Assembly (NCBI GenBank): GCA_002929055.1
Contig: PERY01000010.1
Coordinates: 1-64,000, forward strand
Length of the DNA stretch: 64,000 nt
From: Methylocystis sp.
GTDB taxonomy: Bacteria; Pseudomonadota; Alphaproteobacteria; Rhizobiales; Beijerinckiaceae
Reading direction: 5' to 3'
Of this stretch, positions 1 to 64,000 are shown one piece after another. A model generated the notes under the pieces. That model was not told the origin of the DNA. It worked only from the letters and a program-made list of their open reading frames with translations, and ran no database searches. The position numbers were made by a program, and so were the translations under genes. Each line of letters opens with the position of its first letter. Positions within the stretch are counted from its first letter, which is position 1.

Positions 1-47
1 ATAACACCAATTACCGAATTAATCAGCCGCCCCCGGCCCCAAATTCC

Positions 48-263
48 TCAATAATGCGGCGGCGGCGGCTCGGGCGCGTCGCGCTGCCGCGCGACATTCT
101 GGAACTCCTCACGCAATTGGGAAACGAGCCGCTCCAAGCCGTCGATCTTGCGCCATTGCAGGGTGACGACCTCATTCAATTCTCCAAGCATCCTCTCCTG
201 ATGCGCGACGCTCGCTTCGAGCGTCTCGAGGCGAGAGGAGAGGTCTGGACTCGCGTCGTTCAT
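48..263 (-). CDS. slyX: SlyX family protein
   Basis: A 71-residue protein that is almost entirely one coiled coil (about residues 8-57), with the regular heptads and the LETLEASVAHQE-type opening typical of SlyX. The length matches the family, whose members are about 70 residues. It ends in a Pro-rich tail with four consecutive prolines. SlyX was named from a locus linked to slyD in enterics and its biochemical role is unknown. It stands alone, divergent from the hcp gene. Identification rests on length, coiled coil and overall pattern. Confidence 0.85.
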   Translation of the reverse strand: MNDASPDLSSRLETLEASVAHQERMLGELNEVVTLQWRKIDGLERLVSQLREEFQNVARQRDAPEPPPPHY

Positions 264-423
264 ATCCTTGCTTCCTCAGTCTCGATCTTCATGGCCCGAG
301 CGCCGATGCGTTCATCGCTGCGGCATTGGGGGCGCCAAACGCGTCATCGCTAAGGCGGCTCAAGCCGTGTAGGGATGGGTTCGGCGGTGGCCGATCTCAC
401 TTTTACAGAAAAGGACTTCGGCC

Positions 424-891
424 ATGGCGCTCGATATTTTCCTCAAGCTCGGCGACATCAAGGGCGAATCGACGGACGCGGGGCATGGGGGCGAAATCGA
501 CGTGCTCTCCTGGGACTGGGGCGTCGAGCAGGGCGTGGCGGCGATTGCCGGCGGCGGCGGCGGGACGGCCGGAAAGCCCAAACTCCGCAACCTGCGCTTC
601 GCCCACCATATCGACGCGGCGTCTCCGTTCCTCATGCAGGCCTGCGCGAGCGGAAAGCATCCGAAGGACGCCGTCATGACCGTCCGCCGCCCCGGCGCTC
701 AGGGGATCGACGTCATCGCCGTCCGGCTATCGGGCGTCACGGTCGCGTCGGTGAACGCCGAAGTGAATGGCGCGAACGGCGAACTCTTCGAAACCGTGAC
801 GCTCTCCTTCTCGAAGATCAATTTCGATTACACGCCAACGACTAAGGAAGGCGACGCAGGGGCGCCGCTTCCTTTCGCCTTTAGCGTCTGA
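424..891 (+). CDS. hcp: Hcp family type VI secretion tube protein (orphan)
   Basis: A 155-residue protein opening MALDIFLKLGDIKGES, the usual first strand of Hcp, with the family's compact beta-barrel pattern. A Gly-rich loop of five consecutive glycines lies near residues 40-47. Hcp proteins form hexameric rings that stack as the inner tube of type VI secretion systems and are themselves secreted. ATG at 424 follows an AAAAGGA ribosome site. No other T6SS gene (tssB, tssC, vgrG, clpV) lies in the window, so it is either an orphan tube or effector carrier for a remote system or a relic. The reading frame is intact. Confidence 0.88.
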   Translation: MALDIFLKLGDIKGESTDAGHGGEIDVLSWDWGVEQGVAAIAGGGGGTAGKPKLRNLRFAHHIDAASPFLMQACASGKHPKDAVMTVRRPGAQGIDVIAVRLSGVTVASVNAEVNGANGELFETVTLSFSKINFDYTPTTKEGDAGAPLPFAFSV

Positions 892-941
892 ATGCGTTTT
901 CGATCCGTCCGTAAAGGCGCTGACCAAGGTCTGATTGTTTT

Positions 942-1652
942 TTGCGATGCGAGTCTTGTCGCAGAGAATCCCCCAACAAGGTAAATGCTTGGTCGGGACC
1001 GGTTCGCGTGTCTCATCGCCTTGGGGGAATCGTCATCGGCAACTTCGACGTAAGGCGGCTCGTCGCCTCTGATCCGCACAAGGAGGAGGCGGCGCGTCTC
1101 CTCGCGGAAGCTTTCGAACACAGCCCGTTATTCGAATTTGCTTTTCCTGCGAGAGCGCGGCGGGCGGCGCTCAACGCCCTTTTCGAGGCGATCGTCGATG
1201 ACGCGGTGCGCTACGGTTACGCCGAGGCGGCGTTCACAGATGAGGTTGTCGGAATTTTCCTTTGGTATCCGCCCGGCCGCTATCCGATGCCTTTGTGGAG
1301 AGAACTGCGGGGTTTGCCGAGCTATTTGCGAATGGCCTTGTTCGCGCCTCGCGGGCTGCTGAAGCTGTACCGGATACAACGGTCGCTGGACCGGTTGCGG
1401 CCAAAGCAGCCGCACTGCCATGCATATTTTCTGGCCGGACGCGGCAGTGCGAGAATCACGGCGATACTTGGTCGCAGGATGCTGGCGGAAGCCGATGCGC
1501 GCTCCTGGCCGGCCTATCTCGAAACCCAGAGCGCGCGGACCGTGACGCTTTACCAACGGCTGGGCTTTGAAATCCAGCGAAGCTGCTTTGCAGAAGTCCG
1601 GGGCGCGCCGCCAACCTGGACGATGTGGCGAAGCCCGAACCCGGCCGAATGA
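942..1652 (+). CDS. GNAT family N-acetyltransferase
   Basis: Up to 236 residues. From about residue 36 the protein has the GNAT layout: an N-terminal variable half with a DHPEK-like element, then a C-terminal half with YLETQSARTVTLYQRLGFE. In GNAT enzymes this last element is the acetyl-CoA fold's final strand and helix (Asn/Ser-x-x-Tyr-x-x-x-GF). The arrangement resembles small-molecule acetyltransferases acting on amines. The start is uncertain: the longest frame begins with TTG at 942 and an in-frame GTG lies at 1008; neither has a strong ribosome site. The substrate cannot be told from sequence and neighbours are unrelated. Confidence 0.7.
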   Translation: MRCESCRRESPNKVNAWSGPVRVSHRLGGIVIGNFDVRRLVASDPHKEEAARLLAEAFEHSPLFEFAFPARARRAALNALFEAIVDDAVRYGYAEAAFTDEVVGIFLWYPPGRYPMPLWRELRGLPSYLRMALFAPRGLLKLYRIQRSLDRLRPKQPHCHAYFLAGRGSARITAILGRRMLAEADARSWPAYLETQSARTVTLYQRLGFEIQRSCFAEVRGAPPTWTMWRSPNPAE

Positions 1653-1926
1653 GCAGGCAACTACTAAAAAAAGCCGGGCGCGGGTGAACAAATCCCCGGA
1701 ACGCACGTTTAGCTTGAGCTGGGTCTTGCGCGGGGCAGGCGTGCAGCCCATCTCGAAAGTGAAGGCGTTCGCGTCCGGCTGTGCGCCGCCGCACAGTTCC
1801 AAAGGCGTTTCCGGGGGAAAAGGACAGTCGAGACGGTTTGCCGTCTTGCGTCGCGCTTCTGTCGCGATGCGGAGCGCGCCCGTCGGGGCCTCGTCCAGGA
1901 ACCCGGGTCTTCGCCGGGCGCGCGCC
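1653..1926. other. Non-coding stretch
   Basis: The interval between the GNAT gene and the promoter and LexA-type box of the next gene. Frames that run through it lack ribosome sites and family-like sequence. I see no RNA gene or convincing terminator in it. Confidence 0.5.
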
Positions 1927-1960
1927 TTGACAGAGTTTTGCGTTTGTTCTAATTCTGTTC
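1927..1960 (+). promoter_or_regulatory. Sigma-70-like promoter overlapped by a LexA box
   Basis: TTGACA at 1927-1932 is a perfect -35 hexamer. The AT-rich stretch TTCTAATTC (1947-1955) sits where a -10 would be. Overlapping it is GTTC-N7-GTTC, at 1946-1949 and 1957-1960, the direct-repeat operator bound by LexA in alphaproteobacteria. An operator over the -10, 40 bases ahead of the ATG at 2000, is the arrangement expected for LexA repression. The motif match is exact; that LexA acts here is inference. Confidence 0.6.
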
Positions 1961-1999
1961 CTAGTTCGATCCGGGTTGAGATCCCTTAGGCAGGCTGCC

Positions 2000-2389
2000 A
2001 TGCAACGCAACGCTTTCTTGAATGTCTCTTTGCGCCACGCCGGTCAGGCGTTGTCCCCGCGTGGGCAGGAGCTCGATTCCCTCACCCAATCGGACGCGCT
2101 TCGCAGCCGTTTCTTCTCCTGGCGGGGCGTCTCCGGGCGTCGCTATGTCTGCTCGGTGTTCCAGAACGGCGAGGAAGCTTTCGTGTCCGACGTCGAGTCC
2201 GGCGTCGTCATCGGGGTGACGCGCGAGGGCGCCAGCATCCGCCCCGTCTTCGTCCTGCAGGCGCGAAAAGGCGTCGAAAGCCGCGCCCTGCGGGAGTTGG
2301 CGCGGGAGTTGAACGTCGCCGAATGGCATGTGCATTTTTCTGCCGAAGAGGCGACGATGCGCGATCTCGCGGGGTCGCTGCTGAATTGA
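2000..2389 (+). CDS. Conserved hypothetical protein, candidate SOS gene
   Basis: A soluble 129-residue protein with no signal peptide or membrane segment and no domain I recognise. It is Arg-rich (SRFFSWRGVSGRRY around residues 43-56) with alternating strands in the middle (YVCSVFQNGEEAFVSDVESGVVIGV) and a C-terminal helix. I chose ATG at 2000 because AGGCAGG lies just upstream; the frame also opens further 5' at 1976. A LexA-type operator overlaps its probable promoter, suggesting DNA-damage induction. A strong terminator follows at 2504. The protein is transcribed alone. Confidence 0.65.
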   Translation: MQRNAFLNVSLRHAGQALSPRGQELDSLTQSDALRSRFFSWRGVSGRRYVCSVFQNGEEAFVSDVESGVVIGVTREGASIRPVFVLQARKGVESRALRELARELNVAEWHVHFSAEEATMRDLAGSLLN

Positions 2390-2503
2390 GTAAGCGTGTC
2401 GCGTTCGTGGCGTGCGTTCGTGTGAGTCGTTGCGTGAGCGTTTTTGCTGCGTCGGTTGCGTAACGCTTGGCGTCTCGGCGTCGTCGTAGACTGCGTTTTT
2501 CAC

Positions 2504-2529
2504 GGCCGGGGTTCGCCCCGGCCTTTTTT
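2504..2529 (+). terminator. Rho-independent terminator
   Basis: A perfect 8-bp stem GGCCGGGG / CCCCGGCC (2504-2511 and 2516-2523) closed by a TTCG tetraloop and followed by six T. It ends transcription from the candidate SOS gene about 115 bases after its stop, and lies against the 3' end of the convergent ChaC-like gene. Confidence 0.9.
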
Positions 2530-3272
2530 CACGGCGTGGCGGGTGCGGCCCGGCAGGAGCACTGATCGAGCCGGCGCACGATCTCGGCAAGCTCGGCGTC
2601 ATGGATGTCGAGCTGCATCAGATGTTCATACGTGTTGCGGACATAGGCGGGATTGTCGCCATTGAGGCCGACGCCCTCGGCGACAAGCCGGGTCATCTCC
2701 TCGTAAGGCAGCCGCCCGGCGTATTGGCGATGGCTGCGGTCGACGACATAGGCCAGCGCATTTACGCAGCCGCCTTCGGCGAAGCGCACGCCCACCGTTT
2801 TTTCGAGATAGACGGAGGTCACCAGCTCGCGTTCGCGCAGATAGCGCACCGCCTCGGCCCGTTTCTCGGCCGCTACGCGAAACGCGACGCCCTGGCAGGA
2901 GCCGCCGCGGTCGAGGCCCAGCACGAGGCCCGGACGCTCCGGCGTGCCGCGATGAACATGGGAGAAAATGCACAAGGAACGATGGTAGCCGTGAACCCAG
3001 GCGAGAGCGCTTTCGACATAGTCGAAGCCCGGGCGCCACATCAGCGAGCCGTAGCCGAAAACCCAGAGATCCTCGTTGCGGGAAGCCGTCTCGAGCAAAT
3101 TTGTCCACAAGCTCCGATGCGCTGTCCGCAGCCTTCGCCGATTCGCCAGCGGACAGTCCCATTCTTTGCGCGCAAGTCGTGCGACGCAACATAAAATCAG
3201 CGGCGCCCGGCGCCCGCCTATGGGGCGGGGCGCCCGTTCTGCGGTCGCTTCCCACAACATATTGCGACCCAT
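2529..3272 (-). CDS. ChaC-like gamma-glutamylcyclotransferase
   Basis: The recognisable domain begins with WVFGYGSLMWRPGF, the nucleotide-like binding loop (YGSLMW) of the ChaC/GGCT fold, and carries the family's RELVTSVYLEK and YVVDRSHRQYAG segments. ChaC proteins cleave gamma-glutamyl groups of glutathione to 5-oxoproline and a Cys-Gly dipeptide in the cytoplasm. The open frame gives 247 residues, but the first 60 or so are Arg-rich and unlike the family. A TTG at 3098, just before the conserved block, gives a 189-residue protein closer to the usual length, so the real start may be there. It is divergent from smc. Confidence 0.82.
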   Translation of the reverse strand: MGRNMLWEATAERAPRPIGGRRAPLILCCVARLARKEWDCPLANRRRLRTAHRSLWTNLLETASRNEDLWVFGYGSLMWRPGFDYVESALAWVHGYHRSLCIFSHVHRGTPERPGLVLGLDRGGSCQGVAFRVAAEKRAEAVRYLRERELVTSVYLEKTVGVRFAEGGCVNALAYVVDRSHRQYAGRLPYEEMTRLVAEGVGLNGDNPAYVRNTYEHLMQLDIHDAELAEIVRRLDQCSCRAAPATP

Positions 3273-3310
3273 TTCTTGATTTCCCCATCCTTTTGTGGCG
3301 GTCTTTGACG

Positions 3311-6300
3311 ATGAAATTCGAACGCCTGCGACTTTTGGGCTTCAAGAGCTTCTGCGAACCGACCGATTTCCTGATCCCGCCCGGGCTCACCGGCGTGGTC
3401 GGGCCGAACGGTTGCGGCAAGTCGAATCTCGTCGAGGCCCTGCGCTGGGTCATGGGCGAAAACTCCTATAAAAACATGCGTGCGTCGGGCATGGACGACG
3501 TCATCTTCTCGGGCGGCGGCTCGCGCGCGGCGCGTAACTTCGCGGAAGTCGGCCTTGTGCTCGACAATTCCGCGCGGCTTGCGCCAGCGGCCTTCAACGA
3601 CGCCGATTCGATAGAGGTGACGCGCCGCATCGAGCGCGAGCAGGGCTCGACCTATCGCGTCAATGGCAAGGAAGTCCGCGCCCGCGACGTGCAGCTTCTC
3701 TTCGCAGACGCCGCGACGGGCGCGCGCTCGCCCTCGCTCGTGCGTCAGGGCCAGATCGGCGAGATCATTTCGGCCAAGCCCCAGGCCCGTCGCCGCATTC
3801 TCGAGGACGCCGCCGGCGTCGCGGGCCTTCATTCCCGCCGCCACGAGGCCGAACTGCGCCTCAACGCCGCGTCTGAAAATCTCACGCGCCTCGAAGACGT
3901 CCTGAAGCAGGTCGAAAGCCAGGGCGACAGCCTGCGCCGTCAGGCCCGGCAGGCCTCGCGCTACCGCGAGCTCGCGTCAAAGATCCGGCAGAACGAGGCG
4001 CTGGTCGCGCTCGTTTCCTATCAGATCGCCGCCGATAGCCTGCGCGACGCCGCGCAACGGCTGGAAGCCGACATTGCAAACGTTCAGGCGCGGACGCTGG
4101 AGCAGGCCGAAACCGCGAAACTCCAGGCCATCGCCGCGCATCGGTTGCCCGGCCTTCGCGAGAAGGAGGCCGAGGCCGGGGCCGCCGTGCACCGCCTCGT
4201 CGCGGCGCGACAGGCGCTGGACGCCGACGAGGAGCGCGTCAGGCAACGCATTTCCGAACTTGCGCGCCAGATCGAGCAGTTCATGCGCGACCTCGAACGC
4301 GAGCGCGCGCTGATCGAGGATGCGGCGCAGGTCGCGGACCGCTTGCAGGAAGAGCGCGCCGAACTCATCGGCGTCTCGTCTGACGGCGAACGCGAGGAAG
4401 AAGCCAGGGCGCGTCTCGCGGAAATCGACGCGACGCTCGCAGAGACCGAAGCCGCGCTTTCCGATGCGCAGGAGCAACTGGCAGGGATGAACGCGCGCCG
4501 CAGCGCCATCGAGTCGGCGATGCGCGACGAGAACGGCCGCGTCGCCCGCTTCGAGGCGGAACTGACCCGGCTCGACACTGAATTTGCGCTCATCGCCGCG
4601 CAGGGCGGCGGCGCCGAGGAGGCCGCGCGCCTCTCGGAAGCCTTCGAGATGGCGGCCGACGAGGCCCGCGCCGCCGACGAAGCGGCGCAGATCGCCGAAG
4701 AAGCGCAGCGCGAATCGCGCGAATCCGAGGCGGGCGCCCGCCATCCTGTCGAGCAGGCCGCGCTCAAGGCGCAGCGGCTCGAGACGGAAGTCCGCACGCT
4801 CGACAATCTGCTGCAGTCCAGCTCCGGCGGCCTCTGGGCGCCTATCGTCGAAAGCATGGCGGTCGAGAAGGGTTACGAGACGGCGCTCGGCGCAGCGCTC
4901 GGCGACGATCTCGACGCCTCCGCCGAGACTTCGGCCCCCGCGCATTGGGCGGTCACCTCGAACGCCGGCGATCCCGCCTTGCCGCCCGGCGTGCGTTCGC
5001 TTGGCGAGATGGTGGAGGCGCCGCCTGCGTTGCGCCGCCGTCTGTCGCAGATCGGCGTCGTGCTGCGCGCCGAGGGCGAGAGCCTGCGCAAACTTTTGAA
5101 GCCCGGTCAGCGTCTCGTCTCGAAAGAGGGCGACCTGTGGCGCTGGGACGGCTTCACCCAGGCCGCCGAAGCGCCGACGCCGGCCGCGCGGCGCCTCGCC
5201 GAAAAGAACCGCCTCGCAGACCTGCGCGCGGAATCCGAGATTGCCCGCGCCCAGGCCGACGCGCTCGCCGAGGAGCTGGAGGCCGCCCGCGAGGCGACGC
5301 GCCTTGCGGCCATGGCGGATGCGCAGGCGCGCGACAATCAGCGCCGCGCCCGCGCCCGGCTGGAGGAGGCGCGCGAGCGCCACAACGCCGCCGAGCGGCG
5401 CCTCGCGCAGATTGGGCAGCGTCTCTCCACACTGGAGGAGGCCAAGGCCCAGACGCTCGCCAATCGCGACGAGGCGGCGCACAAGCGAGACGCGCTCTCC
5501 GCTGAACTCGACGCGCTGGAGGAGCCGGCGTCGCTCGCCGGGGCGCAGGAGAGTCTGCGCGCGCGCGCCATGATGGAGCGCGCCCAGGCCGGCGAGGCCC
5601 GCGCCGCGCTCGCGAGCCTGCGCAACGAAGCCAGCGCCCGCGCCGCGCGCGTCAACGCCATCGCGCGCGAAGTCGCCTCCTGGGCCGAACGGCGCGACCG
5701 CGCGCAGGATCGGCTCGGCGAGTTGGAGGAGCGGCTCGAATCGGCGCGCGAGGAGCAGGAGCGCCTCGCCGAATCGCCGGACGCTTTTCTCGACCAGCGC
5801 CGCGCGCTGATGAACGCGCTGGAAGACGCCGAGGCCGCGCGCCGTGACGCCTCCGACGCGCGCGCCGAGGCCGAGACGCGGCTGGCGGACTCCGACCGCC
5901 TCGCCCGCGCCGCCCTCGACGCCATGAGCGCCGCCCGCGAGGAGAAAGCCCGCAGCGAAGCGCAACTGGAAGCCGCAAAGCAGCGCGCCGCCGACATTGA
6001 GCGCGCAATCCATAACGATCTCGAATCGACCCCCGCCGCGCTCGTCGATCTTGCGGGACTGAAGGAGGGCGACGAGCTTCCCGACATCGCCGAGATCGAG
6101 CGACGGCTGGAGGGCCTGCGCGCCGACCGCGAGCGCCTCGGCGCCGTGAATCTCCGCGCCGAGGATGAATTGGCGGAGATCGATTCGCAGCGCGAGAAGA
6201 TGATCGCCGAGCGCGACGATCTCGCCGAAGCCATCAAGAAGCTGCGCGCCGCCATCGGCAGCCTCAACAAGGAAGGGCGCGAGCGCCTGCTCGCCGCCTT

Positions 6301-6763
6301 CGACAAGGTCAACGCGCATTTCAAGGAGTTGTTCACGATCCTCTTCGACGGCGGCTCGGCGGAATTGCAGCTTGTGGAGAGCGACGATCCGCTGGAGGCG
6401 GGCCTCGACATTCTCGCCCGCCCGCCCGGCAAGAAGCCCGCGGCCATGTCGCTGCTGTCGGGCGGCGAGCAGGCGCTCACCGCCATGTCGCTGATCTTCG
6501 CGGTGTTCCTCACGAACCCGTCGCCGATCTGCGTGCTCGACGAAGTGGACGCGCCGCTCGACGACAGCAATGTCGAGCGCTTCTGCGATCTCATCGACGA
6601 GATGCGCAAGAAGACCGACACGCGCTTCGTGACGATCACCCACAACCCGATCACCATGGCGCGCATGGACCGGCTCTTCGGCGTGACGCAGGCCGAGCGC
6701 GGCATCTCGCAGCTCGTCTCGGTCGATCTGGAGCAGGCGGAGAAATTCGCGCTGGCGAGTTGA
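3311..6763 (+). CDS. smc: Chromosome segregation ATPase SMC
   Basis: A 1150-residue SMC protein, the normal length. The N-terminal ATPase half has Walker A GPNGCGKS at residues 31-38. Long Ala/Glu/Arg-rich coiled coils flank a hinge around residues 490-620. The C-terminal half has the ABC signature LLSGGEQ (Ser about 1050) and Walker B VLDEVDAPLDD (Asp 1077). SMC dimers with ScpA/ScpB organise newly replicated origins. ATG at 3311 begins MKFERLRLLGFKSF, the family start; the open frame upstream has no homology and is ignored. scpA and scpB are not nearby. Confidence 0.98.
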   Translation: MKFERLRLLGFKSFCEPTDFLIPPGLTGVVGPNGCGKSNLVEALRWVMGENSYKNMRASGMDDVIFSGGGSRAARNFAEVGLVLDNSARLAPAAFNDADSIEVTRRIEREQGSTYRVNGKEVRARDVQLLFADAATGARSPSLVRQGQIGEIISAKPQARRRILEDAAGVAGLHSRRHEAELRLNAASENLTRLEDVLKQVESQGDSLRRQARQASRYRELASKIRQNEALVALVSYQIAADSLRDAAQRLEADIANVQARTLEQAETAKLQAIAAHRLPGLREKEAEAGAAVHRLVAARQALDADEERVRQRISELARQIEQFMRDLERERALIEDAAQVADRLQEERAELIGVSSDGEREEEARARLAEIDATLAETEAALSDAQEQLAGMNARRSAIESAMRDENGRVARFEAELTRLDTEFALIAAQGGGAEEAARLSEAFEMAADEARAADEAAQIAEEAQRESRESEAGARHPVEQAALKAQRLETEVRTLDNLLQSSSGGLWAPIVESMAVEKGYETALGAALGDDLDASAETSAPAHWAVTSNAGDPALPPGVRSLGEMVEAPPALRRRLSQIGVVLRAEGESLRKLLKPGQRLVSKEGDLWRWDGFTQAAEAPTPAARRLAEKNRLADLRAESEIARAQADALAEELEAAREATRLAAMADAQARDNQRRARARLEEARERHNAAERRLAQIGQRLSTLEEAKAQTLANRDEAAHKRDALSAELDALEEPASLAGAQESLRARAMMERAQAGEARAALASLRNEASARAARVNAIAREVASWAERRDRAQDRLGELEERLESAREEQERLAESPDAFLDQRRALMNALEDAEAARRDASDARAEAETRLADSDRLARAALDAMSAAREEKARSEAQLEAAKQRAADIERAIHNDLESTPAALVDLAGLKEGDELPDIAEIERRLEGLRADRERLGAVNLRAEDELAEIDSQREKMIAERDDLAEAIKKLRAAIGSLNKEGRERLLAAFDKVNAHFKELFTILFDGGSAELQLVESDDPLEAGLDILARPPGKKPAAMSLLSGGEQALTAMSLIFAVFLTNPSPICVLDEVDAPLDDSNVERFCDLIDEMRKKTDTRFVTITHNPITMARMDRLFGVTQAERGISQLVSVDLEQAEKFALAS

Positions 6764-6778
6764 GACCGCATAGACGAC

Positions 6779-6866
6779 TCCGTCATTGCGAGCGTAGCGA
6801 AGCAACCCAGAACCGCGCGCGGGCGCCCTGGATTGCTTCGTCGCTTCGCTCCTCGCAACGACGGCG
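6779..6866. repeat. REP-type palindromic element, copy 1
   Basis: An imperfect inverted repeat: CCGTCATTGCGAG-type left arm, then GAAGCAACCCAG, a short GC-rich centre, CTGGATTGCTTCG and a right arm ending CTCGCAACGACGG. It lies between the convergent smc and the following gene. Two relatives occur at 23148 and 29672. Such elements are extragenic palindromes widespread in Hyphomicrobiales genomes and may fold in the mRNA 3' end. Confidence 0.85.
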
Positions 6867-6883
6867 GCGCAAGAGAGCTTGCG

Positions 6884-7624
6884 TCAGATCAACTCGATAC
6901 AATTCTCCATCAAGCGCACAAAATGATCGACGCTTCTCTCAGCGTTCGCCTCGGTCACATAGTCCCATCGCGACAGGCTGAGCCACACGCTCTCATAGCT
7001 CTGCATCCAGACGCTGCGGCCGTTCGTCATCCGTGCGCCGAAATGATAGTCGAACTGATATGACGGACCCATGCCGCTTGCGAAGCGGATGTCGATGGTG
7101 AATTGGCCACCCGGCAGCGGCGCCGCGTAGCGCGTGTGGTCCGACGACACGCGCTCCGCTTTCGCGCCGAAGCGCGCGGACATCGAATCGTCGATGAGCT
7201 TGCGCAGGCGCCGCGGGGCGACGGGAACAAGTTCGTCGCGCGATGCGGCATGCGCGGGGCATGGCGCCTGCGCCGCCTCGGGCATGGCGACCATCTTCGC
7301 CCAGCCCTCGAAGCCGCCGACGCCTGTGTCCTTGCAGACGCCCGCATAGAGCTTCACCGGCAGGAAGGCGACGCCGTGGGACGGCGAACGTGTCCCCGCC
7401 GCGCCAAGAAAGGCCTCGGCGAGCGGCAGCGTGCGCATCAGCGCGCCGCGATCCTCGAGCGTCATGGCTTGGTTCGCCGTCTGCGCCTCGGCAAGGTCGG
7501 AGAGTTGACCGGCGAAGGCGGTCCGGTCCGCGGGGGAGAGAGTGTCGAGAAAGGCGAGCCGCGCGATGGCGGCGGTGTTCGGGCAGCCGCGCAGGAGGGG
7601 AAAGCGCGCTTTGGCCTCCGTCAA
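6884..7624 (-). CDS. Hypothetical protein
   Basis: A 246-residue protein I cannot assign to a family. It has no signal peptide or membrane helix; the N-terminal half is helical and Ala/Leu-rich, and the C-terminal third is rich in aromatics (SVWMQSYESVWLSLSRWDY, about residues 205-223), looking like a beta-sheet domain. Four cysteines are scattered without a CxxC motif. It is convergent with smc across a palindromic repeat and transcribed alone. Codon choice is like its neighbours, arguing for a real gene. Confidence 0.6.
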   Translation of the reverse strand: MTEAKARFPLLRGCPNTAAIARLAFLDTLSPADRTAFAGQLSDLAEAQTANQAMTLEDRGALMRTLPLAEAFLGAAGTRSPSHGVAFLPVKLYAGVCKDTGVGGFEGWAKMVAMPEAAQAPCPAHAASRDELVPVAPRRLRKLIDDSMSARFGAKAERVSSDHTRYAAPLPGGQFTIDIRFASGMGPSYQFDYHFGARMTNGRSVWMQSYESVWLSLSRWDYVTEANAERSVDHFVRLMENCIELI

Positions 7625-7773
7625 ACCTATGCGCGCGCGCCTTTGCAGGATCGCATGTCTGGTCCATGTCGCGTCCCGTCCGCCTCAAAGGTCACGAAAT
7701 CCTAGCCGCATGGATTTAATCGCGCGTGAACTTGCGGGGCCGCTGCGGGTCAGGCAGTCGCACGACCGTAACA

Positions 7774-8469
7774 ATGGCGATCCATGACGCGGCGATGAAC
7801 TGGCGCGAACCCGTCTTCGACTATTGCGAGCGCCAGAGCGCGGCCTTCTGGGCGGAGCCGCTGAACGCGTTGTCCAACGCCGCCTTCCTCGTGGCGGCGG
7901 GGGCGGCCTTCCTGCTGTGGCGGCGTCGGGGCGGCGGCGATTATCCCGCGCTGGCGCTCATCGTCGTCACCGCCTGCGTGGGCCTGGGCAGCTTCATCTT
8001 CCACACAGTGGCGACGCGCGGCGCGATGCTCCTCGACGTCATACCGATCGCAATCTTCATCTACGCCTATTTTTTTCTCACCCTCCGTCGACTTTTCGAT
8101 TTGAACGCGCTTGCCGCAACGGCGATAACCGTCGCCTTCGGCGTTTTCTCCTATGGCGTCGACGAGGCGATCAACGGGCTCAACGGCTCAGCCGCCTATC
8201 TGCCCGCGCTCGGCGCCCTGACGGCCTTCGCGACCCTGCTGAGCGCGCCCGAAGCGGATGAGGCGCTGCTCCTGCGCAAGCGCGCCGCCGCGCGCGGTCT
8301 TGCAATGGCTGCGGGCGTTTTTTTGATTTCCCTGTGCTTGCGGACGCTCGACCGGGCGGTCTGCCCCGCCTTTCCGCTGGGCGCGCATTTTCTGTGGCAC
8401 CTGCTGAACGCCTGCGTGCTGTGGCTCCTGCTGCGCAACGCGATTCTGGCGGCGCCCCGCGCGTCCTAG
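7774..8469 (+). CDS. Ceramidase-like membrane hydrolase (CREST superfamily)
   Basis: A 231-residue protein with about seven membrane segments. It keeps the metal-site pattern of alkaline ceramidases and related CREST proteins: GSFIFH (Ser73, His77), Asp88 in the next helix and a C-terminal HFLWH (two His four apart). The opening MNWREPVFDYCER is also typical. Family members hydrolyse amide or ester bonds of membrane lipids within the bilayer. ATG at 7774 is preferred; an internal ATG at 7795 is possible. It is convergent with the CPBP-type gene, only one base apart at the stops. The natural substrate is unknown. Confidence 0.82.
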   Translation: MAIHDAAMNWREPVFDYCERQSAAFWAEPLNALSNAAFLVAAGAAFLLWRRRGGGDYPALALIVVTACVGLGSFIFHTVATRGAMLLDVIPIAIFIYAYFFLTLRRLFDLNALAATAITVAFGVFSYGVDEAINGLNGSAAYLPALGALTAFATLLSAPEADEALLLRKRAAARGLAMAAGVFLISLCLRTLDRAVCPAFPLGAHFLWHLLNACVLWLLLRNAILAAPRAS

Positions 8470-8470
8470 T

Positions 8471-9073
8471 TCAGGCGACGCCGAGCCAGAAGGCGAAGGT
8501 TCCGACCGCCGCATGGGAGAAAACAAGCGGCCAGATGTTGCGCGTGACAAGATAGGCGCCCGCCCAGACGACGCCCGCGAAGAAGGTGTTGGCGAGCAGC
8601 AGCGGATCGCCATAGGCGCAGTGCATCAGCGAAAAAATCACCGAGGAGAAAAGGATATAGCTCCGGCCGGTCATCTGCAGGCGCTCGGCGATGAGCATTG
8701 GAATCGCGCGGCAGACGACCTCCTGGCAGGGGCTCGAGACGAGCACGTAGAAGGGCGCGAAGGCGAGCCAGTCGGGTTGCGACCGGCCCCCGACATAATT
8801 CGCCTCCAGAAAGATCAGGGCCGCGAGACCAAGCGTCAGGGCGATTCCCCCCGCCCAGTGGCGGGCGACCCAGGGCGGGCCAAAACCGAGCTCGGCGCGC
8901 GTGAAGCCTGTCGCGACGCAGGCGCCGATGCAAAGCGCCGAGACGATCAGCAGCGCCTCGAATCGCTGGTCGAAAGGCAGCAGCCCGCCGAGCACGGCCA
9001 GCCCCGGCAGGAGCAGGAGCGCCGAAAATCCGAGAGCCACCAGAGGGGGCCGTATGTCGCGCGAGAGCGTCAT
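8471..9073 (-). CDS. CPBP family intramembrane protease-like protein
   Basis: A 200-residue membrane protein with six or so hydrophobic helices and the three CPBP (Abi/Rce1-like) motifs. Motif 1 reads QEVVCR instead of the usual EExxxR; motif 2 is VIFSLMH; motif 3 is FSHAAVG. In Rce1-type enzymes the first Glu of motif 1 is catalytic, so the Gln here may mean weak or altered activity. I chose ATG at 9073; the frame opens with TTG 36 bases earlier. It is transcribed toward the ceramidase-like gene. Roles of bacterial members range from peptide maturation to bacteriocin immunity. Confidence 0.78.
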   Translation of the reverse strand: MTLSRDIRPPLVALGFSALLLLPGLAVLGGLLPFDQRFEALLIVSALCIGACVATGFTRAELGFGPPWVARHWAGGIALTLGLAALIFLEANYVGGRSQPDWLAFAPFYVLVSSPCQEVVCRAIPMLIAERLQMTGRSYILFSSVIFSLMHCAYGDPLLLANTFFAGVVWAGAYLVTRNIWPLVFSHAAVGTFAFWLGVA

Positions 9074-9427
9074 AACAACGCAACATATTCGTGTATGCGG
9101 CGGCTCCAAGCGGTTTCTTTGTCATAATTGCTTGTGTCCGCGAGCGCTGCGGGTTGGGGCGCCTTTCGCAGGCGCACAATTTTTAATCGCGCGCGAATCG
9201 TCGCAAGGAAGTGATTCGGCTTGGAATCAGGGCTTTTTCCCAAGTCTTCGGCTCCTTGACTTCAACGTGGCCCGTCAATATGTTGCGCGCGGCTCGGAAG
9301 GGCTCGGCTGCAAGGCCGGGTTTTTTCGAATCAAGCCGTTCCCGGAACCGAAGACAGATCCCCCGAACAAGCCGCCCCGGCCATCGTTCAATTTTGCGCG
9401 CCCTTCAGGCGCGCGAGGAGAGAGCCG
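9074..9427. other. Intergenic region upstream of the ATP synthase operon
   Basis: About 350 bases between the divergent CPBP gene and atpI. It must hold the promoters of both. A TTGACT at 9256 could be a -35 but no well-spaced -10 follows, so I do not call one. GAGGAGAGAG at 9414-9424 is the ribosome site of atpI. I see no RNA gene. Confidence 0.5.
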
Positions 9428-9778
9428 ATGAACGCGGACGACGACAAGCGGGACGCAGAACAGGACGCGCTCAACGCGCGGCTCGAGAAGCTCAACAATG
9501 CGCTCAGGCAGCGCGAGGAAGAGCGTCTCGCCCGGGAAGCGCCGCCGCCGGAGAGAAGGGGCCTGTCACGGGCGTTGAGCGTTGGCCTCAACGCTTTTTC
9601 GGAGTTTGTGGGCGCGGTGCTCGTGGGCGGGTTCGTCGGCTGGAAGGCGGATGAATGGCTTGGCACTCGGCCCTGGCTGATGATCGTCCTGCTCGGTCTC
9701 GGCATAGCGGCTGGATTTTGGAATATCTATCGCGTGGCGAAGCCGAAGGCTGAGCCGGGCGAGACTGGCGAAGTCTAG
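9428..9778 (+). CDS. atpI: F0F1 ATP synthase assembly protein AtpI
   Basis: A 116-residue protein with a charged N-terminal region containing a short coiled coil (about residues 10-40), followed by two membrane helices (about 57-74 and 83-101). The second half has the AtpI pattern VGGFVGWKADEWLG. AtpI assists assembly of the c-ring and may carry Mg2+. ATG at 9428 follows a GAGGAGAG ribosome site. It leads the F0 operon, 59 bases before atpB, the normal alphaproteobacterial order. Confidence 0.92.
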   Translation: MNADDDKRDAEQDALNARLEKLNNALRQREEERLAREAPPPERRGLSRALSVGLNAFSEFVGAVLVGGFVGWKADEWLGTRPWLMIVLLGLGIAAGFWNIYRVAKPKAEPGETGEV

Positions 9779-9837
9779 AAGGCGCGCGCGGCGCGCCGCT
9801 AATCGAGGGCCGGGCGGAAACGTTCGGGAAGACGACG

Positions 9838-10596
9838 ATGAGTGCGGAAGCGCCGAATCCGATCGAGCAATTTGAGCTTCACCGCTACTTCCCGCACCAG
9901 ATCGCGGGCGTCGAGACCTCGTTCACCAACGCTTCGCTTTACATGCTGCTCGCGGCGGTGGGCGTCGTGCTGCTGATGGTGGTCGCGACTTCACGCAAGG
10001 CGATCGTGCCGGGCCGCTTCCAGGCGCTCGCGGAAATGCTTTACGAGTTCGTCGCGAACACCGTCCGCCAGACGGCCGGCAAGGAGGGCATGAAGTTCTT
10101 CCCCTTCGTGTTCTCGCTCTTTTCCTTCATCCTCATCTCGAATCTGATCGGGCTCATCCCCTACACCTATTCGGTGACGAGCCAGATCGTCGTGACCGCC
10201 GCATTCGCGGTGCTGGTCATCCTGCTCGTGACCGCCTATGGCTTCTACCGGAACGGCTTCGGCTTCCTGAAGCTCTTCGTGCCGCATGGCGTGCCGCTGC
10301 CGGTGCTGGTGATCCTCGTCCCGATCGAGATCATTTCCTTCCTGTCGCGCCCCGTGTCGCTCTCCATCCGTCTTTTCGCCAACATCCTGGCAGGCCACGT
10401 CACGCTCGCGGTGTTCGGCGGCTTCGTCGTGCTGCTGCTCGCGGCTGGCGGCGTCTATCAGGCGCTGGCGCCGATCCCGCTGCTCGCGATCATTGCGCTT
10501 TACGCGCTGGAGCTTCTGGTGGCCTTCTTGCAGGCCTTCGTCTTCAGCGTTCTGACTTGCGTCTATCTCAACGACGCGATCCATCCGGGCCACTGA
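9838..10596 (+). CDS. atpB: ATP synthase F0 subunit a
   Basis: A 252-residue integral membrane protein with five to six helices. The C-terminal part contains [18 protein letters not shown], whose Arg is the essential stator residue facing the c-ring carboxylate, and the conserved [13 protein letters not shown] helix. It forms the two proton half-channels of F0. The opening [13 protein letters not shown] is typical of alphaproteobacterial subunit a. Second gene of the F0 operon, 46 bases upstream of atpE. Confidence 0.98.
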
Positions 10597-10642
10597 TAAA
10601 CATCCAACAATAAACGTCGCCCCATCTCTGCAGGAGAAGACT

Positions 10643-10864
10643 ATGGCTACTGAAATGAATCTGATCGGCGCGGGTCTCGCCGCGATCGGCACCGGCGCTG
10701 CGGCGATCGGCGTCGGCATCATCTTCGGCAACTTCGTCAACGGCGCCCTGCGCAATCCGTCGGCGGCCGCGAGCCAGTTCACCAACGCGATCATCGGCGC
10801 GGCTCTCGCCGAAGGCCTGGGCATCTTCGCCTTCGTCATCGCGCTGCTGCTGTATCTGAAGTAA
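10643..10864 (+). CDS. atpE: ATP synthase F0 subunit c
   Basis: A 73-residue hairpin of two membrane helices. Helix 1 is Gly/Ala-rich ([17 protein letters not shown]). The polar loop carries RNP, and helix 2 carries the proton-binding Glu in [11 protein letters not shown] (about residue 57). It forms the rotating c-ring. The ribosome site GCAGGAGA precedes ATG at 10643. The 113-base gap to the next gene is the widest in the operon. Confidence 0.98.
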
Positions 10865-10977
10865 AAGCTTCCCTGCAGTCTTGCGAGGCGCGCCCTTCTG
10901 GAGCGCGCCTCGTAGCCGTACGCTCCCGCAGAGGCGCCTCGCGTTCAAACCGCGCGCCGCGTCGAAGACTTTGGATC

Positions 10978-11568
10978 ATGTCCATGGCGATCATCTCTTC
11001 CGCCTATGCCGCCGAGGCCGAGCAGGAAGCTCCCGAGACCCACGAGTCCGTTGGCGCGCCTGGCGGCGAAGCCCATCACGAAGGCGGATTTCCGCCCTTC
11101 CAGACCGAGAATTTCGCGCCGCAACTCGTGTGGCTCGTCCTGATCTTCGGTTTCCTCTACCTTCTCATGTCGCGCATCGCGCTGCCGCGCGTCGGCGGCA
11201 TCATCGAGAACCGCGACGCCAAGATCGCCGCCGACCTCGACGCCTCACGCGAGATGCAGGCGAAGGCGCAGGCAGCCGCCGCGGCCAATGACGAGAATTT
11301 GCGTCTGCGCCGCGAAGAGGCCCAGACCATCGGCCGCGACGCGCAGCAGAAGATCGCCAATGAAACGGCGGCGCAGCGCACGCGCGCCGAATCCGAGGCA
11401 AGCGAAAAGATCCGCGCCGCCGAAGCCCGCATCGCCGAGGCCAAAAGCGCAGCGCTCGCCAATGTCGAGGGGATCGCGCTCGACGCGGCGGCCTCGATCG
11501 TCGAGAAGCTCACCGGCGCGCCGGCGGATCGCGCCAAGCTCGCCGCCCAATATAAAGCCGTGAACTGA
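10978..11568 (+). CDS. atpG: ATP synthase F0 subunit b'
   Basis: A 196-residue stator protein. An N-terminal His/Glu-rich segment precedes one membrane helix (about 43-61, LVWLVLIFGFLYLLMSRIALP) and a long Ala/Arg/Glu helix for the peripheral stalk. Having two b-type genes in tandem, this one longer and first, is the alphaproteobacterial b'/b arrangement. The fragment IIENRDAKIAADLDASREMQ matches b' proteins. Fourth gene of the operon, 13 bases before atpF. Confidence 0.93.
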   Translation: MSMAIISSAYAAEAEQEAPETHESVGAPGGEAHHEGGFPPFQTENFAPQLVWLVLIFGFLYLLMSRIALPRVGGIIENRDAKIAADLDASREMQAKAQAAAAANDENLRLRREEAQTIGRDAQQKIANETAAQRTRAESEASEKIRAAEARIAEAKSAALANVEGIALDAAASIVEKLTGAPADRAKLAAQYKAVN

Positions 11569-11581
11569 GGAGACGCGTTCC

Positions 11582-12079
11582 ATGCATTTCGACGCGGAAT
11601 TTTACGTCGCCGTCGGTTTCACGCTCTTCCTGATCGTGTTGCTGTGGGCCGGCGCCCATTCGAAATTCGCAGCCATGATCGATGCGCGCATCGACCGCAT
11701 CAAGGGCGAGCTTGCGGAGGCCGAGCGCCTGCGTTCGGAGGCCGAGACGCTTCTCGCCTCCTTCGAGAAGAAACGCGAGGAAGCCGAGGCCGAGGCCAGG
11801 GCGATCGTGGCTCAGGCGAAGGAAGAAGCCGATCTCATAGCCGCCGAGGGCAAGCGCCGTCTCGACGAATTCATGGCCCGCAGCGTGAAGCAGGTGGAGC
11901 AGAAAATCGCCATGGCCGAGGCCCAGGCGAGCGCCGAAGTGCGCGCCGCCGCCGCTGACGCCGCCGTGAAGGTGGCCGAGCGGGTTCTCGCCACCGGCGA
12001 GGCCGGCAAGGATTTCGTCGCCGCAGGCATCAACGAGGTCAAGGCGCTGGGCGAGCGCGCGCGCTACGTCTCGAACTGA
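11582..12079 (+). CDS. atpF: ATP synthase F0 subunit b
   Basis: A 165-residue protein with one N-terminal membrane helix (about 8-24, VAVGFTLFLIVLLWAG) followed by IDARIDRIKGELAEAERLR and a continuous amphipathic helix, the dimerising stalk that holds F1 against rotation. It pairs with the upstream b' subunit. GAGGAGACG precedes ATG at 11582. It is the last gene of this F0 operon; the F1 genes (atpHAGDC) are elsewhere. A strong terminator follows within 25 bases. Confidence 0.96.
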   Translation: MHFDAEFYVAVGFTLFLIVLLWAGAHSKFAAMIDARIDRIKGELAEAERLRSEAETLLASFEKKREEAEAEARAIVAQAKEEADLIAAEGKRRLDEFMARSVKQVEQKIAMAEAQASAEVRAAAADAAVKVAERVLATGEAGKDFVAAGINEVKALGERARYVSN

Positions 12080-12100
12080 AAGCGGCGCGAAGAGTTTACG

Positions 12101-12135
12101 AAAGGGTCGGCGTCTTCAGCGTCGACCCTTTTTCT
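12101..12135 (+). terminator. Terminator of the atp operon
   Basis: AAGGGTCG-type left arm and CGACCCTT-type right arm form a hairpin followed by TTTTTCTTTTT. It begins about 20 bases after the atpF stop. The right arm and T-run overlap the last codons of the convergent gene ending at 12116, so those codons (Lys-Lys-Lys-Lys-Gly-Arg-Arg) share the terminator sequence. Confidence 0.88.
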
Positions 12136-12718
12136 TTTTGCCCGCCGGCTTCTCGTCGCCGGCGTCGGCCGCGCCCTGCGTGAAGCCGATCAGGATTTCA
12201 TATTCCTCGATCGCCTTGGGAGAGGGCGGCGCCGAGATTGGCTCGGCGAGGATTTGAAAGTCCGCCCGCGCCGCGCCCGAAGGAATGGTGGCGCCCACCC
12301 GGTAATTCTTCGAGCTGACGATAGAATCGTCCTTGGTGCGCCGAAGCGCGATCCGCAAGGTTCCGCCATAAGCGCCCGGCGCGCCCGCGGGGCCGAGCAT
12401 CGCGTCGCCCTCGACGCCGACGCGGATCGACACATGGTCGCCCTCCACGATGCATTCGCGCGCGGTCTTCTTGATCGAAACCTGATGATGCACGCTCGCC
12501 GCATCCGCGCCTGCCGGCGTGCGCAGCATCTCCGTGCCATTCTCAATGACGATTACGGGGCAGTCGGCCGTCGCGCCGGGGGTTAGCGGCGCCTCCTTGT
12601 CCCCGCCGCCGAAGAAGCCCGGAACGCCGATCCTGGGCAGATCGAGCGCCTGCGCCGGAAACGCGCTCAGCGTTGCGGCCAGAAAAAGAGCCGGAAATTT
12701 GGGAGAGGCCATCTTCAC
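12116..12718 (-). CDS. Hypothetical secreted protein
   Basis: A 200-residue protein with a signal peptide (MASPKFPALFLAATLSAFPAQA, cut near residue 24). A globular region with two Cys (DCPVIVIENG and RECIVEG) follows, then a basic Lys/Arg tail. I do not recognise a family; it resembles uncharacterised exported proteins of Hyphomicrobiales. It lies 15 bases downstream of the IalB gene and is probably co-transcribed, suggesting a shared envelope role. Its 3' end overlaps the atp terminator. Confidence 0.65.
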   Translation of the reverse strand: MKMASPKFPALFLAATLSAFPAQALDLPRIGVPGFFGGGDKEAPLTPGATADCPVIVIENGTEMLRTPAGADAASVHHQVSIKKTARECIVEGDHVSIRVGVEGDAMLGPAGAPGAYGGTLRIALRRTKDDSIVSSKNYRVGATIPSGAARADFQILAEPISAPPSPKAIEEYEILIGFTQGAADAGDEKPAGKKKKGRR

Positions 12719-12733
12719 CTCAAAACCTTCCTG

Positions 12734-13267
12734 TTAGGGGAGTTTAGCATAGCCTTCCTTGAAGCCCTGCAGAACCAGCGGCAGGCCGATGCCCTCTTCG
12801 GGCACCTGATGGATGATGAAGGTCGCCGTCTTGCCGTTGCGCAACTGCTCGACCAGCTTGTCGTCCATCACGACCTCGGCGACGCAGCCGGTCGGCAGGC
12901 ATTTGACAAAGCCGGCGCGTCCAATGTCGGTTTCGTCGATTTTGAGACCAAGACCATTGGGCAGCAGCACGCCGAGCGGCGCGATGACGCGCAGGAGGCG
13001 GCTTTTCCCGTCGCTCGTCTTCAATATGATGATGACGAGATTGACGTTGCTCTTGTCTTCGGCGACGACGCTTTGAATGAGCGCGCATTGTTCCGCGCTC
13101 GCGCCGGCGGGAGTCTCGCAGCGGATCTCCCAGTCTCCGAACTTGGATTTCACGACTCCCTGCGCGAGCCCGGGGCCGCCTGCCGCCGCGACCAGAACGG
13201 CCGCAATGGCCCCCGCGACGAACTGTCGCAACGGCGGCGGGGACGGTTTAGCGCGCGAAGGCTTCAT
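12734..13267 (-). CDS. Invasion-associated locus B (IalB) family protein
   Basis: A 177-residue exported protein with a signal peptide ending near GLAQG (residues 33-37). The mature part begins with KSKFGDWEIRCE and contains AEQCALIQSVVAED, LRVIAPLGVLLPNGLGLKID and FVKCLPTGCVAEV, the recurrent IalB blocks with conserved Cys. IalB was named from Bartonella; in free-living alphaproteobacteria the family is a periplasmic or outer-envelope protein of unclear function. It heads a two-gene unit with the following hypothetical protein. Confidence 0.88.
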   Translation of the reverse strand: MKPSRAKPSPPPLRQFVAGAIAAVLVAAAGGPGLAQGVVKSKFGDWEIRCETPAGASAEQCALIQSVVAEDKSNVNLVIIILKTSDGKSRLLRVIAPLGVLLPNGLGLKIDETDIGRAGFVKCLPTGCVAEVVMDDKLVEQLRNGKTATFIIHQVPEEGIGLPLVLQGFKEGYAKLP

Positions 13268-13604
13268 GATCGCTCCAGCAGCGGTATCTTAGGATCAAGC
13301 CGATCCTGCAGGGAAAAGCGGGCCGCTTCGCGGCGCCGCGCCATAGGGCGAAAGGTATGTGTTGGGTAGCAAATGGACCCGCCCTGTCAAGCAGAGGCGC
13401 ACACGGGCGGCCGGACCTTGCTGAAGCCTTCCCCGCGCGACCATTTGCCGGTAATAATTCGGCATTGCAGCAATTGCGCGGGGCCAGCGTTTGTGGTTGA
13501 ACCGAAGCCATGTCGGGTCGCCGCTTTCGACGCGGAAATCGTGCTCGAAAATTGCATAAAAGAACCCAAAACTGTCTGACGAGAAGGTGCGAGAGGCGAC
13601 CTGC
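13268..13604. other. Divergent intergenic region upstream of ctaC
   Basis: This 337-base gap separates the IalB gene from the cytochrome oxidase operon and must carry both promoters. I find no convincing sigma-70 pair, Fnr box or other operator. A GAGAAGGTGCGAGAGG stretch just before 13605 serves as the ctaC ribosome region. Confidence 0.45.
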
Positions 13605-14465
13605 ATGTCTACGGGCCAAAGAAACTACCTTTCCCTCGGGGCGCGAGTCGGAGCGGCCGCGCTTCCGCTCATCTTCTTCGCGGGCCTCGCATACGCCCAG
13701 GTTGAGGGCCAGCCAACCCCCGGCGGCATCGGCCTGCCGGCCACGGTGACCGAAGTCGGGCGGGAGACGCAGACGTTCTACAACGCGCTCCTGCTGCCGA
13801 TCATCACCTTCATCGCCCTGTCGGTTCTGGGTCTCCTCCTGTACGTCTGCTGGCGCTACAACGAGCAGGCGAACCCGGTGCCCTCGAAACTGACGCACCA
13901 CACGGGCCTGGAGATCGTCTGGACCCTGATCCCGATCCTCATCCTCGTCGTCATCTCCATTCCCTCCTTCCGCATCCTGACCCATCAGGTGGAAATCCCG
14001 GAATCGAAGATCACGATCAAGGTCACCGGGAATCAGTGGTACTGGTCCTATAAATACCCTGAAGATCAGGGTGGCGGCTTCGGTTTCGACCAGCTCATGA
14101 AGCCGGAGGCTGAACTGAAGGAAGGTGAGCCCCGCCTTCTCGCAGTCGACAATGAGGCCCTGGTGCCGGTGAACGAGGTCGTGAAGCTCCAGATCACCGC
14201 CGCGGACGTGATTCATTCCTTCGTCATCCCCGCCTTCGGCGTCCGCATGGACGCCGTGCCGGGCCGCCTGAACGAAACCTGGTTCAAGGCGGAGAAGGAA
14301 GGCGTCTATTACGGCCAGTGCTCGAAGATCTGCGGCAAGGATCACGCTTTCATGCCGATGGCGATCCGCGTCGTGAGCCGCGAGAAATACGACGAGTGGC
14401 TGGCGGAGGCGAAGAAGAAATTCGCCGCCGCCGGGTCGCCCGCGCGGCTCGCCGCGAGCGAATAG
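13605..14465 (+). CDS. ctaC: Cytochrome c oxidase subunit II
   Basis: A 286-residue precursor with an N-terminal signal (hydrophobic, ending near AYAQ), two membrane helices and a periplasmic cupredoxin domain. The CuA site is present: an upstream His ([10 protein letters not shown]) and the CxxxC-x3-H-x2-M cluster in [15 protein letters not shown] near the C-terminus. The aromatic run [10 protein letters not shown], the electron entry path from cytochrome c, is also there. ATG at 13605 is chosen over an in-frame start 18 bases upstream. First gene of the aa3-oxidase operon. Confidence 0.97.
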
Positions 14466-14512
14466 GCGCGCTGAAGAAGACGCAAGACATCATAGACGCT
14501 GAGGAAAAAACG

Positions 14513-16174
14513 ATGGCGAGTTCGACTGCCGGAGCGCATGATCACCCTACGGGAGTGCGCCGCTTTCTCTTCTCCACGAATCACAAGGACATCGGCACGC
14601 TCTATCTGGTCCTCGCCGTCATCGGCGGCATGGTGGGCCTGCTGATGTCGATCGGCATCCGCGCCGAGCTGATGTATCCGGGGATCAACGTGTTCCCCGG
14701 CCTTGCGAGCCTCATCAACGGCGCCGATCCCTCCATGGGCGTCGATGCGGGCAAGAATCTCTATAACGTCTTCATCACCGCGCATGGCGTGCTTATGATC
14801 TTCTACATGGTCATGCCCGCGCTGATGGGCGGCTACGCCAACTGGTTCGTGCCGATCATGATCGGCGCGCCGGACATGGCCTTCCCGCGCCTCAACAACA
14901 TCTCCTTCTGGTTCCTCGCGGTCTCGCTGGTGCTGCTGGTGATGTCCATGTTCGTGGAAGGCGCGCCGGGCATGATGGGCTTTGGCGGCGGCTGGGTGTT
15001 CTATCCGCCGCTGTCGTCGAACATCGGCCATCCCGGCCCGGCGATGGACTTCGTCATCCTGGCGCTGCATCTGGCCGGCGCCTCGTCGATCCTGGGTTCG
15101 ATCAACATCATCACCACGATCTTCAACATGCGCGCCCCGGGCATGACGCTGCACAAGATGCCGCTCTTCGCCTGGTCGATGCTCGTGACCGCCTTCCTGC
15201 TGGTGCTGACGCTCCCGGTTCTCGCCGGCGCCATCACCATGCTGCTGACGGACCGCAACTTCGGCACCATGTTCTATGATCCGGCCGGCGGTGGCGACCC
15301 GCTGCTGTTCCAGCATCTGTTCTGGTTCTTCGGCCATCCGGAAGTCTATGTTCTGATCCTGCCGGCCTTCGGCCTCATCAGCCACATCGTGTCGACCTTC
15401 TCCAGGAAGCCGGTCTTCGGCTATCTCGGCATGGCCTACGCGATGGTCGCCATCGGCTTCCTCGGCTGCATCGTGTGGGCGCACCACATGTATACGGTCG
15501 GTCTGTCGCTCAACGCCCAGCGCTACTTCGTCTTCGCGACAATGGTGATCGCGGTGCCCACCGGCATCAAGATATTCTCCTGGATCGCGACGATGTGGGG
15601 CGGCTCGATCTCGTTCCGCGCGCCGATGATCTGGGCGATCGGCTTCATCTTCGTGTTCACCATGGGCGGCGTCACCGGCGTCGTGCTGGCGAATGCAGCG
15701 GCCGACCGCCAGCTCCACGAGACCTACTTCGTGGTGGCGCACTTCCACTACACCATGTCGCTGGGCGCAGTGTTCGGGGTCTTCGCGGGCTTCTACTACT
15801 GGTTCCCGAAGATGACGGGCTATCTCTACAACGAGACGCTGTCGAAGCTGCACTTCATCGTGCTCTTCATCGGCGTGAACCTCACCTTCTTCCCGCAGCA
15901 CTTCCTGGGTCTTTCCGGCATGCCGCGCCGCTACATCGACTATCCGGACGCATTCGCGATCTGGAACTATATCTCGTCGATCGGCGCGTTCATCGGCGGC
16001 GTCAGCATGATCGTCTTCTTCTATTGCGTCATCGAGGCGTTCATGAAGAAGCGTGAAGCCGGCGCCAATCCGTGGGGCGCGGGCGCCACGACGCTGGAGT
16101 GGACGCTGCCGTCGCCGCCGCCCTTCCATCAGTTCGAGGTGCTGCCGCGGATCAGCGGTTCGGGCCACCAGTAA
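14513..16174 (+). CDS. ctaD: Cytochrome c oxidase subunit I
   Basis: A 553-residue heme-copper oxidase with 12 membrane helices. It opens [13 protein letters not shown] and carries the low-spin heme His ([13 protein letters not shown]). The CuB/active-site block [17 protein letters not shown] includes His and the cross-linked Tyr, followed by the His pair [21 protein letters not shown] carries the heme a3 and heme a ligands. Glu of GHPEVY marks an A1-type D-channel enzyme. It reduces O2 to water while pumping protons. ATG at 14513; no terminator separates it from ctaC. Confidence 0.98.
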
Positions 16175-16263
16175 CAAGGATCGACCGGCGCGGTTTTCTC
16201 CGCGCCGGTCGCCCGCAAACGGGCAATCGCGTTTCTGTCAGTTCACGAGCAAATGGACGAGCG

Positions 16264-17202
16264 ATGAGCGACGCTTCCTATCTCGACGACGGCCAGCGCC
16301 TCGCGCCGGACATCCCGGTCGCGGCGCCTTCGGACTATTTCAAGCTGCTGAAGCCGCGCGTGATGACGCTCGTGGTGCTAACGGCGCTCGCCGGCATTCT
16401 TCTGGCGCCCGTTCCGCCGCATCCGCTCATCGCCTTCGTCGCGATACTCGCGATCGCCGTCGGCGCCGGGGCCTCCGGCGCGCTCAACATGTGGTACGAC
16501 GCGGACATCGACGCCATCATGACGCGCACCGCGCTCCGCCCGATTCCCGCCGGCAGGCTCGAGCCCGAATCGGCGCTCGCCTTCGGCATGGTGTTGTCGA
16601 TGCTATCGGTCTTCACGCTGGGCTTCGCCACCAACTGGCTCGCCGCGGCGCTGCTGGCTTTCACCATCTTCTTCTATGTCGCCATCTACACGATGTGGCT
16701 GAAGCGCTCAACGCCGCAAAACATCGTGATCGGCGGCGCGGCGGGCGCGCTTCCGCCGATCGTCGGCTACGCGGCCGCCACTGGGGAGATCGGCTTCGCC
16801 AGCGTCGTGCTCTTCGCCATCATCTTCGTCTGGACGCCGCCGCATTTCTGGGCGCTGGCGATCATGAAGCATGACGACTACGGGCGGGCCGGCGTCCCGA
16901 TGATGCCGAATGCGCTGGGAACGGATCGCACGCGGCTTGAAATTCTGGTCTATTCGCTCATTCTCGCGCCGCTCGGCGTCGCCCCCTGGTTCTGCGGCTT
17001 TGCTGGCCCTGTCTACGGGGCGATCGCCGCCGCCTCGGGGGCCTATTTCGCCTGGCTCGCGTGGGATGTTTATCGCAAGCGCGAGGGAGACGCGGCGCGG
17101 CGCGCATCGCTGAAGCTCTTCCTTTTCTCGATTTCCTACCTCTTCCTCCTGTTCCTGATTCTCGTCGCCGAGCGGGCGTTGCATCTCTTCGGGATCGTCT
17201 AG
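16264..17202 (+). CDS. ctaB: Protoheme IX farnesyltransferase (heme O synthase)
   Basis: A 312-residue UbiA-family prenyltransferase with eight to nine membrane helices. The first Asp-rich motif is [15 protein letters not shown] (about residues 78-92) and the second loop has [10 protein letters not shown]. It adds a farnesyl group to heme b to give heme O, the precursor of heme A needed by the oxidase encoded next to it. ATG at 16264 begins [11 protein letters not shown]; the open frame before it is non-homologous. Third gene of the operon. Confidence 0.97.
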
Positions 17203-17224
17203 GCGGAGCGCAGAGGGAGCAAAC

Positions 17225-17410
17225 ATGAGCAACGAACCCGCCAGCAAGCCAGCCATCGCCGAAGATGGCGTCGTCCTGACCCCCGAGCAGGCGGGCAGCC
17301 GTCGCGCGCGCAATATTGCGATCGGCGTCATGGTGGCTCTTCTGGTCGTGCTGTTTTACGCAGTCACAATCGTGCGCCTCGGCAGCGCCGTCGCCAACAG
17401 GGCGATCTGA
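17225..17410 (+). CDS. Small CoxF-like membrane protein
   Basis: A 61-residue protein with a hydrophilic N-terminus (VVLTPEQAGSRRARNIAIG) and one membrane helix (about residues 34-52). A short protein of this pattern, with LTPEQ-x3-RRARN ahead of a single helix, usually sits between ctaB and ctaG in alphaproteobacteria and is often called CoxF. It is assumed to help oxidase assembly but its role is not established. GAGGGAGC precedes ATG at 17225, and its stop is 2 bases before ctaG. Confidence 0.8.
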   Translation: MSNEPASKPAIAEDGVVLTPEQAGSRRARNIAIGVMVALLVVLFYAVTIVRLGSAVANRAI

Positions 17411-17412
17411 CG

Positions 17413-18009
17413 ATGATCCAACTCGCGCCCCAGACGCCGAAGCGCCCGCGCAATGTCGCGGCTGCGCTCGTCTTTGGTTCGGTCGCGATGCTTGCGCTCT
17501 CCTTCGCCTCGGTTCCGCTTTATCGCGCCTTCTGCGCCGCCACCGGTTTCGGCGGCACCCCTCAGGTCGGCAAGACCTCAGCCGCGACCCGGCAGGGCGA
17601 GCGTCGCCTCAGCGTCGGCTTCGACTCCAATGTCGCGCGCGACCTGCCCTGGCGCTTCGAACCCGAGGTTTCGAAGGTCTCGCTGCGCACCGGCGAGACG
17701 AAAACGATCTATTACAAGGTCGTCAATCTTTCCGATCGCGAGACGAGCGGGCAGGCCGCATATAATGTGAGCCCCGATCAGGCCGGCGCCTTCTTCGTGA
17801 AGGTCGCCTGCTTCTGTTTCGAGGAGAAGCGCCTCGGCCCGCATGAGACGGCCGAATGGCCGGTGGTTTTCTATCTCGACCCGGCGCTCGAGAAGGAAGA
17901 ATCGATGCGCCGCGTCGAGGAGATAACGCTTTCCTATTCCTTCTATCCGACCAAGACGCCGGCCAAAGCCAAGACCAGCGACGCGGCCGGACAGAAGCCG
18001 AAGACCTGA
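17413..18009 (+). CDS. ctaG: Cytochrome c oxidase assembly protein CtaG (Cox11)
   Basis: A 198-residue protein anchored by one N-terminal helix (about 15-33) with a periplasmic immunoglobulin-like domain. The copper-binding Cys pair is seen as ACFCFEEKRL, with the conserved Cys just after the helix in YRAFCAATGFGGT. Cox11/CtaG delivers copper to the CuB site of subunit I. The C-terminal tail is Lys/Ala-rich. It follows the small CoxF-like gene and precedes ctaE, as in other Hyphomicrobiales. Confidence 0.96.
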   Translation: MIQLAPQTPKRPRNVAAALVFGSVAMLALSFASVPLYRAFCAATGFGGTPQVGKTSAATRQGERRLSVGFDSNVARDLPWRFEPEVSKVSLRTGETKTIYYKVVNLSDRETSGQAAYNVSPDQAGAFFVKVACFCFEEKRLGPHETAEWPVVFYLDPALEKEESMRRVEEITLSYSFYPTKTPAKAKTSDAAGQKPKT

Positions 18010-18082
18010 CCGCCGGCCGCGCCGGCGCAAGATTGAACGCAGAACACGCCGGGCGACCGGCGAATGACAAGGAAGACCGAAA

Positions 18083-18973
18083 ATGGCCGACGGACACGCG
18101 AAACCGCAACACGACTACCATCTCGTCGATCCGAGTCCGTGGCCGATCGTCGGCGCCTTCTCCGCTCTCGCGACCGCCATCGGCGCTATCATGTGGATGG
18201 CGCAGCACAAGGGCGCGCCGATCTACGGCCAGACCTGGGGCGGCACGCTGTTTTTCGTTGGCTTCGCGTCCATCCTCGCGGTTATGTTCGCCTGGTGGAG
18301 CGACATCGTCCGCGAGGCCGAAGTTCAGGGTCATCACACCGCGGTCGTGCAGTTGCATCACCGCTACGGCATGATCCTGTTCATCCTCTCGGAGGTGATG
18401 TTCTTCGTCGCCTGGTTCTGGGCCTTCTTCAATTCCAGCATCTTCCCCGGCGACGTCTGGCAGGTCACCCGCACCGAGCTTTTCCAGGGCGTGTGGCCGC
18501 CCAAGGGCCTCGAGGTTCTGAGCCCCTGGAAGCTGCCGCTCCTCAACACCGTCATTCTGCTCACCTCCGGCGCGACGCTCACCTGGGCGCATCACGGCCT
18601 GTTGCACGACGACCGCAGCCAGCTCAAGAAGGGCCTGATGGCGACGATCGCGCTTGGCCTGATCTTCACGGCCGTGCAGGGCTATGAATACGCCCATGCG
18701 CCCTTCGCCTTCTCCTTCGATCCGGCCAAGCCGGCGGCGACGAATTACGGCTCGACCTTCTTCATGGCGACCGGCTTCCACGGCTTCCACGTCATCGTCG
18801 GCACGCTGTTCCTCATCGTCTGCCTCTTCCGCGCGATGAAGGGCCACTTCAAGCCCGATCAGCACCTCGGTTTTGAATTCGCCGCGTGGTATTGGCACTT
18901 CGTCGACGTGGTCTGGCTGTTTCTGTTCCTGTGCATATATGTCTGGGGCAATTGGGGCGGCGCGATGGAATAG
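18083..18973 (+). CDS. ctaE: Cytochrome c oxidase subunit III
   Basis: A 296-residue, seven-helix subunit III. It opens HDYHLVDPSPWPIVG and contains the lipid-binding and interface blocks LSEVMFFVAWFWAFF and GFHGFHVIVGTLFL, ending FAAWYWHFVDVVWLFLF, all family hallmarks. Subunit III stabilises the catalytic core and its lifetime under turnover. It is spaced 73 bases from ctaG, on the same strand, and followed at 93 bases by the DUF983 gene. Confidence 0.97.
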   Translation: MADGHAKPQHDYHLVDPSPWPIVGAFSALATAIGAIMWMAQHKGAPIYGQTWGGTLFFVGFASILAVMFAWWSDIVREAEVQGHHTAVVQLHHRYGMILFILSEVMFFVAWFWAFFNSSIFPGDVWQVTRTELFQGVWPPKGLEVLSPWKLPLLNTVILLTSGATLTWAHHGLLHDDRSQLKKGLMATIALGLIFTAVQGYEYAHAPFAFSFDPAKPAATNYGSTFFMATGFHGFHVIVGTLFLIVCLFRAMKGHFKPDQHLGFEFAAWYWHFVDVVWLFLFLCIYVWGNWGGAME

Positions 18974-19066
18974 GCGCGGAGCGCAATTCGCGCGACGGCC
19001 CATTCTCACATGTTCGACGGTCACGGCGCCGCCGTGGCCGTTTTCTTTTGAAGCGAGCGAACAGAG

Positions 19067-19444
19067 ATGGCTGAAGAGCACGTCTATCCTCCGGCGCAGG
19101 TCTATATCGACGGTCTGCTCGGCCGCTGCCCCCGCTGCAGCAAGGGGCATATGATCGAGGGTCTCCTGACGGTGCCGGCCAAATGCGAGGTCTGCGGCCT
19201 CGATTTCGGCTTCGCCGACACGGGCGACGGGCCGGCCATCTTCGTCATGACCATCGCAGGCTTCATCATCGTGGGCCTCGCCTGGTATATCGAGGTTGTC
19301 TACCAGCCGCCCTATTGGGTGCATGCGATGATCTTCCTGCCCTTCTCCGCCTTCGTCTGCATCGGCCTGCTGCGCCCGGCCAAGGGATTGCTGATCGCCC
19401 TCCAATATTTCAACAAGGCGGAAGAGGGACAACGCGAGTCATGA
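19067..19444 (+). CDS. DUF983 zinc-ribbon membrane protein
   Basis: A 125-residue protein with an N-terminal zinc-ribbon made of CPRC and CEVC (about residues 24-45) and two membrane helices (about 57-75 and 82-100). This is the DUF983 pattern, found next to ctaE and surf1 in most alphaproteobacteria, which implies a part in oxidase assembly, though no activity is proven. Its stop overlaps the surf1 start by four bases (ATGA), so translation is probably coupled. Confidence 0.92.
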   Translation: MAEEHVYPPAQVYIDGLLGRCPRCSKGHMIEGLLTVPAKCEVCGLDFGFADTGDGPAIFVMTIAGFIIVGLAWYIEVVYQPPYWVHAMIFLPFSAFVCIGLLRPAKGLLIALQYFNKAEEGQRES

Positions 19445-20181
19445 GCCGCGGCGCGCGGGCGCTGCTCTGGCCGGCGATCGCCACGCTTCTCGGCGTGGCC
19501 CTGCTTGTCAGCCTTGGCTCGTGGCAATTGCGGCGCCTCGGTGAAAAGGAGGCGCTGATCGCGCGTATCGAGAGCCGCGTGCATGTCCCCCCGCAGGATT
19601 TTCCGCCGCCGGGCGACTGGCGAGCGCCAGCCGATTTTGACTTCGCCCATGTGCGGGCGCGCGGGCGCTATGTCGAAGGCCGCGACGCGCTCATCTTCAT
19701 GAAAGCGCCCGACGGGTTCGGCCCGGAACCCGGCTATATGGTCGTCACGCCCTTCGCCCTGTTGTCGGGAAACACGATTCTTGTCGAGCGCGGCTTCATT
19801 CCGGCGTCGAAAGCCGACGACCTCGCCGGACGCGCTCCGCCCTCGGGCGAATTGACCATCACGGGACTCATGCGTGCGCCGCAGTCGCGCAACATGTTCA
19901 CGCCGTCCGACGACCCCGCGCGCTTTATCTGGTACACCCGCGACCCTGCGGCCATCTCGGCCGCGCTGGGCGTTGCGAGCGCTGCCCCCTTCTTCACAAT
20001 CGCGCTCCAGTCGCCCCAGAGCGCCGTGCCGAACGGATTTCCGCGCCTGGTCTCCGCCACGCCGGAAATCGTGAACAACCATCTCTCCTACGCTTTCACG
20101 TGGTTTTCCCTCGCATTGGCGCTCCTCGTCGTTTTCGCCGTCTTCGCCCGGGGGCGCCTGAAGCTTGGGGACGCGGGCTGA
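19441..20181 (+). CDS. SURF1 family oxidase assembly protein
   Basis: A 246-residue protein with the SURF1 plan: one helix at each end (about residues 8-26 and 219-237) and a periplasmic domain between. Typical blocks are SLGSWQLRRLGEKEALI just after helix 1, VERGFIPAS and the C-terminal NNHLSYAFTWFSLALALL. SURF1 takes part in inserting heme A into subunit I. ATG at 19441 overlaps the DUF983 stop. It closes the oxidase unit; thrC follows after 83 bases. Confidence 0.96.
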   Translation: MSRGARALLWPAIATLLGVALLVSLGSWQLRRLGEKEALIARIESRVHVPPQDFPPPGDWRAPADFDFAHVRARGRYVEGRDALIFMKAPDGFGPEPGYMVVTPFALLSGNTILVERGFIPASKADDLAGRAPPSGELTITGLMRAPQSRNMFTPSDDPARFIWYTRDPAAISAALGVASAAPFFTIALQSPQSAVPNGFPRLVSATPEIVNNHLSYAFTWFSLALALLVVFAVFARGRLKLGDAG

Positions 20182-20264
20182 AGCGCTTGCGGCGCGCGCG
20201 AATATGTTATGAAAAGACCCCCGACGCGCGCGCCCTGCGTCGTCTGCCGTCCATGGACTGAACG

Positions 20265-21671
20265 TTGCGCTATCTTTCCACGCGCGGAGAAGCCGCGCAG
20301 CTTGCATTCGACGATGTTTTGCTGGCCGGCCTCGCGACGGACGGAGGCCTCTATGCGCCTTTTGCCTATCCCCATGTCTCGCCCAAAGATATCGCCGCGC
20401 TTGCCGGCGTTCCCTATGCGCAGGCCGCCGCAAGGCTCATCGGCCCCTTCCTGAGCGAGGACGCATCGTGCGCGGCTCTGCCTGCGCAGACCGAGGCCGC
20501 CTATGCGAGCTTCCGTCATCGCGCCATCGCGCCGCTCATCCAGATCGCCGATAATCTCTTCGTGCTCGAACTTTTCCATGGGCCGACGCTCGCCTTCAAG
20601 GATCTGGCGATGCAACTTCTCGGCCGCATGATGAACGACGTGCTCGAGAAGCGGAACCTGCGCGCGACGATCGTCGGCGCCACCTCCGGCGACACGGGCG
20701 CCGCCGCGATCGAGGCGTTTCGCGGCCTGCCGCGCGTCGACGTGTTCATTCTCTATCCGCATGGCCGCGTCTCCGACGTTCAGCGCAGGCAGATGACGAC
20801 CGTCGCCGACGACAATATCCACACCATCGCGTTGCAAGGCACATTCGACGACGCGCAGAACATCTTGAAGCGCCTGTTCCGCAATGCGCCGTTCCGCGAG
20901 CGCGTGGGGCTCGCGGGCGTCAACTCCATCAACTGGGCGCGCGTCGTCGCCCAGATGGTTTACTATTTCACCAGCGCGGTCTCGCTCGGCGCGCCGCATC
21001 GGCATGTCTCCTTCGCCGTGCCGACCGGCAATTTCGGCGACGTGCTCGCGGGCTATATCGCCAAGCATATGGGCCTGCCGGTCGAGCGGCTCATCGTCGC
21101 GACCAACGCCAACGACATTCTCGCACGCGCACTCGCCACGGGCCGCTACGAGCCGCGCGGCGTCATGCCGACGCAATCGCCTTCGATGGACATTCAGGTC
21201 TCCTCAAATTTCGAGCGGCTGCTGTTCGATGCGACCGGGCGGGATCACGGCGCCATCCGCGGCGCTTTCGCCTCTCTCGATCAGTCCGGAGCCTTCGACA
21301 TACCTCCGGCGGCGCTCGCAGCCATTCGCGGCGAGTTCGACGCGCTTTCCATCGGAGAAGCTGATACGACCGACGAAATCGCGCGCACGTGGCGTGAGGC
21401 GCAATATGTGCTCGATCCCCACACGGCGACGGGCGTGAGTGCGGCGCGCGCGCGGCTTGCGCGGGAACCCGCGACCCCGGTGATCGCGCTGGCGACGGCG
21501 CATCCGGCAAAGTTTCCCGATGCGATCGAGCGCGCCATCGGTTACCGGCCGCATCTGCCCGACTCGCTCGCCGCGCGACTCGAAGGGCCGGAGCGCTTCA
21601 CCATATTGGAGAACGACGAAGCGCGCGTCGCGAATTTCATTGCTGAACGCGCCCGCGCGGCGAAGGCATGA
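20265..21671 (+). CDS. thrC: Threonine synthase
   Basis: A 468-residue fold-type II PLP enzyme. It opens MRYLSTRGEA and carries the PLP lysine in TLAFKDLAMQ (Lys112) and the phosphate loop GATSGDTGAAAIE. GVNSINWARVVAQMVYY and VPTGNFGDVLAGYIAK are further family blocks. It converts O-phosphohomoserine to threonine. The start is TTG at 20265, unusual among neighbours; no ATG or GTG fits the conserved N-terminus. Its stop overlaps the following GNAT gene (ATGA). Many relatives have an M16 peptidase gene directly after thrC, which is missing here. Confidence 0.96.
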   Translation: MRYLSTRGEAAQLAFDDVLLAGLATDGGLYAPFAYPHVSPKDIAALAGVPYAQAAARLIGPFLSEDASCAALPAQTEAAYASFRHRAIAPLIQIADNLFVLELFHGPTLAFKDLAMQLLGRMMNDVLEKRNLRATIVGATSGDTGAAAIEAFRGLPRVDVFILYPHGRVSDVQRRQMTTVADDNIHTIALQGTFDDAQNILKRLFRNAPFRERVGLAGVNSINWARVVAQMVYYFTSAVSLGAPHRHVSFAVPTGNFGDVLAGYIAKHMGLPVERLIVATNANDILARALATGRYEPRGVMPTQSPSMDIQVSSNFERLLFDATGRDHGAIRGAFASLDQSGAFDIPPAALAAIRGEFDALSIGEADTTDEIARTWREAQYVLDPHTATGVSAARARLAREPATPVIALATAHPAKFPDAIERAIGYRPHLPDSLAARLEGPERFTILENDEARVANFIAERARAAKA

Positions 21672-22276
21672 CGATGGCACTTTTTGGCGTCATGGGGCGT
21701 CGGGACATGCCCATCCGCGGAGAGGGCGTGTATATGCGCCCCTCCGAGATGCGCGATTACACCGAATGGGCGTCGCTGCGCGAGAGGAGCCGCTCGTTCC
21801 TCACCCCCTGGGAGCCGCTCTGGCCGGTCGACGACCTCACCCGCGCAAGCTTCCGCTACCGTGTGCGCCGCCATGCCGAGGAGATGGCGCGCGACGAGGC
21901 CTATTCCTTCTTCGTCTTCCGCGAAGAGGACGACCTTTTGCTCGGCGGGCTTTCCTTCGGCCATGTGCGGCGCGGCGTCTCGCAGGCGGCGACGCTCGGC
22001 TACTGGATGGGCGAGCCCTTCGCCGGCAAGGGCTACATGACCCGCGCCGCGCGCGCGGCCTGCGCCTATGCCTTCGACAAGCAGGGCCTCCACCGGATCG
22101 AGGCCGCATGCCTGCCGACGAACCAGCCCTCCAGGCGACTGCTGGAGCGCGTCGGCTTCAAGCAGGAAGGCTATGCGCGCTCCTACCTCAACATCAACGG
22201 CCAGTGGCGCGACCATCTGCTCTTCGCGCTTCTCGAGACCGACCCCACGCCGCCCGGCAAACCATCAATGAGGTGA
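21668..22276 (+). CDS. RimJ/RimL-type GNAT acetyltransferase
   Basis: A 202-residue GNAT enzyme of the ribosomal-protein acetyltransferase type. It shows YMRPSEMRDYTEWASLRERSR at the N-terminus and GYWMGEPFAGKGYMTRA for acetyl-CoA pyrophosphate binding. It ends with HRIEAACLPTNQPSRRLLERVGF and the usual EGYARSYLNINGQWRDHLLF. The family acetylates protein N-termini (S5, S18, L12) or small molecules. It overlaps thrC by four bases and is translationally coupled to it. The true substrate is not evident. Confidence 0.9.
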   Translation: MTMALFGVMGRRDMPIRGEGVYMRPSEMRDYTEWASLRERSRSFLTPWEPLWPVDDLTRASFRYRVRRHAEEMARDEAYSFFVFREEDDLLLGGLSFGHVRRGVSQAATLGYWMGEPFAGKGYMTRAARAACAYAFDKQGLHRIEAACLPTNQPSRRLLERVGFKQEGYARSYLNINGQWRDHLLFALLETDPTPPGKPSMR

Positions 22277-22378
22277 ATCCTCGGGGGTGAATTCTCGTTG
22301 ACCATGCTGCAAGGTCGCGGCTGAGCTTTGCCGAAACTTCGCGTAAATTGCTCAGGGGTTTGCTGGCCGGGGTCTATC

Positions 22379-23140
22379 GTGAGCATTGAAGGCATCGAAA
22401 CGTCGATCATTGGCGGCTCAGACGTCGCGCGCCTGACGATCGAAGAGACCGCGCGCATGATGCTCGAGCTGGCGAAGGCGCCGGCGCGGGGAAACGGGCC
22501 TTATTACTTAACCTCCGTCAACGGCGAGGTGCTTGCGCGCCGCGCCTTCGACAAGGAGTTCGCCGCGCTGGTGGATTGCGCCGACTCGATCTCCGCCGAT
22601 GGCCAGCCGCTCGTCGCCGCCTCCCGCCTCCTGTCGAAAAAGCCGCTCCCCGAGCGCGTCGCGACGACCGATCTTTACCCCGTCGTCGCGCGCATGGCGC
22701 AGGAGACGGGCGCAAGCTTTTATCTTCTCGGCGCGAGCGAAGAGGTGAACCGCGCGACCTGTGAAGCGACGCTGCGCATGGCGCCGCGCGTGAACATTCT
22801 GGGCCGCTCGCATGGCTTTCTGAAAGGCGCGGCGCTCGAAGCCAAGCTCGACGAGATCAACGCGCTTGCGCCCGACATTCTCTGGCTCGCCATGGGCGTG
22901 CCGCTGGAGCAGCAATTCGTGCGCGACCATGCGCATCGCTTGAAGAATGTGAAGATGATCAAGACCTCCGGCGGCCTCTTCGATTTCATCGCCGGCGTGA
23001 AGAAGCGCGCGCCGCAATGGATGCAGGACGCCGGGCTCGAATGGGCGTTTCGCCTGGGGCTGGAGCCGAAGCGGCTCTTGAAGCGCTATCTGACGACGAA
23101 CCCGGTCGCGGCCTATCTGCTGCTGACGCAGACGCGGTGA
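22379..23140 (+). CDS. WecG/TagA/CpsF family glycosyltransferase
   Basis: A protein of about 253 residues from GTG at 22379; the frame stays open to a TTG at 22328. It shows the GT26 blocks YYLTSVNGEVLARRAFD, the Asp-bearing SADGQPLV, FYLLGASEEVN and PDILWLAMGVPLEQQFV, and ends with the RxGLEPKRLLKRYL-type membrane-contact segment. Members add N-acetylmannosaminuronate, N-acetylmannosamine or related sugars to lipid-linked intermediates of surface polysaccharides. No other polysaccharide gene is nearby, so the polymer is unknown. Confidence 0.88.
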   Translation: MSIEGIETSIIGGSDVARLTIEETARMMLELAKAPARGNGPYYLTSVNGEVLARRAFDKEFAALVDCADSISADGQPLVAASRLLSKKPLPERVATTDLYPVVARMAQETGASFYLLGASEEVNRATCEATLRMAPRVNILGRSHGFLKGAALEAKLDEINALAPDILWLAMGVPLEQQFVRDHAHRLKNVKMIKTSGGLFDFIAGVKKRAPQWMQDAGLEWAFRLGLEPKRLLKRYLTTNPVAAYLLLTQTR

Positions 23141-23147
23141 AACGCGT

Positions 23148-23174
23148 CCGTCATTGCGAGCCTCGCAATGACGG
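23148..23174. repeat. REP-type palindrome, collapsed copy 2
   Basis: A perfect 13-bp inverted repeat, CCGTCATTGCGAG / CTCGCAATGACGG, separated by one base. It equals the outer arms of the longer elements at 6779 and 29672 with the inner GAAGCAATCC arms deleted. It lies between convergent genes and could fold in both transcripts. Confidence 0.85.
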
Positions 23175-23189
23175 GAAAGCGGCGGCGCG

Positions 23190-24155
23190 CTACTTGGCGA
23201 TCCGCCCCGCCAATTTCCCCCACAGCGCATTCCCCGCCTTGAAAACATAATCGAGCTTCGCGCTCGTCACGCTTTGCGCGCCCTTCGCGATCAACCAGTC
23301 TGCGAGAGACGCCACCTGCTTCGTCGGACAGGTGAAGACCGCCGTCTCTCCACTCTGTTCGCGAAGCGCTGCGCCAAAGGATGCTTGCGCTTCCCTCAGC
23401 GCCTCGTCGTTCAGCGCAACAGCCGCGCGCACTTCGCGCGTCGTGCGCGCTTCCTCTTCCGCGGCGATGCGCGAGAGGATGATGCGGGCGGCTTCGCGCG
23501 CGGTCTCGCTCCACGGCGCCGTCAGCGACGCCACGAGATTGGCCTGCGAGCGCAGGATCACGCCATCGTCCAGAATCTTGAGCGCATTGGCCGCGAGCGT
23601 CGCGCCGGTCGTGGTGATGTCGACGATGAGATCGGCCGATCCCGCCGCCGGCGCGCCTTCCGTCGCGCCGGAGCTCTCGACGATGCGGTAATCCCCAACG
23701 CCATGCTGCGCGAAGAAGCGGCGCGTCGTGTTGATGTATTTCGTCGCGACGCGAAGCCCGCGTCCGTGCCGCGCGCGAAAGCCGCCGGCGATGTCGGCGA
23801 GATCGGCCATGGCGCGCACGTCGATCCAGGCCTGCGGCGCGGCGACGACGACATTGGCGTGGCCAAAGCCCAGCGGCGCCAACATCTCCACCTTGTTGTC
23901 GGGATCCGCGATCTCCTCGCGCACGAGGTCTTCGCCGGTGACGCCGAAATGCACTTCGCCGCGCGCAAGGCGCCCGGTGATTTCGGAGGCCGAGAGATAC
24001 GCGACTTCCGCGCCCTCGAGCCCGGCGATGGCGCCGCGATAGTCGCGCGCGCCGCGGCCCTGCGTCAGCTCGAGGCCGGCGCGGGCGAAGAAGGCGTTGG
24101 CGTTTTCCTGCAGGCGCCCCTTGGAGGGCGTCGCGACGATGAGTTTGCCCGTCAT
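23190..24155 (-). CDS. hisG: ATP phosphoribosyltransferase catalytic subunit
   Basis: A 321-residue HisG. It opens [15 protein letters not shown] and contains [24 protein letters not shown] and [22 protein letters not shown], the phosphoribosyl-binding loop; the pattern is clear. It catalyses the first, feedback-regulated step of histidine synthesis. Short-form HisG that needs HisZ is usually 200-230 residues; here an extra C-terminal region of about 90 residues follows the catalytic domain. It overlaps hisZ by four bases (ATGA) and is the downstream gene of that pair. Confidence 0.95.
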
Positions 24156-25342
24156 GCCGCGCCTCCCGCGCGCGCGGCGCTTGCAATTCTGTCGATCCAG
24201 ATGGCGGCGCCGACGGCCGGAATGTCGGCGTTGGCGCCAAGAGTTTTCAGCAGGCGATCATAGCGCCCGCCGCCGACGACCGGCTCGCTCGAGGCGTCAT
24301 GTCCCGCCTCGAAGACGAAGCCGGAGTAGTAATCCAGCTGGCGCGCGAAGCTCGCGGAGAAGGTCATCTCGTCGAGATTGAGGCCGCGCGCGGCGATGAA
24401 GCCCGCGCGCGTGTCGAAGGAATCGAGCGCCGCGGAAAGATCGAGCCGCGCGTCGTCGGCGAGCGTGCGCAAAGCCGCGGACGCGATGTCGGGTGCGCCT
24501 TCTATGGCGAAGAACGCCTCGGCGAGCGCGCGCTTTTCAACCGAAACGCCGGCGCCTTCCGCGAGCGTCGCCTGATCGAGGAAGCGTTCGGCGATTTCGG
24601 CCGGGCTGCGGCCGCCCACCGCCGTGATGCCGGCGATCGAAAGAAGATCCTCCACGAGACGGCGGGCGTCGGCGGGGTCGACCTTGGTCAGCGCCGCGAG
24701 CACGCCGGACTGCTCGGAGCCGTTGCGCCGGGGCGGCGCGAAAATGTCGGCGACGGACTGGCCGCGCGCATGCCCGGCCTCGATGCGCCGGCGCCAGACG
24801 GAGGGCAGGGCGAGTCCGTCGAGAAAGGCCCCGACGAGCCCCGCGTCGCCCATCCGGACCGAGAGATCGGAGGCCCCGGCGGCTGCGGCGGCGTCGAGCG
24901 CCGCGCCCAGGATTTCGGCGTCCGCGGCCTCGCGGTCGGTGCGGCCAAAGCTCTCAATGCCCGCCTGAAGAAATTCCCCGGCGCCCTGATCGCCGTGCAG
25001 GGGCGCGCGAAAGATGGAGCCGCCATAAGCGAAAGAGGCGGATTCGCCCGCGGCCGAACGCAGATAATCGAGACAGACGGGGATCGTATATTCCGGGCGC
25101 AGGCAGAGTTCGGCGCCCGAAGCGTCGGTCGTCAGATAGAGGTGTCCGCGAAAATCCTCCCCCGAGCGGTCGAGGAAAACGCCGGCCGGCTGCAGGAGCC
25201 TTGGCTCGCAGCGCAGGAAGAGCGCCCGCTCGAAATGCGCTAGTATGGCCGCAAGTCTCTCTGCGGGCCGGCGGTCTGATGCTCTGGCGGTGGCGTCGCT
25301 CACGCTCGGAAATTCCTCTCGATTTTGCGCTTTGTTTAGCAA
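24152..25342 (-). CDS. hisZ: ATP phosphoribosyltransferase regulatory subunit HisZ
   Basis: A 396-residue protein resembling class II histidyl-tRNA synthetase catalytic cores: [16 protein letters not shown] (motif 2-like), [21 protein letters not shown] and the C-terminal [10 protein letters not shown] plus [14 protein letters not shown]. HisZ has lost aminoacylation and instead activates and regulates HisG. Its coupling to hisG by an ATGA overlap supports HisZ rather than HisS. The start shown is the longest; the family part begins near residue 26. Confidence 0.94.
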
Positions 25343-25419
25343 CTGCCCCGCGCCCGCGCACCCGCTTTCGGGCGGAAAGGTGAATGTCCCCGAAGGAAAT
25401 TTTTGCGACTGGAATCGAG

Positions 25420-25443
25420 AACCGCGGCTTTCGGGCCGCGGTT
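25420..25443. other. Perfect inverted repeat between hisZ and the hemerythrin gene
   Basis: A 9-bp stem AACCGCGGC / GCCGCGGTT with a 6-base loop. It lies after the hemerythrin stop and before the hisZ start, both on the minus strand. No T-run follows on either strand, so it is not a clear intrinsic terminator; it may be a Rho-type 3' end or an mRNA stabiliser. Confidence 0.55.
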
Positions 25444-25471
25444 CGAGAGGTTCTTCCCTGTCAGCAAGCCT

Positions 25472-26326
25472 TCAACGCCGATGCTCCCAACCGCGCCGGG
25501 AGGCCTCCGCATGGCGCTTGGGGTCGCCATGCCAGCCGCGTTGCGCTTCCTGCCCCTGCCGGCCCTCTTGGCGCCCCTCCTGGCGCCCCTCTTGACGCCC
25601 CTCCTGGCGCCTGTCCTGGCGCTCATCCTCCTGGCCGCGGGCGCCGCGGGCCGGGCCGCTTTCGCGCTCGTCCCATCCTCCGCGCTCCTCGCCCCTGCCG
25701 CCGCGCGCCCGAGATTCCGGCGCGCTGGCGTCGCGATCCTCCATGGCGACATGGAGCGTCGTCGGCTCGGGGAGGAAGAGGTTCTTCGCGTTCTCCTCCA
25801 TCAGTTCGACGCGCCGGGCCTGCAGCTGCTCGCCGAGGGCGGCGGTGTCGATTTCCGCTTCGATCGCCTTGGCGAAAATGCTCTCGGGGCTGCGCTCCTC
25901 CTCGTCGATATGATGACGGACGTATTCGGAGAGCACCTTCACCTTCGCGTCGAAGAAAGGATCGCTGGTCGGCGTGCCGATGGCGATGTCGTAGACGAGC
26001 ACCTTCGCGCTGTCGTGCTCGACCTGCGCCTCGTCGAGCATCGAATCGTCGATATGTTCGCGGCACGCGGGGTAGAAGATTTCTTCCTCGAGTTCAGCGT
26101 GGATCGTGAGCTCGCGGCAGATTTCCTGCGCGATCTTCACCTTCTCCGCGCGCCGCTTGGCGTTTTCGAATTTGTCGAAAAGTTGCTCGACCTTGCGGTG
26201 ATCGGCCTTGAGCATTTCAATCGCGTCGGTCTCCTGGCCGGCGCCACTGCGCTCCTGGCCGGAACCCTGCGCGGCGCCCCGCGCCTTCTCGTCGCGTCCT
26301 TCGCTTCTTTCGCTCTGCCTGGCCAT
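25472..26326 (-). CDS. Hemerythrin HHE-domain protein with repetitive basic tail
   Basis: A 284-residue protein from ATG at 26326, preceded by GAGGG. After a charged leader, a four-helix HHE domain (about residues 35-165) shows the metal-ligand pattern: DHRKVEQLF, HAELEEEIFYPA, VEHDSAKVL and RHHIDEEERSPE, giving His and HxxxE ligands for a di-iron centre. Such proteins bind O2 or NO or act in iron and redox stress. The last 90 residues are a low-complexity Gly/Arg/Glu/Gln region with tandem QEGR units. It is transcribed alone. Confidence 0.85.
   Translation of the reverse strand: MARQSERSEGRDEKARGAAQGSGQERSGAGQETDAIEMLKADHRKVEQLFDKFENAKRRAEKVKIAQEICRELTIHAELEEEIFYPACREHIDDSMLDEAQVEHDSAKVLVYDIAIGTPTSDPFFDAKVKVLSEYVRHHIDEEERSPESIFAKAIEAEIDTAALGEQLQARRVELMEENAKNLFLPEPTTLHVAMEDRDASAPESRARGGRGEERGGWDERESGPARGARGQEDERQDRRQEGRQEGRQEGRQEGRQGQEAQRGWHGDPKRHAEASRRGWEHRR
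25564..25623. repeat. 12-bp tandem repeat inside the hemerythrin gene
   Basis: Five imperfect 12-base units of the type CCTCCTGGCGCC. Read on the minus strand they encode the Gln-Glu-Gly-Arg tail repeats. The period is a multiple of three, so copy number can change without a frameshift. Confidence 0.8.
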
Positions 26327-26411
26327 GACTATACCCTCGCTCGCCCCTTTGCCGGTCGAGCGCGTAACGCCAGAATCTGCATCCATGTTCCCTTTAGGGG
26401 CCCCCGCGCCG

Positions 26412-27182
26412 TCACCCGCCTGGCAGCCGGTCCAGAAGCTGCTCGAGCGGGGCCGCGCTCACCGCGTTGGGCGGCGAATAAGGCTCGCTCGCGGAGGCGA
26501 CCAGCGAGACGGCGACGACGACGGCGGCGGCGAAGACCGCTTGCGCGAGGAGCTGCGGCCGCGCGCGCTCCAGATGCACGACAGCGAGGCTGATCTGGGT
26601 AATGAAGGCGATAGCGAGCACGGCCTCCCATTTTCGGTCGTCGGGATAGGCGCTGGCGATGGCGAGGCGCTGCTCCCGCGCGGAACGCACCTTCATCACC
26701 GTGTCGATCAGCGATCGCTGGAAGGCGGAATCGATCTTGGCGGTGCTTGCGGCGCGCGTCAGCGTGTTCAACGCGGCCTCGGCCTCCGGCGATTCTTCGC
26801 CGTTCTCCATGCTTTTCCATTCGAGGCCGACGACCGCTTCCACATAGGCGCGTATGGCCTGGGGCAGATCGGCGACGTCGACGCCGTGGTTTTCGGTGAG
26901 CGCGGAGAGCGTTACAAGCTGTTCGCGCTCAAGGGCGACAGCTCTGTACGCCCGGCGATTCACGTCCCACACGTCCTGGGCGAGGAAGGTCATCAGCAGC
27001 CCGAAGAGCGTCGCCGGGACGCCAACGAAGGGCGGCGCGACGCCGCGCCAGTTCTGGACGCAGGGGGCGAAGGGCGAGGCGAAGCTCAGCCAGCAGAGAA
27101 ACAGCGAAAGACCGGCCATCGCGCCGGTGAGGAGGAGGGCCATGACCGGCGTCGTCTGCGACATCCAGAAATGCAGAAGCAC
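26412..27182 (-). CDS. DUF4239 (bestrophin-like) membrane protein
   Basis: A protein of about 256 residues from GTG at 27182, chosen because GGGAGGG lies 8 bases upstream; an ATG follows at 27164. Two membrane helices near the N-terminus are followed by a cytoplasmic helical region (AYRAVALEREQLVTLSAL) and two C-terminal helices (about residues 195-240). This is the DUF4239 layout, distantly like bestrophin channels. Its function is unknown. It is divergent from the 4.5S RNA gene, whose position rules out starts upstream of about 27330. Confidence 0.78.
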   Translation of the reverse strand: MLLHFWMSQTTPVMALLLTGAMAGLSLFLCWLSFASPFAPCVQNWRGVAPPFVGVPATLFGLLMTFLAQDVWDVNRRAYRAVALEREQLVTLSALTENHGVDVADLPQAIRAYVEAVVGLEWKSMENGEESPEAEAALNTLTRAASTAKIDSAFQRSLIDTVMKVRSAREQRLAIASAYPDDRKWEAVLAIAFITQISLAVVHLERARPQLLAQAVFAAAVVVAVSLVASASEPYSPPNAVSAAPLEQLLDRLPGG

Positions 27183-27334
27183 TGTCCCAACCCTCCCGAA
27201 TCGTCGCCGGACCGGGCGCATGGGACATCGTAAAGCTTGGCAGCGCCAGCGTATTTTTCCGGGCAGGTGATTGCGCGCCGCGCCCCCTTTCGCGCCCTCT
27301 TGCATCAATGCGCGTCCTCTGCCACATAAGGCGC

Positions 27335-27428
27335 GGGAGGTTGGCGTTGGACGTTTCACTCGCCAACCGGGTCAGGTCCGGAAGGAAGCAGCCCTAACGA
27401 GCTTGAGCGGGTCTCCGTCCAGCCTCCT
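27335..27428 (+). ncRNA. ffs: Signal recognition particle RNA, small bacterial type (4.5S)
   Basis: The apical core GGTCAGGTCCGGAAGGAAGC with the downstream AGC is unmistakable for SRP RNA, with the GGAA tetraloop and the asymmetric internal loop that bind Ffh. The ends GGGAGGTTGG (27335) and CCAGCCTCCT (to 27428) pair to close the helix. Length is about 94 bases, the usual bacterial small form. It lies just upstream of dnaX, its common neighbour in alphaproteobacteria. The ends are estimated from pairing. Confidence 0.95.
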
Positions 27429-27504
27429 ACCTTGCTGACAGGCGCGGAGCGCAGAGCATTGGCCGCTCTGCCCGCGCCTTTCGCTTTTCTGGCGCGGAAA
27501 CGGG

Positions 27505-29331
27505 ATGGACCAGGACCACGACCAGCCCTCGCTGGAGAACGCCGGCCCCTCGCTTTTCGGCGCCGAGGAGGCGCCCGCTGCGGCCTATCGCGTCCTCGCG
27601 CGCAAATATCGCCCCTCGACGTTCGCGGACCTTATCGGTCAGGAGCCGATGGTGCGCACGCTGGAGAACGCTTTCGATCTCGGCCGCATCCATCAGGCCT
27701 ATCTGCTGACCGGCGTGCGCGGCGTCGGCAAGACCACGACCGCCCGTATCCTCGCCCGCGCCTTCAATTACGAGCTGCCGGCGCAGGATGGTCGGCCTGC
27801 GATCGACAGGCCGACGATCCACATGGACGAACTCGGCGCGCATTGTCAGGCGATCATCGACTCTCGTCATGTCGACGTGCTGGAGATGGACGCCGCCTCG
27901 CACACCGGCATCGACGACGTTCGCGAGATCATCGACAACGCGCGCTACCGCCCGGTTATGGCGCGCACCAAGGTCTATATCATCGACGAAGTGCACATGC
28001 TCTCCAAGCCCGCCTTCAATGGCCTCTTGAAGACGCTGGAAGAGCCGCCCGAGCATGTGAAATTCATCTTCGCGACGACGGAGATCGAGAAGGTGCCGGT
28101 TACGGTGCGCTCGCGCTGCCAGCGTTTCGACCTCCGCCGCATCGACGCCGGGCTCCTCGCCGAACATCTGCGCAAGATCTGCGATGCGGAGAAGGTCGCG
28201 ATCGAGGCCGACGCGCTTGCGATGATCGCGCGTGCGGCGGAAGGCTCCGTGCGCGACTCTCTCTCGCTGCTCGATCAGGCGATCGCCTATGGCGCGGCGC
28301 ATAGCGCGGGCGGCGCCATCGCGGCGGACGATCTGCGGTCGATGCTCGGCGTCGCCGACAAGGCGCGGGTGATCGACCTTTTCGAATCCGTCATGGCGGG
28401 GGAGGTGTCGCGCGCCATCGCGTCGCTAGAAGACCAGTATAACGGCGGCGCCGATCCGGCGCAGGTGCTGCTCGAGATGGCGGAATTCACCCATCTCGCG
28501 ACGCGGCTGAAGATCGCCCCCGAAACCGCGCAGTCCGCCGCGCTGACGCCGGAGGAAAAGCGGCGCGGCTCGCAGGCGGCGGAGCGTTTGTCTATTCCGG
28601 CGCTGACTCGCGCGTGGCAAATCCTGATGAAGGGCGTCGACGAATTGCGCGGCTCGCAGCGCCCGTTGCAGGCCGCCGACATGGTGCTGGTGCGCCTCGC
28701 TTACGCCGCAGGCATGCCGACGCCGGGCGAGGCGCTGAAGCAGTTGGGCTATGGCGCGCAGGGCGGCGACGCCGCGCCCGCTTCGGCGCCCCCGAGCGCG
28801 CCGCGCAATGCGCCTGTCGCGGTCAACGCGCCCGCGCCGTCGATGCGCGCGCAAAGCATCGCGCGACCCGCAGTCGCCACGCCCGCACCCGCGGCTCCGG
28901 GCGTCGCCGTCGCCAGCTTCGAGGCGCTCGTGGCCTTGGCGGAGGAGAAGCGCGAAATCCGCCTCAAGATCGCGCTGGAATCCGACGTGCGGCTGGTGCG
29001 CTTCGAGCAGGGGCGCATCGAATTCGAGCTTGCGCCCGGCGGCTCGCGCGACCTCGCCTCAGCCCTGACGCAGAAATTGCAGGCCTGGACGAATGAGCGC
29101 TGGATGGTGTCGATCGTCGCCTCTGGCGGCGCGCCGACGCTGAAAGAAAAGCGCGAGGCGCAGGAGCGTGACGCTCGCTCGGGCCTGGAAGCCGATCCGG
29201 TCGTCGCGAGCGTGCTGGCGCATTTTCCAGGCGCCCAGATCATCGCTGTGCGCAGCAAGGACGACAACGCCGGCGTTATCGAAGCGCCGGAGGTGCAGTA
29301 TGACGACATCTCGCCGATCGAAGAGGACTAG
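27505..29331 (+). CDS. dnaX: DNA polymerase III subunit gamma/tau
   Basis: A 608-residue clamp-loader ATPase. After YRVLARKYRPSTFADLIGQ come Walker A GVRGVGKTT (about residues 70-78), Walker B YIIDEVHML, sensor FATTEIEKVPVTVRSRCQRF and the lid. The zinc module of E. coli DnaX is not evident: only one Cys (AHCQAI) is there, which is usual in alphaproteobacteria. An Ala/Pro-rich linker (about 420-465) leads to the C-terminal tau domain that contacts the polymerase. First of dnaX-ybaB-recR. Confidence 0.97.
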   Translation: MDQDHDQPSLENAGPSLFGAEEAPAAAYRVLARKYRPSTFADLIGQEPMVRTLENAFDLGRIHQAYLLTGVRGVGKTTTARILARAFNYELPAQDGRPAIDRPTIHMDELGAHCQAIIDSRHVDVLEMDAASHTGIDDVREIIDNARYRPVMARTKVYIIDEVHMLSKPAFNGLLKTLEEPPEHVKFIFATTEIEKVPVTVRSRCQRFDLRRIDAGLLAEHLRKICDAEKVAIEADALAMIARAAEGSVRDSLSLLDQAIAYGAAHSAGGAIAADDLRSMLGVADKARVIDLFESVMAGEVSRAIASLEDQYNGGADPAQVLLEMAEFTHLATRLKIAPETAQSAALTPEEKRRGSQAAERLSIPALTRAWQILMKGVDELRGSQRPLQAADMVLVRLAYAAGMPTPGEALKQLGYGAQGGDAAPASAPPSAPRNAPVAVNAPAPSMRAQSIARPAVATPAPAAPGVAVASFEALVALAEEKREIRLKIALESDVRLVRFEQGRIEFELAPGGSRDLASALTQKLQAWTNERWMVSIVASGGAPTLKEKREAQERDARSGLEADPVVASVLAHFPGAQIIAVRSKDDNAGVIEAPEVQYDDISPIEED

Positions 29332-29334
29332 CCG

Positions 29335-29658
29335 ATGATGGACTTCATGGGCCTGATGAAGCAGGCGCAGCAGATGCAGGCCAAGATGGCCGAAGCGCAG
29401 CTCGAACTCGAAAACACAGAGGTCGAGGGAGAGGCCGGCGGCGGCCTCGTAAAGGTGACGCTCACCGCCAAGGGCGCGATGAAGGCGATCTCCATCGATC
29501 CGAGCCTTGTGAAGCCGGACGAGAAGGAGATTCTCGAAGACCTGATTCTGACCGCCCATTTGCAGGCGCGCGCCAAGGCAGACGAAGTGATGGCCGAGAA
29601 GATGAAGGCGATGACCGGCGGGCTGCAACTGCCGCCGGGCTTCAAGCTGCCGTTTTAG
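29335..29658 (+). CDS. ybaB: YbaB/EbfC family nucleoid-associated protein
   Basis: A 107-residue protein with the helix-strand-helix YbaB pattern: MKQAQQMQAKMAEAQLELEN, then VKVTLTAKGAMKAISIDPSLV and EDLILTAHLQARAKADEVM. It forms dimers that bind DNA without strong specificity and is classically encoded between dnaX and recR, as here. Its start lies 3 bases after the dnaX stop, so the two are co-transcribed. A palindromic repeat separates it from recR. Confidence 0.96.
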   Translation: MMDFMGLMKQAQQMQAKMAEAQLELENTEVEGEAGGGLVKVTLTAKGAMKAISIDPSLVKPDEKEILEDLILTAHLQARAKADEVMAEKMKAMTGGLQLPPGFKLPF

Positions 29659-29671
29659 TCGTGGTTTTCAA

Positions 29672-29755
29672 CCGTCATTGCGAGGAGCGCAGCGACGAAG
29701 CAATCCAGGGGCCGCCTGGCTGCTCTGGATTGCTTCGCTTCGCTCGCAATGACGG
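29672..29755. repeat. REP-type palindromic element, copy 3
   Basis: The best-preserved copy: outer arms CCGTCATTGCGAG and CTCGCAATGACGG, with inner arms GAAGCAATCCAGG and CTGGATTGCTTCG around a short centre. Unlike the other two it lies inside an operon, 13 bases after ybaB and 10 bases before recR. Confidence 0.9.
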
Positions 29756-29765
29756 AACCTGATAA

Positions 29766-30371
29766 ATGGCCGAACGCATCGCCGGACCTGAAATCGAACG
29801 TCTCGTGCAGTTGCTCGCGCGGCTGCCGGGGCTCGGACCGCGCTCTGCGCGGCGCGCGGTGCTGCATCTCATCCGCAAGCGCGAGGAGCTGCTGGCGCCG
29901 CTCGCCGACGCCATGCGCGTCGCGCAGGAGCGCATCCTTTCCTGCTCGGTCTGCGGCAATATCGACACGAGCGATCCCTGCACCATCTGCCGCGACGCGC
30001 GGCGCGACCCGTCGATCCTCGTGGTGGTGGAGACGGTCGCCGATCTCTGGGCGCTGGAGCGGGCCGGCCTGCTGAACGCCCGCTATCACGTGCTCGGCGG
30101 CGTGCTGTCGCCGCTCGACGGCGTCGGACCCGACGATCTGACGATCGCGAGCCTGATCGAGCGCGTGCGGGGCGGGGACATTCGCGAGATCGTGCTAGCC
30201 GTCAACGCCACGGTCGACGGCCAGACGACCGCGCATTACATCGCCGATCTTCTTGCGCCGCATGGCGTGAAAGTGACGCGCCTCGCGCATGGTGTGCCTG
30301 TCGGCGGCGAACTCGATTATCTGGATGAGGGCACGCTCGCGGCGGCGCTGGAGCGGCGCACGGTTTTCTGA
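29766..30371 (+). CDS. recR: Recombination mediator RecR
   Basis: A 201-residue RecR. It opens [21 protein letters not shown] (helix-hairpin-helix), followed by a four-Cys zinc finger ([16 protein letters not shown], about residues 59-74) and a Toprim domain starting [14 protein letters not shown]. It ends with [22 protein letters not shown], the Walker B-like family block. With RecFO it loads RecA on gapped DNA. ATG at 29766 is 10 bases past a palindromic repeat, whose hairpin could affect its translation. Confidence 0.97.
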
Positions 30372-30399
30372 GGACGCGAGCCCACAGGCTCGCCGCCCC

Positions 30400-31062
30400 T
30401 TACTTCGCCGGCGTCTTCGCGGCGATGGCCTTGCCGAAATCCTGGATGTTCATTTCGCCGGTATATTTCTCGCCATTGATGAAGAAGGTCGGGGTGGAGT
30501 TCACGCCAAACTTCTCGGCGCCGCGGCTCCGCACCTCGTTGACCTTCTTGTAGAGATCCTGATCCTTGAGGATCGCCTCGAACTTCTCCTGCCCCATGCC
30601 GGCCTGCTTGAGCACATTGGCGAGGCCGTCGAGCGGCTTGTCGACGAAGGCCCAGTTCTTCTGCTGGGCGAAGAGCAGGTCGACCGCCGCGTCGCGCTTG
30701 TCGGCCCCAAGTTCGCGCGCCAGCATGAAGGCCGCGGTCGCCAGCGGGTCGAGCGGGAATTCGCGCAGGATGAATTTCACCTTGCCCGTGTCGATATAGT
30801 CCTTCTTCAGGCCCGGATAGACTTCGTGATGGAAGGCCGCGCAATGGCTGCAGGTCATCGAGGCGTATTCGACGATGGTCACCGGCGCATTGGCGTTCCC
30901 CTCGACGATGTCGGGCAGGGCGTTCGGCGCCATCAGCTCTTCGATGGCGACCTTTCCGGCGGCGGCTTTTTCCGCATGCGCCGGCGCCGCCGCAAGGGCG
31001 AGCGCGCCGGCGGCGACGGTCATGAGGCGGCGGCGGGAAAGCGCGAAAGACTGAGAAGACAT
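30400..31062 (-). CDS. DsbA/Com1-like periplasmic thiol oxidoreductase
   Basis: A 220-residue exported protein. The leader has twin arginines (SRRRLMTVAAGALALAAAPAHA), so Tat export is possible, with cleavage near residue 30. The thioredoxin domain has the active site CSHC (Cys71, Cys74) and the cis-Pro loop STPTFFINGE, with a helical insertion between. This is the DsbA/Com1/BdbD group that forms disulfides in exported proteins. ATG at 31062 is chosen from the leader. A GCGAGCC/GGCTCGC hairpin lies between its stop and the convergent recR. Confidence 0.92.
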   Translation of the reverse strand: MSSQSFALSRRRLMTVAAGALALAAAPAHAEKAAAGKVAIEELMAPNALPDIVEGNANAPVTIVEYASMTCSHCAAFHHEVYPGLKKDYIDTGKVKFILREFPLDPLATAAFMLARELGADKRDAAVDLLFAQQKNWAFVDKPLDGLANVLKQAGMGQEKFEAILKDQDLYKKVNEVRSRGAEKFGVNSTPTFFINGEKYTGEMNIQDFGKAIAAKTPAK

Positions 31063-31157
31063 GTGCGGCCCATGTGTGGAATTGAGAGCGGAGCGACCAT
31101 AATCGCTCCGTGGATCGTGGCAAACGGAAATCGGTTTCCGCCGCCTGCTTCGGCAGG

Positions 31158-31370
31158 CTACTTCGGCAGGCCGTGCGTTGGCTGGAGGAAATAATAGGCG
31201 ACGGAGATGGCGGCGAAAACGCCCCCAAACCACATGACGACGTCGCCGATCATCAGATCCTGCATGGTGAAACTGAACACGCTGATGACCAGCCCGCTGA
31301 TCGCCAACCAGAGCGGCTTCTGGCTGCGCTCTTTTTGCGGCTGCGGGCGTTTGCCGGGAATTTGAGACAT
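31158..31370 (-). CDS. Small two-helix membrane protein
   Basis: A 70-residue protein with a basic, Gln/Lys-rich N-terminus followed by two hydrophobic helices (about residues 20-36 and 43-61), ending in QPTHGLPK. I do not recognise a named family. A plausible ribosome site (GGAAG) precedes its ATG, and the composition is that of a real inner-membrane protein. Upstream of the DsbA-like gene on the same strand, though 95 bases away. Confidence 0.6.
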   Translation of the reverse strand: MSQIPGKRPQPQKERSQKPLWLAISGLVISVFSFTMQDLMIGDVVMWFGGVFAAISVAYYFLQPTHGLPK

Positions 31371-31575
31371 AGCGCTTCCTTCTGCTCCCTTTTCGGTCCG
31401 TCGCCGCTTCTTGTCGGCTTCGAGGGCCTTTGCGCGATCATAGCCTCTGGTCCTCGAGCGGGAAATGCCCGGCGCGGCTGGACCAGCCCGTTTTTAGCCC
31501 ACTGGAACTCGCTGCCCCGAACGGCGTCCAGTAGCTTTGGCTCCAACCTCGTCTCAAAAGGCAGGGAGCTGACAA

Positions 31576-32178
31576 GTGTCGACTTTTCGGAGCGTTTCGC
31601 AAGCGGCTGCGCCTGCGCTGATCGGCGGCGCGGTCATCGGGCTCGTCGGCGCGCTTGCCCTTTTCTTCCGCCAGCCCTGGCTCATTCCCAGCCTGGGACC
31701 GACCATTTTTCTTCAGCTCGTGAACGCCGCAGACCCGGCGGCCCGGCCGCGGGCCATACTCCTCGGGCACGCCATCGGCGTCGCTGCGGGTTTCGGAGCG
31801 CTGTTCCTTTGCGGAGCGCAAGGGGCGCCGCCAGTCTTTGGCGAACAAATCCTGTCGCCCGGCCGCCTCGTGGCGACGGCGCTCGCGGTCGGCGCGACGA
31901 TTTTTGTGCAAACTCTTGCCGGGGCGAAACATCCGCCCGCCGCGGCGACGACGATGCTGATCACTCTTGGGGGCGTCAAGCCTGCGTGGGGCGCAGTTCT
32001 GGCGATCGCCGCCGGGGTGGCCCTGGCGGCCGCGGCCGCCCATGTCGGAGCGCAGCTTCTTCAGCCTGGCGCTGGAGTGCGCCTTGGACGAAAAAAGGCC
32101 GCGAGCGTGCGCGGCCATTTAGCGAAGCGGGCGAGCCCCGAGAGGCCCGCCCGCAAAAGAGAGCCCGCAGAGGCTTAG
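31576..32178 (+). CDS. HPP family membrane protein
   Basis: A 200-residue protein starting at GTG 31576. It has four or five membrane helices and the family motif [11 protein letters not shown] (His-Pro-Pro, about residues 116-126), as well as PSLGPTIFL in the first loop. HPP proteins are inner-membrane proteins; a plant member transports nitrite into plastids. The last 30 residues are basic and hydrophilic and are encoded over the terminator of the convergent rpsD, so the true C-terminus may have drifted. It meets rpsD with a 3-base overlap of the stops. Confidence 0.85.
32091..32116 (-). terminator. Terminator of rpsD
   Basis: On the minus strand: GGCCGCG / CGCGGCC stem with a 6-base loop, followed by six T. 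It begins about 60 bases past the rpsD stop and sits entirely inside the 3' coding end of the convergent HPP gene. Confidence 0.85.
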
Positions 32179-32792
32179 CGCGAATAGAACTCGATCACGA
32201 GGTTCGGCTCCATCTGGACGGGGTAGGGCACTTCCGTCGCATGGGGCACGCGCGTGAGCTTGGCGACCATCTTGGAGTGGTCGACCTCGTAATATTCCGG
32301 CACGTCGCGCTCGGCGAGCTGCACGGATTCCAGCACCGTCACGGCCTGCTTCGAGGCTTCCTTCACCTCGATCACGTCGCCGGCCTTCACGAGATAGGAC
32401 GGGATGTTGACGCGCGTGCCGTTGACGCGGATGTGGCCGTGGTTGACGAACTGGCGCGCTGCGAAGACCGTCGGAACAAACTTCGAGCGATACACGACAG
32501 CGTCGAGACGGCGCTCCAGCAGACCGATCAGATTGTCGCCGGAGTCGCCCTTCATGCGGATCGCCTCGGCGTAATATTTCCGGAACTGCTTCTCGGAGAT
32601 GTTGCCGTAGTAGCCCTTGAGCTTCTGCTTGGCCTTGAGCTGCGTGCCGTAGTCGGAGAGCTTGCCCTTGCGGCGCTGGCCGTGCTGGCCGGGGCCGTAT
32701 TCGCGGCGGTTCACGGGGCTCTTCGGGCGGCCCCAGATATTCTGGCCCAGACGGCGATCGAGCTTGTATTTGGCTTCTGCGCGCTTCGTCAC
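32175..32792 (-). CDS. rpsD: 30S ribosomal protein S4
   Basis: A 205-residue S4. It begins [21 protein letters not shown], with [16 protein letters not shown], then the S4 RNA-binding domain [13 protein letters not shown][15 protein letters not shown], and ends [10 protein letters not shown]. The N-terminal Cys zinc motif seen in some S4 proteins is absent, as usual in alphaproteobacteria. S4 nucleates assembly of the 30S body. It is a single-gene unit with its own terminator, not in the alpha operon, again usual for this group. Confidence 0.98.
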
Positions 32793-33052
32793 TTTACCTT
32801 CGTCCTCTCATGGTCGCGTTTCACGCGCGAGAGCGAAAAGACGAAGAAACGCCCGGAGCGCATGGCTCGGGGCGCTGACGCCGTAATCGCGTTTCCCGCG
32901 CGCTCCCGGCTGCGCCGGGGCTCAAGGAACGCGCCCTCCTCTGCCGGAAAACCGGCTGACAGGCGTTCTGTGAACGCCACGGGTGCTTGCCCGGCGCGGC
33001 GTTTCCGCGTCAGGCTGTCGGGGAGTTAAAGGATGACGTTTCCCCAGTCAAG

Positions 33053-33080
33053 AAAAAAGCCCGGAGGACCGGGCTTTTTC
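33053..33080 (-). terminator. Bidirectional-looking terminator
   Basis: GCCCGG / CCGGGC hairpin (33059-33074) flanked by six A on the left and five T on the right, so it can stop transcripts from either side. It is placed immediately after the stop of the minus-strand gene ending at 33087. Confidence 0.88.
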
Positions 33081-33086
33081 AAAGCA

Positions 33087-33449
33087 TCAGAAGGGAAGCC
33101 CCTCTTCGTAGGGCGCGATGATGCCCGAGTCATAGGGCGGCCGCTGCGGCAGGGTTTCCTGCATATACCAGCTGCGCTGGTTGGATTCGATAGGATCCCG
33201 GTTGTAGTAGGTTTGCTGCAGCATGTAGCGATTCGTGCTGCCGACCGGAACCTGGGTGCCCGGGTCCAGCCAGCTACGGCGCTCGATGTCGATCGGCGCG
33301 CGGCCAGCGTAGGCGCGGCCCGCATAGGCGTCGTGGCTGGCCGATACGGAGTTGCGATTGCGGGATTTCGCAAGCGCGTCGCCTCCAGCGGCCAGTGCGA
33401 CGAGGCAGGCGAGGCCCGCCGACAGAATCAATCCCTTCCGCATCTCCAT
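33087..33449 (-). CDS. Hypothetical secreted protein
   Basis: A 120-residue exported protein with a signal peptide (GLILSAGLACLVALAAGGDALA, cut near residue 27). The mature part is rich in Tyr, Arg, Pro and Asn (DAYAGRAYAGRAP, NRYMLQQTYYNRDP, YDSGIIAPYEEGLPF). No cysteine remains after cleavage. I do not recognise a family; the composition suggests a flexible periplasmic protein. It is a single gene with its own terminator. The ATG at 33449 follows GAGAGG; an alternative ATG lies two codons downstream. Confidence 0.65.
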   Translation of the reverse strand: MEMRKGLILSAGLACLVALAAGGDALAKSRNRNSVSASHDAYAGRAYAGRAPIDIERRSWLDPGTQVPVGSTNRYMLQQTYYNRDPIESNQRSWYMQETLPQRPPYDSGIIAPYEEGLPF

Positions 33450-33523
33450 CCTCTCAAGCTCGACGCTTCTCTCTCATCATATATAGGATCGGCCTGCAAA
33501 AGCGAGACGGCTTCGCGCTGGCG

Positions 33524-34471
33524 TCAGTTTTTCACTCCCTCAGAGTGAACGGGAGCCGAACGCGCGACGGCATGTCCCTTTTTGGCCACGGGCTTGCTGG
33601 CCACGGGCTTGGCGCGCGCCGTCCTGTGCGGGGGGATCGAGGCGGTGACGTCCTCTCGCGAGACGCCCGTGCAGCCTTTGCCGCGGGCGAGTTCGGCGTT
33701 CAGGAAGAAGTCGTTGAGCGGCTTGTTGTCGCCGCCGGCCGAATAGCTCAGCTTGTCCAGCATGCAGCCGAGGCTCGCGCGGTCGATCGGCGCGGTCGCG
33801 GAGCCGCAAGCGATGCCTGCGATTTCGAGCGGCGCCTTGACGTCGACGAAGCGGGTCGCAAGGCAGGCGCGTTCGCTCGCCTCGACGCCCTCTCCGCCCG
33901 GTTGCGAGAGGCGGATGTCGGCGGTCTCGAAGGCCCCGAAACGCGTGGCGAGCGTGCCCGGCTGGCCGATCTTTGCGACGCTGAGGCCAACGGCCCTGGC
34001 GTGCCGGGTCATGTCGAGGAAGAAGTCGGCGTTCGTGGCCTTGGGGTCGAGGTCCGGGTGGATGTCGATGCGCAGGAAGGGCGCGCCCATCGCGAACTGG
34101 CCGACAGTCAGGCTGTCCACGCGCGGTTCGTCGCCCTTGGGGTCGCCGACGGCGACGACTTTTTTCTCGCGGTCGAACTCCGGCGCCTCGATATCGAGGG
34201 CGGAAGCGCTTTTCGTTCCAGGGGCCGCGTCGAGGTCGGTCGTGGCCTTGGTGGTGATCTTGGCGTGGGCCTCGACCGCCGCCGGGGCGCCGGCGTCCGC
34301 CACTGTCTGCGTTTCGACGGTATGGCGGGTCAGAAGCGCCGCCGCGGCGAGAATAACCGAGGCGCCGACTCCCATGCCGAGCGCGGCGCGCGCCCCGGTC
34401 GTCCTGGCGCGCAGCGGGCGCTGGAAGGAGTCCGTCTCATATTCGCGGTCAAAAGCGTTCGCACTCATCAC
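33524..34471 (-). CDS. Hypothetical membrane-anchored protein
   Basis: A 315-residue protein with a hydrophilic N-terminus, one membrane helix (about residues 29-47, GARAALGMGVGASVILAAAALL) and a large periplasmic domain. The domain contains FLRIDIHPDLDP and four or so cysteines (ACLATR, GIACGS, GCMLDKL, GKGCTGV) that could form disulfides. It ends with a Lys/Pro/Val-rich tail. It resembles uncharacterised proteins of Hyphomicrobiales and I assign no function. It is transcribed alone, downstream of rpsA on the same strand but beyond the rpsA terminator. Confidence 0.65.
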   Translation of the reverse strand: MMSANAFDREYETDSFQRPLRARTTGARAALGMGVGASVILAAAALLTRHTVETQTVADAGAPAAVEAHAKITTKATTDLDAAPGTKSASALDIEAPEFDREKKVVAVGDPKGDEPRVDSLTVGQFAMGAPFLRIDIHPDLDPKATNADFFLDMTRHARAVGLSVAKIGQPGTLATRFGAFETADIRLSQPGGEGVEASERACLATRFVDVKAPLEIAGIACGSATAPIDRASLGCMLDKLSYSAGGDNKPLNDFFLNAELARGKGCTGVSREDVTASIPPHRTARAKPVASKPVAKKGHAVARSAPVHSEGVKN

Positions 34472-34607
34472 GCAACTCCGGGCATCGGCACATAAATCTC
34501 ATGCGCCGCATCTTGCCGGGTTTGCAGAAAACTAAGGTTAACGTCGAGAAGACGATCTCGTCATGGTGAACAAAGGGTTGACGGGCGCTTGCTGCGCGCC
34601 GTGGGCA

Positions 34608-34640
34608 CAAAAAAAGCCCGCGCCGGAGGGGCGCGGGCTT
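34608..34640 (-). terminator. Terminator of rpsA
   Basis: GCCCGCGCC / GGCGCGGGC, a 9-bp GC stem with a 5-base loop (34616-34638). On the minus strand seven T follow. It lies about 40 bases beyond the rpsA stop codon. Confidence 0.93.
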
Positions 34641-34675
34641 TCGATGTTTTCCCAGAGGGAAGGGCTTTTGGAGGA

Positions 34676-36409
34676 TTACTCCTCGCCCTTCTTGCCCTTC
34701 GCCCTCAGCGCGGCGCCGAGGATGTCGCCGAGAGAGGCGCCGGAGTCGGCCGAGCCGAACTGGGCGATCGCCTCCTTCTCCTCAGCGACTTCCAGCGCCT
34801 TGATCGAAACAGCGATCTTGTGGGCCTTGCGGTCGAAGAGGGTGACGCGGCCGTCGACCTTCTCGCCGACGGCGAAGCGCTCGGGGCGCTGATCGCCGCG
34901 GTCGCGCGCGAGTTCGCTGCGTTTGATGAAGGTCGTCAGATCCGTGCCGGCGATCTTCACGTCGAGGCCCGATTCCTTGACCTCGATGATCTCGCAGGTG
35001 ACGACGGCGCCCTTCTTGACGTCGCCGGCCCCTTCGTCGCCGCCGCCGCCGACGGAGGCGAAGGGATCGCCCGCAAGCTGCTTGACGCCGAGCGAGATGC
35101 GCTCCTTCTCGACATCGACGTCGAGAACCTGCGCCTTGATCATGTCGCCCTTCTTGAACTCCTCGATCACCTGCTCGCCCGGACGATTCCAGTCGAGATC
35201 GGAGAGATGGACCATGCCGTCCACATCGCCGTCGAGGCCGATGAACAGGCCGAACTCGGTCTTGTTCTTGACCTCGCCCTCGACCTCGGAGCCCACCGGA
35301 TGCTTCTCGGCGAAGGCTTCCCACGGATTCTGCAGGGTCTGCTTGAGGCCCAGCGAAATGCGGCGCTTGACCGGATCGACCTCGAGCACCTGAACGTCGA
35401 CTTCCTGGCTCGTCGAGACGATCTTGCCGGGATGCACGTTCTTCTTGGTCCAGCTCATCTCGGAGACGTGGACGAGGCCCTCGATGCCCGGCTCCAGCTC
35501 CACGAAGGCGCCGTAGTCGGTGATGTTGGTCACGCGGCCGTGGAACTTGGCGCCGATCGGATACTTGGCCTCGATGCCCTGCCAGGGATCTTCCAGCAGT
35601 TGCTTCATGCCCAGTGAGATGCGGTGCGTCTCGTGATTGATCTTGATGATCTTCACCTTGACGGTCTGACCGATGGTCAGCACCTCGGACGGATGATTGA
35701 CGCGGCGCCAGGCGATGTCGGTGACATGCAGCAGGCCGTCGATGCCGCCCAGATCCACGAAGGCGCCGTAGTCCGTGATGTTCTTTACGACGCCGTCGAT
35801 CACCTGGCCTTCTTCGAGGTTCGCCACGATCTCGTGACGCTGCTCGGCGCGGCTCTCCTCGAGGACCGTGCGGCGCGAGACGACGATGTTGCCGCGGCGG
35901 CGGTCCATCTTCAGGATGTGGAAGGGCTGCGGCACGTTCATCAGCGGGCCGACGTCGCGGATCGGACGGATGTCGACCTGCGAACGCGGCAGGAAGGCCA
36001 CGGCGCCGTCGAGATCGACGGTGAAGCCGCCCTTGACCTGATTGAAGATGACGCCCTCGACCTTCTCATTGGTCTCGAAGGCCTTTTCGAGCTTGACCCA
36101 GCTTTCCTCGCGGCGCGCCTTGTCGCGCGAGATGACGGCCTCGCCCAATGCGTTCTCGACGCGCTCGAGATAGACCTCGACCTCTTCGCCGACCTGCGGG
36201 GCGGGGTCGCGGCCGTAGCCGGTGAATTCCTTGAGGGCGACGCGGCCTTCGGTCTTCAGACCGATGTCGATGACGGCGACGTCCTTTTCGATGGCGACGA
36301 CGCGGCCCTTGATGACGGAACCTTCGAAAGCCTCGTTATCGCCGTAGCTCTGCTCGAGCAGGGCGGCAAAATCTTCGCGCGTCGGCGCGCGATCGGTCGT
36401 AGCGGACAT
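34676..36409 (-). CDS. rpsA: 30S ribosomal protein S1
   Basis: A 577-residue S1 with six S1/OB repeats, seen by the recurring GAFVDLGG-, GAFVELEPGIEGLVHVSEMSW- and GLFIGLDGDVDGMVHLSDLDW-type cores. S1 binds mRNA leaders and delivers them to the 30S subunit. ATG at 36409 (MSATTDRAPTREDF) has GGAGAAC upstream. In most alphaproteobacteria cmk lies just upstream; here a long gap and a divergent peptide operon take its place. Confidence 0.98.
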   Translation of the reverse strand: MSATTDRAPTREDFAALLEQSYGDNEAFEGSVIKGRVVAIEKDVAVIDIGLKTEGRVALKEFTGYGRDPAPQVGEEVEVYLERVENALGEAVISRDKARREESWVKLEKAFETNEKVEGVIFNQVKGGFTVDLDGAVAFLPRSQVDIRPIRDVGPLMNVPQPFHILKMDRRRGNIVVSRRTVLEESRAEQRHEIVANLEEGQVIDGVVKNITDYGAFVDLGGIDGLLHVTDIAWRRVNHPSEVLTIGQTVKVKIIKINHETHRISLGMKQLLEDPWQGIEAKYPIGAKFHGRVTNITDYGAFVELEPGIEGLVHVSEMSWTKKNVHPGKIVSTSQEVDVQVLEVDPVKRRISLGLKQTLQNPWEAFAEKHPVGSEVEGEVKNKTEFGLFIGLDGDVDGMVHLSDLDWNRPGEQVIEEFKKGDMIKAQVLDVDVEKERISLGVKQLAGDPFASVGGGGDEGAGDVKKGAVVTCEIIEVKESGLDVKIAGTDLTTFIKRSELARDRGDQRPERFAVGEKVDGRVTLFDRKAHKIAVSIKALEVAEEKEAIAQFGSADSGASLGDILGAALRAKGKKGEE

Positions 36410-36848
36410 TTGTTCTCCTGAGAGCCCCGGTCGGGGCGGCGCCGGCATGGGTTGGCGTTGCGGATCGGTTTCCGGCGATCGGAACGTCTCCCGGCGCTTG
36501 AGCGCTCATAAAGACGAAAAGTTCGTAAACGAACTGGCCGGCGCGGCCCAAAGGTCGGAAACCAGGTGACGACGCGGCGGATCAAAGACCCGACGCGCGG
36601 CTGCTATCTACCAGCCGGCCGCCCTTGCGGCAAGCGCCGCCGGCGAGACTTTGTTGCTGCGACGCGGAAGATGCGCTATTGCATTGCACAATAGTTCTGT
36701 TGTCGGACCCCGGCTCCACTCGACTCCCGGCAGGCTTCGTTCGCCATATGACCAGAATCCTGCTAGCGAAAGCGGCGCCCGGTGATAATCTTATAGGCTA
36801 TAGCGCGACCTCCGGGCGAATCGTCGCGCCTTTGGGAGCCACCAGGAA
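36410..36848. other. Divergent intergenic region between rpsA and the bufferin-type operon
   Basis: About 440 bases that must carry the rpsA leader and promoter and the promoter of the peptide operon. A GATAAT/TTATAG/CTATAG run (36783-36804) is AT-rich against its surroundings and 45-65 bases before the first peptide ATG, a likely -10 region, but no clear -35 or metal-regulator box can be named. Confidence 0.45.
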
Positions 36849-37100
36849 ATGAAGGCAAGCGCCATATCCGGAGCCGCCATCGCCGCTGCTGCGATCTCTC
36901 TCGCCCTCGCAGCCAGCCCCGCCGAAGCCAAGCACAAAGCGCATCGCGCGCCTGCAGCGGAAAAGCACAAATGCGGCGGCAAGAACGGCTGCCCCGCCAA
37001 GTCTGAAGAAAACGCCAGGGCTGAGGAAAAAACCAAGTCTGAAGACAAGGCGGGGGCGACGGCCGCGCCCGCGGCCGACAAGCCGGCGGAGGCCAGGTAA
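36849..37100 (+). CDS. Bufferin-like precursor peptide 1
   Basis: An 83-residue exported peptide. The signal peptide (SGAAIAAAAISLALAASPAEA) ends near residue 27, as in periplasmic bufferins. The mature part begins with His/Lys-rich KHKAHRAPAAEKHK and has only two Cys, Cys42 and Cys48, in KCGGKNGC. That C-G-G-K-x-x-C core is shared with the next two peptides. The C-terminal half is Cys-free, made of Glu, Lys and Ala. AGGA precedes ATG at 36849. It heads the operon whose DUF692 enzyme probably modifies these Cys. Metal binding is inferred. Confidence 0.75.
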   Translation: MKASAISGAAIAAAAISLALAASPAEAKHKAHRAPAAEKHKCGGKNGCPAKSEENARAEEKTKSEDKAGATAAPAADKPAEAR

Positions 37101-37149
37101 CTCTTCCGGCGCGCCGGTCTCAGCCGCTCTGAGCAGGCGCGCCTCCTTC

Positions 37150-37165
37150 CGCCCCTCAGGGGGCT
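37150..37165 (+). promoter_or_regulatory. Small hairpin ahead of precursor 2
   Basis: GCCCC-TCAG-GGGGC, a 5-bp GC hairpin 18 bases before ATG, followed by the ribosome site CAGGAGAG. A near-identical element precedes precursor 3, so hairpin, ribosome site and gene were duplicated as a unit. Confidence 0.5.
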
Positions 37166-37182
37166 TCGTTCAGGAGAGCTAT

Positions 37183-37464
37183 ATGAAGACGAAGATCGTT
37201 TCCGGTTCGGCGCTCGCCGCTGCGGCCATCGGCCTCGCGCTCAGCGGCGCGGCTGTCGCTCCGGCGGCGGCGCATGGGGCGCATGTCTGCAAGATGACGA
37301 AGGGCCAGTGCGGCGGCAAGACCGGCTGCATGACCAAGACCGGCGTCTGCAAGCACAACGTCGGCAAGAGCAAGGCTTCCTGCAAGCATGGCTGCCATCA
37401 CAAGGCCTCCTGCCACCACAGCAAGGGCGCCTGCAACATGAAGAGCAAGTGCCACTCGAAGTGA
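37183..37464 (+). CDS. Bufferin-like precursor peptide 2, nine cysteines
   Basis: A 93-residue exported peptide with a signal peptide (KTKIVSGSALAAAAIGLALSG, cut near residue 30). The mature 60 residues hold nine Cys (36, 43, 49, 56, 67, 71, 77, 84, 90), many His and Lys and no acidic residue. The core QCGGKTGC matches the shared C-G-G-K-x-x-C. Several Cys are spaced by five residues. Bufferins are RiPPs whose Cys are oxidised to thiooxazoles by DUF692 enzymes and bind copper; the assignment rests on export, Cys pattern and the following DUF692/DUF2063 genes. Confidence 0.82.
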   Translation: MKTKIVSGSALAAAAIGLALSGAAVAPAAAHGAHVCKMTKGQCGGKTGCMTKTGVCKHNVGKSKASCKHGCHHKASCHHSKGACNMKSKCHSK

Positions 37465-37493
37465 GTTTCGGCGTCGCGACGAGCCGCGCCGTT

Positions 37494-37510
37494 CGCCCCT
37501 CACGGGGCTC
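37494..37510 (+). promoter_or_regulatory. Small hairpin ahead of precursor 3
   Basis: GCCCC-TCAC-GGGGC with 18 bases to the ATG and the ribosome site AAAGAGGAG between. It matches the element ahead of precursor 2 in stem sequence and spacing. Confidence 0.5.
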
Positions 37511-37526
37511 TAAAGAGGAGAAGCAT

Positions 37527-37754
37527 ATGAAGACGAAGATCGTTTCCGGCTCGGCGCTCGCCGCCGCCGCACTTGCGCTCGCCCTGAACGGCGCCGCTAT
37601 CGCCCCGGCTCACGCCCATGCGTCCGCCAAGCACGCCAAGGGCCATTGCGGCGGCAAGAGCACCTGCCATCACAAGGCCAAGTGCCACCATAAGTCGCAG
37701 TGCCATCATCACAAAGGCGGCTGTAACATGAAGGCCAAGTGCCACAGCAAGTAA
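37527..37754 (+). CDS. Bufferin-like precursor peptide 3, six cysteines
   Basis: A 75-residue exported peptide whose first 16 residues are identical to precursor 2 except at one site (AAAAL for AAAAI). After the signal peptide (cut near residue 30) come HAHASAKHAKGH and six Cys (41, 47, 53, 59, 66, 72), almost all with exact C-x5-C spacing. The linkers are His/Lys-rich. The core is HCGGKSTC and the tail GCNMKAKCHSK parallels precursor 2, so the two arose by duplication. A very strong ribosome site, GAGGAG, precedes ATG at 37527; an upstream open frame is ignored. Likely product: a Cys-ladder metal-binding peptide. Confidence 0.82.
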   Translation: MKTKIVSGSALAAAALALALNGAAIAPAHAHASAKHAKGHCGGKSTCHHKAKCHHKSQCHHHKGGCNMKAKCHSK

Positions 37755-37777
37755 CGCCTGGCTCATAAAAACGCTTG

Positions 37778-37805
37778 GCGCCGGTCCCCGCTCGGGGGCC
37801 GGCGC
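37778..37805 (+). promoter_or_regulatory. Strong hairpin between precursors and maturase
   Basis: GCGCCGGTCCCC / GGGGGCCGGCGC pair over 12 bp (one G-U) around a GCTC loop. No T-run follows, so it is unlikely to be a full terminator. Placed 24 bases after precursor 3 and 25 bases before the DUF692 start, it could lower maturase expression relative to the peptides or stabilise the upstream mRNA. Confidence 0.6.
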
Positions 37806-37830
37806 AAATATCCGCGCAGGAATATTCTTG

Positions 37831-38676
37831 ATGCAGAAGCCCGCGCCGCTCGGCTACGGCCTTGGCCTCCGGCCAATCTACTTCGACGAGATCATGTCGA
37901 CGCGCCCGCCAGTCGACTGGTTCGAAATCATTTCCGAAAATTACATGGTCGAGGGCGGCCGCCCGCTCTCCATGCTGGATGCAATCCGCGCCGATTATCC
38001 GGTCGTCATGCACGGCGTCTCCATGTCGCTCGCTTCGACCGACCCGCTCGACATGGATTATCTCGCGCAGCTCAAGGCGCTGGTCGACCGCGTCGAGCCC
38101 GCCTGGGTGTCCGATCATGTCGCATGGACCGGAGTCCATGGCCTGGCGCTTCACGATCTTCTGCCGATCCCCTACACTTCCGAGTCGCTCGCGCATATCG
38201 TCGAGCGCATCTGCCGCGTTCAGGATTATCTCAAGCGCCAGATCGCGGTCGAGAACGCCTCGACCTATGTGTCCTTCGCCGCCTCGGAGATGAGCGAGCA
38301 GGATTTCGTGCGCGAGATGGCGGAGCGCGCCGATTGCCTGCTGCTGCTCGACGTCAACAACGTCTTCGTCTCGAGCTTCAACCACGGCTTCGATCCCGTC
38401 GCCTTCCTCGACAGCGTGCCGGCGGAGCGCGTCGTGCAGTTCCACATGGCCGGCCACACGGACAAGGGCACCCATCGCGTCGACACGCATGACGAGCCCG
38501 TCTGCGACGAAGTCTGGGCGCTCTACGAACATGCGCGCCGCCGCTGCGGCGACGTCTCCGCGATGATCGAGCGCGACGACAATTTCCCGCCCTTTTCCGA
38601 GCTTCTCGACGAATTGCAGAAGATGCGCGACATCGACGCGCGCATTGCGGCGGAGCGGGCGCTGAGCGCGGCATGA
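37831..38676 (+). CDS. bufB: DUF692 (MNIO) bufferin maturase
   Basis: A 281-residue TIM-barrel-type DUF692 protein with the metal ligands of multinuclear non-heme iron oxidative enzymes. These include His61 (HGVSMSLAS), Asp96-His97 (SDHVAW), Glu141 (VENAS), Asp174 and Asn176 (DVNNV), His205 and His209 (HMAGHT), Asp218, His220 and Glu248 (IERDDNFP). Such enzymes use O2 and iron to convert peptide Cys into thiooxazole-type groups. ATG at 37831 is preferred, with AGGA 10 bases upstream. Stop and start overlap with the next gene (ATGA). The three upstream peptides are the probable substrates. Confidence 0.9.
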   Translation: MQKPAPLGYGLGLRPIYFDEIMSTRPPVDWFEIISENYMVEGGRPLSMLDAIRADYPVVMHGVSMSLASTDPLDMDYLAQLKALVDRVEPAWVSDHVAWTGVHGLALHDLLPIPYTSESLAHIVERICRVQDYLKRQIAVENASTYVSFAASEMSEQDFVREMAERADCLLLLDVNNVFVSSFNHGFDPVAFLDSVPAERVVQFHMAGHTDKGTHRVDTHDEPVCDEVWALYEHARRRCGDVSAMIERDDNFPPFSELLDELQKMRDIDARIAAERALSAA

Positions 38677-39503
38677 AGCTCTCGGATTTCCAGTCTCTGT
38701 TCCAGGCCCGCATTCTTGCCGGGCCAGGGCAGGATGACGCGCCGCTGATCGCGGCCTTGCGGGAATCGCAGCGTGGCGCGGCGCGTGAAGAACTCCTGGC
38801 CGTCTACCAGTCCGGCTATCGCGCCCGGCTGGAGAGCTTCCTTTACGAAGACCATCCGGGCCTGCGCGCCATCATGGGGGACGAAGCCTTCGAGGAGCTG
38901 GTGCGCGAATATGTCGAGACATGTCCGCCGCGCAACCCCAACGCCCGCTGGTATACGACGGGGTTTCCCGATTTCCTGCGCGACCATCCCCAATGGCGCG
39001 GCGCGAAGGACGCGCTTTCGATGGCGGTTTTCGAGCGCGCCATCGTCGACGCCTTCGATGCGCCTGACGCGGCGCCTCTTTCCATCCAGGCGCTGGCTGA
39101 TTTTTCGCCGGAGGAGTCTCCGCGCCTGACTTTCACCTTTCATCCGAGCCTCGTTTTGCTGGAGCTTTCGGCTGGAACCTTCGCCGCCTATGAGGCTGCC
39201 GGCCAGGAGGAGACCGAGGAGGAAAACGCTGCGGAAGAGGCGGGGGCAGCCTCTCCGTCGCTCGCCGCAGGCGGAACCGAGGCGATCGTGGTGTGGCGCT
39301 GCAACGACGAATCCGCCTTTCGCGAGCTTGATCCCGACGAGCATGTCGCGCTCAGCGAAGCCAAAGCGGGGCGGGCCTTCGGCGACATCTGCCAGATGGC
39401 GGCCTTTCAGCAATCCGGCGACATCGAGCCGGAGCGCCTCGCGCAATTTCTCGCGAGCTGGTTCGGGGACGGCATGATTGTCGGGGTTTCCTGCAAGGCA
39501 TGA
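38673..39503 (+). CDS. bufC: DUF2063 (BufC/HvfC-type) maturation partner
   Basis: A 276-residue protein with an N-terminal DUF2063 domain: LSDFQSLFQARIL, VYQSGYRARLESFLYEDHPGLRAIMGDEAFEEL and FPDFLRDHP. A separate C-terminal domain follows a Glu-rich linker at about 180-195. DUF2063 proteins are encoded beside DUF692 enzymes and present the precursor peptide to the oxygenase. Its start overlaps the DUF692 stop (ATGA), so the two are coupled. No DoxX-type bufD follows. Confidence 0.88.
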   Translation: MKLSDFQSLFQARILAGPGQDDAPLIAALRESQRGAAREELLAVYQSGYRARLESFLYEDHPGLRAIMGDEAFEELVREYVETCPPRNPNARWYTTGFPDFLRDHPQWRGAKDALSMAVFERAIVDAFDAPDAAPLSIQALADFSPEESPRLTFTFHPSLVLLELSAGTFAAYEAAGQEETEEENAAEEAGAASPSLAAGGTEAIVVWRCNDESAFRELDPDEHVALSEAKAGRAFGDICQMAAFQQSGDIEPERLAQFLASWFGDGMIVGVSCKA

Positions 39504-39603
39504 CGCGCGCCAGATTGCGAATCATTAAGCAAATCGTTAGCAATCTCTCTATTGGCGCGGGCATGCAGCGTGCGGCGGCCAATTGCGAGCAGGGAGATTT
39601 CTT

Positions 39604-39993
39604 ATGGCCAAGGCAAAAACGACCAAGGCTGCGGCGACCCGGAAGGTCAGCAAAGCCGAGGCCCCCGCCATTCGTCCGGTGAAGGAAACCATGACGAAGT
39701 CGGCGCTTATCAACCTGCTTGCGCAGGAGAACGACATTCCGCGCAAGACCGCCGCGGCCGTCTACGCCACCCTCGAAGGCGCATTCCTGGGGTCCGTGCA
39801 TCCCAAGGGCGTCGGCGAATTCACCCTGCCGGGCCTGCTGAAAGTCTCGCTGCGCAAGGTGCCGGCTCGCAAGGCGGGAACCCTCGTGCGCAATCCAGCG
39901 ACGGGCGAGATGGTCAAGGCCGCCGCCAAGCCCGCGAGCGTCCGCGTCAAAATCCGCGCCCTCTCGAAGCTGAAGACTGCGGCGACCAAGTAA
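39604..39993 (+). CDS. HU-family DNA-binding protein with basic N-terminal tail
   Basis: A 129-residue protein. A Lys/Ala-rich leader (about 1-30) precedes a bacterial HU/IHF fold: MTKSALINLLAQENDIPRK, VYATLEGAFLGSV and the arm region FTLPGLLKVSLRKVPARKAGT, followed by RNPATGE. The fold binds and bends DNA; the tail should add non-specific affinity. ATG at 39604 follows AGGGAGA. A GCCGGCG hairpin lies after the stop without a T-run. It is unrelated in function to the flanking bufferin and hydrogenase operons. Confidence 0.86.
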   Translation: MAKAKTTKAAATRKVSKAEAPAIRPVKETMTKSALINLLAQENDIPRKTAAAVYATLEGAFLGSVHPKGVGEFTLPGLLKVSLRKVPARKAGTLVRNPATGEMVKAAAKPASVRVKIRALSKLKTAATK

Positions 39994-40213
39994 GCCAGCC
40001 GGAAAGGCGACGCCGGCGGTCCTCGCCGGCGGCCCCATTGAGCAGACGCCGGCGGGCGCCGCGCCTGTCTGCACAGGCGTCCTGGCCCGGCGCCGTTGTC
40101 ATGCGCAACGAACTGCGCTGAACTGCCGCGCATGGCGGCGGGGGCGCTAGGACGCGCAGCCTTCACAATCGCGCTATACTCCTTTTGCCCGAGAGTAATC
40201 TGCGCGGTGCCGA

Positions 40214-41353
40214 ATGAGCGAGCGTTCCATTTTCCGTGAAGAGGGGCTGCAGGCGCTGATAGAGGCGCTGAGCCGCCGTGGCTTCCGCGTCATTGGCCCG
40301 ACCATCGGCGACGGCGCCATCATCTACGACGATGTAGAGGCGCTTGGCGATCTGCCGCGCGGCTACACAGACGAGCAGGAAGCCGGCCGCTACAGGCTCG
40401 CGCGACGCGACGACGCCGCGCTCTTTGGCTATGCGGTGGGCCCGCAATCCTGGAAGAGATTTCTCCACCAGCCGCTGCTCCGCCTGTGGCGCGCCGAGCG
40501 AAAGGGGCAGGACGTCATCGTCGAGGCCGAGCCGCCCGCGACCGAAAAGCTCGCCTTCCTCGGCGTGCGCGCCTGCGAACTGCACGCCATCGAGATCCAG
40601 GACCGTGTGCTGATCGGCGGCGACTATGTCGATCCGCATTACGAGTCGAAGCGCGAGGGCGCCTTCATTGTCGCGGTCAATTGCGGCACAGCGGGCGGAA
40701 CATGTTTCTGCGTATCGATGAATACGGGGCCGAGAGCCACGAGGGGTTTCGATCTCGCATTGACGGAATTGACTCTCGAGGGCGGGAACGGCTTTCTCGT
40801 CGAAGTCGGCTCGCCTGCCGGAGCGGAACTTCTGGCCGAACTGCCGAGCCGCCCGGCGTCGCGGGAAGAAATGGACGACGGCGACGCGGTTGTCGCGCGC
40901 ACGGCCGCGTCCATGGGGCGGGCCATGCCAGCGGAGGACATTCACGCGCTTCTCATGCGCAACCTCGACCACGAACGATGGGACGAGGTCGCGCAGCGCT
41001 GCCTCTCCTGCGCCAACTGCACCATGGTTTGCCCCACCTGTTTCTGCACCAGCGTCGAGGACCACAACGACCTCTCCGGCGCCGAATCGTCGCGAACGCG
41101 GCGCTGGGACTCCTGCTTCACCATGGATTACTCCTACATCCACGGAGGCTCAGTCCGGCCGGGCGTCGCATCGCGCTACCGCCAGTGGATGACGCACAAG
41201 CTTTCCACCTGGTTCGACCAATTTGGAACCTCGGGCTGCGTGGGATGCGGGCGTTGCATCACCTGGTGTCCCGTCGGCATCGACATCACCGAAGAGACGC
41301 GGGCGATCAGCGACAGCGAAAAATTGTTGGGAGCGGCAGATGGAAAATCTTGA
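40214..41353 (+). CDS. hyhB: Group 3b [NiFe]-hydrogenase iron-sulfur subunit beta
   Basis: A 379-residue electron-transfer subunit of the HydB/HyhB type. Two ferredoxin-like clusters are visible: C263-x2-C266-x2-C269-x3-C273 with PTCFC (276, 278), and C342-x2-C345-x2-C348-x3-C352. It relays electrons between the hydrogenase dimer and the flavin subunit encoded downstream. In Pyrococcus the homologous complex is soluble sulfhydrogenase I. Its 3' end overlaps the next gene by 14 bases. First gene of a six-gene operon. Confidence 0.9.
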
Positions 41354-41801
41354 ACGCATCCTCGCGGCGCACCCGTTCTTTGCCGGGCTCGACGGCGAAT
41401 TCTGCACGCTCGCCTGCGGCTGCGCGAAGAATGCGCGTTTTGATGCCGGGCAGTTCATCTGCCATGAAGGCGATAGCGCCGACCAGTTTTTCCTCGTTCG
41501 CGAGGGACGTGTCGCCTTGCAGGTGTCGGCGCCCGGCCGCGGCGCTTCGACATTCCTCACGCTCGGTCCCGGCGAGGTTTTCGGCGTCAACTGGCTCGTG
41601 CCGCCCTATCGCTGGACATATGACGCAAAAGCGATTGCGCCGACGCGCGCCATCTCGATGGACGCGGCCTGCCTTCGCAACAAATGCGAGGCGAACCACA
41701 GCCTCGGCTACGACGTGATGAAGCGACTCATGCCTGTGCTCGTCGAGCGGCTGCATACGGCGCGCGTGCAGATGCTCGATCTCTATGGCGCCCGGGGCTG
41801 A
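41340..41801 (+). CDS. Cyclic-nucleotide-binding domain protein in the hydrogenase operon
   Basis: A 153-residue protein that is one Crp-type cNMP-binding beta-roll: [24 protein letters not shown] and [15 protein letters not shown]. The phosphate cassette is degenerate ([17 protein letters not shown] rather than RxA with Glu). A single C-terminal helix follows; there is no helix-turn-helix, so it should not bind DNA. N-terminal Cys are present (TLACGCAKN). It sits between the beta and gamma genes, overlapping hyhB and 2 bases from hyhG, suggesting it binds or tunes the enzyme itself. Confidence 0.85.
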
Positions 41802-41803
41802 CG

Positions 41804-42655
41804 ATGTCCGACGCAGCCTTTGCGACTCTTATGCATGCGCAGCCGATGGTTCCTCAGGTCGCGCATGTGCGCGGGCGCCGCAAAGACACGCCGGACGCCT
41901 GGACGCTCGACCTCGAGTTGGCGAATGGCGCGCGCCTCATCTACGCGCCGGGGCAATTCAACATGCTCACCGCCTTCGGCGTCGGCGAAGCGGCGATCAG
42001 CGTTTCAGGCGACCCCGCCGGAGGGCCGCTCATTCATACAATCCGAGCCGTCGGCCCCGTGTCCCGCGCGCTCACCGCGCTCGAGCCTGGGGATCCGATC
42101 GGCGTTCGCGGTCCCTTCGGCGTCGGCTGGCCGATGGCGCAGGCAGAGGGCAAGGACGTGCTGCTCGTCGCCGGCGGGCTCGGCCTCGCGCCGTTGCGGC
42201 CGGCGCTCTATCGCCTGCTGGGCGAGCGCGCGCGCTTTGGCCGGGTCACGCTGCTGTTCGGCGCGCGCACGCCGGAGGACATCGTCTTTCGCCATGAAGT
42301 CGAGAGTTGGCGCGCGCGGTTCGACATCGACGTCGACGTCACGGTCGACCACGCCGCATCCGAATGGCATGGGCATGTCGGCGTCGTCACTACGCTCATC
42401 TCGCGCGCGACGTTCGATCCGTGCAACGCCCTCGCCATGATCTGCGGGCCGGAAGTGATGATGCGTTTCGTCGCCATGGCGCTGGTGGAGAAGGGCTTCG
42501 GCGAAGACGCGATCTATCTCTCGATGGAGCGCAACATGAAATGCGCCATCGGCCATTGCGGCCATTGCCAGCTCGGCCCCACTTTCATCTGCCGCGACGG
42601 CCCCGTGTTCACCTATGCGCAGCTCAAGCGCTTCCTTGCCATCAAGGAGCTGTGA
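41804..42655 (+). CDS. hyhG: Group 3b hydrogenase flavin/NAD(P)-binding subunit gamma
   Basis: A 283-residue ferredoxin-NADP reductase-like subunit. The FAD part includes YAPGQFNML and AISVSGDP; the NAD(P) part has [18 protein letters not shown] and [11 protein letters not shown]. Near the C-terminus a [2Fe-2S] loop is seen as [17 protein letters not shown] plus the later FICRDGP Cys. It is the NADP(H) site of the bidirectional enzyme. ATG at 41804 is 2 bases past the cNMP gene and the stop is 2 bases before the small subunit. Confidence 0.92.
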
Positions 42656-42657
42656 CG

Positions 42658-43452
42658 ATGGACGCAACCAAGAAGCCCCGTCTGGGCGTCTGGAAATTTG
42701 CTTCCTGCGACGGCTGTCAGTTGAGCCTGCTCGACTGCGAGGACGAATTGCTGGCGATCGCCGGCGCGATCGACATCGCCTATTTTCCCGAGGCGACGCG
42801 CGGCGAGATCAGCGGCGTTTACGATCTTTCGCTGGTGGAAGGTTCCGTCACCACCGCGCATGACGCGGAGCGCATTCTCGACGTGCGCAAGCGCTCCAAA
42901 AAGCTCGTCACCATCGGCGCCTGCGCCACGGCCGGCGGCATACAGGCCTTGCGCAATTTCGCCGATGTGCGCGAATACGCCGCCATCGTCTACGCGCATC
43001 CAGAATATATCCACACGCTTGCGGCCTCCACCGCCATCGCCGAGCATGTGCCGGTCGATTTCGAGTTGCGCGGCTGCCCGATCAACAAGGGGCAACTTGT
43101 CGATGTCGTCGCCGCTTTCCTGGCGGGCCGACGGCCGAACACGCCCGCCCATAGCGTCTGCATCGAATGCAAGCTGAAGGGCAATGTCTGCGTGATGGTC
43201 GCCAGGGCGACGCCGTGCCTCGGCCCCGTCACACACGCCGGCTGCGGCGCGCTGTGCCCGTCGTATGACCGCGGATGCTACGGCTGTTTCGGCCCCAAGG
43301 AGACGCCGAACGCGCCGTCGCTGAGCGTCTGGCTCGCTGGGCTCGGCATGGATGAAAAGGCGCTGGAGCGCGTCTACCGCAGCTTCAACGCCAACGCCGA
43401 ACCTTTCCGCAACGAGAGCGAACGACATGGCGCGCAAGACCATAAAGGTTGA
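42658..43452 (+). CDS. hyhS: Group 3b [NiFe]-hydrogenase small subunit delta
   Basis: A 264-residue small subunit. It opens [23 protein letters not shown] (proximal cluster CxxC, Cys17 and Cys20), with [10 protein letters not shown] and RGCPINKGQ supplying the other proximal ligands. A Cys-rich C-terminal half ([36 protein letters not shown]) holds further [4Fe-4S] clusters. No Tat leader is present, which fits a cytoplasmic group 3 enzyme. It overlaps the large subunit by 26 bases. Confidence 0.93.
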
Positions 43453-44719
43453 CTATCTCGCCCGCGTCGAAGGTGAGGGCGCGTTCAAGGTCGTCGTGCG
43501 CGACGGCGTCGTGCAGAGCGCCGAACTCAATATCTTCGAGCCTCCGCGTTTCTTCGAAGCCTTCATGCGCGGGCGGCATTTCACCGAGACGCCCGATATC
43601 GTCGCCCGCATCTGCGGCATCTGTCCCGTCGCCTATCAGATGAGCGGCGTGCATGCGCTCGAAAATCTTCTCGGCGTCACCGTCGGCGGGCCGCTCCGCG
43701 AATTGCGGCGGCTGCTCTATTGCGGCGAATGGATCGAATCCCACACGCTTCACATCTATATGCTGCATGCGCCTGATTTTCTCGGCTATGACGGCGGGAT
43801 CGACATGGCGCGCGACCACGGCGACAGGGTGAAGCGCGGGCTCCAGCTGAAGAAGACCGGTAACGAGATCCTTCAGTTGCTTGGCGGGCGCGAAATACAT
43901 CCCATCAACGTCCGCGTCGGCGGATTTCACCGCGCGCCGCGCAAGCGTGAATTCAAAGAGCTCGCCGAGAAGCTTAAAGCGGCGCGCGACATCGCGATCG
44001 AGACGGCGCACTGGGTCTCGACGTTTGATTTCCCGCATCGCGAGCGCGACTACACGCTCGTGACGCTGCGGCATCCGGCGGAGTATCCCTTCAACGAAGG
44101 CCGGATCGTCTCCAACCGCGGGCTGGATATTCCAGCCGCGGACTATGACGCGCATTTCGAGGAACTGCATGTCGAACATTCGACGGCGCTTCACTCGCGA
44201 CTCCGCGATAGCGGCGGCGCCTACCTCACCGGACCGCTGGCGCGTTACAATCTGTGCTTCGATCAGTTATCCCCGCTTGCCAGGCAGGTCTCCGACGAGA
44301 TCGGCCTTGGCCGGCAGTGCCGGAATCCCTATCGAAGCATCATGGTCCGTGCGGTCGAAGTCGTTTACGCCTGCGATGAAGCGCTTCGAGTCATGGAATT
44401 TTACGAAGAGCCGGATCGGCCCTATGTCGATGTCGAACCGCGCGCCGGCGTCGGCTATGCGGCGACGGAGGCTCCGCGCGGCATGCTCTATCACCGCTAT
44501 CATCTCGACGAGGCGGGCCTGATCACCGACGCCCAGATCGTGCCGCCGACCTCGCAGAATCAGGCGAGCGTTGAAGAGGATCTCGTGGATTTTGTCGGCA
44601 GCTTTCTAGACCTGCCCGACGAGCAATTACAGCATCGCTGCGAGCTGACCGTGCGCAACTACGATCCTTGCATTTCCTGCGCCACGCATTTCCTGCGCCT
44701 CGACATCGATCGCGCATGA
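43427..44719 (+). CDS. hyhL: Group 3b [NiFe]-hydrogenase large subunit alpha
   Basis: A 430-residue catalytic subunit. The L1 motif [10 protein letters not shown] provides Cys63 and Cys66, and the L2 motif DPCISCATH provides Cys415 and Cys418, together the four Ni ligands. After His421 a nine-residue C-terminal extension remains for cleavage by the maturation protease encoded next. The enzyme interconverts H2 with NADPH in the cytoplasm. ATG at 43427 is chosen from [20 protein letters not shown]. hyp genes for Ni-Fe assembly are outside the window. Confidence 0.95.
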
Positions 44720-45168
44720 GGATCCGCGTCATCGGCGTGGGCAATCTGGACCGGGGCGATGATGGGGCCGGGCGCGCGGTTGCGCGGCGATTGCGCGCGA
44801 CGGAGCTGAAGGGAATTGAAGTCGCCGAACAGGAAGGCGAGGCGACTTCGCTGCTGAACCAATTCGAGGGCGCGGACCTTGTATATCTTGTCGACGCGTG
44901 CCTTTCCGGCGCGCCGGCTGGCGCCATTCATCGTTTCGACGCCGCTGCGGCGCCCTTGCCGGGCAAGATCGCCAATTTCTCGTCGCACGGTTTTGGTCTT
45001 GCCGCAGCGGTGGAACTGGCGCGGACGCTCGGCGCCCTGCCGCCTCGCTGCATCGTCTACGCCATCGAAGGAGAGAACTTTGCGGTGGGCGTCCATCTGT
45101 CCGGCGCCGTTCAGACGGCTGTCGAGACGGTCACCGCCGAGTTGATTTCGCTCATCTCACGACAATAG
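44716..45168 (+). CDS. Hydrogenase maturation protease
   Basis: A 150-residue HyaD/HybD-type endopeptidase. It opens [18 protein letters not shown], with the Glu/Asp-type Ni-sensing residues expected in GNxxxxDDG and in [10 protein letters not shown], and has the [15 protein letters not shown] block of the family. It removes the short C-terminal tail of the large subunit after nickel insertion. ATG at 44716 overlaps the large-subunit stop (ATGA). The operon ends here, convergent with galT only 7 bases away. Confidence 0.9.
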
Positions 45169-45175
45169 AGAAATT

Positions 45176-46201
45176 TTACTTCGCGAGCGCCTCGCGCAGG
45201 CGTTCGGCTGCGGCCTCGGGTGTGATGTCGCGCTGCGGCGAGCCCAGCAATTCGAAGCCGACCATGAATTTCCGCACCGCCGCCGAGCGCAGCAGCGGGG
45301 GAAAGAAATGCCCGTGAAAATGCCAATGCGGGTGCGGCTCGCCATCGCTTGGGCGCTGATGAAATCCCATGGAATAGGGAAACGGCGTGTCGAAGAGTCT
45401 GTCGTAAATGAGCGTCACATTCTTCAATGCGTCGGCGAGCGCTGCAATGTCGCTTTCGTCGAATTCATCCAGCGCTGCGACATGGCGGCGCGAAAGTAGC
45501 AAAGTCTCGAAAGGCCATGTCGCCCAGAAGGGAACGAGCGCGACGAAGCCGTCATTGGCGTAGACGATGCGCTCGCCGGCCTTTTCCTCGAGGGCGAGAT
45601 AGTCGCACAAGAGACATGAACTGCGCTCGCCGAAATAGGCGCGCTGGCGGGCGGTCTCCTTGACGAGTTCGTTCGGCGCGCTTCTTGTCGCCCAGATCTG
45701 ACAATGCGGATGTGGATTGGAGGCGCCCATCATCGCGCCGCGATTCTCGAAAATCTGTACGGCGCCGATGTCGTCCAGGGCGTCGAGCGCCGAAAATTCG
45801 CGGCGCCAGAGCGAGACCACCTTTTCAGTTTCGGCGACGCTCATCTGCGAAAGAGTTAAATCGTGGCGCGGCGAAAAGCAGACGACGCGGCAAACGCCCG
45901 GTTCGCTCCTTGCGACGATTAATCCGCCTTCGTCGATCTCGCCGGCGGCGCCGCCCGCTTGCAGCGCGGCATAATCATTGTCGAAGGCGAAGACGTCATC
46001 GTAAGCGGGATTGATTTCGCCATTGGCGCGGCGATTGCCCGGGCAAAGGTAGCAGTTGGGGTCATATGCGGGAATCGCGGCTTCTGCGACAGGCTCGATC
46101 TGCCCCTGCCAGGGACGGCTGGTGCGATGCGGCGACACCAGCACCCATTCGCCGGTGAGCGGATTGAAGCGGCGATGAGAGTCGTGCTGTAGCCGCAGCA
46201 T
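45176..46201 (-). CDS. galT: Galactose-1-phosphate uridylyltransferase
   Basis: A 341-residue HIT-superfamily enzyme. The zinc-type Cys pair CYLC (50, 53) and the active-site NPHPHCQIW with nucleophilic His166 are present. A second half-domain carries FVALVPFWATWPFETLLLSRRH and FHGHFFPPLLR. It transfers UMP from UDP-glucose to galactose-1-phosphate in the Leloir pathway. ATG at 46201 begins MLRLQHDSHRRFNPLTGEWVL; it follows galK by 13 bases, so the two form an operon. galE and galM are not nearby. Confidence 0.97.
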   Translation of the reverse strand: MLRLQHDSHRRFNPLTGEWVLVSPHRTSRPWQGQIEPVAEAAIPAYDPNCYLCPGNRRANGEINPAYDDVFAFDNDYAALQAGGAAGEIDEGGLIVARSEPGVCRVVCFSPRHDLTLSQMSVAETEKVVSLWRREFSALDALDDIGAVQIFENRGAMMGASNPHPHCQIWATRSAPNELVKETARQRAYFGERSSCLLCDYLALEEKAGERIVYANDGFVALVPFWATWPFETLLLSRRHVAALDEFDESDIAALADALKNVTLIYDRLFDTPFPYSMGFHQRPSDGEPHPHWHFHGHFFPPLLRSAAVRKFMVGFELLGSPQRDITPEAAAERLREALAK

Positions 46202-46214
46202 TGTCCAGTCCTTT

Positions 46215-47384
46215 TCAGATGGCGACGGAACCCGCGCCTGCGGCAGGAAAACAGGAGAAGATGACGGGCGCGAGGCCGGTCTCTTTCTCATACGCGGGCG
46301 CGACGCGCGCTGCAAAGCTTTCGGCGGCCGTCGCCTCGACGAGGCTGACGACGCAGCCGCCAAAGCCCCCGCCGGTCATGCGCGCGCCATATGCGCCCGG
46401 AGCGCCGCGGGCCAAATCCACCATCAAATCCAGTTCCGGGCAACTGACCTCGTAATCATCCCGCAGGCTCGCGTGAGACGCGTTCATCAAGCGGCCGCTC
46501 GTCTCCAGAGCGCCTGCTTCGAGAGCAGCCGCCATTTCAAGCGTGCGCGCGTTTTCCGTGACGACGTGACGCGCCCGCCGCGCGATGCGCCCGGGAAGCA
46601 GATGCGCATGCATTTCGAGTTGCGCCGTGTCGATGTCGCGTAGCGCCGCTACGCCATCTATGGCTTTGTAGAGAATGGCGACCGCCTGCTCGCAATCAAG
46701 CCGCCGTTCGTTATAGGCGCTGCCGGCCAGTTGATGGTGAACCATGGTGTTCGCGACGACGATGCGCGCGCGGGAGTCGATGCGGATCGGCGTCGCTTCG
46801 AGGCTTCGGCAGTCGAGCAGAAGCGCGCAGCCTTCAATCCCATGACAGGAGATGTATTGGTCCATGATTCCGCAGCGCATGCCGACGAATGCGTTCTCGG
46901 CACTCTGGCTCGCCTTGGCGAGCTCGAGCCGGTCGATCGGCTCTCCGGCGACGCTCATCAGGGCGTATCCAACGGCGACCTCGAGCGCGGCCGAAGCGGA
47001 AAGCCCGGAGCCCATGGGCAATGTGCTCCATATGGCGATGTCGGCGCCAGGCAGACGATGCCCCGTCGCCCCAAGTTCAACCGCGACGCCGCGAACATAA
47101 TCGCTCCAGTCACGACGGCGCTCCTGCGCGACGTCGAGATCGAACGTGAATGACCGGTCGAGGTTCGCTGAATGAACCTTGATCAGGCGATCCGTGCGCG
47201 GCGCAATTGCGACGAAGGTCGCAAGGTCGAGTGCGGCAGGGAGAACGAAGCCGTCGTTGTAATCGGTGTGTTCGCCGATGAGATTGACCCGTCCCGGCGC
47301 ACGAAAAAGCAGCGGGGTAGCGCCGTAACGCCGCTCGAAGGAGAGGGAGAGTTCGGCGAGGCCGCGTCTCGTTGCGTCGTTCAT
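46215..47384 (-). CDS. galK: Galactokinase
   Basis: A 389-residue GHMP kinase. The galactokinase signature FRAPGRVNLIGEHTDYNDGF lies at about residues 27-46, the ATP loop LPMGSGLSASAALEVA at about 123-138, and MTGGGFGGCVVSLV near the C-terminus. It phosphorylates galactose to galactose-1-phosphate, feeding galT. It is transcribed divergently from the GH2 gene, with 172 bases between, so one regulator could control both. Confidence 0.97.
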   Translation of the reverse strand: MNDATRRGLAELSLSFERRYGATPLLFRAPGRVNLIGEHTDYNDGFVLPAALDLATFVAIAPRTDRLIKVHSANLDRSFTFDLDVAQERRRDWSDYVRGVAVELGATGHRLPGADIAIWSTLPMGSGLSASAALEVAVGYALMSVAGEPIDRLELAKASQSAENAFVGMRCGIMDQYISCHGIEGCALLLDCRSLEATPIRIDSRARIVVANTMVHHQLAGSAYNERRLDCEQAVAILYKAIDGVAALRDIDTAQLEMHAHLLPGRIARRARHVVTENARTLEMAAALEAGALETSGRLMNASHASLRDDYEVSCPELDLMVDLARGAPGAYGARMTGGGFGGCVVSLVEATAAESFAARVAPAYEKETGLAPVIFSCFPAAGAGSVAI

Positions 47385-47556
47385 CGTTTCTGCATAGCCT
47401 CAGCTATATGAAAAAACCGCGACAGCGATCGAAAATGCTGGCGCCGTTACGTAGTTTCGCGTAGGAGAAACGTCTCTCACGAATGTCGCATTATTCTAAA
47501 CCGCTATCATCTTTTATCCGACCCTGCAGCGGGCCAGCTTTTGGCCGGGGACGACG

Positions 47557-50288
47557 ATGGTGAGCGAAGCGCGTATCAGCCTGGATGGCTTGTGGGAGTT
47601 CCAGTATCTCGGCCATGGCGCCTCTGCGTCGAACGAGAAAAGGAACATAATTGTTCCAAGTCCATGGCAGGCTCAGTTCCCTGATCTGAGCATGCGTGGC
47701 GGGATCGCGATATATCGCAGGCGCATCGAGCTTCCGGCAGAATGGGTCGGTGAGCGGGTCTTTCTGCGCTTCGGGGCGGTATTTCATATAGCGCATGTCT
47801 TCGTGAATGGCGTGCTGACCGGCAGCCATGTCGGAGGCTTTTTGCCGTTCCAGTTCGACATCACCGGGCACCTGCGTCCGGGCGCGGTCGAGATCGAGGT
47901 CCGCGTCGAAAGCCCGACGGACGATCCCGCCGAGTTTCCGAACACGCCCTTCGCGGAAATGCCCTTCGGCAAACAGAGCTGGTATGGGCCGCTCTCCGGG
48001 ATATGGCAGTCCGTGTCTCTCGAGCGGCGAGTCGTCGATCATCTGACGAGCGCGCGTGTCGGGGCCGAGCTTGCGAGCGGCGACGTCGCCGTTCAGCTCA
48101 GCTTTGCGCGGGCGCTTGTCGCCAGAACCCGGGTGACGCTGGAAGTGCTGGATCCTGACGGCGAGACGGTTGGCGGCGCGAGTGCGGAACTGGCTTTGGG
48201 CGCGGAGCACGCCGCGCTGCGCGCGCTTGTCCTCGCGCCGCGGCCCTGGTCGCCCGACGCGCCGAACCTCTACAGTCTTCGCGTTGTGATGGCGCGGGAG
48301 GGCGTTGATGTCGATCTGTACGAAACGTCGTTCGGCTTTCGCACCATCGAGACGCGCAACGGCAAGCTCTACCTGAATGGCGAACCCTTCTATCTGCGCG
48401 CCGCGCTCGATCAGGATTATTATCCCGACACGATCTGCACGCCGCCGTCACTGGAGTTCATCGAGGACCGTTTCCGCAAGGCCAAAGCGCTCGGTCTGAA
48501 CGCGCTTCGCTGCCACATCAAGGCGCCCGATCCGCGTTACTACGAGGCGGCGGATCGCCTCGGCCTTCTGATCTGGGCCGAGCTTCCCAACGGCGGCTAT
48601 TCGACCGAGCGCTCGCGTGAACGCAAGGAAACGACGCTCAAGGGAATCATCGATCGGGACGGCAATCATCCATCGATCTTCTGCTGGACGCTGATCAACG
48701 AGAATTGGGGCGTCGATCTCGTGCATGACGCTAAGCACCGCGCCTGGCTGAAGCGGCTCTACAGATGGCTGAAGGATTATGATCCGACGCGGCTCGTTGT
48801 CGACAACTCGCCGCTTGCGCCGAGCTTTCATGTGCAGAGCGATCTGGCGGACTACCATTTTTATGCAGCGATCCCCGACAGCCGGCATGATTGGGACCGC
48901 TTCGTCGATGCGCTCGCCGATCGCGGCGACTGGCTGTTCAGCCCCGAAGGCGATGCGGTGATCACCGGCGAGGAGCCGTTGATGTGCTCGGAGTTCGGCA
49001 ATTGGGGCTTGCCCGATCCTGAAAAGCTCAGCGACCGCGATGGGCGGGAGCCCTGGTGGTTCGAGACAGGCCACGACTGGGGCGAGGGGGTCATGTATCC
49101 GCATGGCGTGCAGAACCGCTTTCACGACTGGAGCCTCGACCGCGTCTTCGGCAGTTTCGGAGCTTTCATCGAGGCGACGCAATGGCAGCAGTTCCGCGCG
49201 CTGAAATATCAGATCGAGGCGATGCGCCGACGCCCGGAGATCGCCGGCTATGTCGTCACGGAACTGACCGACTGCCATTGGGAGTCGAACGGCCTTCTCG
49301 ACATGCGCTCGAATCCGCGCGCGTTCCACGATGTGTTCCACACGATAAACGCCGATACGGTGATCGTCCCGCGGCTGGAGCGGGCGGCTTTCTGGGGCGG
49401 CGAAACGCTCGAGGTCCAGATTCATATCGCGCACGGGGGGACGAAGCCGATCGAGGGCGCGACGCTCGAGATTCTTGCTGACTGGCCGCAGTCTATGCAG
49501 GCGCCTCGTGTCGAACCGCTCGGCGTCGCCGATATGGGCGTCGTCTCGATCGCGCTTCCCGATGTCGAACGTTCCTGCATGGGCCGGGCGTCGTTCGCAT
49601 TGAAGGGCGCCGACGGGGGCGTGATCGCGCGCAACGTCGTCGAATTCGCGCTGCATCCGAAAGGTGGCGAACGGGCGGGCGTCTCGCTCTGGTCGCATGA
49701 GCCGGAGGTGCGCGTCTGGCTTCAGCGGCTTGGTTATCGTCTTGGCGACGGCCCGCAGAACGCCGACGCGCTGATCGCGCTGCGCAGCACGCCGGAGCTT
49801 GCGAATTACGTGCGCTCTGGCGGCCGCGCGCTGCTGCTCACGGAAGAGGAGGGAACGCTGACGCCGTTCTTCCCGCACTGGCAAAACGTAAAGATCGTCG
49901 CCCGTGACGAGACGTTGTGGCGCGGCGACTGGGCGTCGTCCTTCGCCTGGGTGCGACGCAACGGCGCTTTCAGGCGGCTTCCGGGCGGGCCGCTCATCGA
50001 CGGCACGTTTGACCGCGTCATTCCCAGGCACGTCATCTCGGGCTGCAATCTGCTCGATTTCCACGCACGCGTTCATGCGGCGCTGACTGTGGGGTGGATT
50101 CACAAGCCTGTCGGGCTCGCGGTCGAACGAAACTATGGCGAAGGACACATCGTGATATCGACCTTTCGGCTGATGCGCGATGCGCCTGGCGCGGACCCGA
50201 CCGCAACCGCGTTGTTCGATGCGCTGATCGCGACCGCGATGCAGAAATCGGCCCCTCCGCTGTTGAAGCCAGCGACTCTCGAACCCGC

Positions 50289-50292
<4 letters not shown>
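47557..50292 (+). CDS. Glycoside hydrolase family 2 protein
   Basis: A 911-residue enzyme with no signal peptide. Domains in order: jelly-roll sugar-binding (about 1-165, [24 protein letters not shown]), immunoglobulin-like (about 170-270), TIM barrel (about 270-560) with acid/base Glu382 in LINENWG and nucleophile Glu479 in CSEFGNW, and a long C-terminal extension that includes a Rossmann-like segment ([21 protein letters not shown]). The specificity may be beta-galactosidase, beta-glucuronidase or beta-mannosidase. Divergence from galK-galT favours release of galactose; this is inference. Confidence 0.86.
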
Positions 50293-51848
<1,556 letters not shown>

Positions 51849-51992
51849 TCGCCCCGGCTCCGTGGAGAAAGAAAAGACAAACGCCGCTACGCCTCGGTAA
51901 GTTCCCAGCTTCGCCGCGCCTGCCAGCTTGCCGCGCGCCTTTTGCGCGCTTAATGGTTGATGGTCTCCTTTTTCAATTTGGAAGTCGCGGCG

Positions 51993-53630
51993 ATGACTGA
52001 GACGATCGGCTCCTATCTCGTCAGACGCATCGGCGAAGAAGGCGTCGGCCATGTGTTTGGCGTGCCGGGCGACTACTGCCTCACGCTCTTCTCGCTCATC
52101 GAAAACAGTCCCCTGAAAATTATCAATACATGCGACGAGCAGGGCGCGGGCTTTGCGGCCGACGCCTATGCGCGCATGAACGGCCTTGGCGTCGCCTTGC
52201 TGACCTATTGCGTCGGCGGACTGAAGGCCGCGAACGCCGTCGCCCAGGCCTATGCCGAGCGATCGCCCGTCGTCGTCATCAGCGGCGCGCCCGGCGCGCG
52301 CGAGCAGTTGCGCAATCCCCTGCTGCATCATCGCGTGCGCGATTTCGACACGCAGCTCAGGGTGTTTCGCGAGCTCACCGTCGGCGCGACCGTGCTCGAC
52401 GATCCTTCCACCGCGGCGAGCGAGATCGACCGGATGATTGCGCTCGCGCGCCGTCACAGCCGTCCGGTCTACATTGAACTGCCGCGCGACATGGTGGGCG
52501 CGCCGATCGCGCCCGCCGCTCCCCGCCCCCTGCCAACGGAGACGAGCGATCCGGAAGCCCTGGCGCAGGCGGTCGACGAAGCCGTCGAGCGCATGACGGC
52601 GGCGCAGCACCCGGTCATTCTGGCGGGCGAGGAATTGCATCGCTTTCGTTTGCAGGAGAGCCTCGCCGCGCTTGTCGAGCGCACCGGCTTTCCTGTCGCC
52701 GCGACCATCATGGGCAAGTCCGTCTTTCCAGAGTCGCATCCCGCCTATATGGGCGTGTATGAGGGGGCGATGGGGCAGGAGGCGCTGCGCGATCATGTCG
52801 AGAGAAGCGACTGCCTGATGCTGCTCGGCGCCATGATGACCGATATCAACCTCGGCATCTATACGGCCAACATCAATCGCCGTTTCTCGATCTACGCCGC
52901 CAAGGACCGCGTCTCCGTCGGGCTTCATGTCTATGACGATGTGCGCATGGAGGACTTCATAGCCGCGCTCGCCGCGCATGGCTGGGAGAGGCGGCGGGTC
53001 GCGCCCTTTCATCATCCCCAGCATCCGGGGCCGTTCGAACCGAGCGACCGGGCGATGACCGTCGAGGCGCTGTTCCGGCAGATCAACGCCTTCCTGGAAG
53101 CGGACATGATCGTGATCGCGGACCCGGGCGACGCGCTGCTCGGCGCGTCTGACCTCTTCATCAGCGACGGCGCGCATTTTCTGGCGTCGGCCTATTACAC
53201 CTCGCTGGGCTTCGCCGTTCCGGCGTCGCTGGGCGTCAAGGCGGCGGCGCCGAGATTGCGCCCGCTGGTGCTCGTCGGCGACGGCGCCTTCCAGATGACG
53301 GGCGTGGAAATATCCACCGCCGCCCGCTTCGGCATGAACCCCATCGTGATCCTCTTCGACAATGATGGCTACGGCACCGAGCGGCCGATGCTCGACGGCG
53401 GTTTCAACGACATCAAGCGTTGGGAATATGCGGAACTGGCCCGGGTCATCGGCGGCGGGATCGGGATCAAGGTCGCGACCGAACGCGAGATGGCGGCGGC
53501 TCTGGCGCAGGCGCGCGCCAATGAGTCGGGCTGGTCCCTCATCCAGGTGATGCTCGATCGGGAGGACCGCTCGCCGGCGCTCCAGCGGCTGACGGCCAAG
53601 CTGGCCGAGAGAGTGCGGGCCAAGGGCTGA
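51993..53630 (+). CDS. Pyruvate decarboxylase-like TPP enzyme
   Basis: A 545-residue thiamine-diphosphate enzyme of the pyruvate/indolepyruvate/phenylpyruvate decarboxylase group. The N-terminal domain has GVPGDYCL and [15 protein letters not shown] (Glu49, cofactor activation) and the His pair [12 protein letters not shown] (112-113) typical of decarboxylases rather than acetolactate synthase. The C-terminal domain has [12 protein letters not shown] and the Asn-type metal site [11 protein letters not shown]. It would release an aldehyde from a 2-oxo acid. ATG at 51993 has GGAAG upstream; an ATG at 51960 is possible. Substrate unresolved. Confidence 0.88.
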
Positions 53631-53757
53631 CTCAAGGGCTGAGCCAAGGGCTCAGGTCAGGGAATTTGAGGTTGACAGCGGCATGGCGAAACCCGCATAT
53701 GCCGCTACGATCGACCGCCCCGGCGGGCTGATCCTTCTCGCAAATCGCGGGAGAGAT

Positions 53758-53842
53758 GGGGGAATGTCCCGAGCGGCAAAGGGGGCGGACTGTAAATCCG
53801 CTGGCTAAGCCTTCGTAGGTTCGAGTCCTACTTCCCCCACCA
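53758..53842 (+). tRNA. tRNA-Tyr (GTA)
   Basis: An 85-base tRNA with acceptor arms GGGGGAA / TTCCCCC, anticodon GTA at 53792-53794 in GGACTGTAAATCC, a long variable arm (TGGCTAAGCCTTCG region), T-loop GGTTCGAGTCC and an encoded CCA end at 53840-53842. The long variable arm with GTA is characteristic of bacterial tRNA-Tyr. Confidence 0.97.
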
Positions 53843-53895
53843 TCGATCTTGCCCCGCCGCCAGACTGCTTCAGATCGCGGGCGCGCGGCTGAAGA

Positions 53896-54366
53896 TCACC
53901 ATCCCCATCCGCCGCCGTAGCCGCAGACATTCACCCAGGTCTGCGACCAGCCCCAGCCCGTCCAGACCGTGCGCGGGCGATAGCATCCGCCGCCATAGCC
54001 TCCGAAGCCGTAAACGACAGGCCGGTAGAAGGCGCGGCGATAGCCCCAGCCGCCTCCGTAGCCCCCGTAGCCCCAGCGTGGGCCCCCCCAGCCATAGCCA
54101 CGGCCGCCCCAGCCGCCGCCCCAGTGATTTCCGCCCCAGTGTCCGCCGCCCCAGCCATAACCGCGACCACCCCAGCCGCCACCGCCCCAATGGCCGCCGC
54201 CCCAGTGTCCGCCGTTGAATCCTGCGCCGCCCCAATGGCCGCCGCGCCACCCGCCGCCACCCCAGCCGCCGCCGCCAAAGCCATGGCCCCAGGCCAGCGC
54301 TTCGGCGGGAACGGCGAGAGACGCGGCGACAGCGCCTGCGAGAGCAAATTTGCGGAACATCGACAC
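53896..54366 (-). CDS. Gly/Trp-rich secreted protein
   Basis: A 156-residue exported protein with a signal peptide (MFRKFALAGAVAASLAVPAEALA, cut near residue 25). The mature part is tandem Gly-Trp repeats (GGGHWGG, GGRGYGWGG) and Tyr-rich segments, with two Cys near the C-terminus (GGGCYRP, VNVCGYG). The composition resembles sulfur-globule or cell-surface glycine-rich proteins; no catalytic motif is present. The overlapping frames over this repeat-rich DNA are spurious. The ATG may be 54366 or, two codons later, 54360. Confidence 0.72.
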   Translation of the reverse strand: MSMFRKFALAGAVAASLAVPAEALAWGHGFGGGGWGGGGWRGGHWGGAGFNGGHWGGGHWGGGGWGGRGYGWGGGHWGGNHWGGGWGGRGYGWGGPRWGYGGYGGGWGYRRAFYRPVVYGFGGYGGGCYRPRTVWTGWGWSQTWVNVCGYGGGWGW

Positions 54367-54471
54367 CCTCCATCAGCTCGGGAGATACAGGTGGGGACTA
54401 GCTGACATGCGGGTTGATGAATGGCTGCTGAACAGATTTACCCTGCTCGGCACGCCGGGCGCCGCGCCCGG

Positions 54472-56217
54472 TTACTTTTTCGCTTTGGGATCGTTTTTCT
54501 GAGCCGGAGCGCGCGAGCCGCCGGGGGCAAATTTGTCGGACGACGGCGAGGCGTTGGGTGTGAAGCCAACAAGACGCGCGGGCCGTGCAGGCGGTAGCAG
54601 CATGTTGGGATCCGTGGCGCGGGCGGCGGATCGCACCGGGGCGATCGGCGCGCCCATGACCGATTTCGCGGAGGAGCGGCTTGTCGGGGTCGCCGCTGTC
54701 AGCGCGTTGAAATTGGAGCGATCGAGCCGGGCGGGGACGAATTCGCCCTTCTCCGCCACCGTGCGTTCGTCGCGCTTCTCGGCTGAGGCTTCCTTAGCCT
54801 CCGCAGATCGGCCGTCGGGCGCCGAGTAGGCCAGCGGCGCATTGTCTTTGTCTTCGGCGGCCTGCTGAGCAGGCTCCTCGGCGGCGCGCGAGGCGAGCGC
54901 GGCGGGACGCCGGGGGGGCGTCGGCGCCTTCACGAAGCGACGCGGGGCGGCGGATTCGGCGGCCTGTTCTTCGGCGGGTTCATTGGAGCTGCGAAGCTCT
55001 CGCGCGTTCCCTGCCTCGAGGCCGGCGACTTCGGCGGGCTTTTCATCCAGCGGCGTCGGCTTGTCGAGAGAGGCCGGACGGCCTGCAGGCGGCAGCGGCA
55101 CGCGGGCCTGGCGGGTGGTGCGTTTGACCTCTTCCTGCGGCGCTTCCTGGGCCGTTTCGTCCCCGGCGGGCGGAGCGGCGGTCTGGACCGAACGGGCGGC
55201 GGAGGGCGGAGCGACCGCCACGGCGCCGGTGGCGCTCATCGTCGTTTCTCCGCGCGGCAGGTCCGCTTCGGCGCGGGCGATCTGGTTGCGGCCGCGCCGG
55301 CTCGTCGGCTCCGGAGCGCCGCCGCCCTCCTCGCCGTCGGAAGAAACCTCGGCGTCTGCGCCCCGGCCGCGGCGCGGCGCGAGCGCCCATTGCTTGCGCG
55401 TGCTCGGGGGCGGCGCGGCGACCTCGGCGTCCTCTTCCTCGCCGCCGCCGCCGCCAAAGAGAGCGGCGAAGAAGCCGCCGAAGGGATTGCGGCGCGGCGC
55501 GGTCACATAGGCGCCGTTGGCGCGCGCCTCGATTTCGGCCCGCGCCTCTTCATAGCGCGCGAGCGGCTGTCCGTTCGTCGGCAGATGCACTGTCTTGCCG
55601 TCCGGGAAGAGGCGCACGAGCTGGTCGTAGCTCATGCGCGGCCAGGAGCGGACGTTGCCGACGTCGAGATGGACGAAAGGCGTGTTGGCGGTCGGATAAT
55701 AGCCGACGCCGCCGCGCTGCATGCGCATCCCGATCTCGCGAACCTGGGACATGGGCATGCCGGGCATGGTGGTGTCCATCGCCTTGCCGAGCATGTGCTG
55801 GGAATATTTGGCGACTGCGCGCGAGCGGGCGCGCAGCATCGCATTGGTCTCGGGCGAGCGATAGGCGGAGACGACGTTGATGACCTGATCCCCCGCGCCG
55901 GCGTGGCGATAGGCCTCCCAGACGACGTCGAAAAGGCGGGGGTCCATATTGGTCGGTTCGTCGCGGCGCCAGTCTCGCAGGAACCAGTTCAATTGCTGCA
56001 GGACGCGGCTGTCATACTGGCCGCCGACCAGATAGGTCGCCGCGATGTCCTCGCCGGTATGGGCGTGATGAAGATAGATCGTGCGCGTGTCGCCGTTTGC
56101 GACGGCGGTTTCCGTCATGCTCGGCGTGAAGGCGGAGAGAAAAGTTGCGAAAAGGCCCAGCGCGAATGAGACCGTCGAACGATGATTGCGGTGGTCGCTG
56201 TCGCGAGACGTCGTCAA
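54472..56217 (-). CDS. DUF882 / peptidase M15-like exported protein with long disordered tail
   Basis: A 581-residue protein from TTG at 56217; an in-frame stop lies 17 codons upstream and no ATG precedes the leader. An N-terminal hydrophobic helix (about 15-32) is followed by the DUF882 domain (about 40-215). The domain contains LHHAHTGEDI, NWFLRDWR, VVSAYRSPETNAMLR, SQHMLGKAMDTTMPG (His and Asp of the M15-like zinc site) and TPFVHLDVG. The remaining 360 residues are Pro/Ala/Glu-rich and probably disordered. It likely binds or cuts peptidoglycan crosslinks. Confidence 0.85.
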   Translation of the reverse strand: MTTSRDSDHRNHRSTVSFALGLFATFLSAFTPSMTETAVANGDTRTIYLHHAHTGEDIAATYLVGGQYDSRVLQQLNWFLRDWRRDEPTNMDPRLFDVVWEAYRHAGAGDQVINVVSAYRSPETNAMLRARSRAVAKYSQHMLGKAMDTTMPGMPMSQVREIGMRMQRGGVGYYPTANTPFVHLDVGNVRSWPRMSYDQLVRLFPDGKTVHLPTNGQPLARYEEARAEIEARANGAYVTAPRRNPFGGFFAALFGGGGGEEEDAEVAAPPPSTRKQWALAPRRGRGADAEVSSDGEEGGGAPEPTSRRGRNQIARAEADLPRGETTMSATGAVAVAPPSAARSVQTAAPPAGDETAQEAPQEEVKRTTRQARVPLPPAGRPASLDKPTPLDEKPAEVAGLEAGNARELRSSNEPAEEQAAESAAPRRFVKAPTPPRRPAALASRAAEEPAQQAAEDKDNAPLAYSAPDGRSAEAKEASAEKRDERTVAEKGEFVPARLDRSNFNALTAATPTSRSSAKSVMGAPIAPVRSAARATDPNMLLPPARPARLVGFTPNASPSSDKFAPGGSRAPAQKNDPKAKK

Positions 56218-56520
56218 GAGGATCGCTTCCCCGTCTGGCTTGAAGTCGAACCGTGAAGGTCGATTTCAAGACTGCTTCATCCCTTGCCTTTCGAGCCGGC
56301 GGGACCCGCTCTAAAGGCCCCTCCGCGTTTTGCGGGAGGCTCGATCTCTTGCGGCAAGCCGCTTATCGGCGCAGGGGGAGGGGCGCTCGGGCGCATCTTC
56401 TTGAAGATGACCCGCGAAATACCCAGGGACTGACGATACCAGCCCGCACGCCCCCAACGCGCGTTCAGGGTTAGGGTAACATCGTGGCGAAAAATTGCCC
56501 ACCTCGAAGGCGGGGGAGGG
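56218..56520. other. Intergenic region between the DUF882 and ClpP-like genes
   Basis: About 300 bases, all upstream of the DUF882 gene on the minus strand. A GC-rich inverted pair (CCTCCGC-TTTT-GCGGGAGG, 56319-56340) can fold into a hairpin, but no T-run follows; it may mark the 3' end of the ClpP-like transcript. No gene is seen. Confidence 0.45.
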
Positions 56521-57309
56521 TCAGCGCGCGGCGCTTCTCACGAATTGCGCGCCCAGGATCGGGTGGGCGCCGGGAATGAGCGCGAGCCGCTGCGTCGTCG
56601 CGTCCTTCGTCGTGAAGGCCTCCGAGGGCGGCCTGCGCGGCGGTAGGGGCACGTCGACCAATTCGGGAGCGGGCGCCCGTCCAAGCCCGGCGACGGCGTC
56701 CGACGAAATCCGGCTGTCGGGAATCCGCGCGCGATCGGCCACGGCCACGCGGATCGACCCTTTTGGCTGGTCCTGCGGGGTGGACAGCGCCCCGGCGACG
56801 GCGGTCTGCACCTTGCGGGCGATGTCGCTCCAGGCGCTCGGACCGGCGCTCGGAGCCTCCTGCGGCCGGGCGTCGGCGACCGCTATCGGCGCCTGCTGGC
56901 GCTGCCGGCGGCTCGCGATCAGCACCGGATTGTCGTCCTGATTGCAGTTTCGCATGCCCAGCGCGATCAGTTCGCGTCCGGACAAAACCCGGTATTCGCG
57001 GGTCAGATAGCCGAGGCGCGCCTGGACGGCGGCCGGATAGGACGAGAAGAGTTTCGACGAAATGCCGAGGTCGACCTCTTTTGTGATCGCGTTGTAGGCC
57101 TGATGGAATTTCACCTGCGCGTCGGGATAGACGCAGACATTGGGCAGGCTGAGCGCCAGCGTGCAGGCGGAGCGGCATTCGTGCAGCCGCACCTCGCGGT
57201 TTTCGCGGCGGTACTGCTCGGTTTGCGCTTCGTAATCGCTGACCAGCCCGCCGACGTCCTTATAGACGACGATGGGCGCTGGCGCCGGCGGCGGCGAAAG
57301 ATAGCCCAA
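56521..57309 (-). CDS. ClpP-like (COG3904-type) protein
   Basis: A 262-residue protein starting with TTG at 57309; a stop codon four codons upstream and the GAGGTG ribosome site fix this start. The N-terminal half has the ClpP-crotonase-like pattern of COG3904 proteins: GGLVSDYEAQ, HECRSACTLALSLPN with a candidate nucleophile Ser47 flanked by Cys, VKFHQAYN (His) and LGISSKLFSSYPAAVQARL. The C-terminal half is Pro/Arg-rich. A hydrophobic leader is not obvious, so its location is uncertain. It may be a serine peptidase; this is not proven. Confidence 0.65.
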   Translation of the reverse strand: MGYLSPPPAPAPIVVYKDVGGLVSDYEAQTEQYRRENREVRLHECRSACTLALSLPNVCVYPDAQVKFHQAYNAITKEVDLGISSKLFSSYPAAVQARLGYLTREYRVLSGRELIALGMRNCNQDDNPVLIASRRQRQQAPIAVADARPQEAPSAGPSAWSDIARKVQTAVAGALSTPQDQPKGSIRVAVADRARIPDSRISSDAVAGLGRAPAPELVDVPLPPRRPPSEAFTTKDATTQRLALIPGAHPILGAQFVRSAAR

Positions 57310-57391
57310 GACGCACCTCTACGCTTTACAGGTCTACGCGTGCCGGGATGTTCGCCGCGTTACGGTAAACATCTAATTAAGAAGAGCGGAA

Positions 57392-58363
57392 TCAGCTCTT
57401 TATGCCAACGCGGAGACCCGGCGAAGGACGTTCTTGCAGAACATTGCGGCGAAAATTGAAAAGCGCCGCGGGGCGCCCGCCCGTCTTGAGGGACATTTCG
57501 CCCGTGGGCTCGACGATGGCGGAACTTTCGACCAGCCGGCGGAAGTTCTGCTTGTGCAGGTGGCGGCCGGCGATCGCCTCGACCGTCCGCTGCAGTTCGG
57601 TCAGCGTGAAGGCGGGGGGCATGAGTTCGAAAATGACGGGCCGATATTTCATCTTCGCACGCAGCCGCCCCATGGCGGTGGCCAATATGCGGCGATGGTC
57701 GTGGCGCATCGGCGCGCCGAGCGGGTCGAGCGCGCCACGTTTCGCGGCCGCCGCGCGTCCGTCGCGCAGCGCCTCTTCCAGCAGGCCGGCTTCGTAAAGC
57801 AGTTCATAGCGCTCGAGAACATTCTCCTCATTGAAGCCTCGACCCTGGGCGCCAAAGAGCAGATCGACGCGCTGGCGACGGGAGAGGCCGGAGGTGGAGA
57901 CGGCGTTCGGCGCGTCCTCAACCCAGCCGCGCAGGCCCGGCGCAATCGTCGACTCGATGATTTCGGGCCGGCCGTTCCGCCAGTCCTCCCAGGGAAAGAA
58001 GTCGTGCCAGCTCCGCCATGAGCCGATCGCGGGGCGCTGCGTCTCGTCGCCGATGCGGGTCAAGGCGAGATAGCCGACCGAGACGACATGCGGATCGCGG
58101 TCCCCGGCGCGGGCGTGCCGGCCGCGGTCTCCGAAGGTGTAGAGCTGCTCGACATAGCCGAGCGGCGCGCCAGTCTGCTCAGCGACCCAGGCGCGCAAGC
58201 CGATCTCGAATGTGCGGTGGCGGATCGGGTCGAAAGGTCCGGAGGGGAGGGCCGCGACGCGGCCTTCGGAGGCCGTGGTCAGGATGAGCGGCTCATCCTC
58301 GCGCACGGCGACGATCGCGGCGGTCAGTCCGATTTCGACAGGCGGCGAAAGCGAACGCGACAC
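57392..58363 (-). CDS. Nudix-like NAD regulator (NrtR-type)
   Basis: A 323-residue protein. The N-terminal 160 residues follow the Nudix fold but the Nudix box is broken: where REUxEExGU is expected the sequence reads LRAWVAEQTG, so catalysis is unlikely. The C-terminal region (about 225-310, FELMPPAFTLTELQRTVEAIAGRHLHKQNFRR) is the winged helix of NrtR-type regulators. Such proteins sense NAD metabolites and repress NAD synthesis genes. Neighbours do not show the target genes. Confidence 0.8.
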   Translation of the reverse strand: MSRSLSPPVEIGLTAAIVAVREDEPLILTTASEGRVAALPSGPFDPIRHRTFEIGLRAWVAEQTGAPLGYVEQLYTFGDRGRHARAGDRDPHVVSVGYLALTRIGDETQRPAIGSWRSWHDFFPWEDWRNGRPEIIESTIAPGLRGWVEDAPNAVSTSGLSRRQRVDLLFGAQGRGFNEENVLERYELLYEAGLLEEALRDGRAAAAKRGALDPLGAPMRHDHRRILATAMGRLRAKMKYRPVIFELMPPAFTLTELQRTVEAIAGRHLHKQNFRRLVESSAIVEPTGEMSLKTGGRPAALFNFRRNVLQERPSPGLRVGIKS

Positions 58364-58383
58364 GGGCGCCGACTCCGTTTCCT

Positions 58384-58902
58384 TCAGGCGAGTTCGAGCG
58401 CGAAGGGCGCTCCCTCATAGCAGTCGGCGCCCCGGCCGATTGCGGCGATGGCGGCGACCATGCGGCCCTCGCGTCCCATTCGGCGATCCGCGAGAGCGAC
58501 GAGTCGGCGGTTGGGCGTCGCGGTCGGAGAGTTCCGCCGCAGTTCCTGCGCAAGCTCGAATTCGCATCGATGCGGGGCGAGGGCGCAGGCGGCGACATAG
58601 GCGGCGGCCGGCGACCGGCTCACGCCCGCGTAGCAATGGATGACGAGCGGATTGGCCTGATCCCATTGCTCGATGAAGGCGAGCAGGCGGTCGATATGCT
58701 CCTCGCCGGGTAGAACATGGCCATCGACCGGCGCTTCAATATCCGAGACGGCGATTCGCAGGTGCCGGTCCCGCGCAATCTCGCACGGACGCACCAGCGA
58801 GGCGCCGGCCGTGAGGATGGTCACGAGGGAGCGCGCGCCGCTCGACCGCACCGTATCCACCACCTTGGTCATGGAACAGACGTAGAGTCGCCCGTTCGAC
58901 AT
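58384..58902 (-). CDS. Tyrosine/dual-specificity phosphatase-like protein
   Basis: A 172-residue protein with a complete P-loop HCYAGVSRSP (Cys90, Arg96) and a general-acid candidate in VSDIEAPVDG (Asp54 or nearby). Length and motif fit small protein tyrosine phosphatases of alphaproteobacteria. It lies 20 bases upstream of the NrtR-like gene on the same strand and so is probably co-transcribed with it. The phosphoprotein target is unknown. Confidence 0.86.
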   Translation of the reverse strand: MSNGRLYVCSMTKVVDTVRSSGARSLVTILTAGASLVRPCEIARDRHLRIAVSDIEAPVDGHVLPGEEHIDRLLAFIEQWDQANPLVIHCYAGVSRSPAAAYVAACALAPHRCEFELAQELRRNSPTATPNRRLVALADRRMGREGRMVAAIAAIGRGADCYEGAPFALELA

Positions 58903-58923
58903 CGAAATCCTCTCGGTCTTCCG

Positions 58924-59556
58924 CTAGCTGCGGTCGATCACGTGAAAACGGGCAAGGAAGCGCGCCTGCGTCGCCTCGACGGCCGCTGGCGCGATCTCGT
59001 CCATGAACGCCTGCGGCGAGATCGCAGGGCGGCCGAAGATGCGCTCGGCTTCGCGCCGTGTAAAGCCGGCAAGCGAAACAGCCTCGAAAAACGCCGCCGC
59101 CCGGTCGGCCTGCTTGGCGAGCTTCAGCACCTGCGGCGCAGGGGCGGCGGGCAGCGAGAAACGCAGGAGAATGGCGGCTAAAATACGGTTTTCAACAGAT
59201 TTATATGCATCGCCGATCACCGCCTTGAAGGGGGAGATCATGTCCCCGATGACATATTCGGGGGCGTCGTGCAGCAGCATGAACAGGCGCTCCGTGCGTC
59301 CGATAGCGGGCTCCAATTCCGCGGCGATCCTCTCGACCAGCAGGCTGTGCTGCGCCACCGAGAAGACATGGGGACCGATGGTCTGCCCGTTCCAGCGCGC
59401 GACCCGGGCGAGGCCGTGGGCGATGTCCTCGATTTCGACGTCGAGCGGCGAAGGGTCGAGAAGGTCGAGCCGCCGGCCGGAGAGCATGCGCTGCCAGGCG
59501 CGCGGCGGGAGGGCCTCCTTCGGGGCAGGGCGCTTTGGGGCGGGCGTGCTCGCCAT
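58924..59556 (-). CDS. HD-domain nucleotidase-like protein (YfbR type)
   Basis: A 210-residue HD hydrolase. After SGRRLDLLDPSPLDVEIEDIAHGLARVARWNGQT come the metal ligands: a His in VAQHSLLVE, HD in LLHDAPEYVIGDM and an Asp later. The pattern matches the YfbR-like 5'-deoxynucleotidase group. ATG at 59556 begins MASTPAPKRPAPKE and lies one base after the stop of the upstream glycosylase, so the two are coupled. A role in nucleotide pool cleaning would fit the repair neighbour. Confidence 0.82.
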   Translation of the reverse strand: MASTPAPKRPAPKEALPPRAWQRMLSGRRLDLLDPSPLDVEIEDIAHGLARVARWNGQTIGPHVFSVAQHSLLVERIAAELEPAIGRTERLFMLLHDAPEYVIGDMISPFKAVIGDAYKSVENRILAAILLRFSLPAAPAPQVLKLAKQADRAAAFFEAVSLAGFTRREAERIFGRPAISPQAFMDEIAPAAVEATQARFLARFHVIDRS

Positions 59557-59557
59557 C

Positions 59558-60190
59558 TCAAGCCTTCCCGCGCGCCTGGGCGCGGACATGGCAGTCGACG
59601 AGATGGTCGTCGACCATCCCCACCGCCTGCATGAAAGCGTAGACGATCGTAGGACCACAGAATTTGAAGCCGCGCGCCTTGAGGTCTTTCGAAAGACGCT
59701 CGGAAATCGGGGATTGCGTCGGGATGTCGCTCATGCGCCTTGGATGGTTGACGATCGGCCTGCCGTCGACGAAGCCCCAGAGGTAAGCTGAAAAGCCCTC
59801 ATCCGCCTCGATGTCGAGCCAGGCGCGCGCCGAGGAAACGGCGCCTTCGATTTTGGCGCGGTTGCGCACAATACCGACGTTTTGCATCAATTCGTGCAGA
59901 CGCTTGTCGTCGAAAGAGGCGACCGCGGCGGGTTCGAAGCCGGCGAACGCCGTCCGAAAGGCGTCGCGCTTCCGCAGGATCGTGATCCAGGAGAGCCCCG
60001 CCTGGAAACCGTCGAGGACAAGCTTTTCGAAGAGCGCGCGTCCGTCCAGTTCGGGCCTGCCCCATTCATCGTCGTGATAGGAGACGTAAAGCGGATCGAG
60101 GCCAGCCCAGGGGCAGCGTGAAAGCCCGTCTGCATGCTGCAGCACGGAAGCGTCCCCCCAACTGGCGGGTTGTTCGCGGGCAGTCGCCAC
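59558..60190 (-). CDS. tag: DNA-3-methyladenine glycosylase I
   Basis: A 210-residue Tag. It opens SRCPWAGLDPLYVSYHDDEWGRP (zinc Cys and His region) and has LFEKLVLDGFQAGLSWITILRKR, the helix-hairpin-helix part, with the catalytic Glu of the family, and ends with zinc ligands in DDHLVDCHVR. It removes 3-methyladenine from alkylated DNA. The first 20 residues are non-conserved. No LexA or Ada box is visible in the 200 bases upstream. Confidence 0.94.
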   Translation of the reverse strand: MATAREQPASWGDASVLQHADGLSRCPWAGLDPLYVSYHDDEWGRPELDGRALFEKLVLDGFQAGLSWITILRKRDAFRTAFAGFEPAAVASFDDKRLHELMQNVGIVRNRAKIEGAVSSARAWLDIEADEGFSAYLWGFVDGRPIVNHPRRMSDIPTQSPISERLSKDLKARGFKFCGPTIVYAFMQAVGMVDDHLVDCHVRAQARGKA

Positions 60191-60393
60191 GAGGCTGATC
60201 CTCCTTTACTGCGACGCGCCGCCGCAAGGGCCGCTTTATCGCTCGTTCAGATTGCCTTCACAACCGTGTTGGGATTATCGTTGCGCCGCCGCAGACGCAT
60301 CGTTGTCGGCTCATGGCGCGCGGTGTGCTTGTTCGCGCCGTCGCAGGCCGCTGATTGAATCTCTCGAGCGGCTTCCATAAGGGGAGAAGTTAT

Positions 60394-60909
60394 ATGGTGA
60401 TCCGTCTTGTTGTTTCCCGCGCCGCAGTGGGCCTTCTCGCCATGGGCCTTGGCGTGGCCGTCTCGGGCGCAGCCTTCGCCCAGCAAAACGTGCTCAAGGA
60501 ATGCGGATCTCGATATCAGGCCAAGAAGGCCGCTAACGAACTCGCCGGGCAGAGCTGGCAGGACTTCCTGAAGGAGTGCAAACTGAGCCTCGCCGAGCCG
60601 GCCGCTGCTCCGGCTGAAGCGGCGAAGCCCGCCGAGGCCGCCAAGCCTGTTGAAGAGGCCAAGCCTGCCGAGGCGGCCAAGCCTGCCGAGGCCGCCAAGC
60701 CCGCCGAAGCCGCTCCTGCGACGCCGGCTCCTGCAGCCGCTGCGCCGGCCGCGAAGCCCGAAACCAAGGCCACCGTTCAGAGCCGCCAGAAAAAATGCGC
60801 CGGGGAGTGGAAGGCCCAGAAGGCCGAACTGCTCAAGGCCGACAAAAAAGCGACCTGGCCGAAGTTCTGGAGCGCCTGCAACAAGCGCCTCAAGGAAGCC
60901 GGCGAATAA
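60394..60909 (+). CDS. Secreted protein with duplicated Cys motif and AEAAKP linker
   Basis: A 171-residue exported protein with a strong GGGGAGAAG ribosome site and a signal peptide (cut near AFAQQ, residue 29). Two similar 35-residue modules, CGSRYQAKKAANELAGQSWQ-x2-FLKEC and CAGEWKAQKAELLKADKKATW-x2-FWSAC, flank six tandem AEAAKP units. Each module has Cys at both ends and W-x2-F before the second Cys, loosely like PsiF repeats. It is probably a periplasmic protein with two disulfide modules. Function unknown. Confidence 0.72.
   Translation: MVIRLVVSRAAVGLLAMGLGVAVSGAAFAQQNVLKECGSRYQAKKAANELAGQSWQDFLKECKLSLAEPAAAPAEAAKPAEAAKPVEEAKPAEAAKPAEAAKPAEAAPATPAPAAAAPAAKPETKATVQSRQKKCAGEWKAQKAELLKADKKATWPKFWSACNKRLKEAGE
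60613..60714 (+). repeat. 18-bp tandem repeat encoding AEAAKP
   Basis: Five full units and one partial unit of 18 bases (GCC GAG GCC GCC AAG CCT type) inside the gene at 60394. The period keeps frame, so repeat number may vary between strains. Confidence 0.85.
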
Positions 60910-61041
60910 TCGCCTCGCACTCGCCTTCGCGCGCCCGGCGGACCTCGTTCGCCGGGCGCTGCTTTTTGTGCTGGAGAAACGCCCTGCATCTTGCCCATCG
61001 GGCGGGATCATGTCACACGACATCAAACGTCGGAGGCAGGC

Positions 61042-61440
61042 TTGGACAAGATCGAAATCCGTAAACTGCAAGCTTTTCTGCGCCGTTCCTTCGGCAATGA
61101 CGACATCCGCGTCGCCCCCGATCCAAAGAATCCCGACAACGCCGCCGTGCACCTTGGCGAGGGCAAGCTCGCGACGATCTCCGTCGACGACGAGGACGGG
61201 GACCGCTCTTTCGCTTTCGAAATGAAGATTCCCGTGGGCCGGGAAGTTCTGCAGTCCTATCTACGCAAACTTTTTGAGAACGATCGCCTCACCATCGTCG
61301 CGCGCGGACGAAAGACCGACTCGGTCGAACTCAACAGCGGCGGGGAGTTCCTGGGCGTCATCTCCGCCGACGACGCCAAGCTGTCGAGTTTCACGCTGCA
61401 GATCGCCATTCTCGACTTCGATCTCGAAGAAGAGGAATGA
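61042..61440 (+). CDS. DUF3126 family protein, internally duplicated
   Basis: A 132-residue protein starting at TTG 61042, chosen for the GGAGG six bases upstream and the conserved LDKIEIRKLQAFLRRSFGN. Two related halves are visible: the first with LRRSFGNDDIRVAP and DDEDGDRSFAFEMKI, the second with LRKLFENDRLTIVAR, GGEFLGVIS and FTLQIAILDFDLEEEE. The acidic end is typical of DUF3126. The family is restricted to alphaproteobacteria and has no assigned role. It is a single gene, convergent with the following one. Confidence 0.82.
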   Translation: MDKIEIRKLQAFLRRSFGNDDIRVAPDPKNPDNAAVHLGEGKLATISVDDEDGDRSFAFEMKIPVGREVLQSYLRKLFENDRLTIVARGRKTDSVELNSGGEFLGVISADDAKLSSFTLQIAILDFDLEEEE

Positions 61441-61449
61441 GCGAAGGGT

Positions 61450-62088
61450 TCAGCCTTTCTTTTTCTTTCGAACGGGCGGCGACGTCATGCGGAGCAAAAG
61501 GCCCCGCGCCCCGTCGATGAGCGTATCCCATTGCTCGAGCAGCGACGGCGGAAAGCGAACCTCGACATCCATCGCGCCGACTCGAAAAATGGAGAGGCAC
61601 CCTTCGCCGGGCCCGCTGCTATCGGGTTTGGCGCAGCGCGCGAAGAACGTCCGTCCATCTGGCGGCGCGATGTAAAGTCGCTCGAAATCGTAGGGCGATC
61701 CCTGCTCGAACTCCCTCAGCACCAGTCCGCCGGGCCCTTCCTTCGTCTCGGGAGTAAGGAAGCGCGCATATAGCTTCGCGGGCCTCTCGGCGGGATCGAG
61801 CGGGTCTTCTTTCGGCGTGACGGCGAGGGTCACTTTCTCCTTCGTGGAGACATTCTTGCCCGACAGGGGCGTGAAGGCCGGAAAGGCGGCGACGAAACTC
61901 AGCCGGTCTGCAAGCCCGCCCGCGCCAGTCGCTTCGTCCCGCGCATAGGCGCGCGCGAAGCGGAACTTCACCCCGGCCAATTCGGCCTGCACGACGCTGT
62001 CGGGCGCCTTTTCGCGCGAGACGAGAAAAAAGGCGCCGCCGACTGCGAGAAGGACAAGCAGCATCAAAAAGGCGAGAACCGCTTTCAT
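61450..62088 (-). CDS. Hypothetical membrane-anchored protein
   Basis: A 212-residue protein with an N-terminal anchor (residues 3-23, AVLAFLMLLVLLAVGGAFFLV) and a periplasmic domain (KFRFARAYARDE, DFERLYIAPPDGRTFFARC, AMDVEVRFPPSLLEQWDTLIDGARGL) ending in a short Lys stretch. Uncharacterised proteins of this look are common in Hyphomicrobiales. It is on the same strand as the lipoprotein gene upstream, 31 bases apart, so may share its transcript. Confidence 0.65.
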   Translation of the reverse strand: MKAVLAFLMLLVLLAVGGAFFLVSREKAPDSVVQAELAGVKFRFARAYARDEATGAGGLADRLSFVAAFPAFTPLSGKNVSTKEKVTLAVTPKEDPLDPAERPAKLYARFLTPETKEGPGGLVLREFEQGSPYDFERLYIAPPDGRTFFARCAKPDSSGPGEGCLSIFRVGAMDVEVRFPPSLLEQWDTLIDGARGLLLRMTSPPVRKKKKG

Positions 62089-62119
62089 CGGCTCCAGCCC
62101 GAACTCATCGAAAGCCCGC

Positions 62120-62521
62120 TCAACTCGTCACTCTCCACTCACCGTTCTCCCGGCAGGCCTGGCCCTTCGCTTCCTGCGGGCGGCCGTTGATGAAAATTTT
62201 GTGCGTGTAGTCGCGGCAGGAGCCATTCTCCGCTCCCGGGGTCACGAATCCATAGGCGCCTCGCGCGCCGCGCCAGCTCTTCGGGGAGCCTGACGAAACG
62301 GCCTCCTGTTGCGCTGCGATGGCGGTAGCGCGATCCTTTTCTTCGAGGGACTGTCCGACCGGACCGCCGACGACGCCGGCCGCTGGCGGGGGCGGGACCG
62401 CGATGACGGGGGCCGCTGCCACGGCACGTGGCGGCTCCGAGGTCGAGCTGCAGGCGGCGAGGCCAAAGCCCGTGCAGAGAAAGGTCATCGCCAAGATCGC
62501 TTGCGCGCGCGTCGTCGACAT
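62120..62521 (-). CDS. Lipoprotein, 17-kDa surface-antigen type
   Basis: A 133-residue lipoprotein. The leader MSTTRAQAILAMTFLCTGFGLAAC ends in a lipobox (LAAC, Cys24). After a Pro/Val-rich spacer the C-terminal 60 residues (SWRGARGAYGFVTPGAEN, CRDYTHKIFINGRPQEAKGQACRENGEW) match the RT0821/Lpp0805 surface-protein domain of outer-membrane lipoproteins. ATG at 62521 is chosen; the open frame upstream overlaps the histidine kinase region and is spurious. It is likely in the outer membrane. Confidence 0.82.
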   Translation of the reverse strand: MSTTRAQAILAMTFLCTGFGLAACSSTSEPPRAVAAAPVIAVPPPPAAGVVGGPVGQSLEEKDRATAIAAQQEAVSSGSPKSWRGARGAYGFVTPGAENGSCRDYTHKIFINGRPQEAKGQACRENGEWRVTS

Positions 62522-62579
62522 CTCTGATCCCCTATTACTTGTCGAAACGGTCACCTCATGCAGGATCGGGCCACGGCTG

Positions 62580-63968
62580 TCAAAAACCAGGCAGCCGCAA
62601 TTGCGCCCGCAATCCACCGCTGGGGCTGTCGTCGAGTTGCAGCGCGCCGCCATAGGCGGCGGCGAGATCGGCGACAATGGAGAGGCCAAGTCCCGAACCC
62701 GGTTTGGTTTCGTCGAGACGGCGACCGCGTTCGGTCGCCTGCGCCCGCAGATGCGGCGCCAGTCCCGGGCCGTCGTCGTCTATCGTCATGGTGAGGGTGC
62801 TGCGGCTCGCGTTTCCGCTTTCACGTTGCGCGGCCACCGAAATCGTGACGCGGCTTTCGGCCCATTTGCCAGCATTGTCGAGGAGATTGCCGATCATCTC
62901 CTCGAGATCCTGGCGTTCGCCCAGGAAGCGCAGATCGGCAGGGATATCGCCCGAAAAGGTTACGCCGCGTTCGCTGTAGATTTTCGTGAATGTGCGCAGC
63001 AGCGCCTCGGCGCAGGGCTGAACCTGCGTCGCCGTTCCAAGCGCGCCGCCACGGGCCGCCGCGCGCGCGCGGTCGAGGTAGAAGGAAATCTGATCGCGCA
63101 TGATATGCGCTTGCTCGCCGACTTTGTCGGCAAGCGGTGACGGCGCCGCGTCGGCTTCGTTGACGATCACGCTGAGCGGCGTTTTCAGCGCATGGGCCAG
63201 ATTGCCGACCTGCGTGCGCGCGCGTTCGAGAATGTCGCGATTGGCGCTGATCAGGAGATTGAGTTCGCTGGCGAGGGGTGCGACTTCGCTCGGGTACTCG
63301 CCGGCGATGCGGTCGCGTTCGCCGCGCCGGATGGAGACGAGTTCGCGCTGCAACATGCGCAGCGGGCCAAGACCAAAGCGCACCTGAAAGGCGGCGACGA
63401 TTGCAAGCGCAATGGCGAGCGCGGCGAATGCGACCGTCAGTTCGAACCGGAAGCGGGCGATCTGCTCTTCCACCTCCTCGCCGCTCGCCGCGACCTGCAC
63501 GAGATAGATGCCGGTGTCGCCGACGTCGATCACGCGTTCGACGATCCGCAGGCGCCGGCCGTCCGGACCCTGCGCATAGCCGCGCCGAAAGCCGCCAGCT
63601 TCAGCCGCGACGCCGAGATCGGAAAGCTTCGGCAACTGCTTTGCAAAGAGCGAGCGGGACGCCTTGATCTCATGCGCGGCGTCGTCCATCCGCGTGATCT
63701 GCCAGTACCAGCCGGATCCCGGCAGTTCGAACTGCGGATCGCCCAGTTGTCCCGGACCCGTGCGGCCATCCTGACCCGATTCCGAAACATCCGCGACGAT
63801 TGCGCGAAGATAGACGTCAAGGCGCCGCTCGAAGACTTTCTCGGTTTCCTGTCGGTAATAAGCGGTGAAAAAAATGCTCGCCAGAAGCAGCACGACCGAA
63901 CTCAGCGCCGCCGCCGTGAGAAAGAGGCGCGTTGCGATGGAGCGCGTCGTGAGGCTCGTGAGGCGCAT
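62580..63968 (-). CDS. Sensor histidine kinase
   Basis: A 462-residue kinase. Helix 1 (about 12-36) and helix 2 (about 176-197) flank a periplasmic sensor of 140 residues. A HAMP-like linker and the H-box NLAHALKTPLSV with His259 follow. The ATPase has an N-box (IGNLLDNAGKWA), DDDGPGL and GSGLGLSIV. The general layout fits the PhoQ/FeuQ-like kinases of alphaproteobacteria. Its start lies 5 bases after what looks like the end of a response regulator gene. The signal is unknown. Confidence 0.9.
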   Translation of the reverse strand: MRLTSLTTRSIATRLFLTAAALSSVVLLLASIFFTAYYRQETEKVFERRLDVYLRAIVADVSESGQDGRTGPGQLGDPQFELPGSGWYWQITRMDDAAHEIKASRSLFAKQLPKLSDLGVAAEAGGFRRGYAQGPDGRRLRIVERVIDVGDTGIYLVQVAASGEEVEEQIARFRFELTVAFAALAIALAIVAAFQVRFGLGPLRMLQRELVSIRRGERDRIAGEYPSEVAPLASELNLLISANRDILERARTQVGNLAHALKTPLSVIVNEADAAPSPLADKVGEQAHIMRDQISFYLDRARAAARGGALGTATQVQPCAEALLRTFTKIYSERGVTFSGDIPADLRFLGERQDLEEMIGNLLDNAGKWAESRVTISVAAQRESGNASRSTLTMTIDDDGPGLAPHLRAQATERGRRLDETKPGSGLGLSIVADLAAAYGGALQLDDSPSGGLRAQLRLPGF

Positions 63969-63973
63969 GAAGG

Positions 63974-64000
63974 TCAGCGTTTCCCGCTAGCCTCCTCGAC
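63974..64000 (-). CDS. Partial C-terminus, probable response regulator
   Basis: Only nine codons lie in the window: VEEASGKR followed by TGA (63976-63974). It ends 5 bases before the histidine kinase start, the position where the cognate response regulator gene is normally found. The rest is outside the window, so the identity rests on context alone. Confidence 0.4.
   Translation of the reverse strand, partial: VEEASGKR

Follow-up and report, generated by a model that had tools for sequence, protein, structure and literature searches.

A candidate Buf2-derived MNIO–DUF2063 cluster with His-rich precursor peptides beside rpsA in Methylocystis

Copper is indispensable to methanotrophs, whose best-known peptide for taking it up, methanobactin, is built by another MNIO than the one considered here. 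In a 64,000-nucleotide stretch of a Methylocystis sp. contig (PERY01000010.1; hereafter 'the window'), three small Cys-rich reading frames precede the genes for an MNIO (DUF692) enzyme and a DUF2063 protein, and an earlier note on this DNA had described them as a bufferin-type RiPP cluster. The locus raises the question of whether its peptides belong with the bufferins and, if so, in what respect they differ from them.

The reading frames, their lengths, their Cys counts (2, 9 and 6) and their signal-like N termini were all confirmed, with putative signal peptides assigned by eye and by script and cleavage sites placed by a script that applies the −3/−1 rule. The first gene, pep1 (36849..37100, plus strand), encodes 83 residues with two Cys (in KCGGKNGC), a Buf2-type leader and a long, low-complexity tail rich in Ala, Lys and Glu. 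It is followed on the same strand by pep2 (37183..37464; 93 residues, nine Cys) and by its paralogue pep3 (37527..37754; 75 residues, six Cys), both of them His-rich precursors. The maturase gene (37831..38676, plus strand) begins with ATG, with a TTG at 37828, and its end is overlapped by four bases by the start of the gene for the DUF2063 partner, a PME type 1 protein (38673..39503, plus strand). This order of precursor, MNIO and partner is that of MNIO-PME1 (captophorin/bufferin-type) clusters. The MNIO gene is followed by the DUF2063 gene in all 30 loci compared (L004–L033), rpsA adjoins the cluster in 17 of 17 (L004–L020), and orthologues of the peptides lie upstream of the MNIO in other Methylocystis loci.

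Whole-gene dN/dS against orthologues was 0.16 and 0.23 for pep1, 0.15 for pep2, 0.21, 0.17 and 0.15 for pep3, and 0.11 and 0.13 for the MNIO; the peptide cores taken separately gave 0.18–0.19, 0.23 and 0.19–0.38. Purifying selection thus acts on all three peptides, and these values, together with the conserved position upstream of the MNIO and the adjacency to rpsA, establish the peptide genes as real rather than as chance reading frames. The DoxX-type gene that had been described as missing is indeed absent from the contig that carries the window; PF07681 has two matches in the whole assembly, on contigs C29 (with a Buf1-type cluster) and C27.

The enzyme pair is of the bufferin type, as had been proposed, and looks ordinary for that family. 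The maturase scores 368.6 bits against Pfam PF05114 (cut-off 25) and 377.8 bits against the NCBIfam MNIO_BufB model NF050167 (cut-off 310), a model that accepts Buf1-type and Buf2-type MNIOs alike (the genome's Buf1-type MNIO scores 369.8 bits). Its active-site columns are conserved: H61, H96, E141, D174, N177, H205, D218, H220, E247 and D249 show no variation across an alignment of 55 MNIOs. The Asp that follows the catalytic Asp in Buf2 maturases (BufB2 Asp251 type) is present as D250 and is found in 54 of the 55, the exception being the Buf1-type enzyme, which has Asn; in PMC13097082 this residue is modelled to meet the Lys of Cys-Lys. MNIOs linked to His-rich peptides form one clade (19 rows, support 100/99) amid Buf2-linked enzymes. 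The partner scores 72.5 bits against PF09836 (cut-off 27.2), and its AlphaFold2 model (mean pLDDT 89.5) matched only three PDB entries at E ≤ 0.001, namely 3dee (NGO1945; E 5.5e-6) and the TglHI-complex entries 8hci_A and 8hi7_A. The fold match is moderate (TM 0.54–0.56 by query length) and suggests that the partner may contain an RRE-like part.

Other known systems were compared with the cluster. The EGKCG oxazolin and fontiphorin systems (HvfABC, FonABC) likewise combine an MNIO and a PME1 protein with a Cys-rich peptide bearing a signal peptide, here a putative one, but EGKCG repeats are absent from the present cluster, its catalytic Asp is followed by Asp rather than Phe, and the HvfB and HvfC cut-offs are both missed (277.6 of 360 bits and 27.2 of 142 bits). 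The Buf1-type cluster of the same genome shares the order peptide, MNIO, DUF2063, but its precursor has four Cys and is DUF2282-like by inspection, a DoxX gene is present, and its MNIO, with Asn after the catalytic Asp, is 39% identical to that of the cluster. Methanobactin clusters (MbnABC) also involve the MNIO family and copper-related peptides of methanotrophs; here, however, the MNIO reaches only 75.7 bits against MbnB (cut-off 325), the precursors have putative signal peptides, and the partner is DUF2063 instead of MbnC.

The resemblance to Buf2 (BufA2/BufB2/BufC2) extends from the BufB-type MNIO with its D-D pair, the DUF2063 partner and the gene order to a putative signal-peptide leader and a Cys-rich core of partly similar spacing. 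When 129 N termini were scored with a leader profile, pep1 (13.8 bits), pep2 (10.9 bits) and pep3 (6.6 bits) took ranks 1 to 3, with pep3 barely above the best unrelated N terminus (6.3 bits). Judged by sequence, the three peptides appear to have a Buf2 leader in common, and it is this leader that seems to carry their kinship to Buf2: full-length comparison with canonical Buf2 gave a probability of 98%, resting on the leader, while comparison of the cores was weak (probability 13%, E 0.002).

The cores depart from those of Buf2 in several ways. The peptides were not classed as BufA2 because all three fall under the 60-bit cut-off of NF050166 (pep1 17.6 bits, pep2 no match, pep3 14.3 bits). The earlier description of a bufferin-type RiPP cluster is supported for the enzyme pair and the Cys-rich character of the peptides, but not, as worded, for their assignment to the peptide family. 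BufA2 precursors are defined by six (or twelve) conserved Cys and by Cys-Lys motifs, whereas pep1, pep2 and pep3 have two, nine and six Cys, and the C-terminal GW/GF...C part is absent. Among the 119 Cys of 19 His-rich peptides, Lys follows only 5 and His follows 57; in 86 canonical relatives, a set chosen for having Cys-Lys motifs, Lys follows 343 of the 513 Cys. Histidine makes up about 20% of the predicted mature peptides, which by the −3/−1 rule often begin with His. Both pep2 and pep3 fall in a His-rich branch departing from the bufferin family, with Cys-Lys nearly lost and Cys-His common. This shift, the common leader that links pep1 to the other two and two additional Buf2 precursors on contigs C12 and C13 had escaped the earlier note.

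We consider it likely that the locus is an MNIO-PME1 cluster of captophorin/bufferin type that derives from Buf2, and that one maturase makes thiooxazole peptides, several of them His-enriched, for the buffering of a periplasmic metal, most probably copper. We infer its recognition, modification chemistry, export, metal and function as follows. The DUF2063 partner would recognize the common signal-peptide leader, the MNIO would oxidize Cys, likeliest to 5-thiooxazole with the loss of four H per Cys, and Sec would export the peptides. The mature products would place thiooxazole sulfur beside His imidazoles, often with an N-terminal His, and would bind metal in the periplasm. Of the several substrates of this single maturase, pep2 and pep3 would be the most secure and pep1 likely, and two Buf2 precursors encoded elsewhere are probably included. 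Some observations sit uneasily with this reading: Cys-Lys is nearly lost though the MNIO retains the Asp that is modelled as the contact of this Lys, the cores alone match Buf2 weakly and all peptides lie far under the BufA2 cut-off, the leader of pep3 scores barely above background, the BufB model also passes the Buf1-type enzyme, and the fold match of the partner is moderate.

Instead of a substrate, pep1 might be a degenerate paralogue or an accessory periplasmic peptide, a proposal to which we give slightly less than even weight: it has only two Cys and a long low-complexity tail, and in loci L007–L024 it was not found next to the MNIO by the ORF filter. Against this, pep1 has the best leader score and the dN/dS values given above, its Cys pair falls within a stretch common to pep2 and pep3 (repeat D2; DNA repeats D1, D2 and D4 all involve pep3), and relatives occur in at least 14 of 39 genomes of the genus. 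The distribution searches, here and below, relied on profiles built from the three peptides and their kin.

The contrast between leader and core comparisons would also be expected if an unrelated His/Cys-rich core had been joined to a Buf2 leader, giving products that merely resemble bufferins. We regard this as unlikely, as Cys spacing grades from the canonical precursors of L027 and L025 (5,5,6,5,13) through that of Methylosinus L021 (6,5,6,9,5) to pep2 (6,5,6,10,3,5,6,5) and pep3 (5,5,5,6,5), and the precursors of L025 and L021 share with pep2 the Cys-Met-Thr start of an x6 segment.

Improbable, in our judgement, is that the His-rich peptides bind metal in unmodified form, in the manner of metallothioneins, and that the MNIO mainly serves canonical Buf2 precursors elsewhere. 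The near loss of Cys-Lys, the missed BufA2 cut-off and the weak core similarity speak for it. So do the two canonical Buf2 precursors, whose contigs carry no matched MNIO, and loci L025 and L157, where closely related MNIOs adjoining rpsA have a precursor of this canonical-like type as their neighbour. For FonBC, the relative that has been tested, the residue following Cys mostly had to be small (PMC13097082), so that this MNIO need not accept Cys-His. The common leader and the position of His-rich peptides directly upstream of the MNIO in 17 loci (L004–L020) count against this alternative.

Returning to a cluster that modifies its peptides and buffers copper, we consider this role plausible because pmoC is present in the assembly and cytochrome oxidase genes lie within the window; the assembly gave no pmoA or pmoB, and the copper-storage family DUF326 had no match in the genome. 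That the metal is instead a different one, for instance nickel or zinc, is improbable as well: the high His content, the [NiFe] hydrogenase gene set a short way downstream in the window and an orphan peptide of another genome (G215, L158), which is related, rich in His and Cys-Lys and encoded next to NicO and HupE, favour it, but hydrogenase genes were unmatched beside the cluster in the few-kb flanks of 30 loci (L004–L033) and 13 further regions, which also led us to reject a link to the downstream hydrogenase, and characterized MNIO-PME1 products generally bind copper (PMC13097082).

A more specific version of the preferred reading is possible but doubtful: Methylocystis may have evolved a separate kind of bufferin, with thiooxazole sulfurs alternating with His-His pairs, an N-terminal His and mixed S/N metal sites; a single maturase that has relaxed the Cys-Lys rule and kept the Buf2 catalytic site would turn out up to five such peptides together. 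Such sites might be brace-like and accommodate both Cu(I) and Cu(II), or hold a different metal. Beside methanobactin, a second, His-rich MNIO peptide system next to rpsA in Methylocystis would serve storage or protection in the copper economy of methanotrophs. The cluster also offers a natural test of MNIO-PME1 recognition, with one enzyme pair, a common leader and cores whose 2, 6 or 9 Cys stand mostly in non-Lys contexts.

The earlier emphasis on three precursors as unusual did not survive comparison. Another genome, G250, which is near-complete, carries the same array of three peptides; in locus L044 three canonical Buf2 genes stand in tandem, and tandem precursors are reported in PMC12452194. 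Because triples recur in G250 and L044, precursor number was ruled out as the novelty, and an assembly artefact is unlikely. At least two Buf2-like precursors were counted in 30 of 55 loci (L029–L083) under a loose filter, with unrelated ORFs left out of the count. Orthologues of the nine-Cys pep2 occur in G151 (L004), G177, G247, G250 and G261, and those of the six-Cys pep3 in L006–L020. The assembly itself has three MNIO and two DUF2063 matches for five Buf2-family precursors, and a second Buf2-type MNIO was not found in it.

Profiles of pep2 and pep3 matched no PDB sequence at E ≤ 1, and pep2 matched nothing in a plasmid collection. Among the matches listed for the open PMC literature, exclusive of supplements, there was no His-rich or Methylocystis bufferin; the accessible parts of a Methylosinus trichosporium copper transcriptome (PMC12811070) do not mention DUF692, DUF2063, DUF2282 or bufferin, and a term search in those of an MbnBC paper (PMC8888699) gave no match. 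A conserved promoter was rejected, as an alignment of upstream regions from eight loci (four with pep1, four without) showed conservation mainly near rpsA and the promoter scan returned just two sites, each of them minus-strand and within the MNIO gene. The RNA families recognized in the window were the SRP RNA and one tRNA.

All five genes were recovered as the earlier note had described them, with the same coordinates, lengths and cysteine counts: pep1 (36849-37100, 83 amino acids, 2 Cys), pep2 (37183-37464, 93 amino acids, 9 Cys) and pep3 (37527-37754, 75 amino acids, 6 Cys) precede the MNIO gene (37831-38676) and that of its DUF2063 partner (38673-39503). The spacers pep1/pep2, pep2/pep3 and pep3/MNIO measure 82, 62 and 76 bases, and the two enzyme genes overlap by 4 bases. 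Whole-gene dN/dS ratios (Nei-Gojobori; rough in part, since some synonymous distances exceed 1) are low with orthologues from the His-rich branch (loci L004-L020): 0.16 and 0.23 for pep1 (versus L004, L006), 0.15 for pep2 (L004), 0.21, 0.17 and 0.15 for pep3 (L006, L007, L009), 0.11 and 0.13 for the MNIO, and 0.20 and 0.18 for the DUF2063 gene. We therefore conclude that the five ORFs are real genes. Core-only ratios were 0.18 and 0.19 (pep1), 0.23 (pep2) and 0.27, 0.38 and 0.19 (pep3); between the pep1 genes of L004 and L005 the ratio was 0.36 (core 0.47).

The cluster is a real, well-conserved MNIO-PME1 cluster, and its enzymes are of ordinary Buf2 type. The MNIO reaches the NCBIfam model MNIO_BufB (377.8 bits, cut-off 310) and falls below HvfB (277.6, cut-off 360) and MbnB (75.7, cut-off 325); the Buf1-type MNIO of the same assembly (contig C29) also passes MNIO_BufB (369.8 bits), a model that does not separate Buf1 from Buf2 enzymes. 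Residues H61, H96, E141, D174, N177, H205, D218, H220, E247 and D249, which we take to be metal and catalytic residues, are invariant across an alignment of 55 MNIOs, in keeping with the earlier claim of intact metal ligands. That assignment is backed by alignment to 3bww, and by the HvfB residues N175, D242 and H244 discussed in PMC13419390 and FonB Asp249 in PMC13097082. At the next position, D250, 54 of the 55 rows carry Asp and only the Buf1-type enzyme differs, with Asn; PMC13097082 gives Asp here in Cys-Lys (BufB2-type) enzymes and Phe in Lys-Cys ones. An AlphaFold2 model of the DUF2063 partner (32 sequences, mean pLDDT 89.5) had three PDB matches with E ≤ 0.001 among 237 at E ≤ 10: 8hci_A and 8hi7_A, entries of the TglHI complex, and 3dee (NGO1945), with query-length TM-scores of 0.54-0.56. 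Since 3dee is described in PMC12452194 as a DUF2063 plus RRE protein, the predicted fold makes a PME type 1 partner a well-supported assignment.

The earlier placing of the peptides among the bufferins stood for their leaders, which are related to Buf2, and failed at the BufA2 cut-off of 60 bits, which all three missed (pep1 17.6, pep2 no match, pep3 14.3); of 24 aligned members, 15 hit that model (E ≤ 0.01). We built a profile of 52 distinct canonical Buf2 leaders, drawn from 84 precursors at 53 of the 55 loci L029-L083; no locus in this set carries a Methylocystis or Methylosinus title. Of 134 N termini submitted to it, 129 received a score and 5 were not reported, and pep1 (13.8 bits), pep2 (10.9) and pep3 (6.6) took the first three ranks. 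The best of 130 background signal-like N termini, a set that excluded short Cys-bearing ORFs and in which many rows are mutual homologues, scored 6.3 bits, and the Buf1-type leader of the same genome, typed from an internal Met, scored -2.6 (rank 108). Full-length profile comparison with canonical Buf2 gave probabilities of 98.2% for pep2/3 and 95.7% for pep1, and the pep2/3 cores alone gave 13%; because of this difference we regard the kinship as leader-based, and by sequence comparison it extends only weakly to the core. The three peptides are themselves best seen as tandem duplicates: pep2 and pep3 share DNA repeats in their leader regions (132 nt, 77%) and C-terminal parts (70 nt, 73%), a 39-nt stretch around a CGGK-x-x-C element recurs in all three (pep2 77% and pep3 72% identical to pep1), and profile comparison of pep1 with pep2/3 gave 98.1%.

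The cores are distinct in composition. Among 19 His-rich peptides (pep2, pep3 and one each from L004-L020), Cys-His accounts for 57 of 119 Cys contexts and Cys-Lys for 5, versus Cys-Lys at 343 of 513 in 86 canonical precursors from L027-L083, a set chosen for at least 3 Cys-Lys-like motifs, which inflates its Lys share and leaves the His contrast unaffected. In the mature part, His makes up 20.5% of residues on average, versus 0.9% in the canonical set. Intermediate values (Cys-Lys 6/24, His 11.3%) come from a Methylosinus group of four, made up of three Methylosinus members and a Methylocystaceae MAG. Under a simple -3/-1 rule with our own weights, cleavage leaving an N-terminal His had the top score in 18 of 22 His-rich peptides and shared it in 3 more, versus 4 of 75 distinct canonical ones; the predicted mature N-terminal His is a lead. 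The window precursors are thus a His-rich, lineage-specific Buf2 offshoot that fails BufA2 membership tests.

The enzyme phylogeny covered 55 rows (the window, 48 of 80 named loci, 5 loci of other genomes, one of which duplicates L027, and the Buf1-type enzyme; L160 was excluded). The 19 His-rich MNIOs form one clade (support 100/99), sister to L025, L026 and L157, which have near-canonical peptides (joint clade 96/81); the Methylosinus group is next outward, all among Buf2-linked MNIOs. The branch leading to the Buf1-type row is very long, and the tree was rooted for display purposes only. The loci closest to the window MNIO (L004-L020, 84-88% identity) are mostly Methylocystis or MAGs. The rpsA gene adjoins the MNIO in all 17 of these and in L023 and L025, with no match beside the MNIO in L021, L022, L024 and L026. 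An inverted repeat, AGTTCGTAAACGAACT (window 36520-36535), lies between rpsA and the cluster and probably belongs to rpsA; its arms GTTCG/CGAAC are kept in eight aligned loci with varying loops. Just downstream of the cluster, a [NiFe] hydrogenase set (Fe-S, NAD-binding and large subunits and HycI protease; 40214-45165) had no match beside the cluster in relatives' loci. The window also carries a T6SS Hcp gene (424-891) and a bacterial small SRP RNA gene (27335-27431).

The pep2/3 profile matched 44 of 248 genomes in a wider family sample (E ≤ 0.01) and 32 of 39 genus genomes at E ≤ 1e-5, 28 of them strong (E no higher than about 1e-28) and 4 weak, with no match in 7 of the 39. Three weak matches (G089, G265, G266) are near-canonical peptides 5' of an MNIO, and the fourth (G215) is an orphan His and Cys-Lys peptide. 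The full triple (pep1, 9-Cys form, 6-Cys form) occurs in 2 of the 39, this assembly and G250; pep1 accompanies the 9-Cys form in G151, G177, G247 and G261 and the 6-Cys form in G114, G267 and G268, relatives of pep1 occur in at least 14 of the 39, and our filter found the 6-Cys form alone in L007-L020. Loci and genomes overlap (for example L004/G151, L005/G251, L006/G267), so these counts are not independent. Three precursors in a row had been called unusual, but such arrays have precedents: the triple recurs in G250, and locus L044 carries a run of three canonical Buf2 precursors. PMC12452194 had moreover described precursors in tandem, others distant from any MNIO gene, and genomes with several precursors per MNIO pair. 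The number is a minor point. At L038, two precursors of identical sequence lie 5' of the MNIO.

Elsewhere in the assembly, canonical Buf2 precursors lie on C13 (L144, 37523-37732, minus strand, following a PepSY_TM membrane protein gene) and C12 (L145, 57409-57621, plus strand), with no MNIO match within a few kilobases of either. Its three MNIO matches are the window's, the Buf1-type (L002) and a third (L003, C15:9299-13078) following a gene for a 311-residue membrane-protein-like product; at 89.4% completeness a further enzyme may be missing. The latter product has a sub-threshold DUF2207_C match only and is, we presume, perhaps of the TIGR04222 kind. A second DoxX match (C27:17218-17445) lies on a contig where no MNIO was matched.

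In the family, as PMC13097082, PMC12452194 and PMC13419390 describe it, a PME1 partner with an RRE helps precursor binding, the signal peptide apparently contributes to the recognition sequence, and a diiron MNIO converts Cys to 5-thiooxazole in a product that is exported and binds copper. The window's leader and enzymes fit this mechanism; its cores differ. Because of linkage and leader, pep2 and pep3 would be expected to be modified by the window enzymes, and pep1 probably too; the His residues would supply imidazole ligands. PMC13097082 gives Cys-Lys as the usual substrate of BufB2-type enzymes, and reports that FonBC, a Lys-Cys enzyme, accepts mostly small residues after Cys (Ala; Cys-Tyr once) and none that are charged; the key point for this cluster is accordingly whether its MNIO takes Cys-His, Cys-Gly and Cys-Asn.

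The metal that the products would bind is most likely copper. The assembly (3.0 Mb, 63 contigs, 89.4% complete) contains pmoC (C26:33483-34208), and pmoA and pmoB were not found in it, probably an assembly gap; pmoA was found in 9 of 21 genomes checked, all nine among the 12 further genomes of this genus. Given these genes and the cytochrome oxidase genes in the window, a copper need is likely. The orphan peptide of G215 (L158, C1:1297598-1297810), short and rich in His and Cys-Lys, has NicO (nickel transport) and HupE/UreJ genes as its neighbours, a setting that hints at a metal other than copper.
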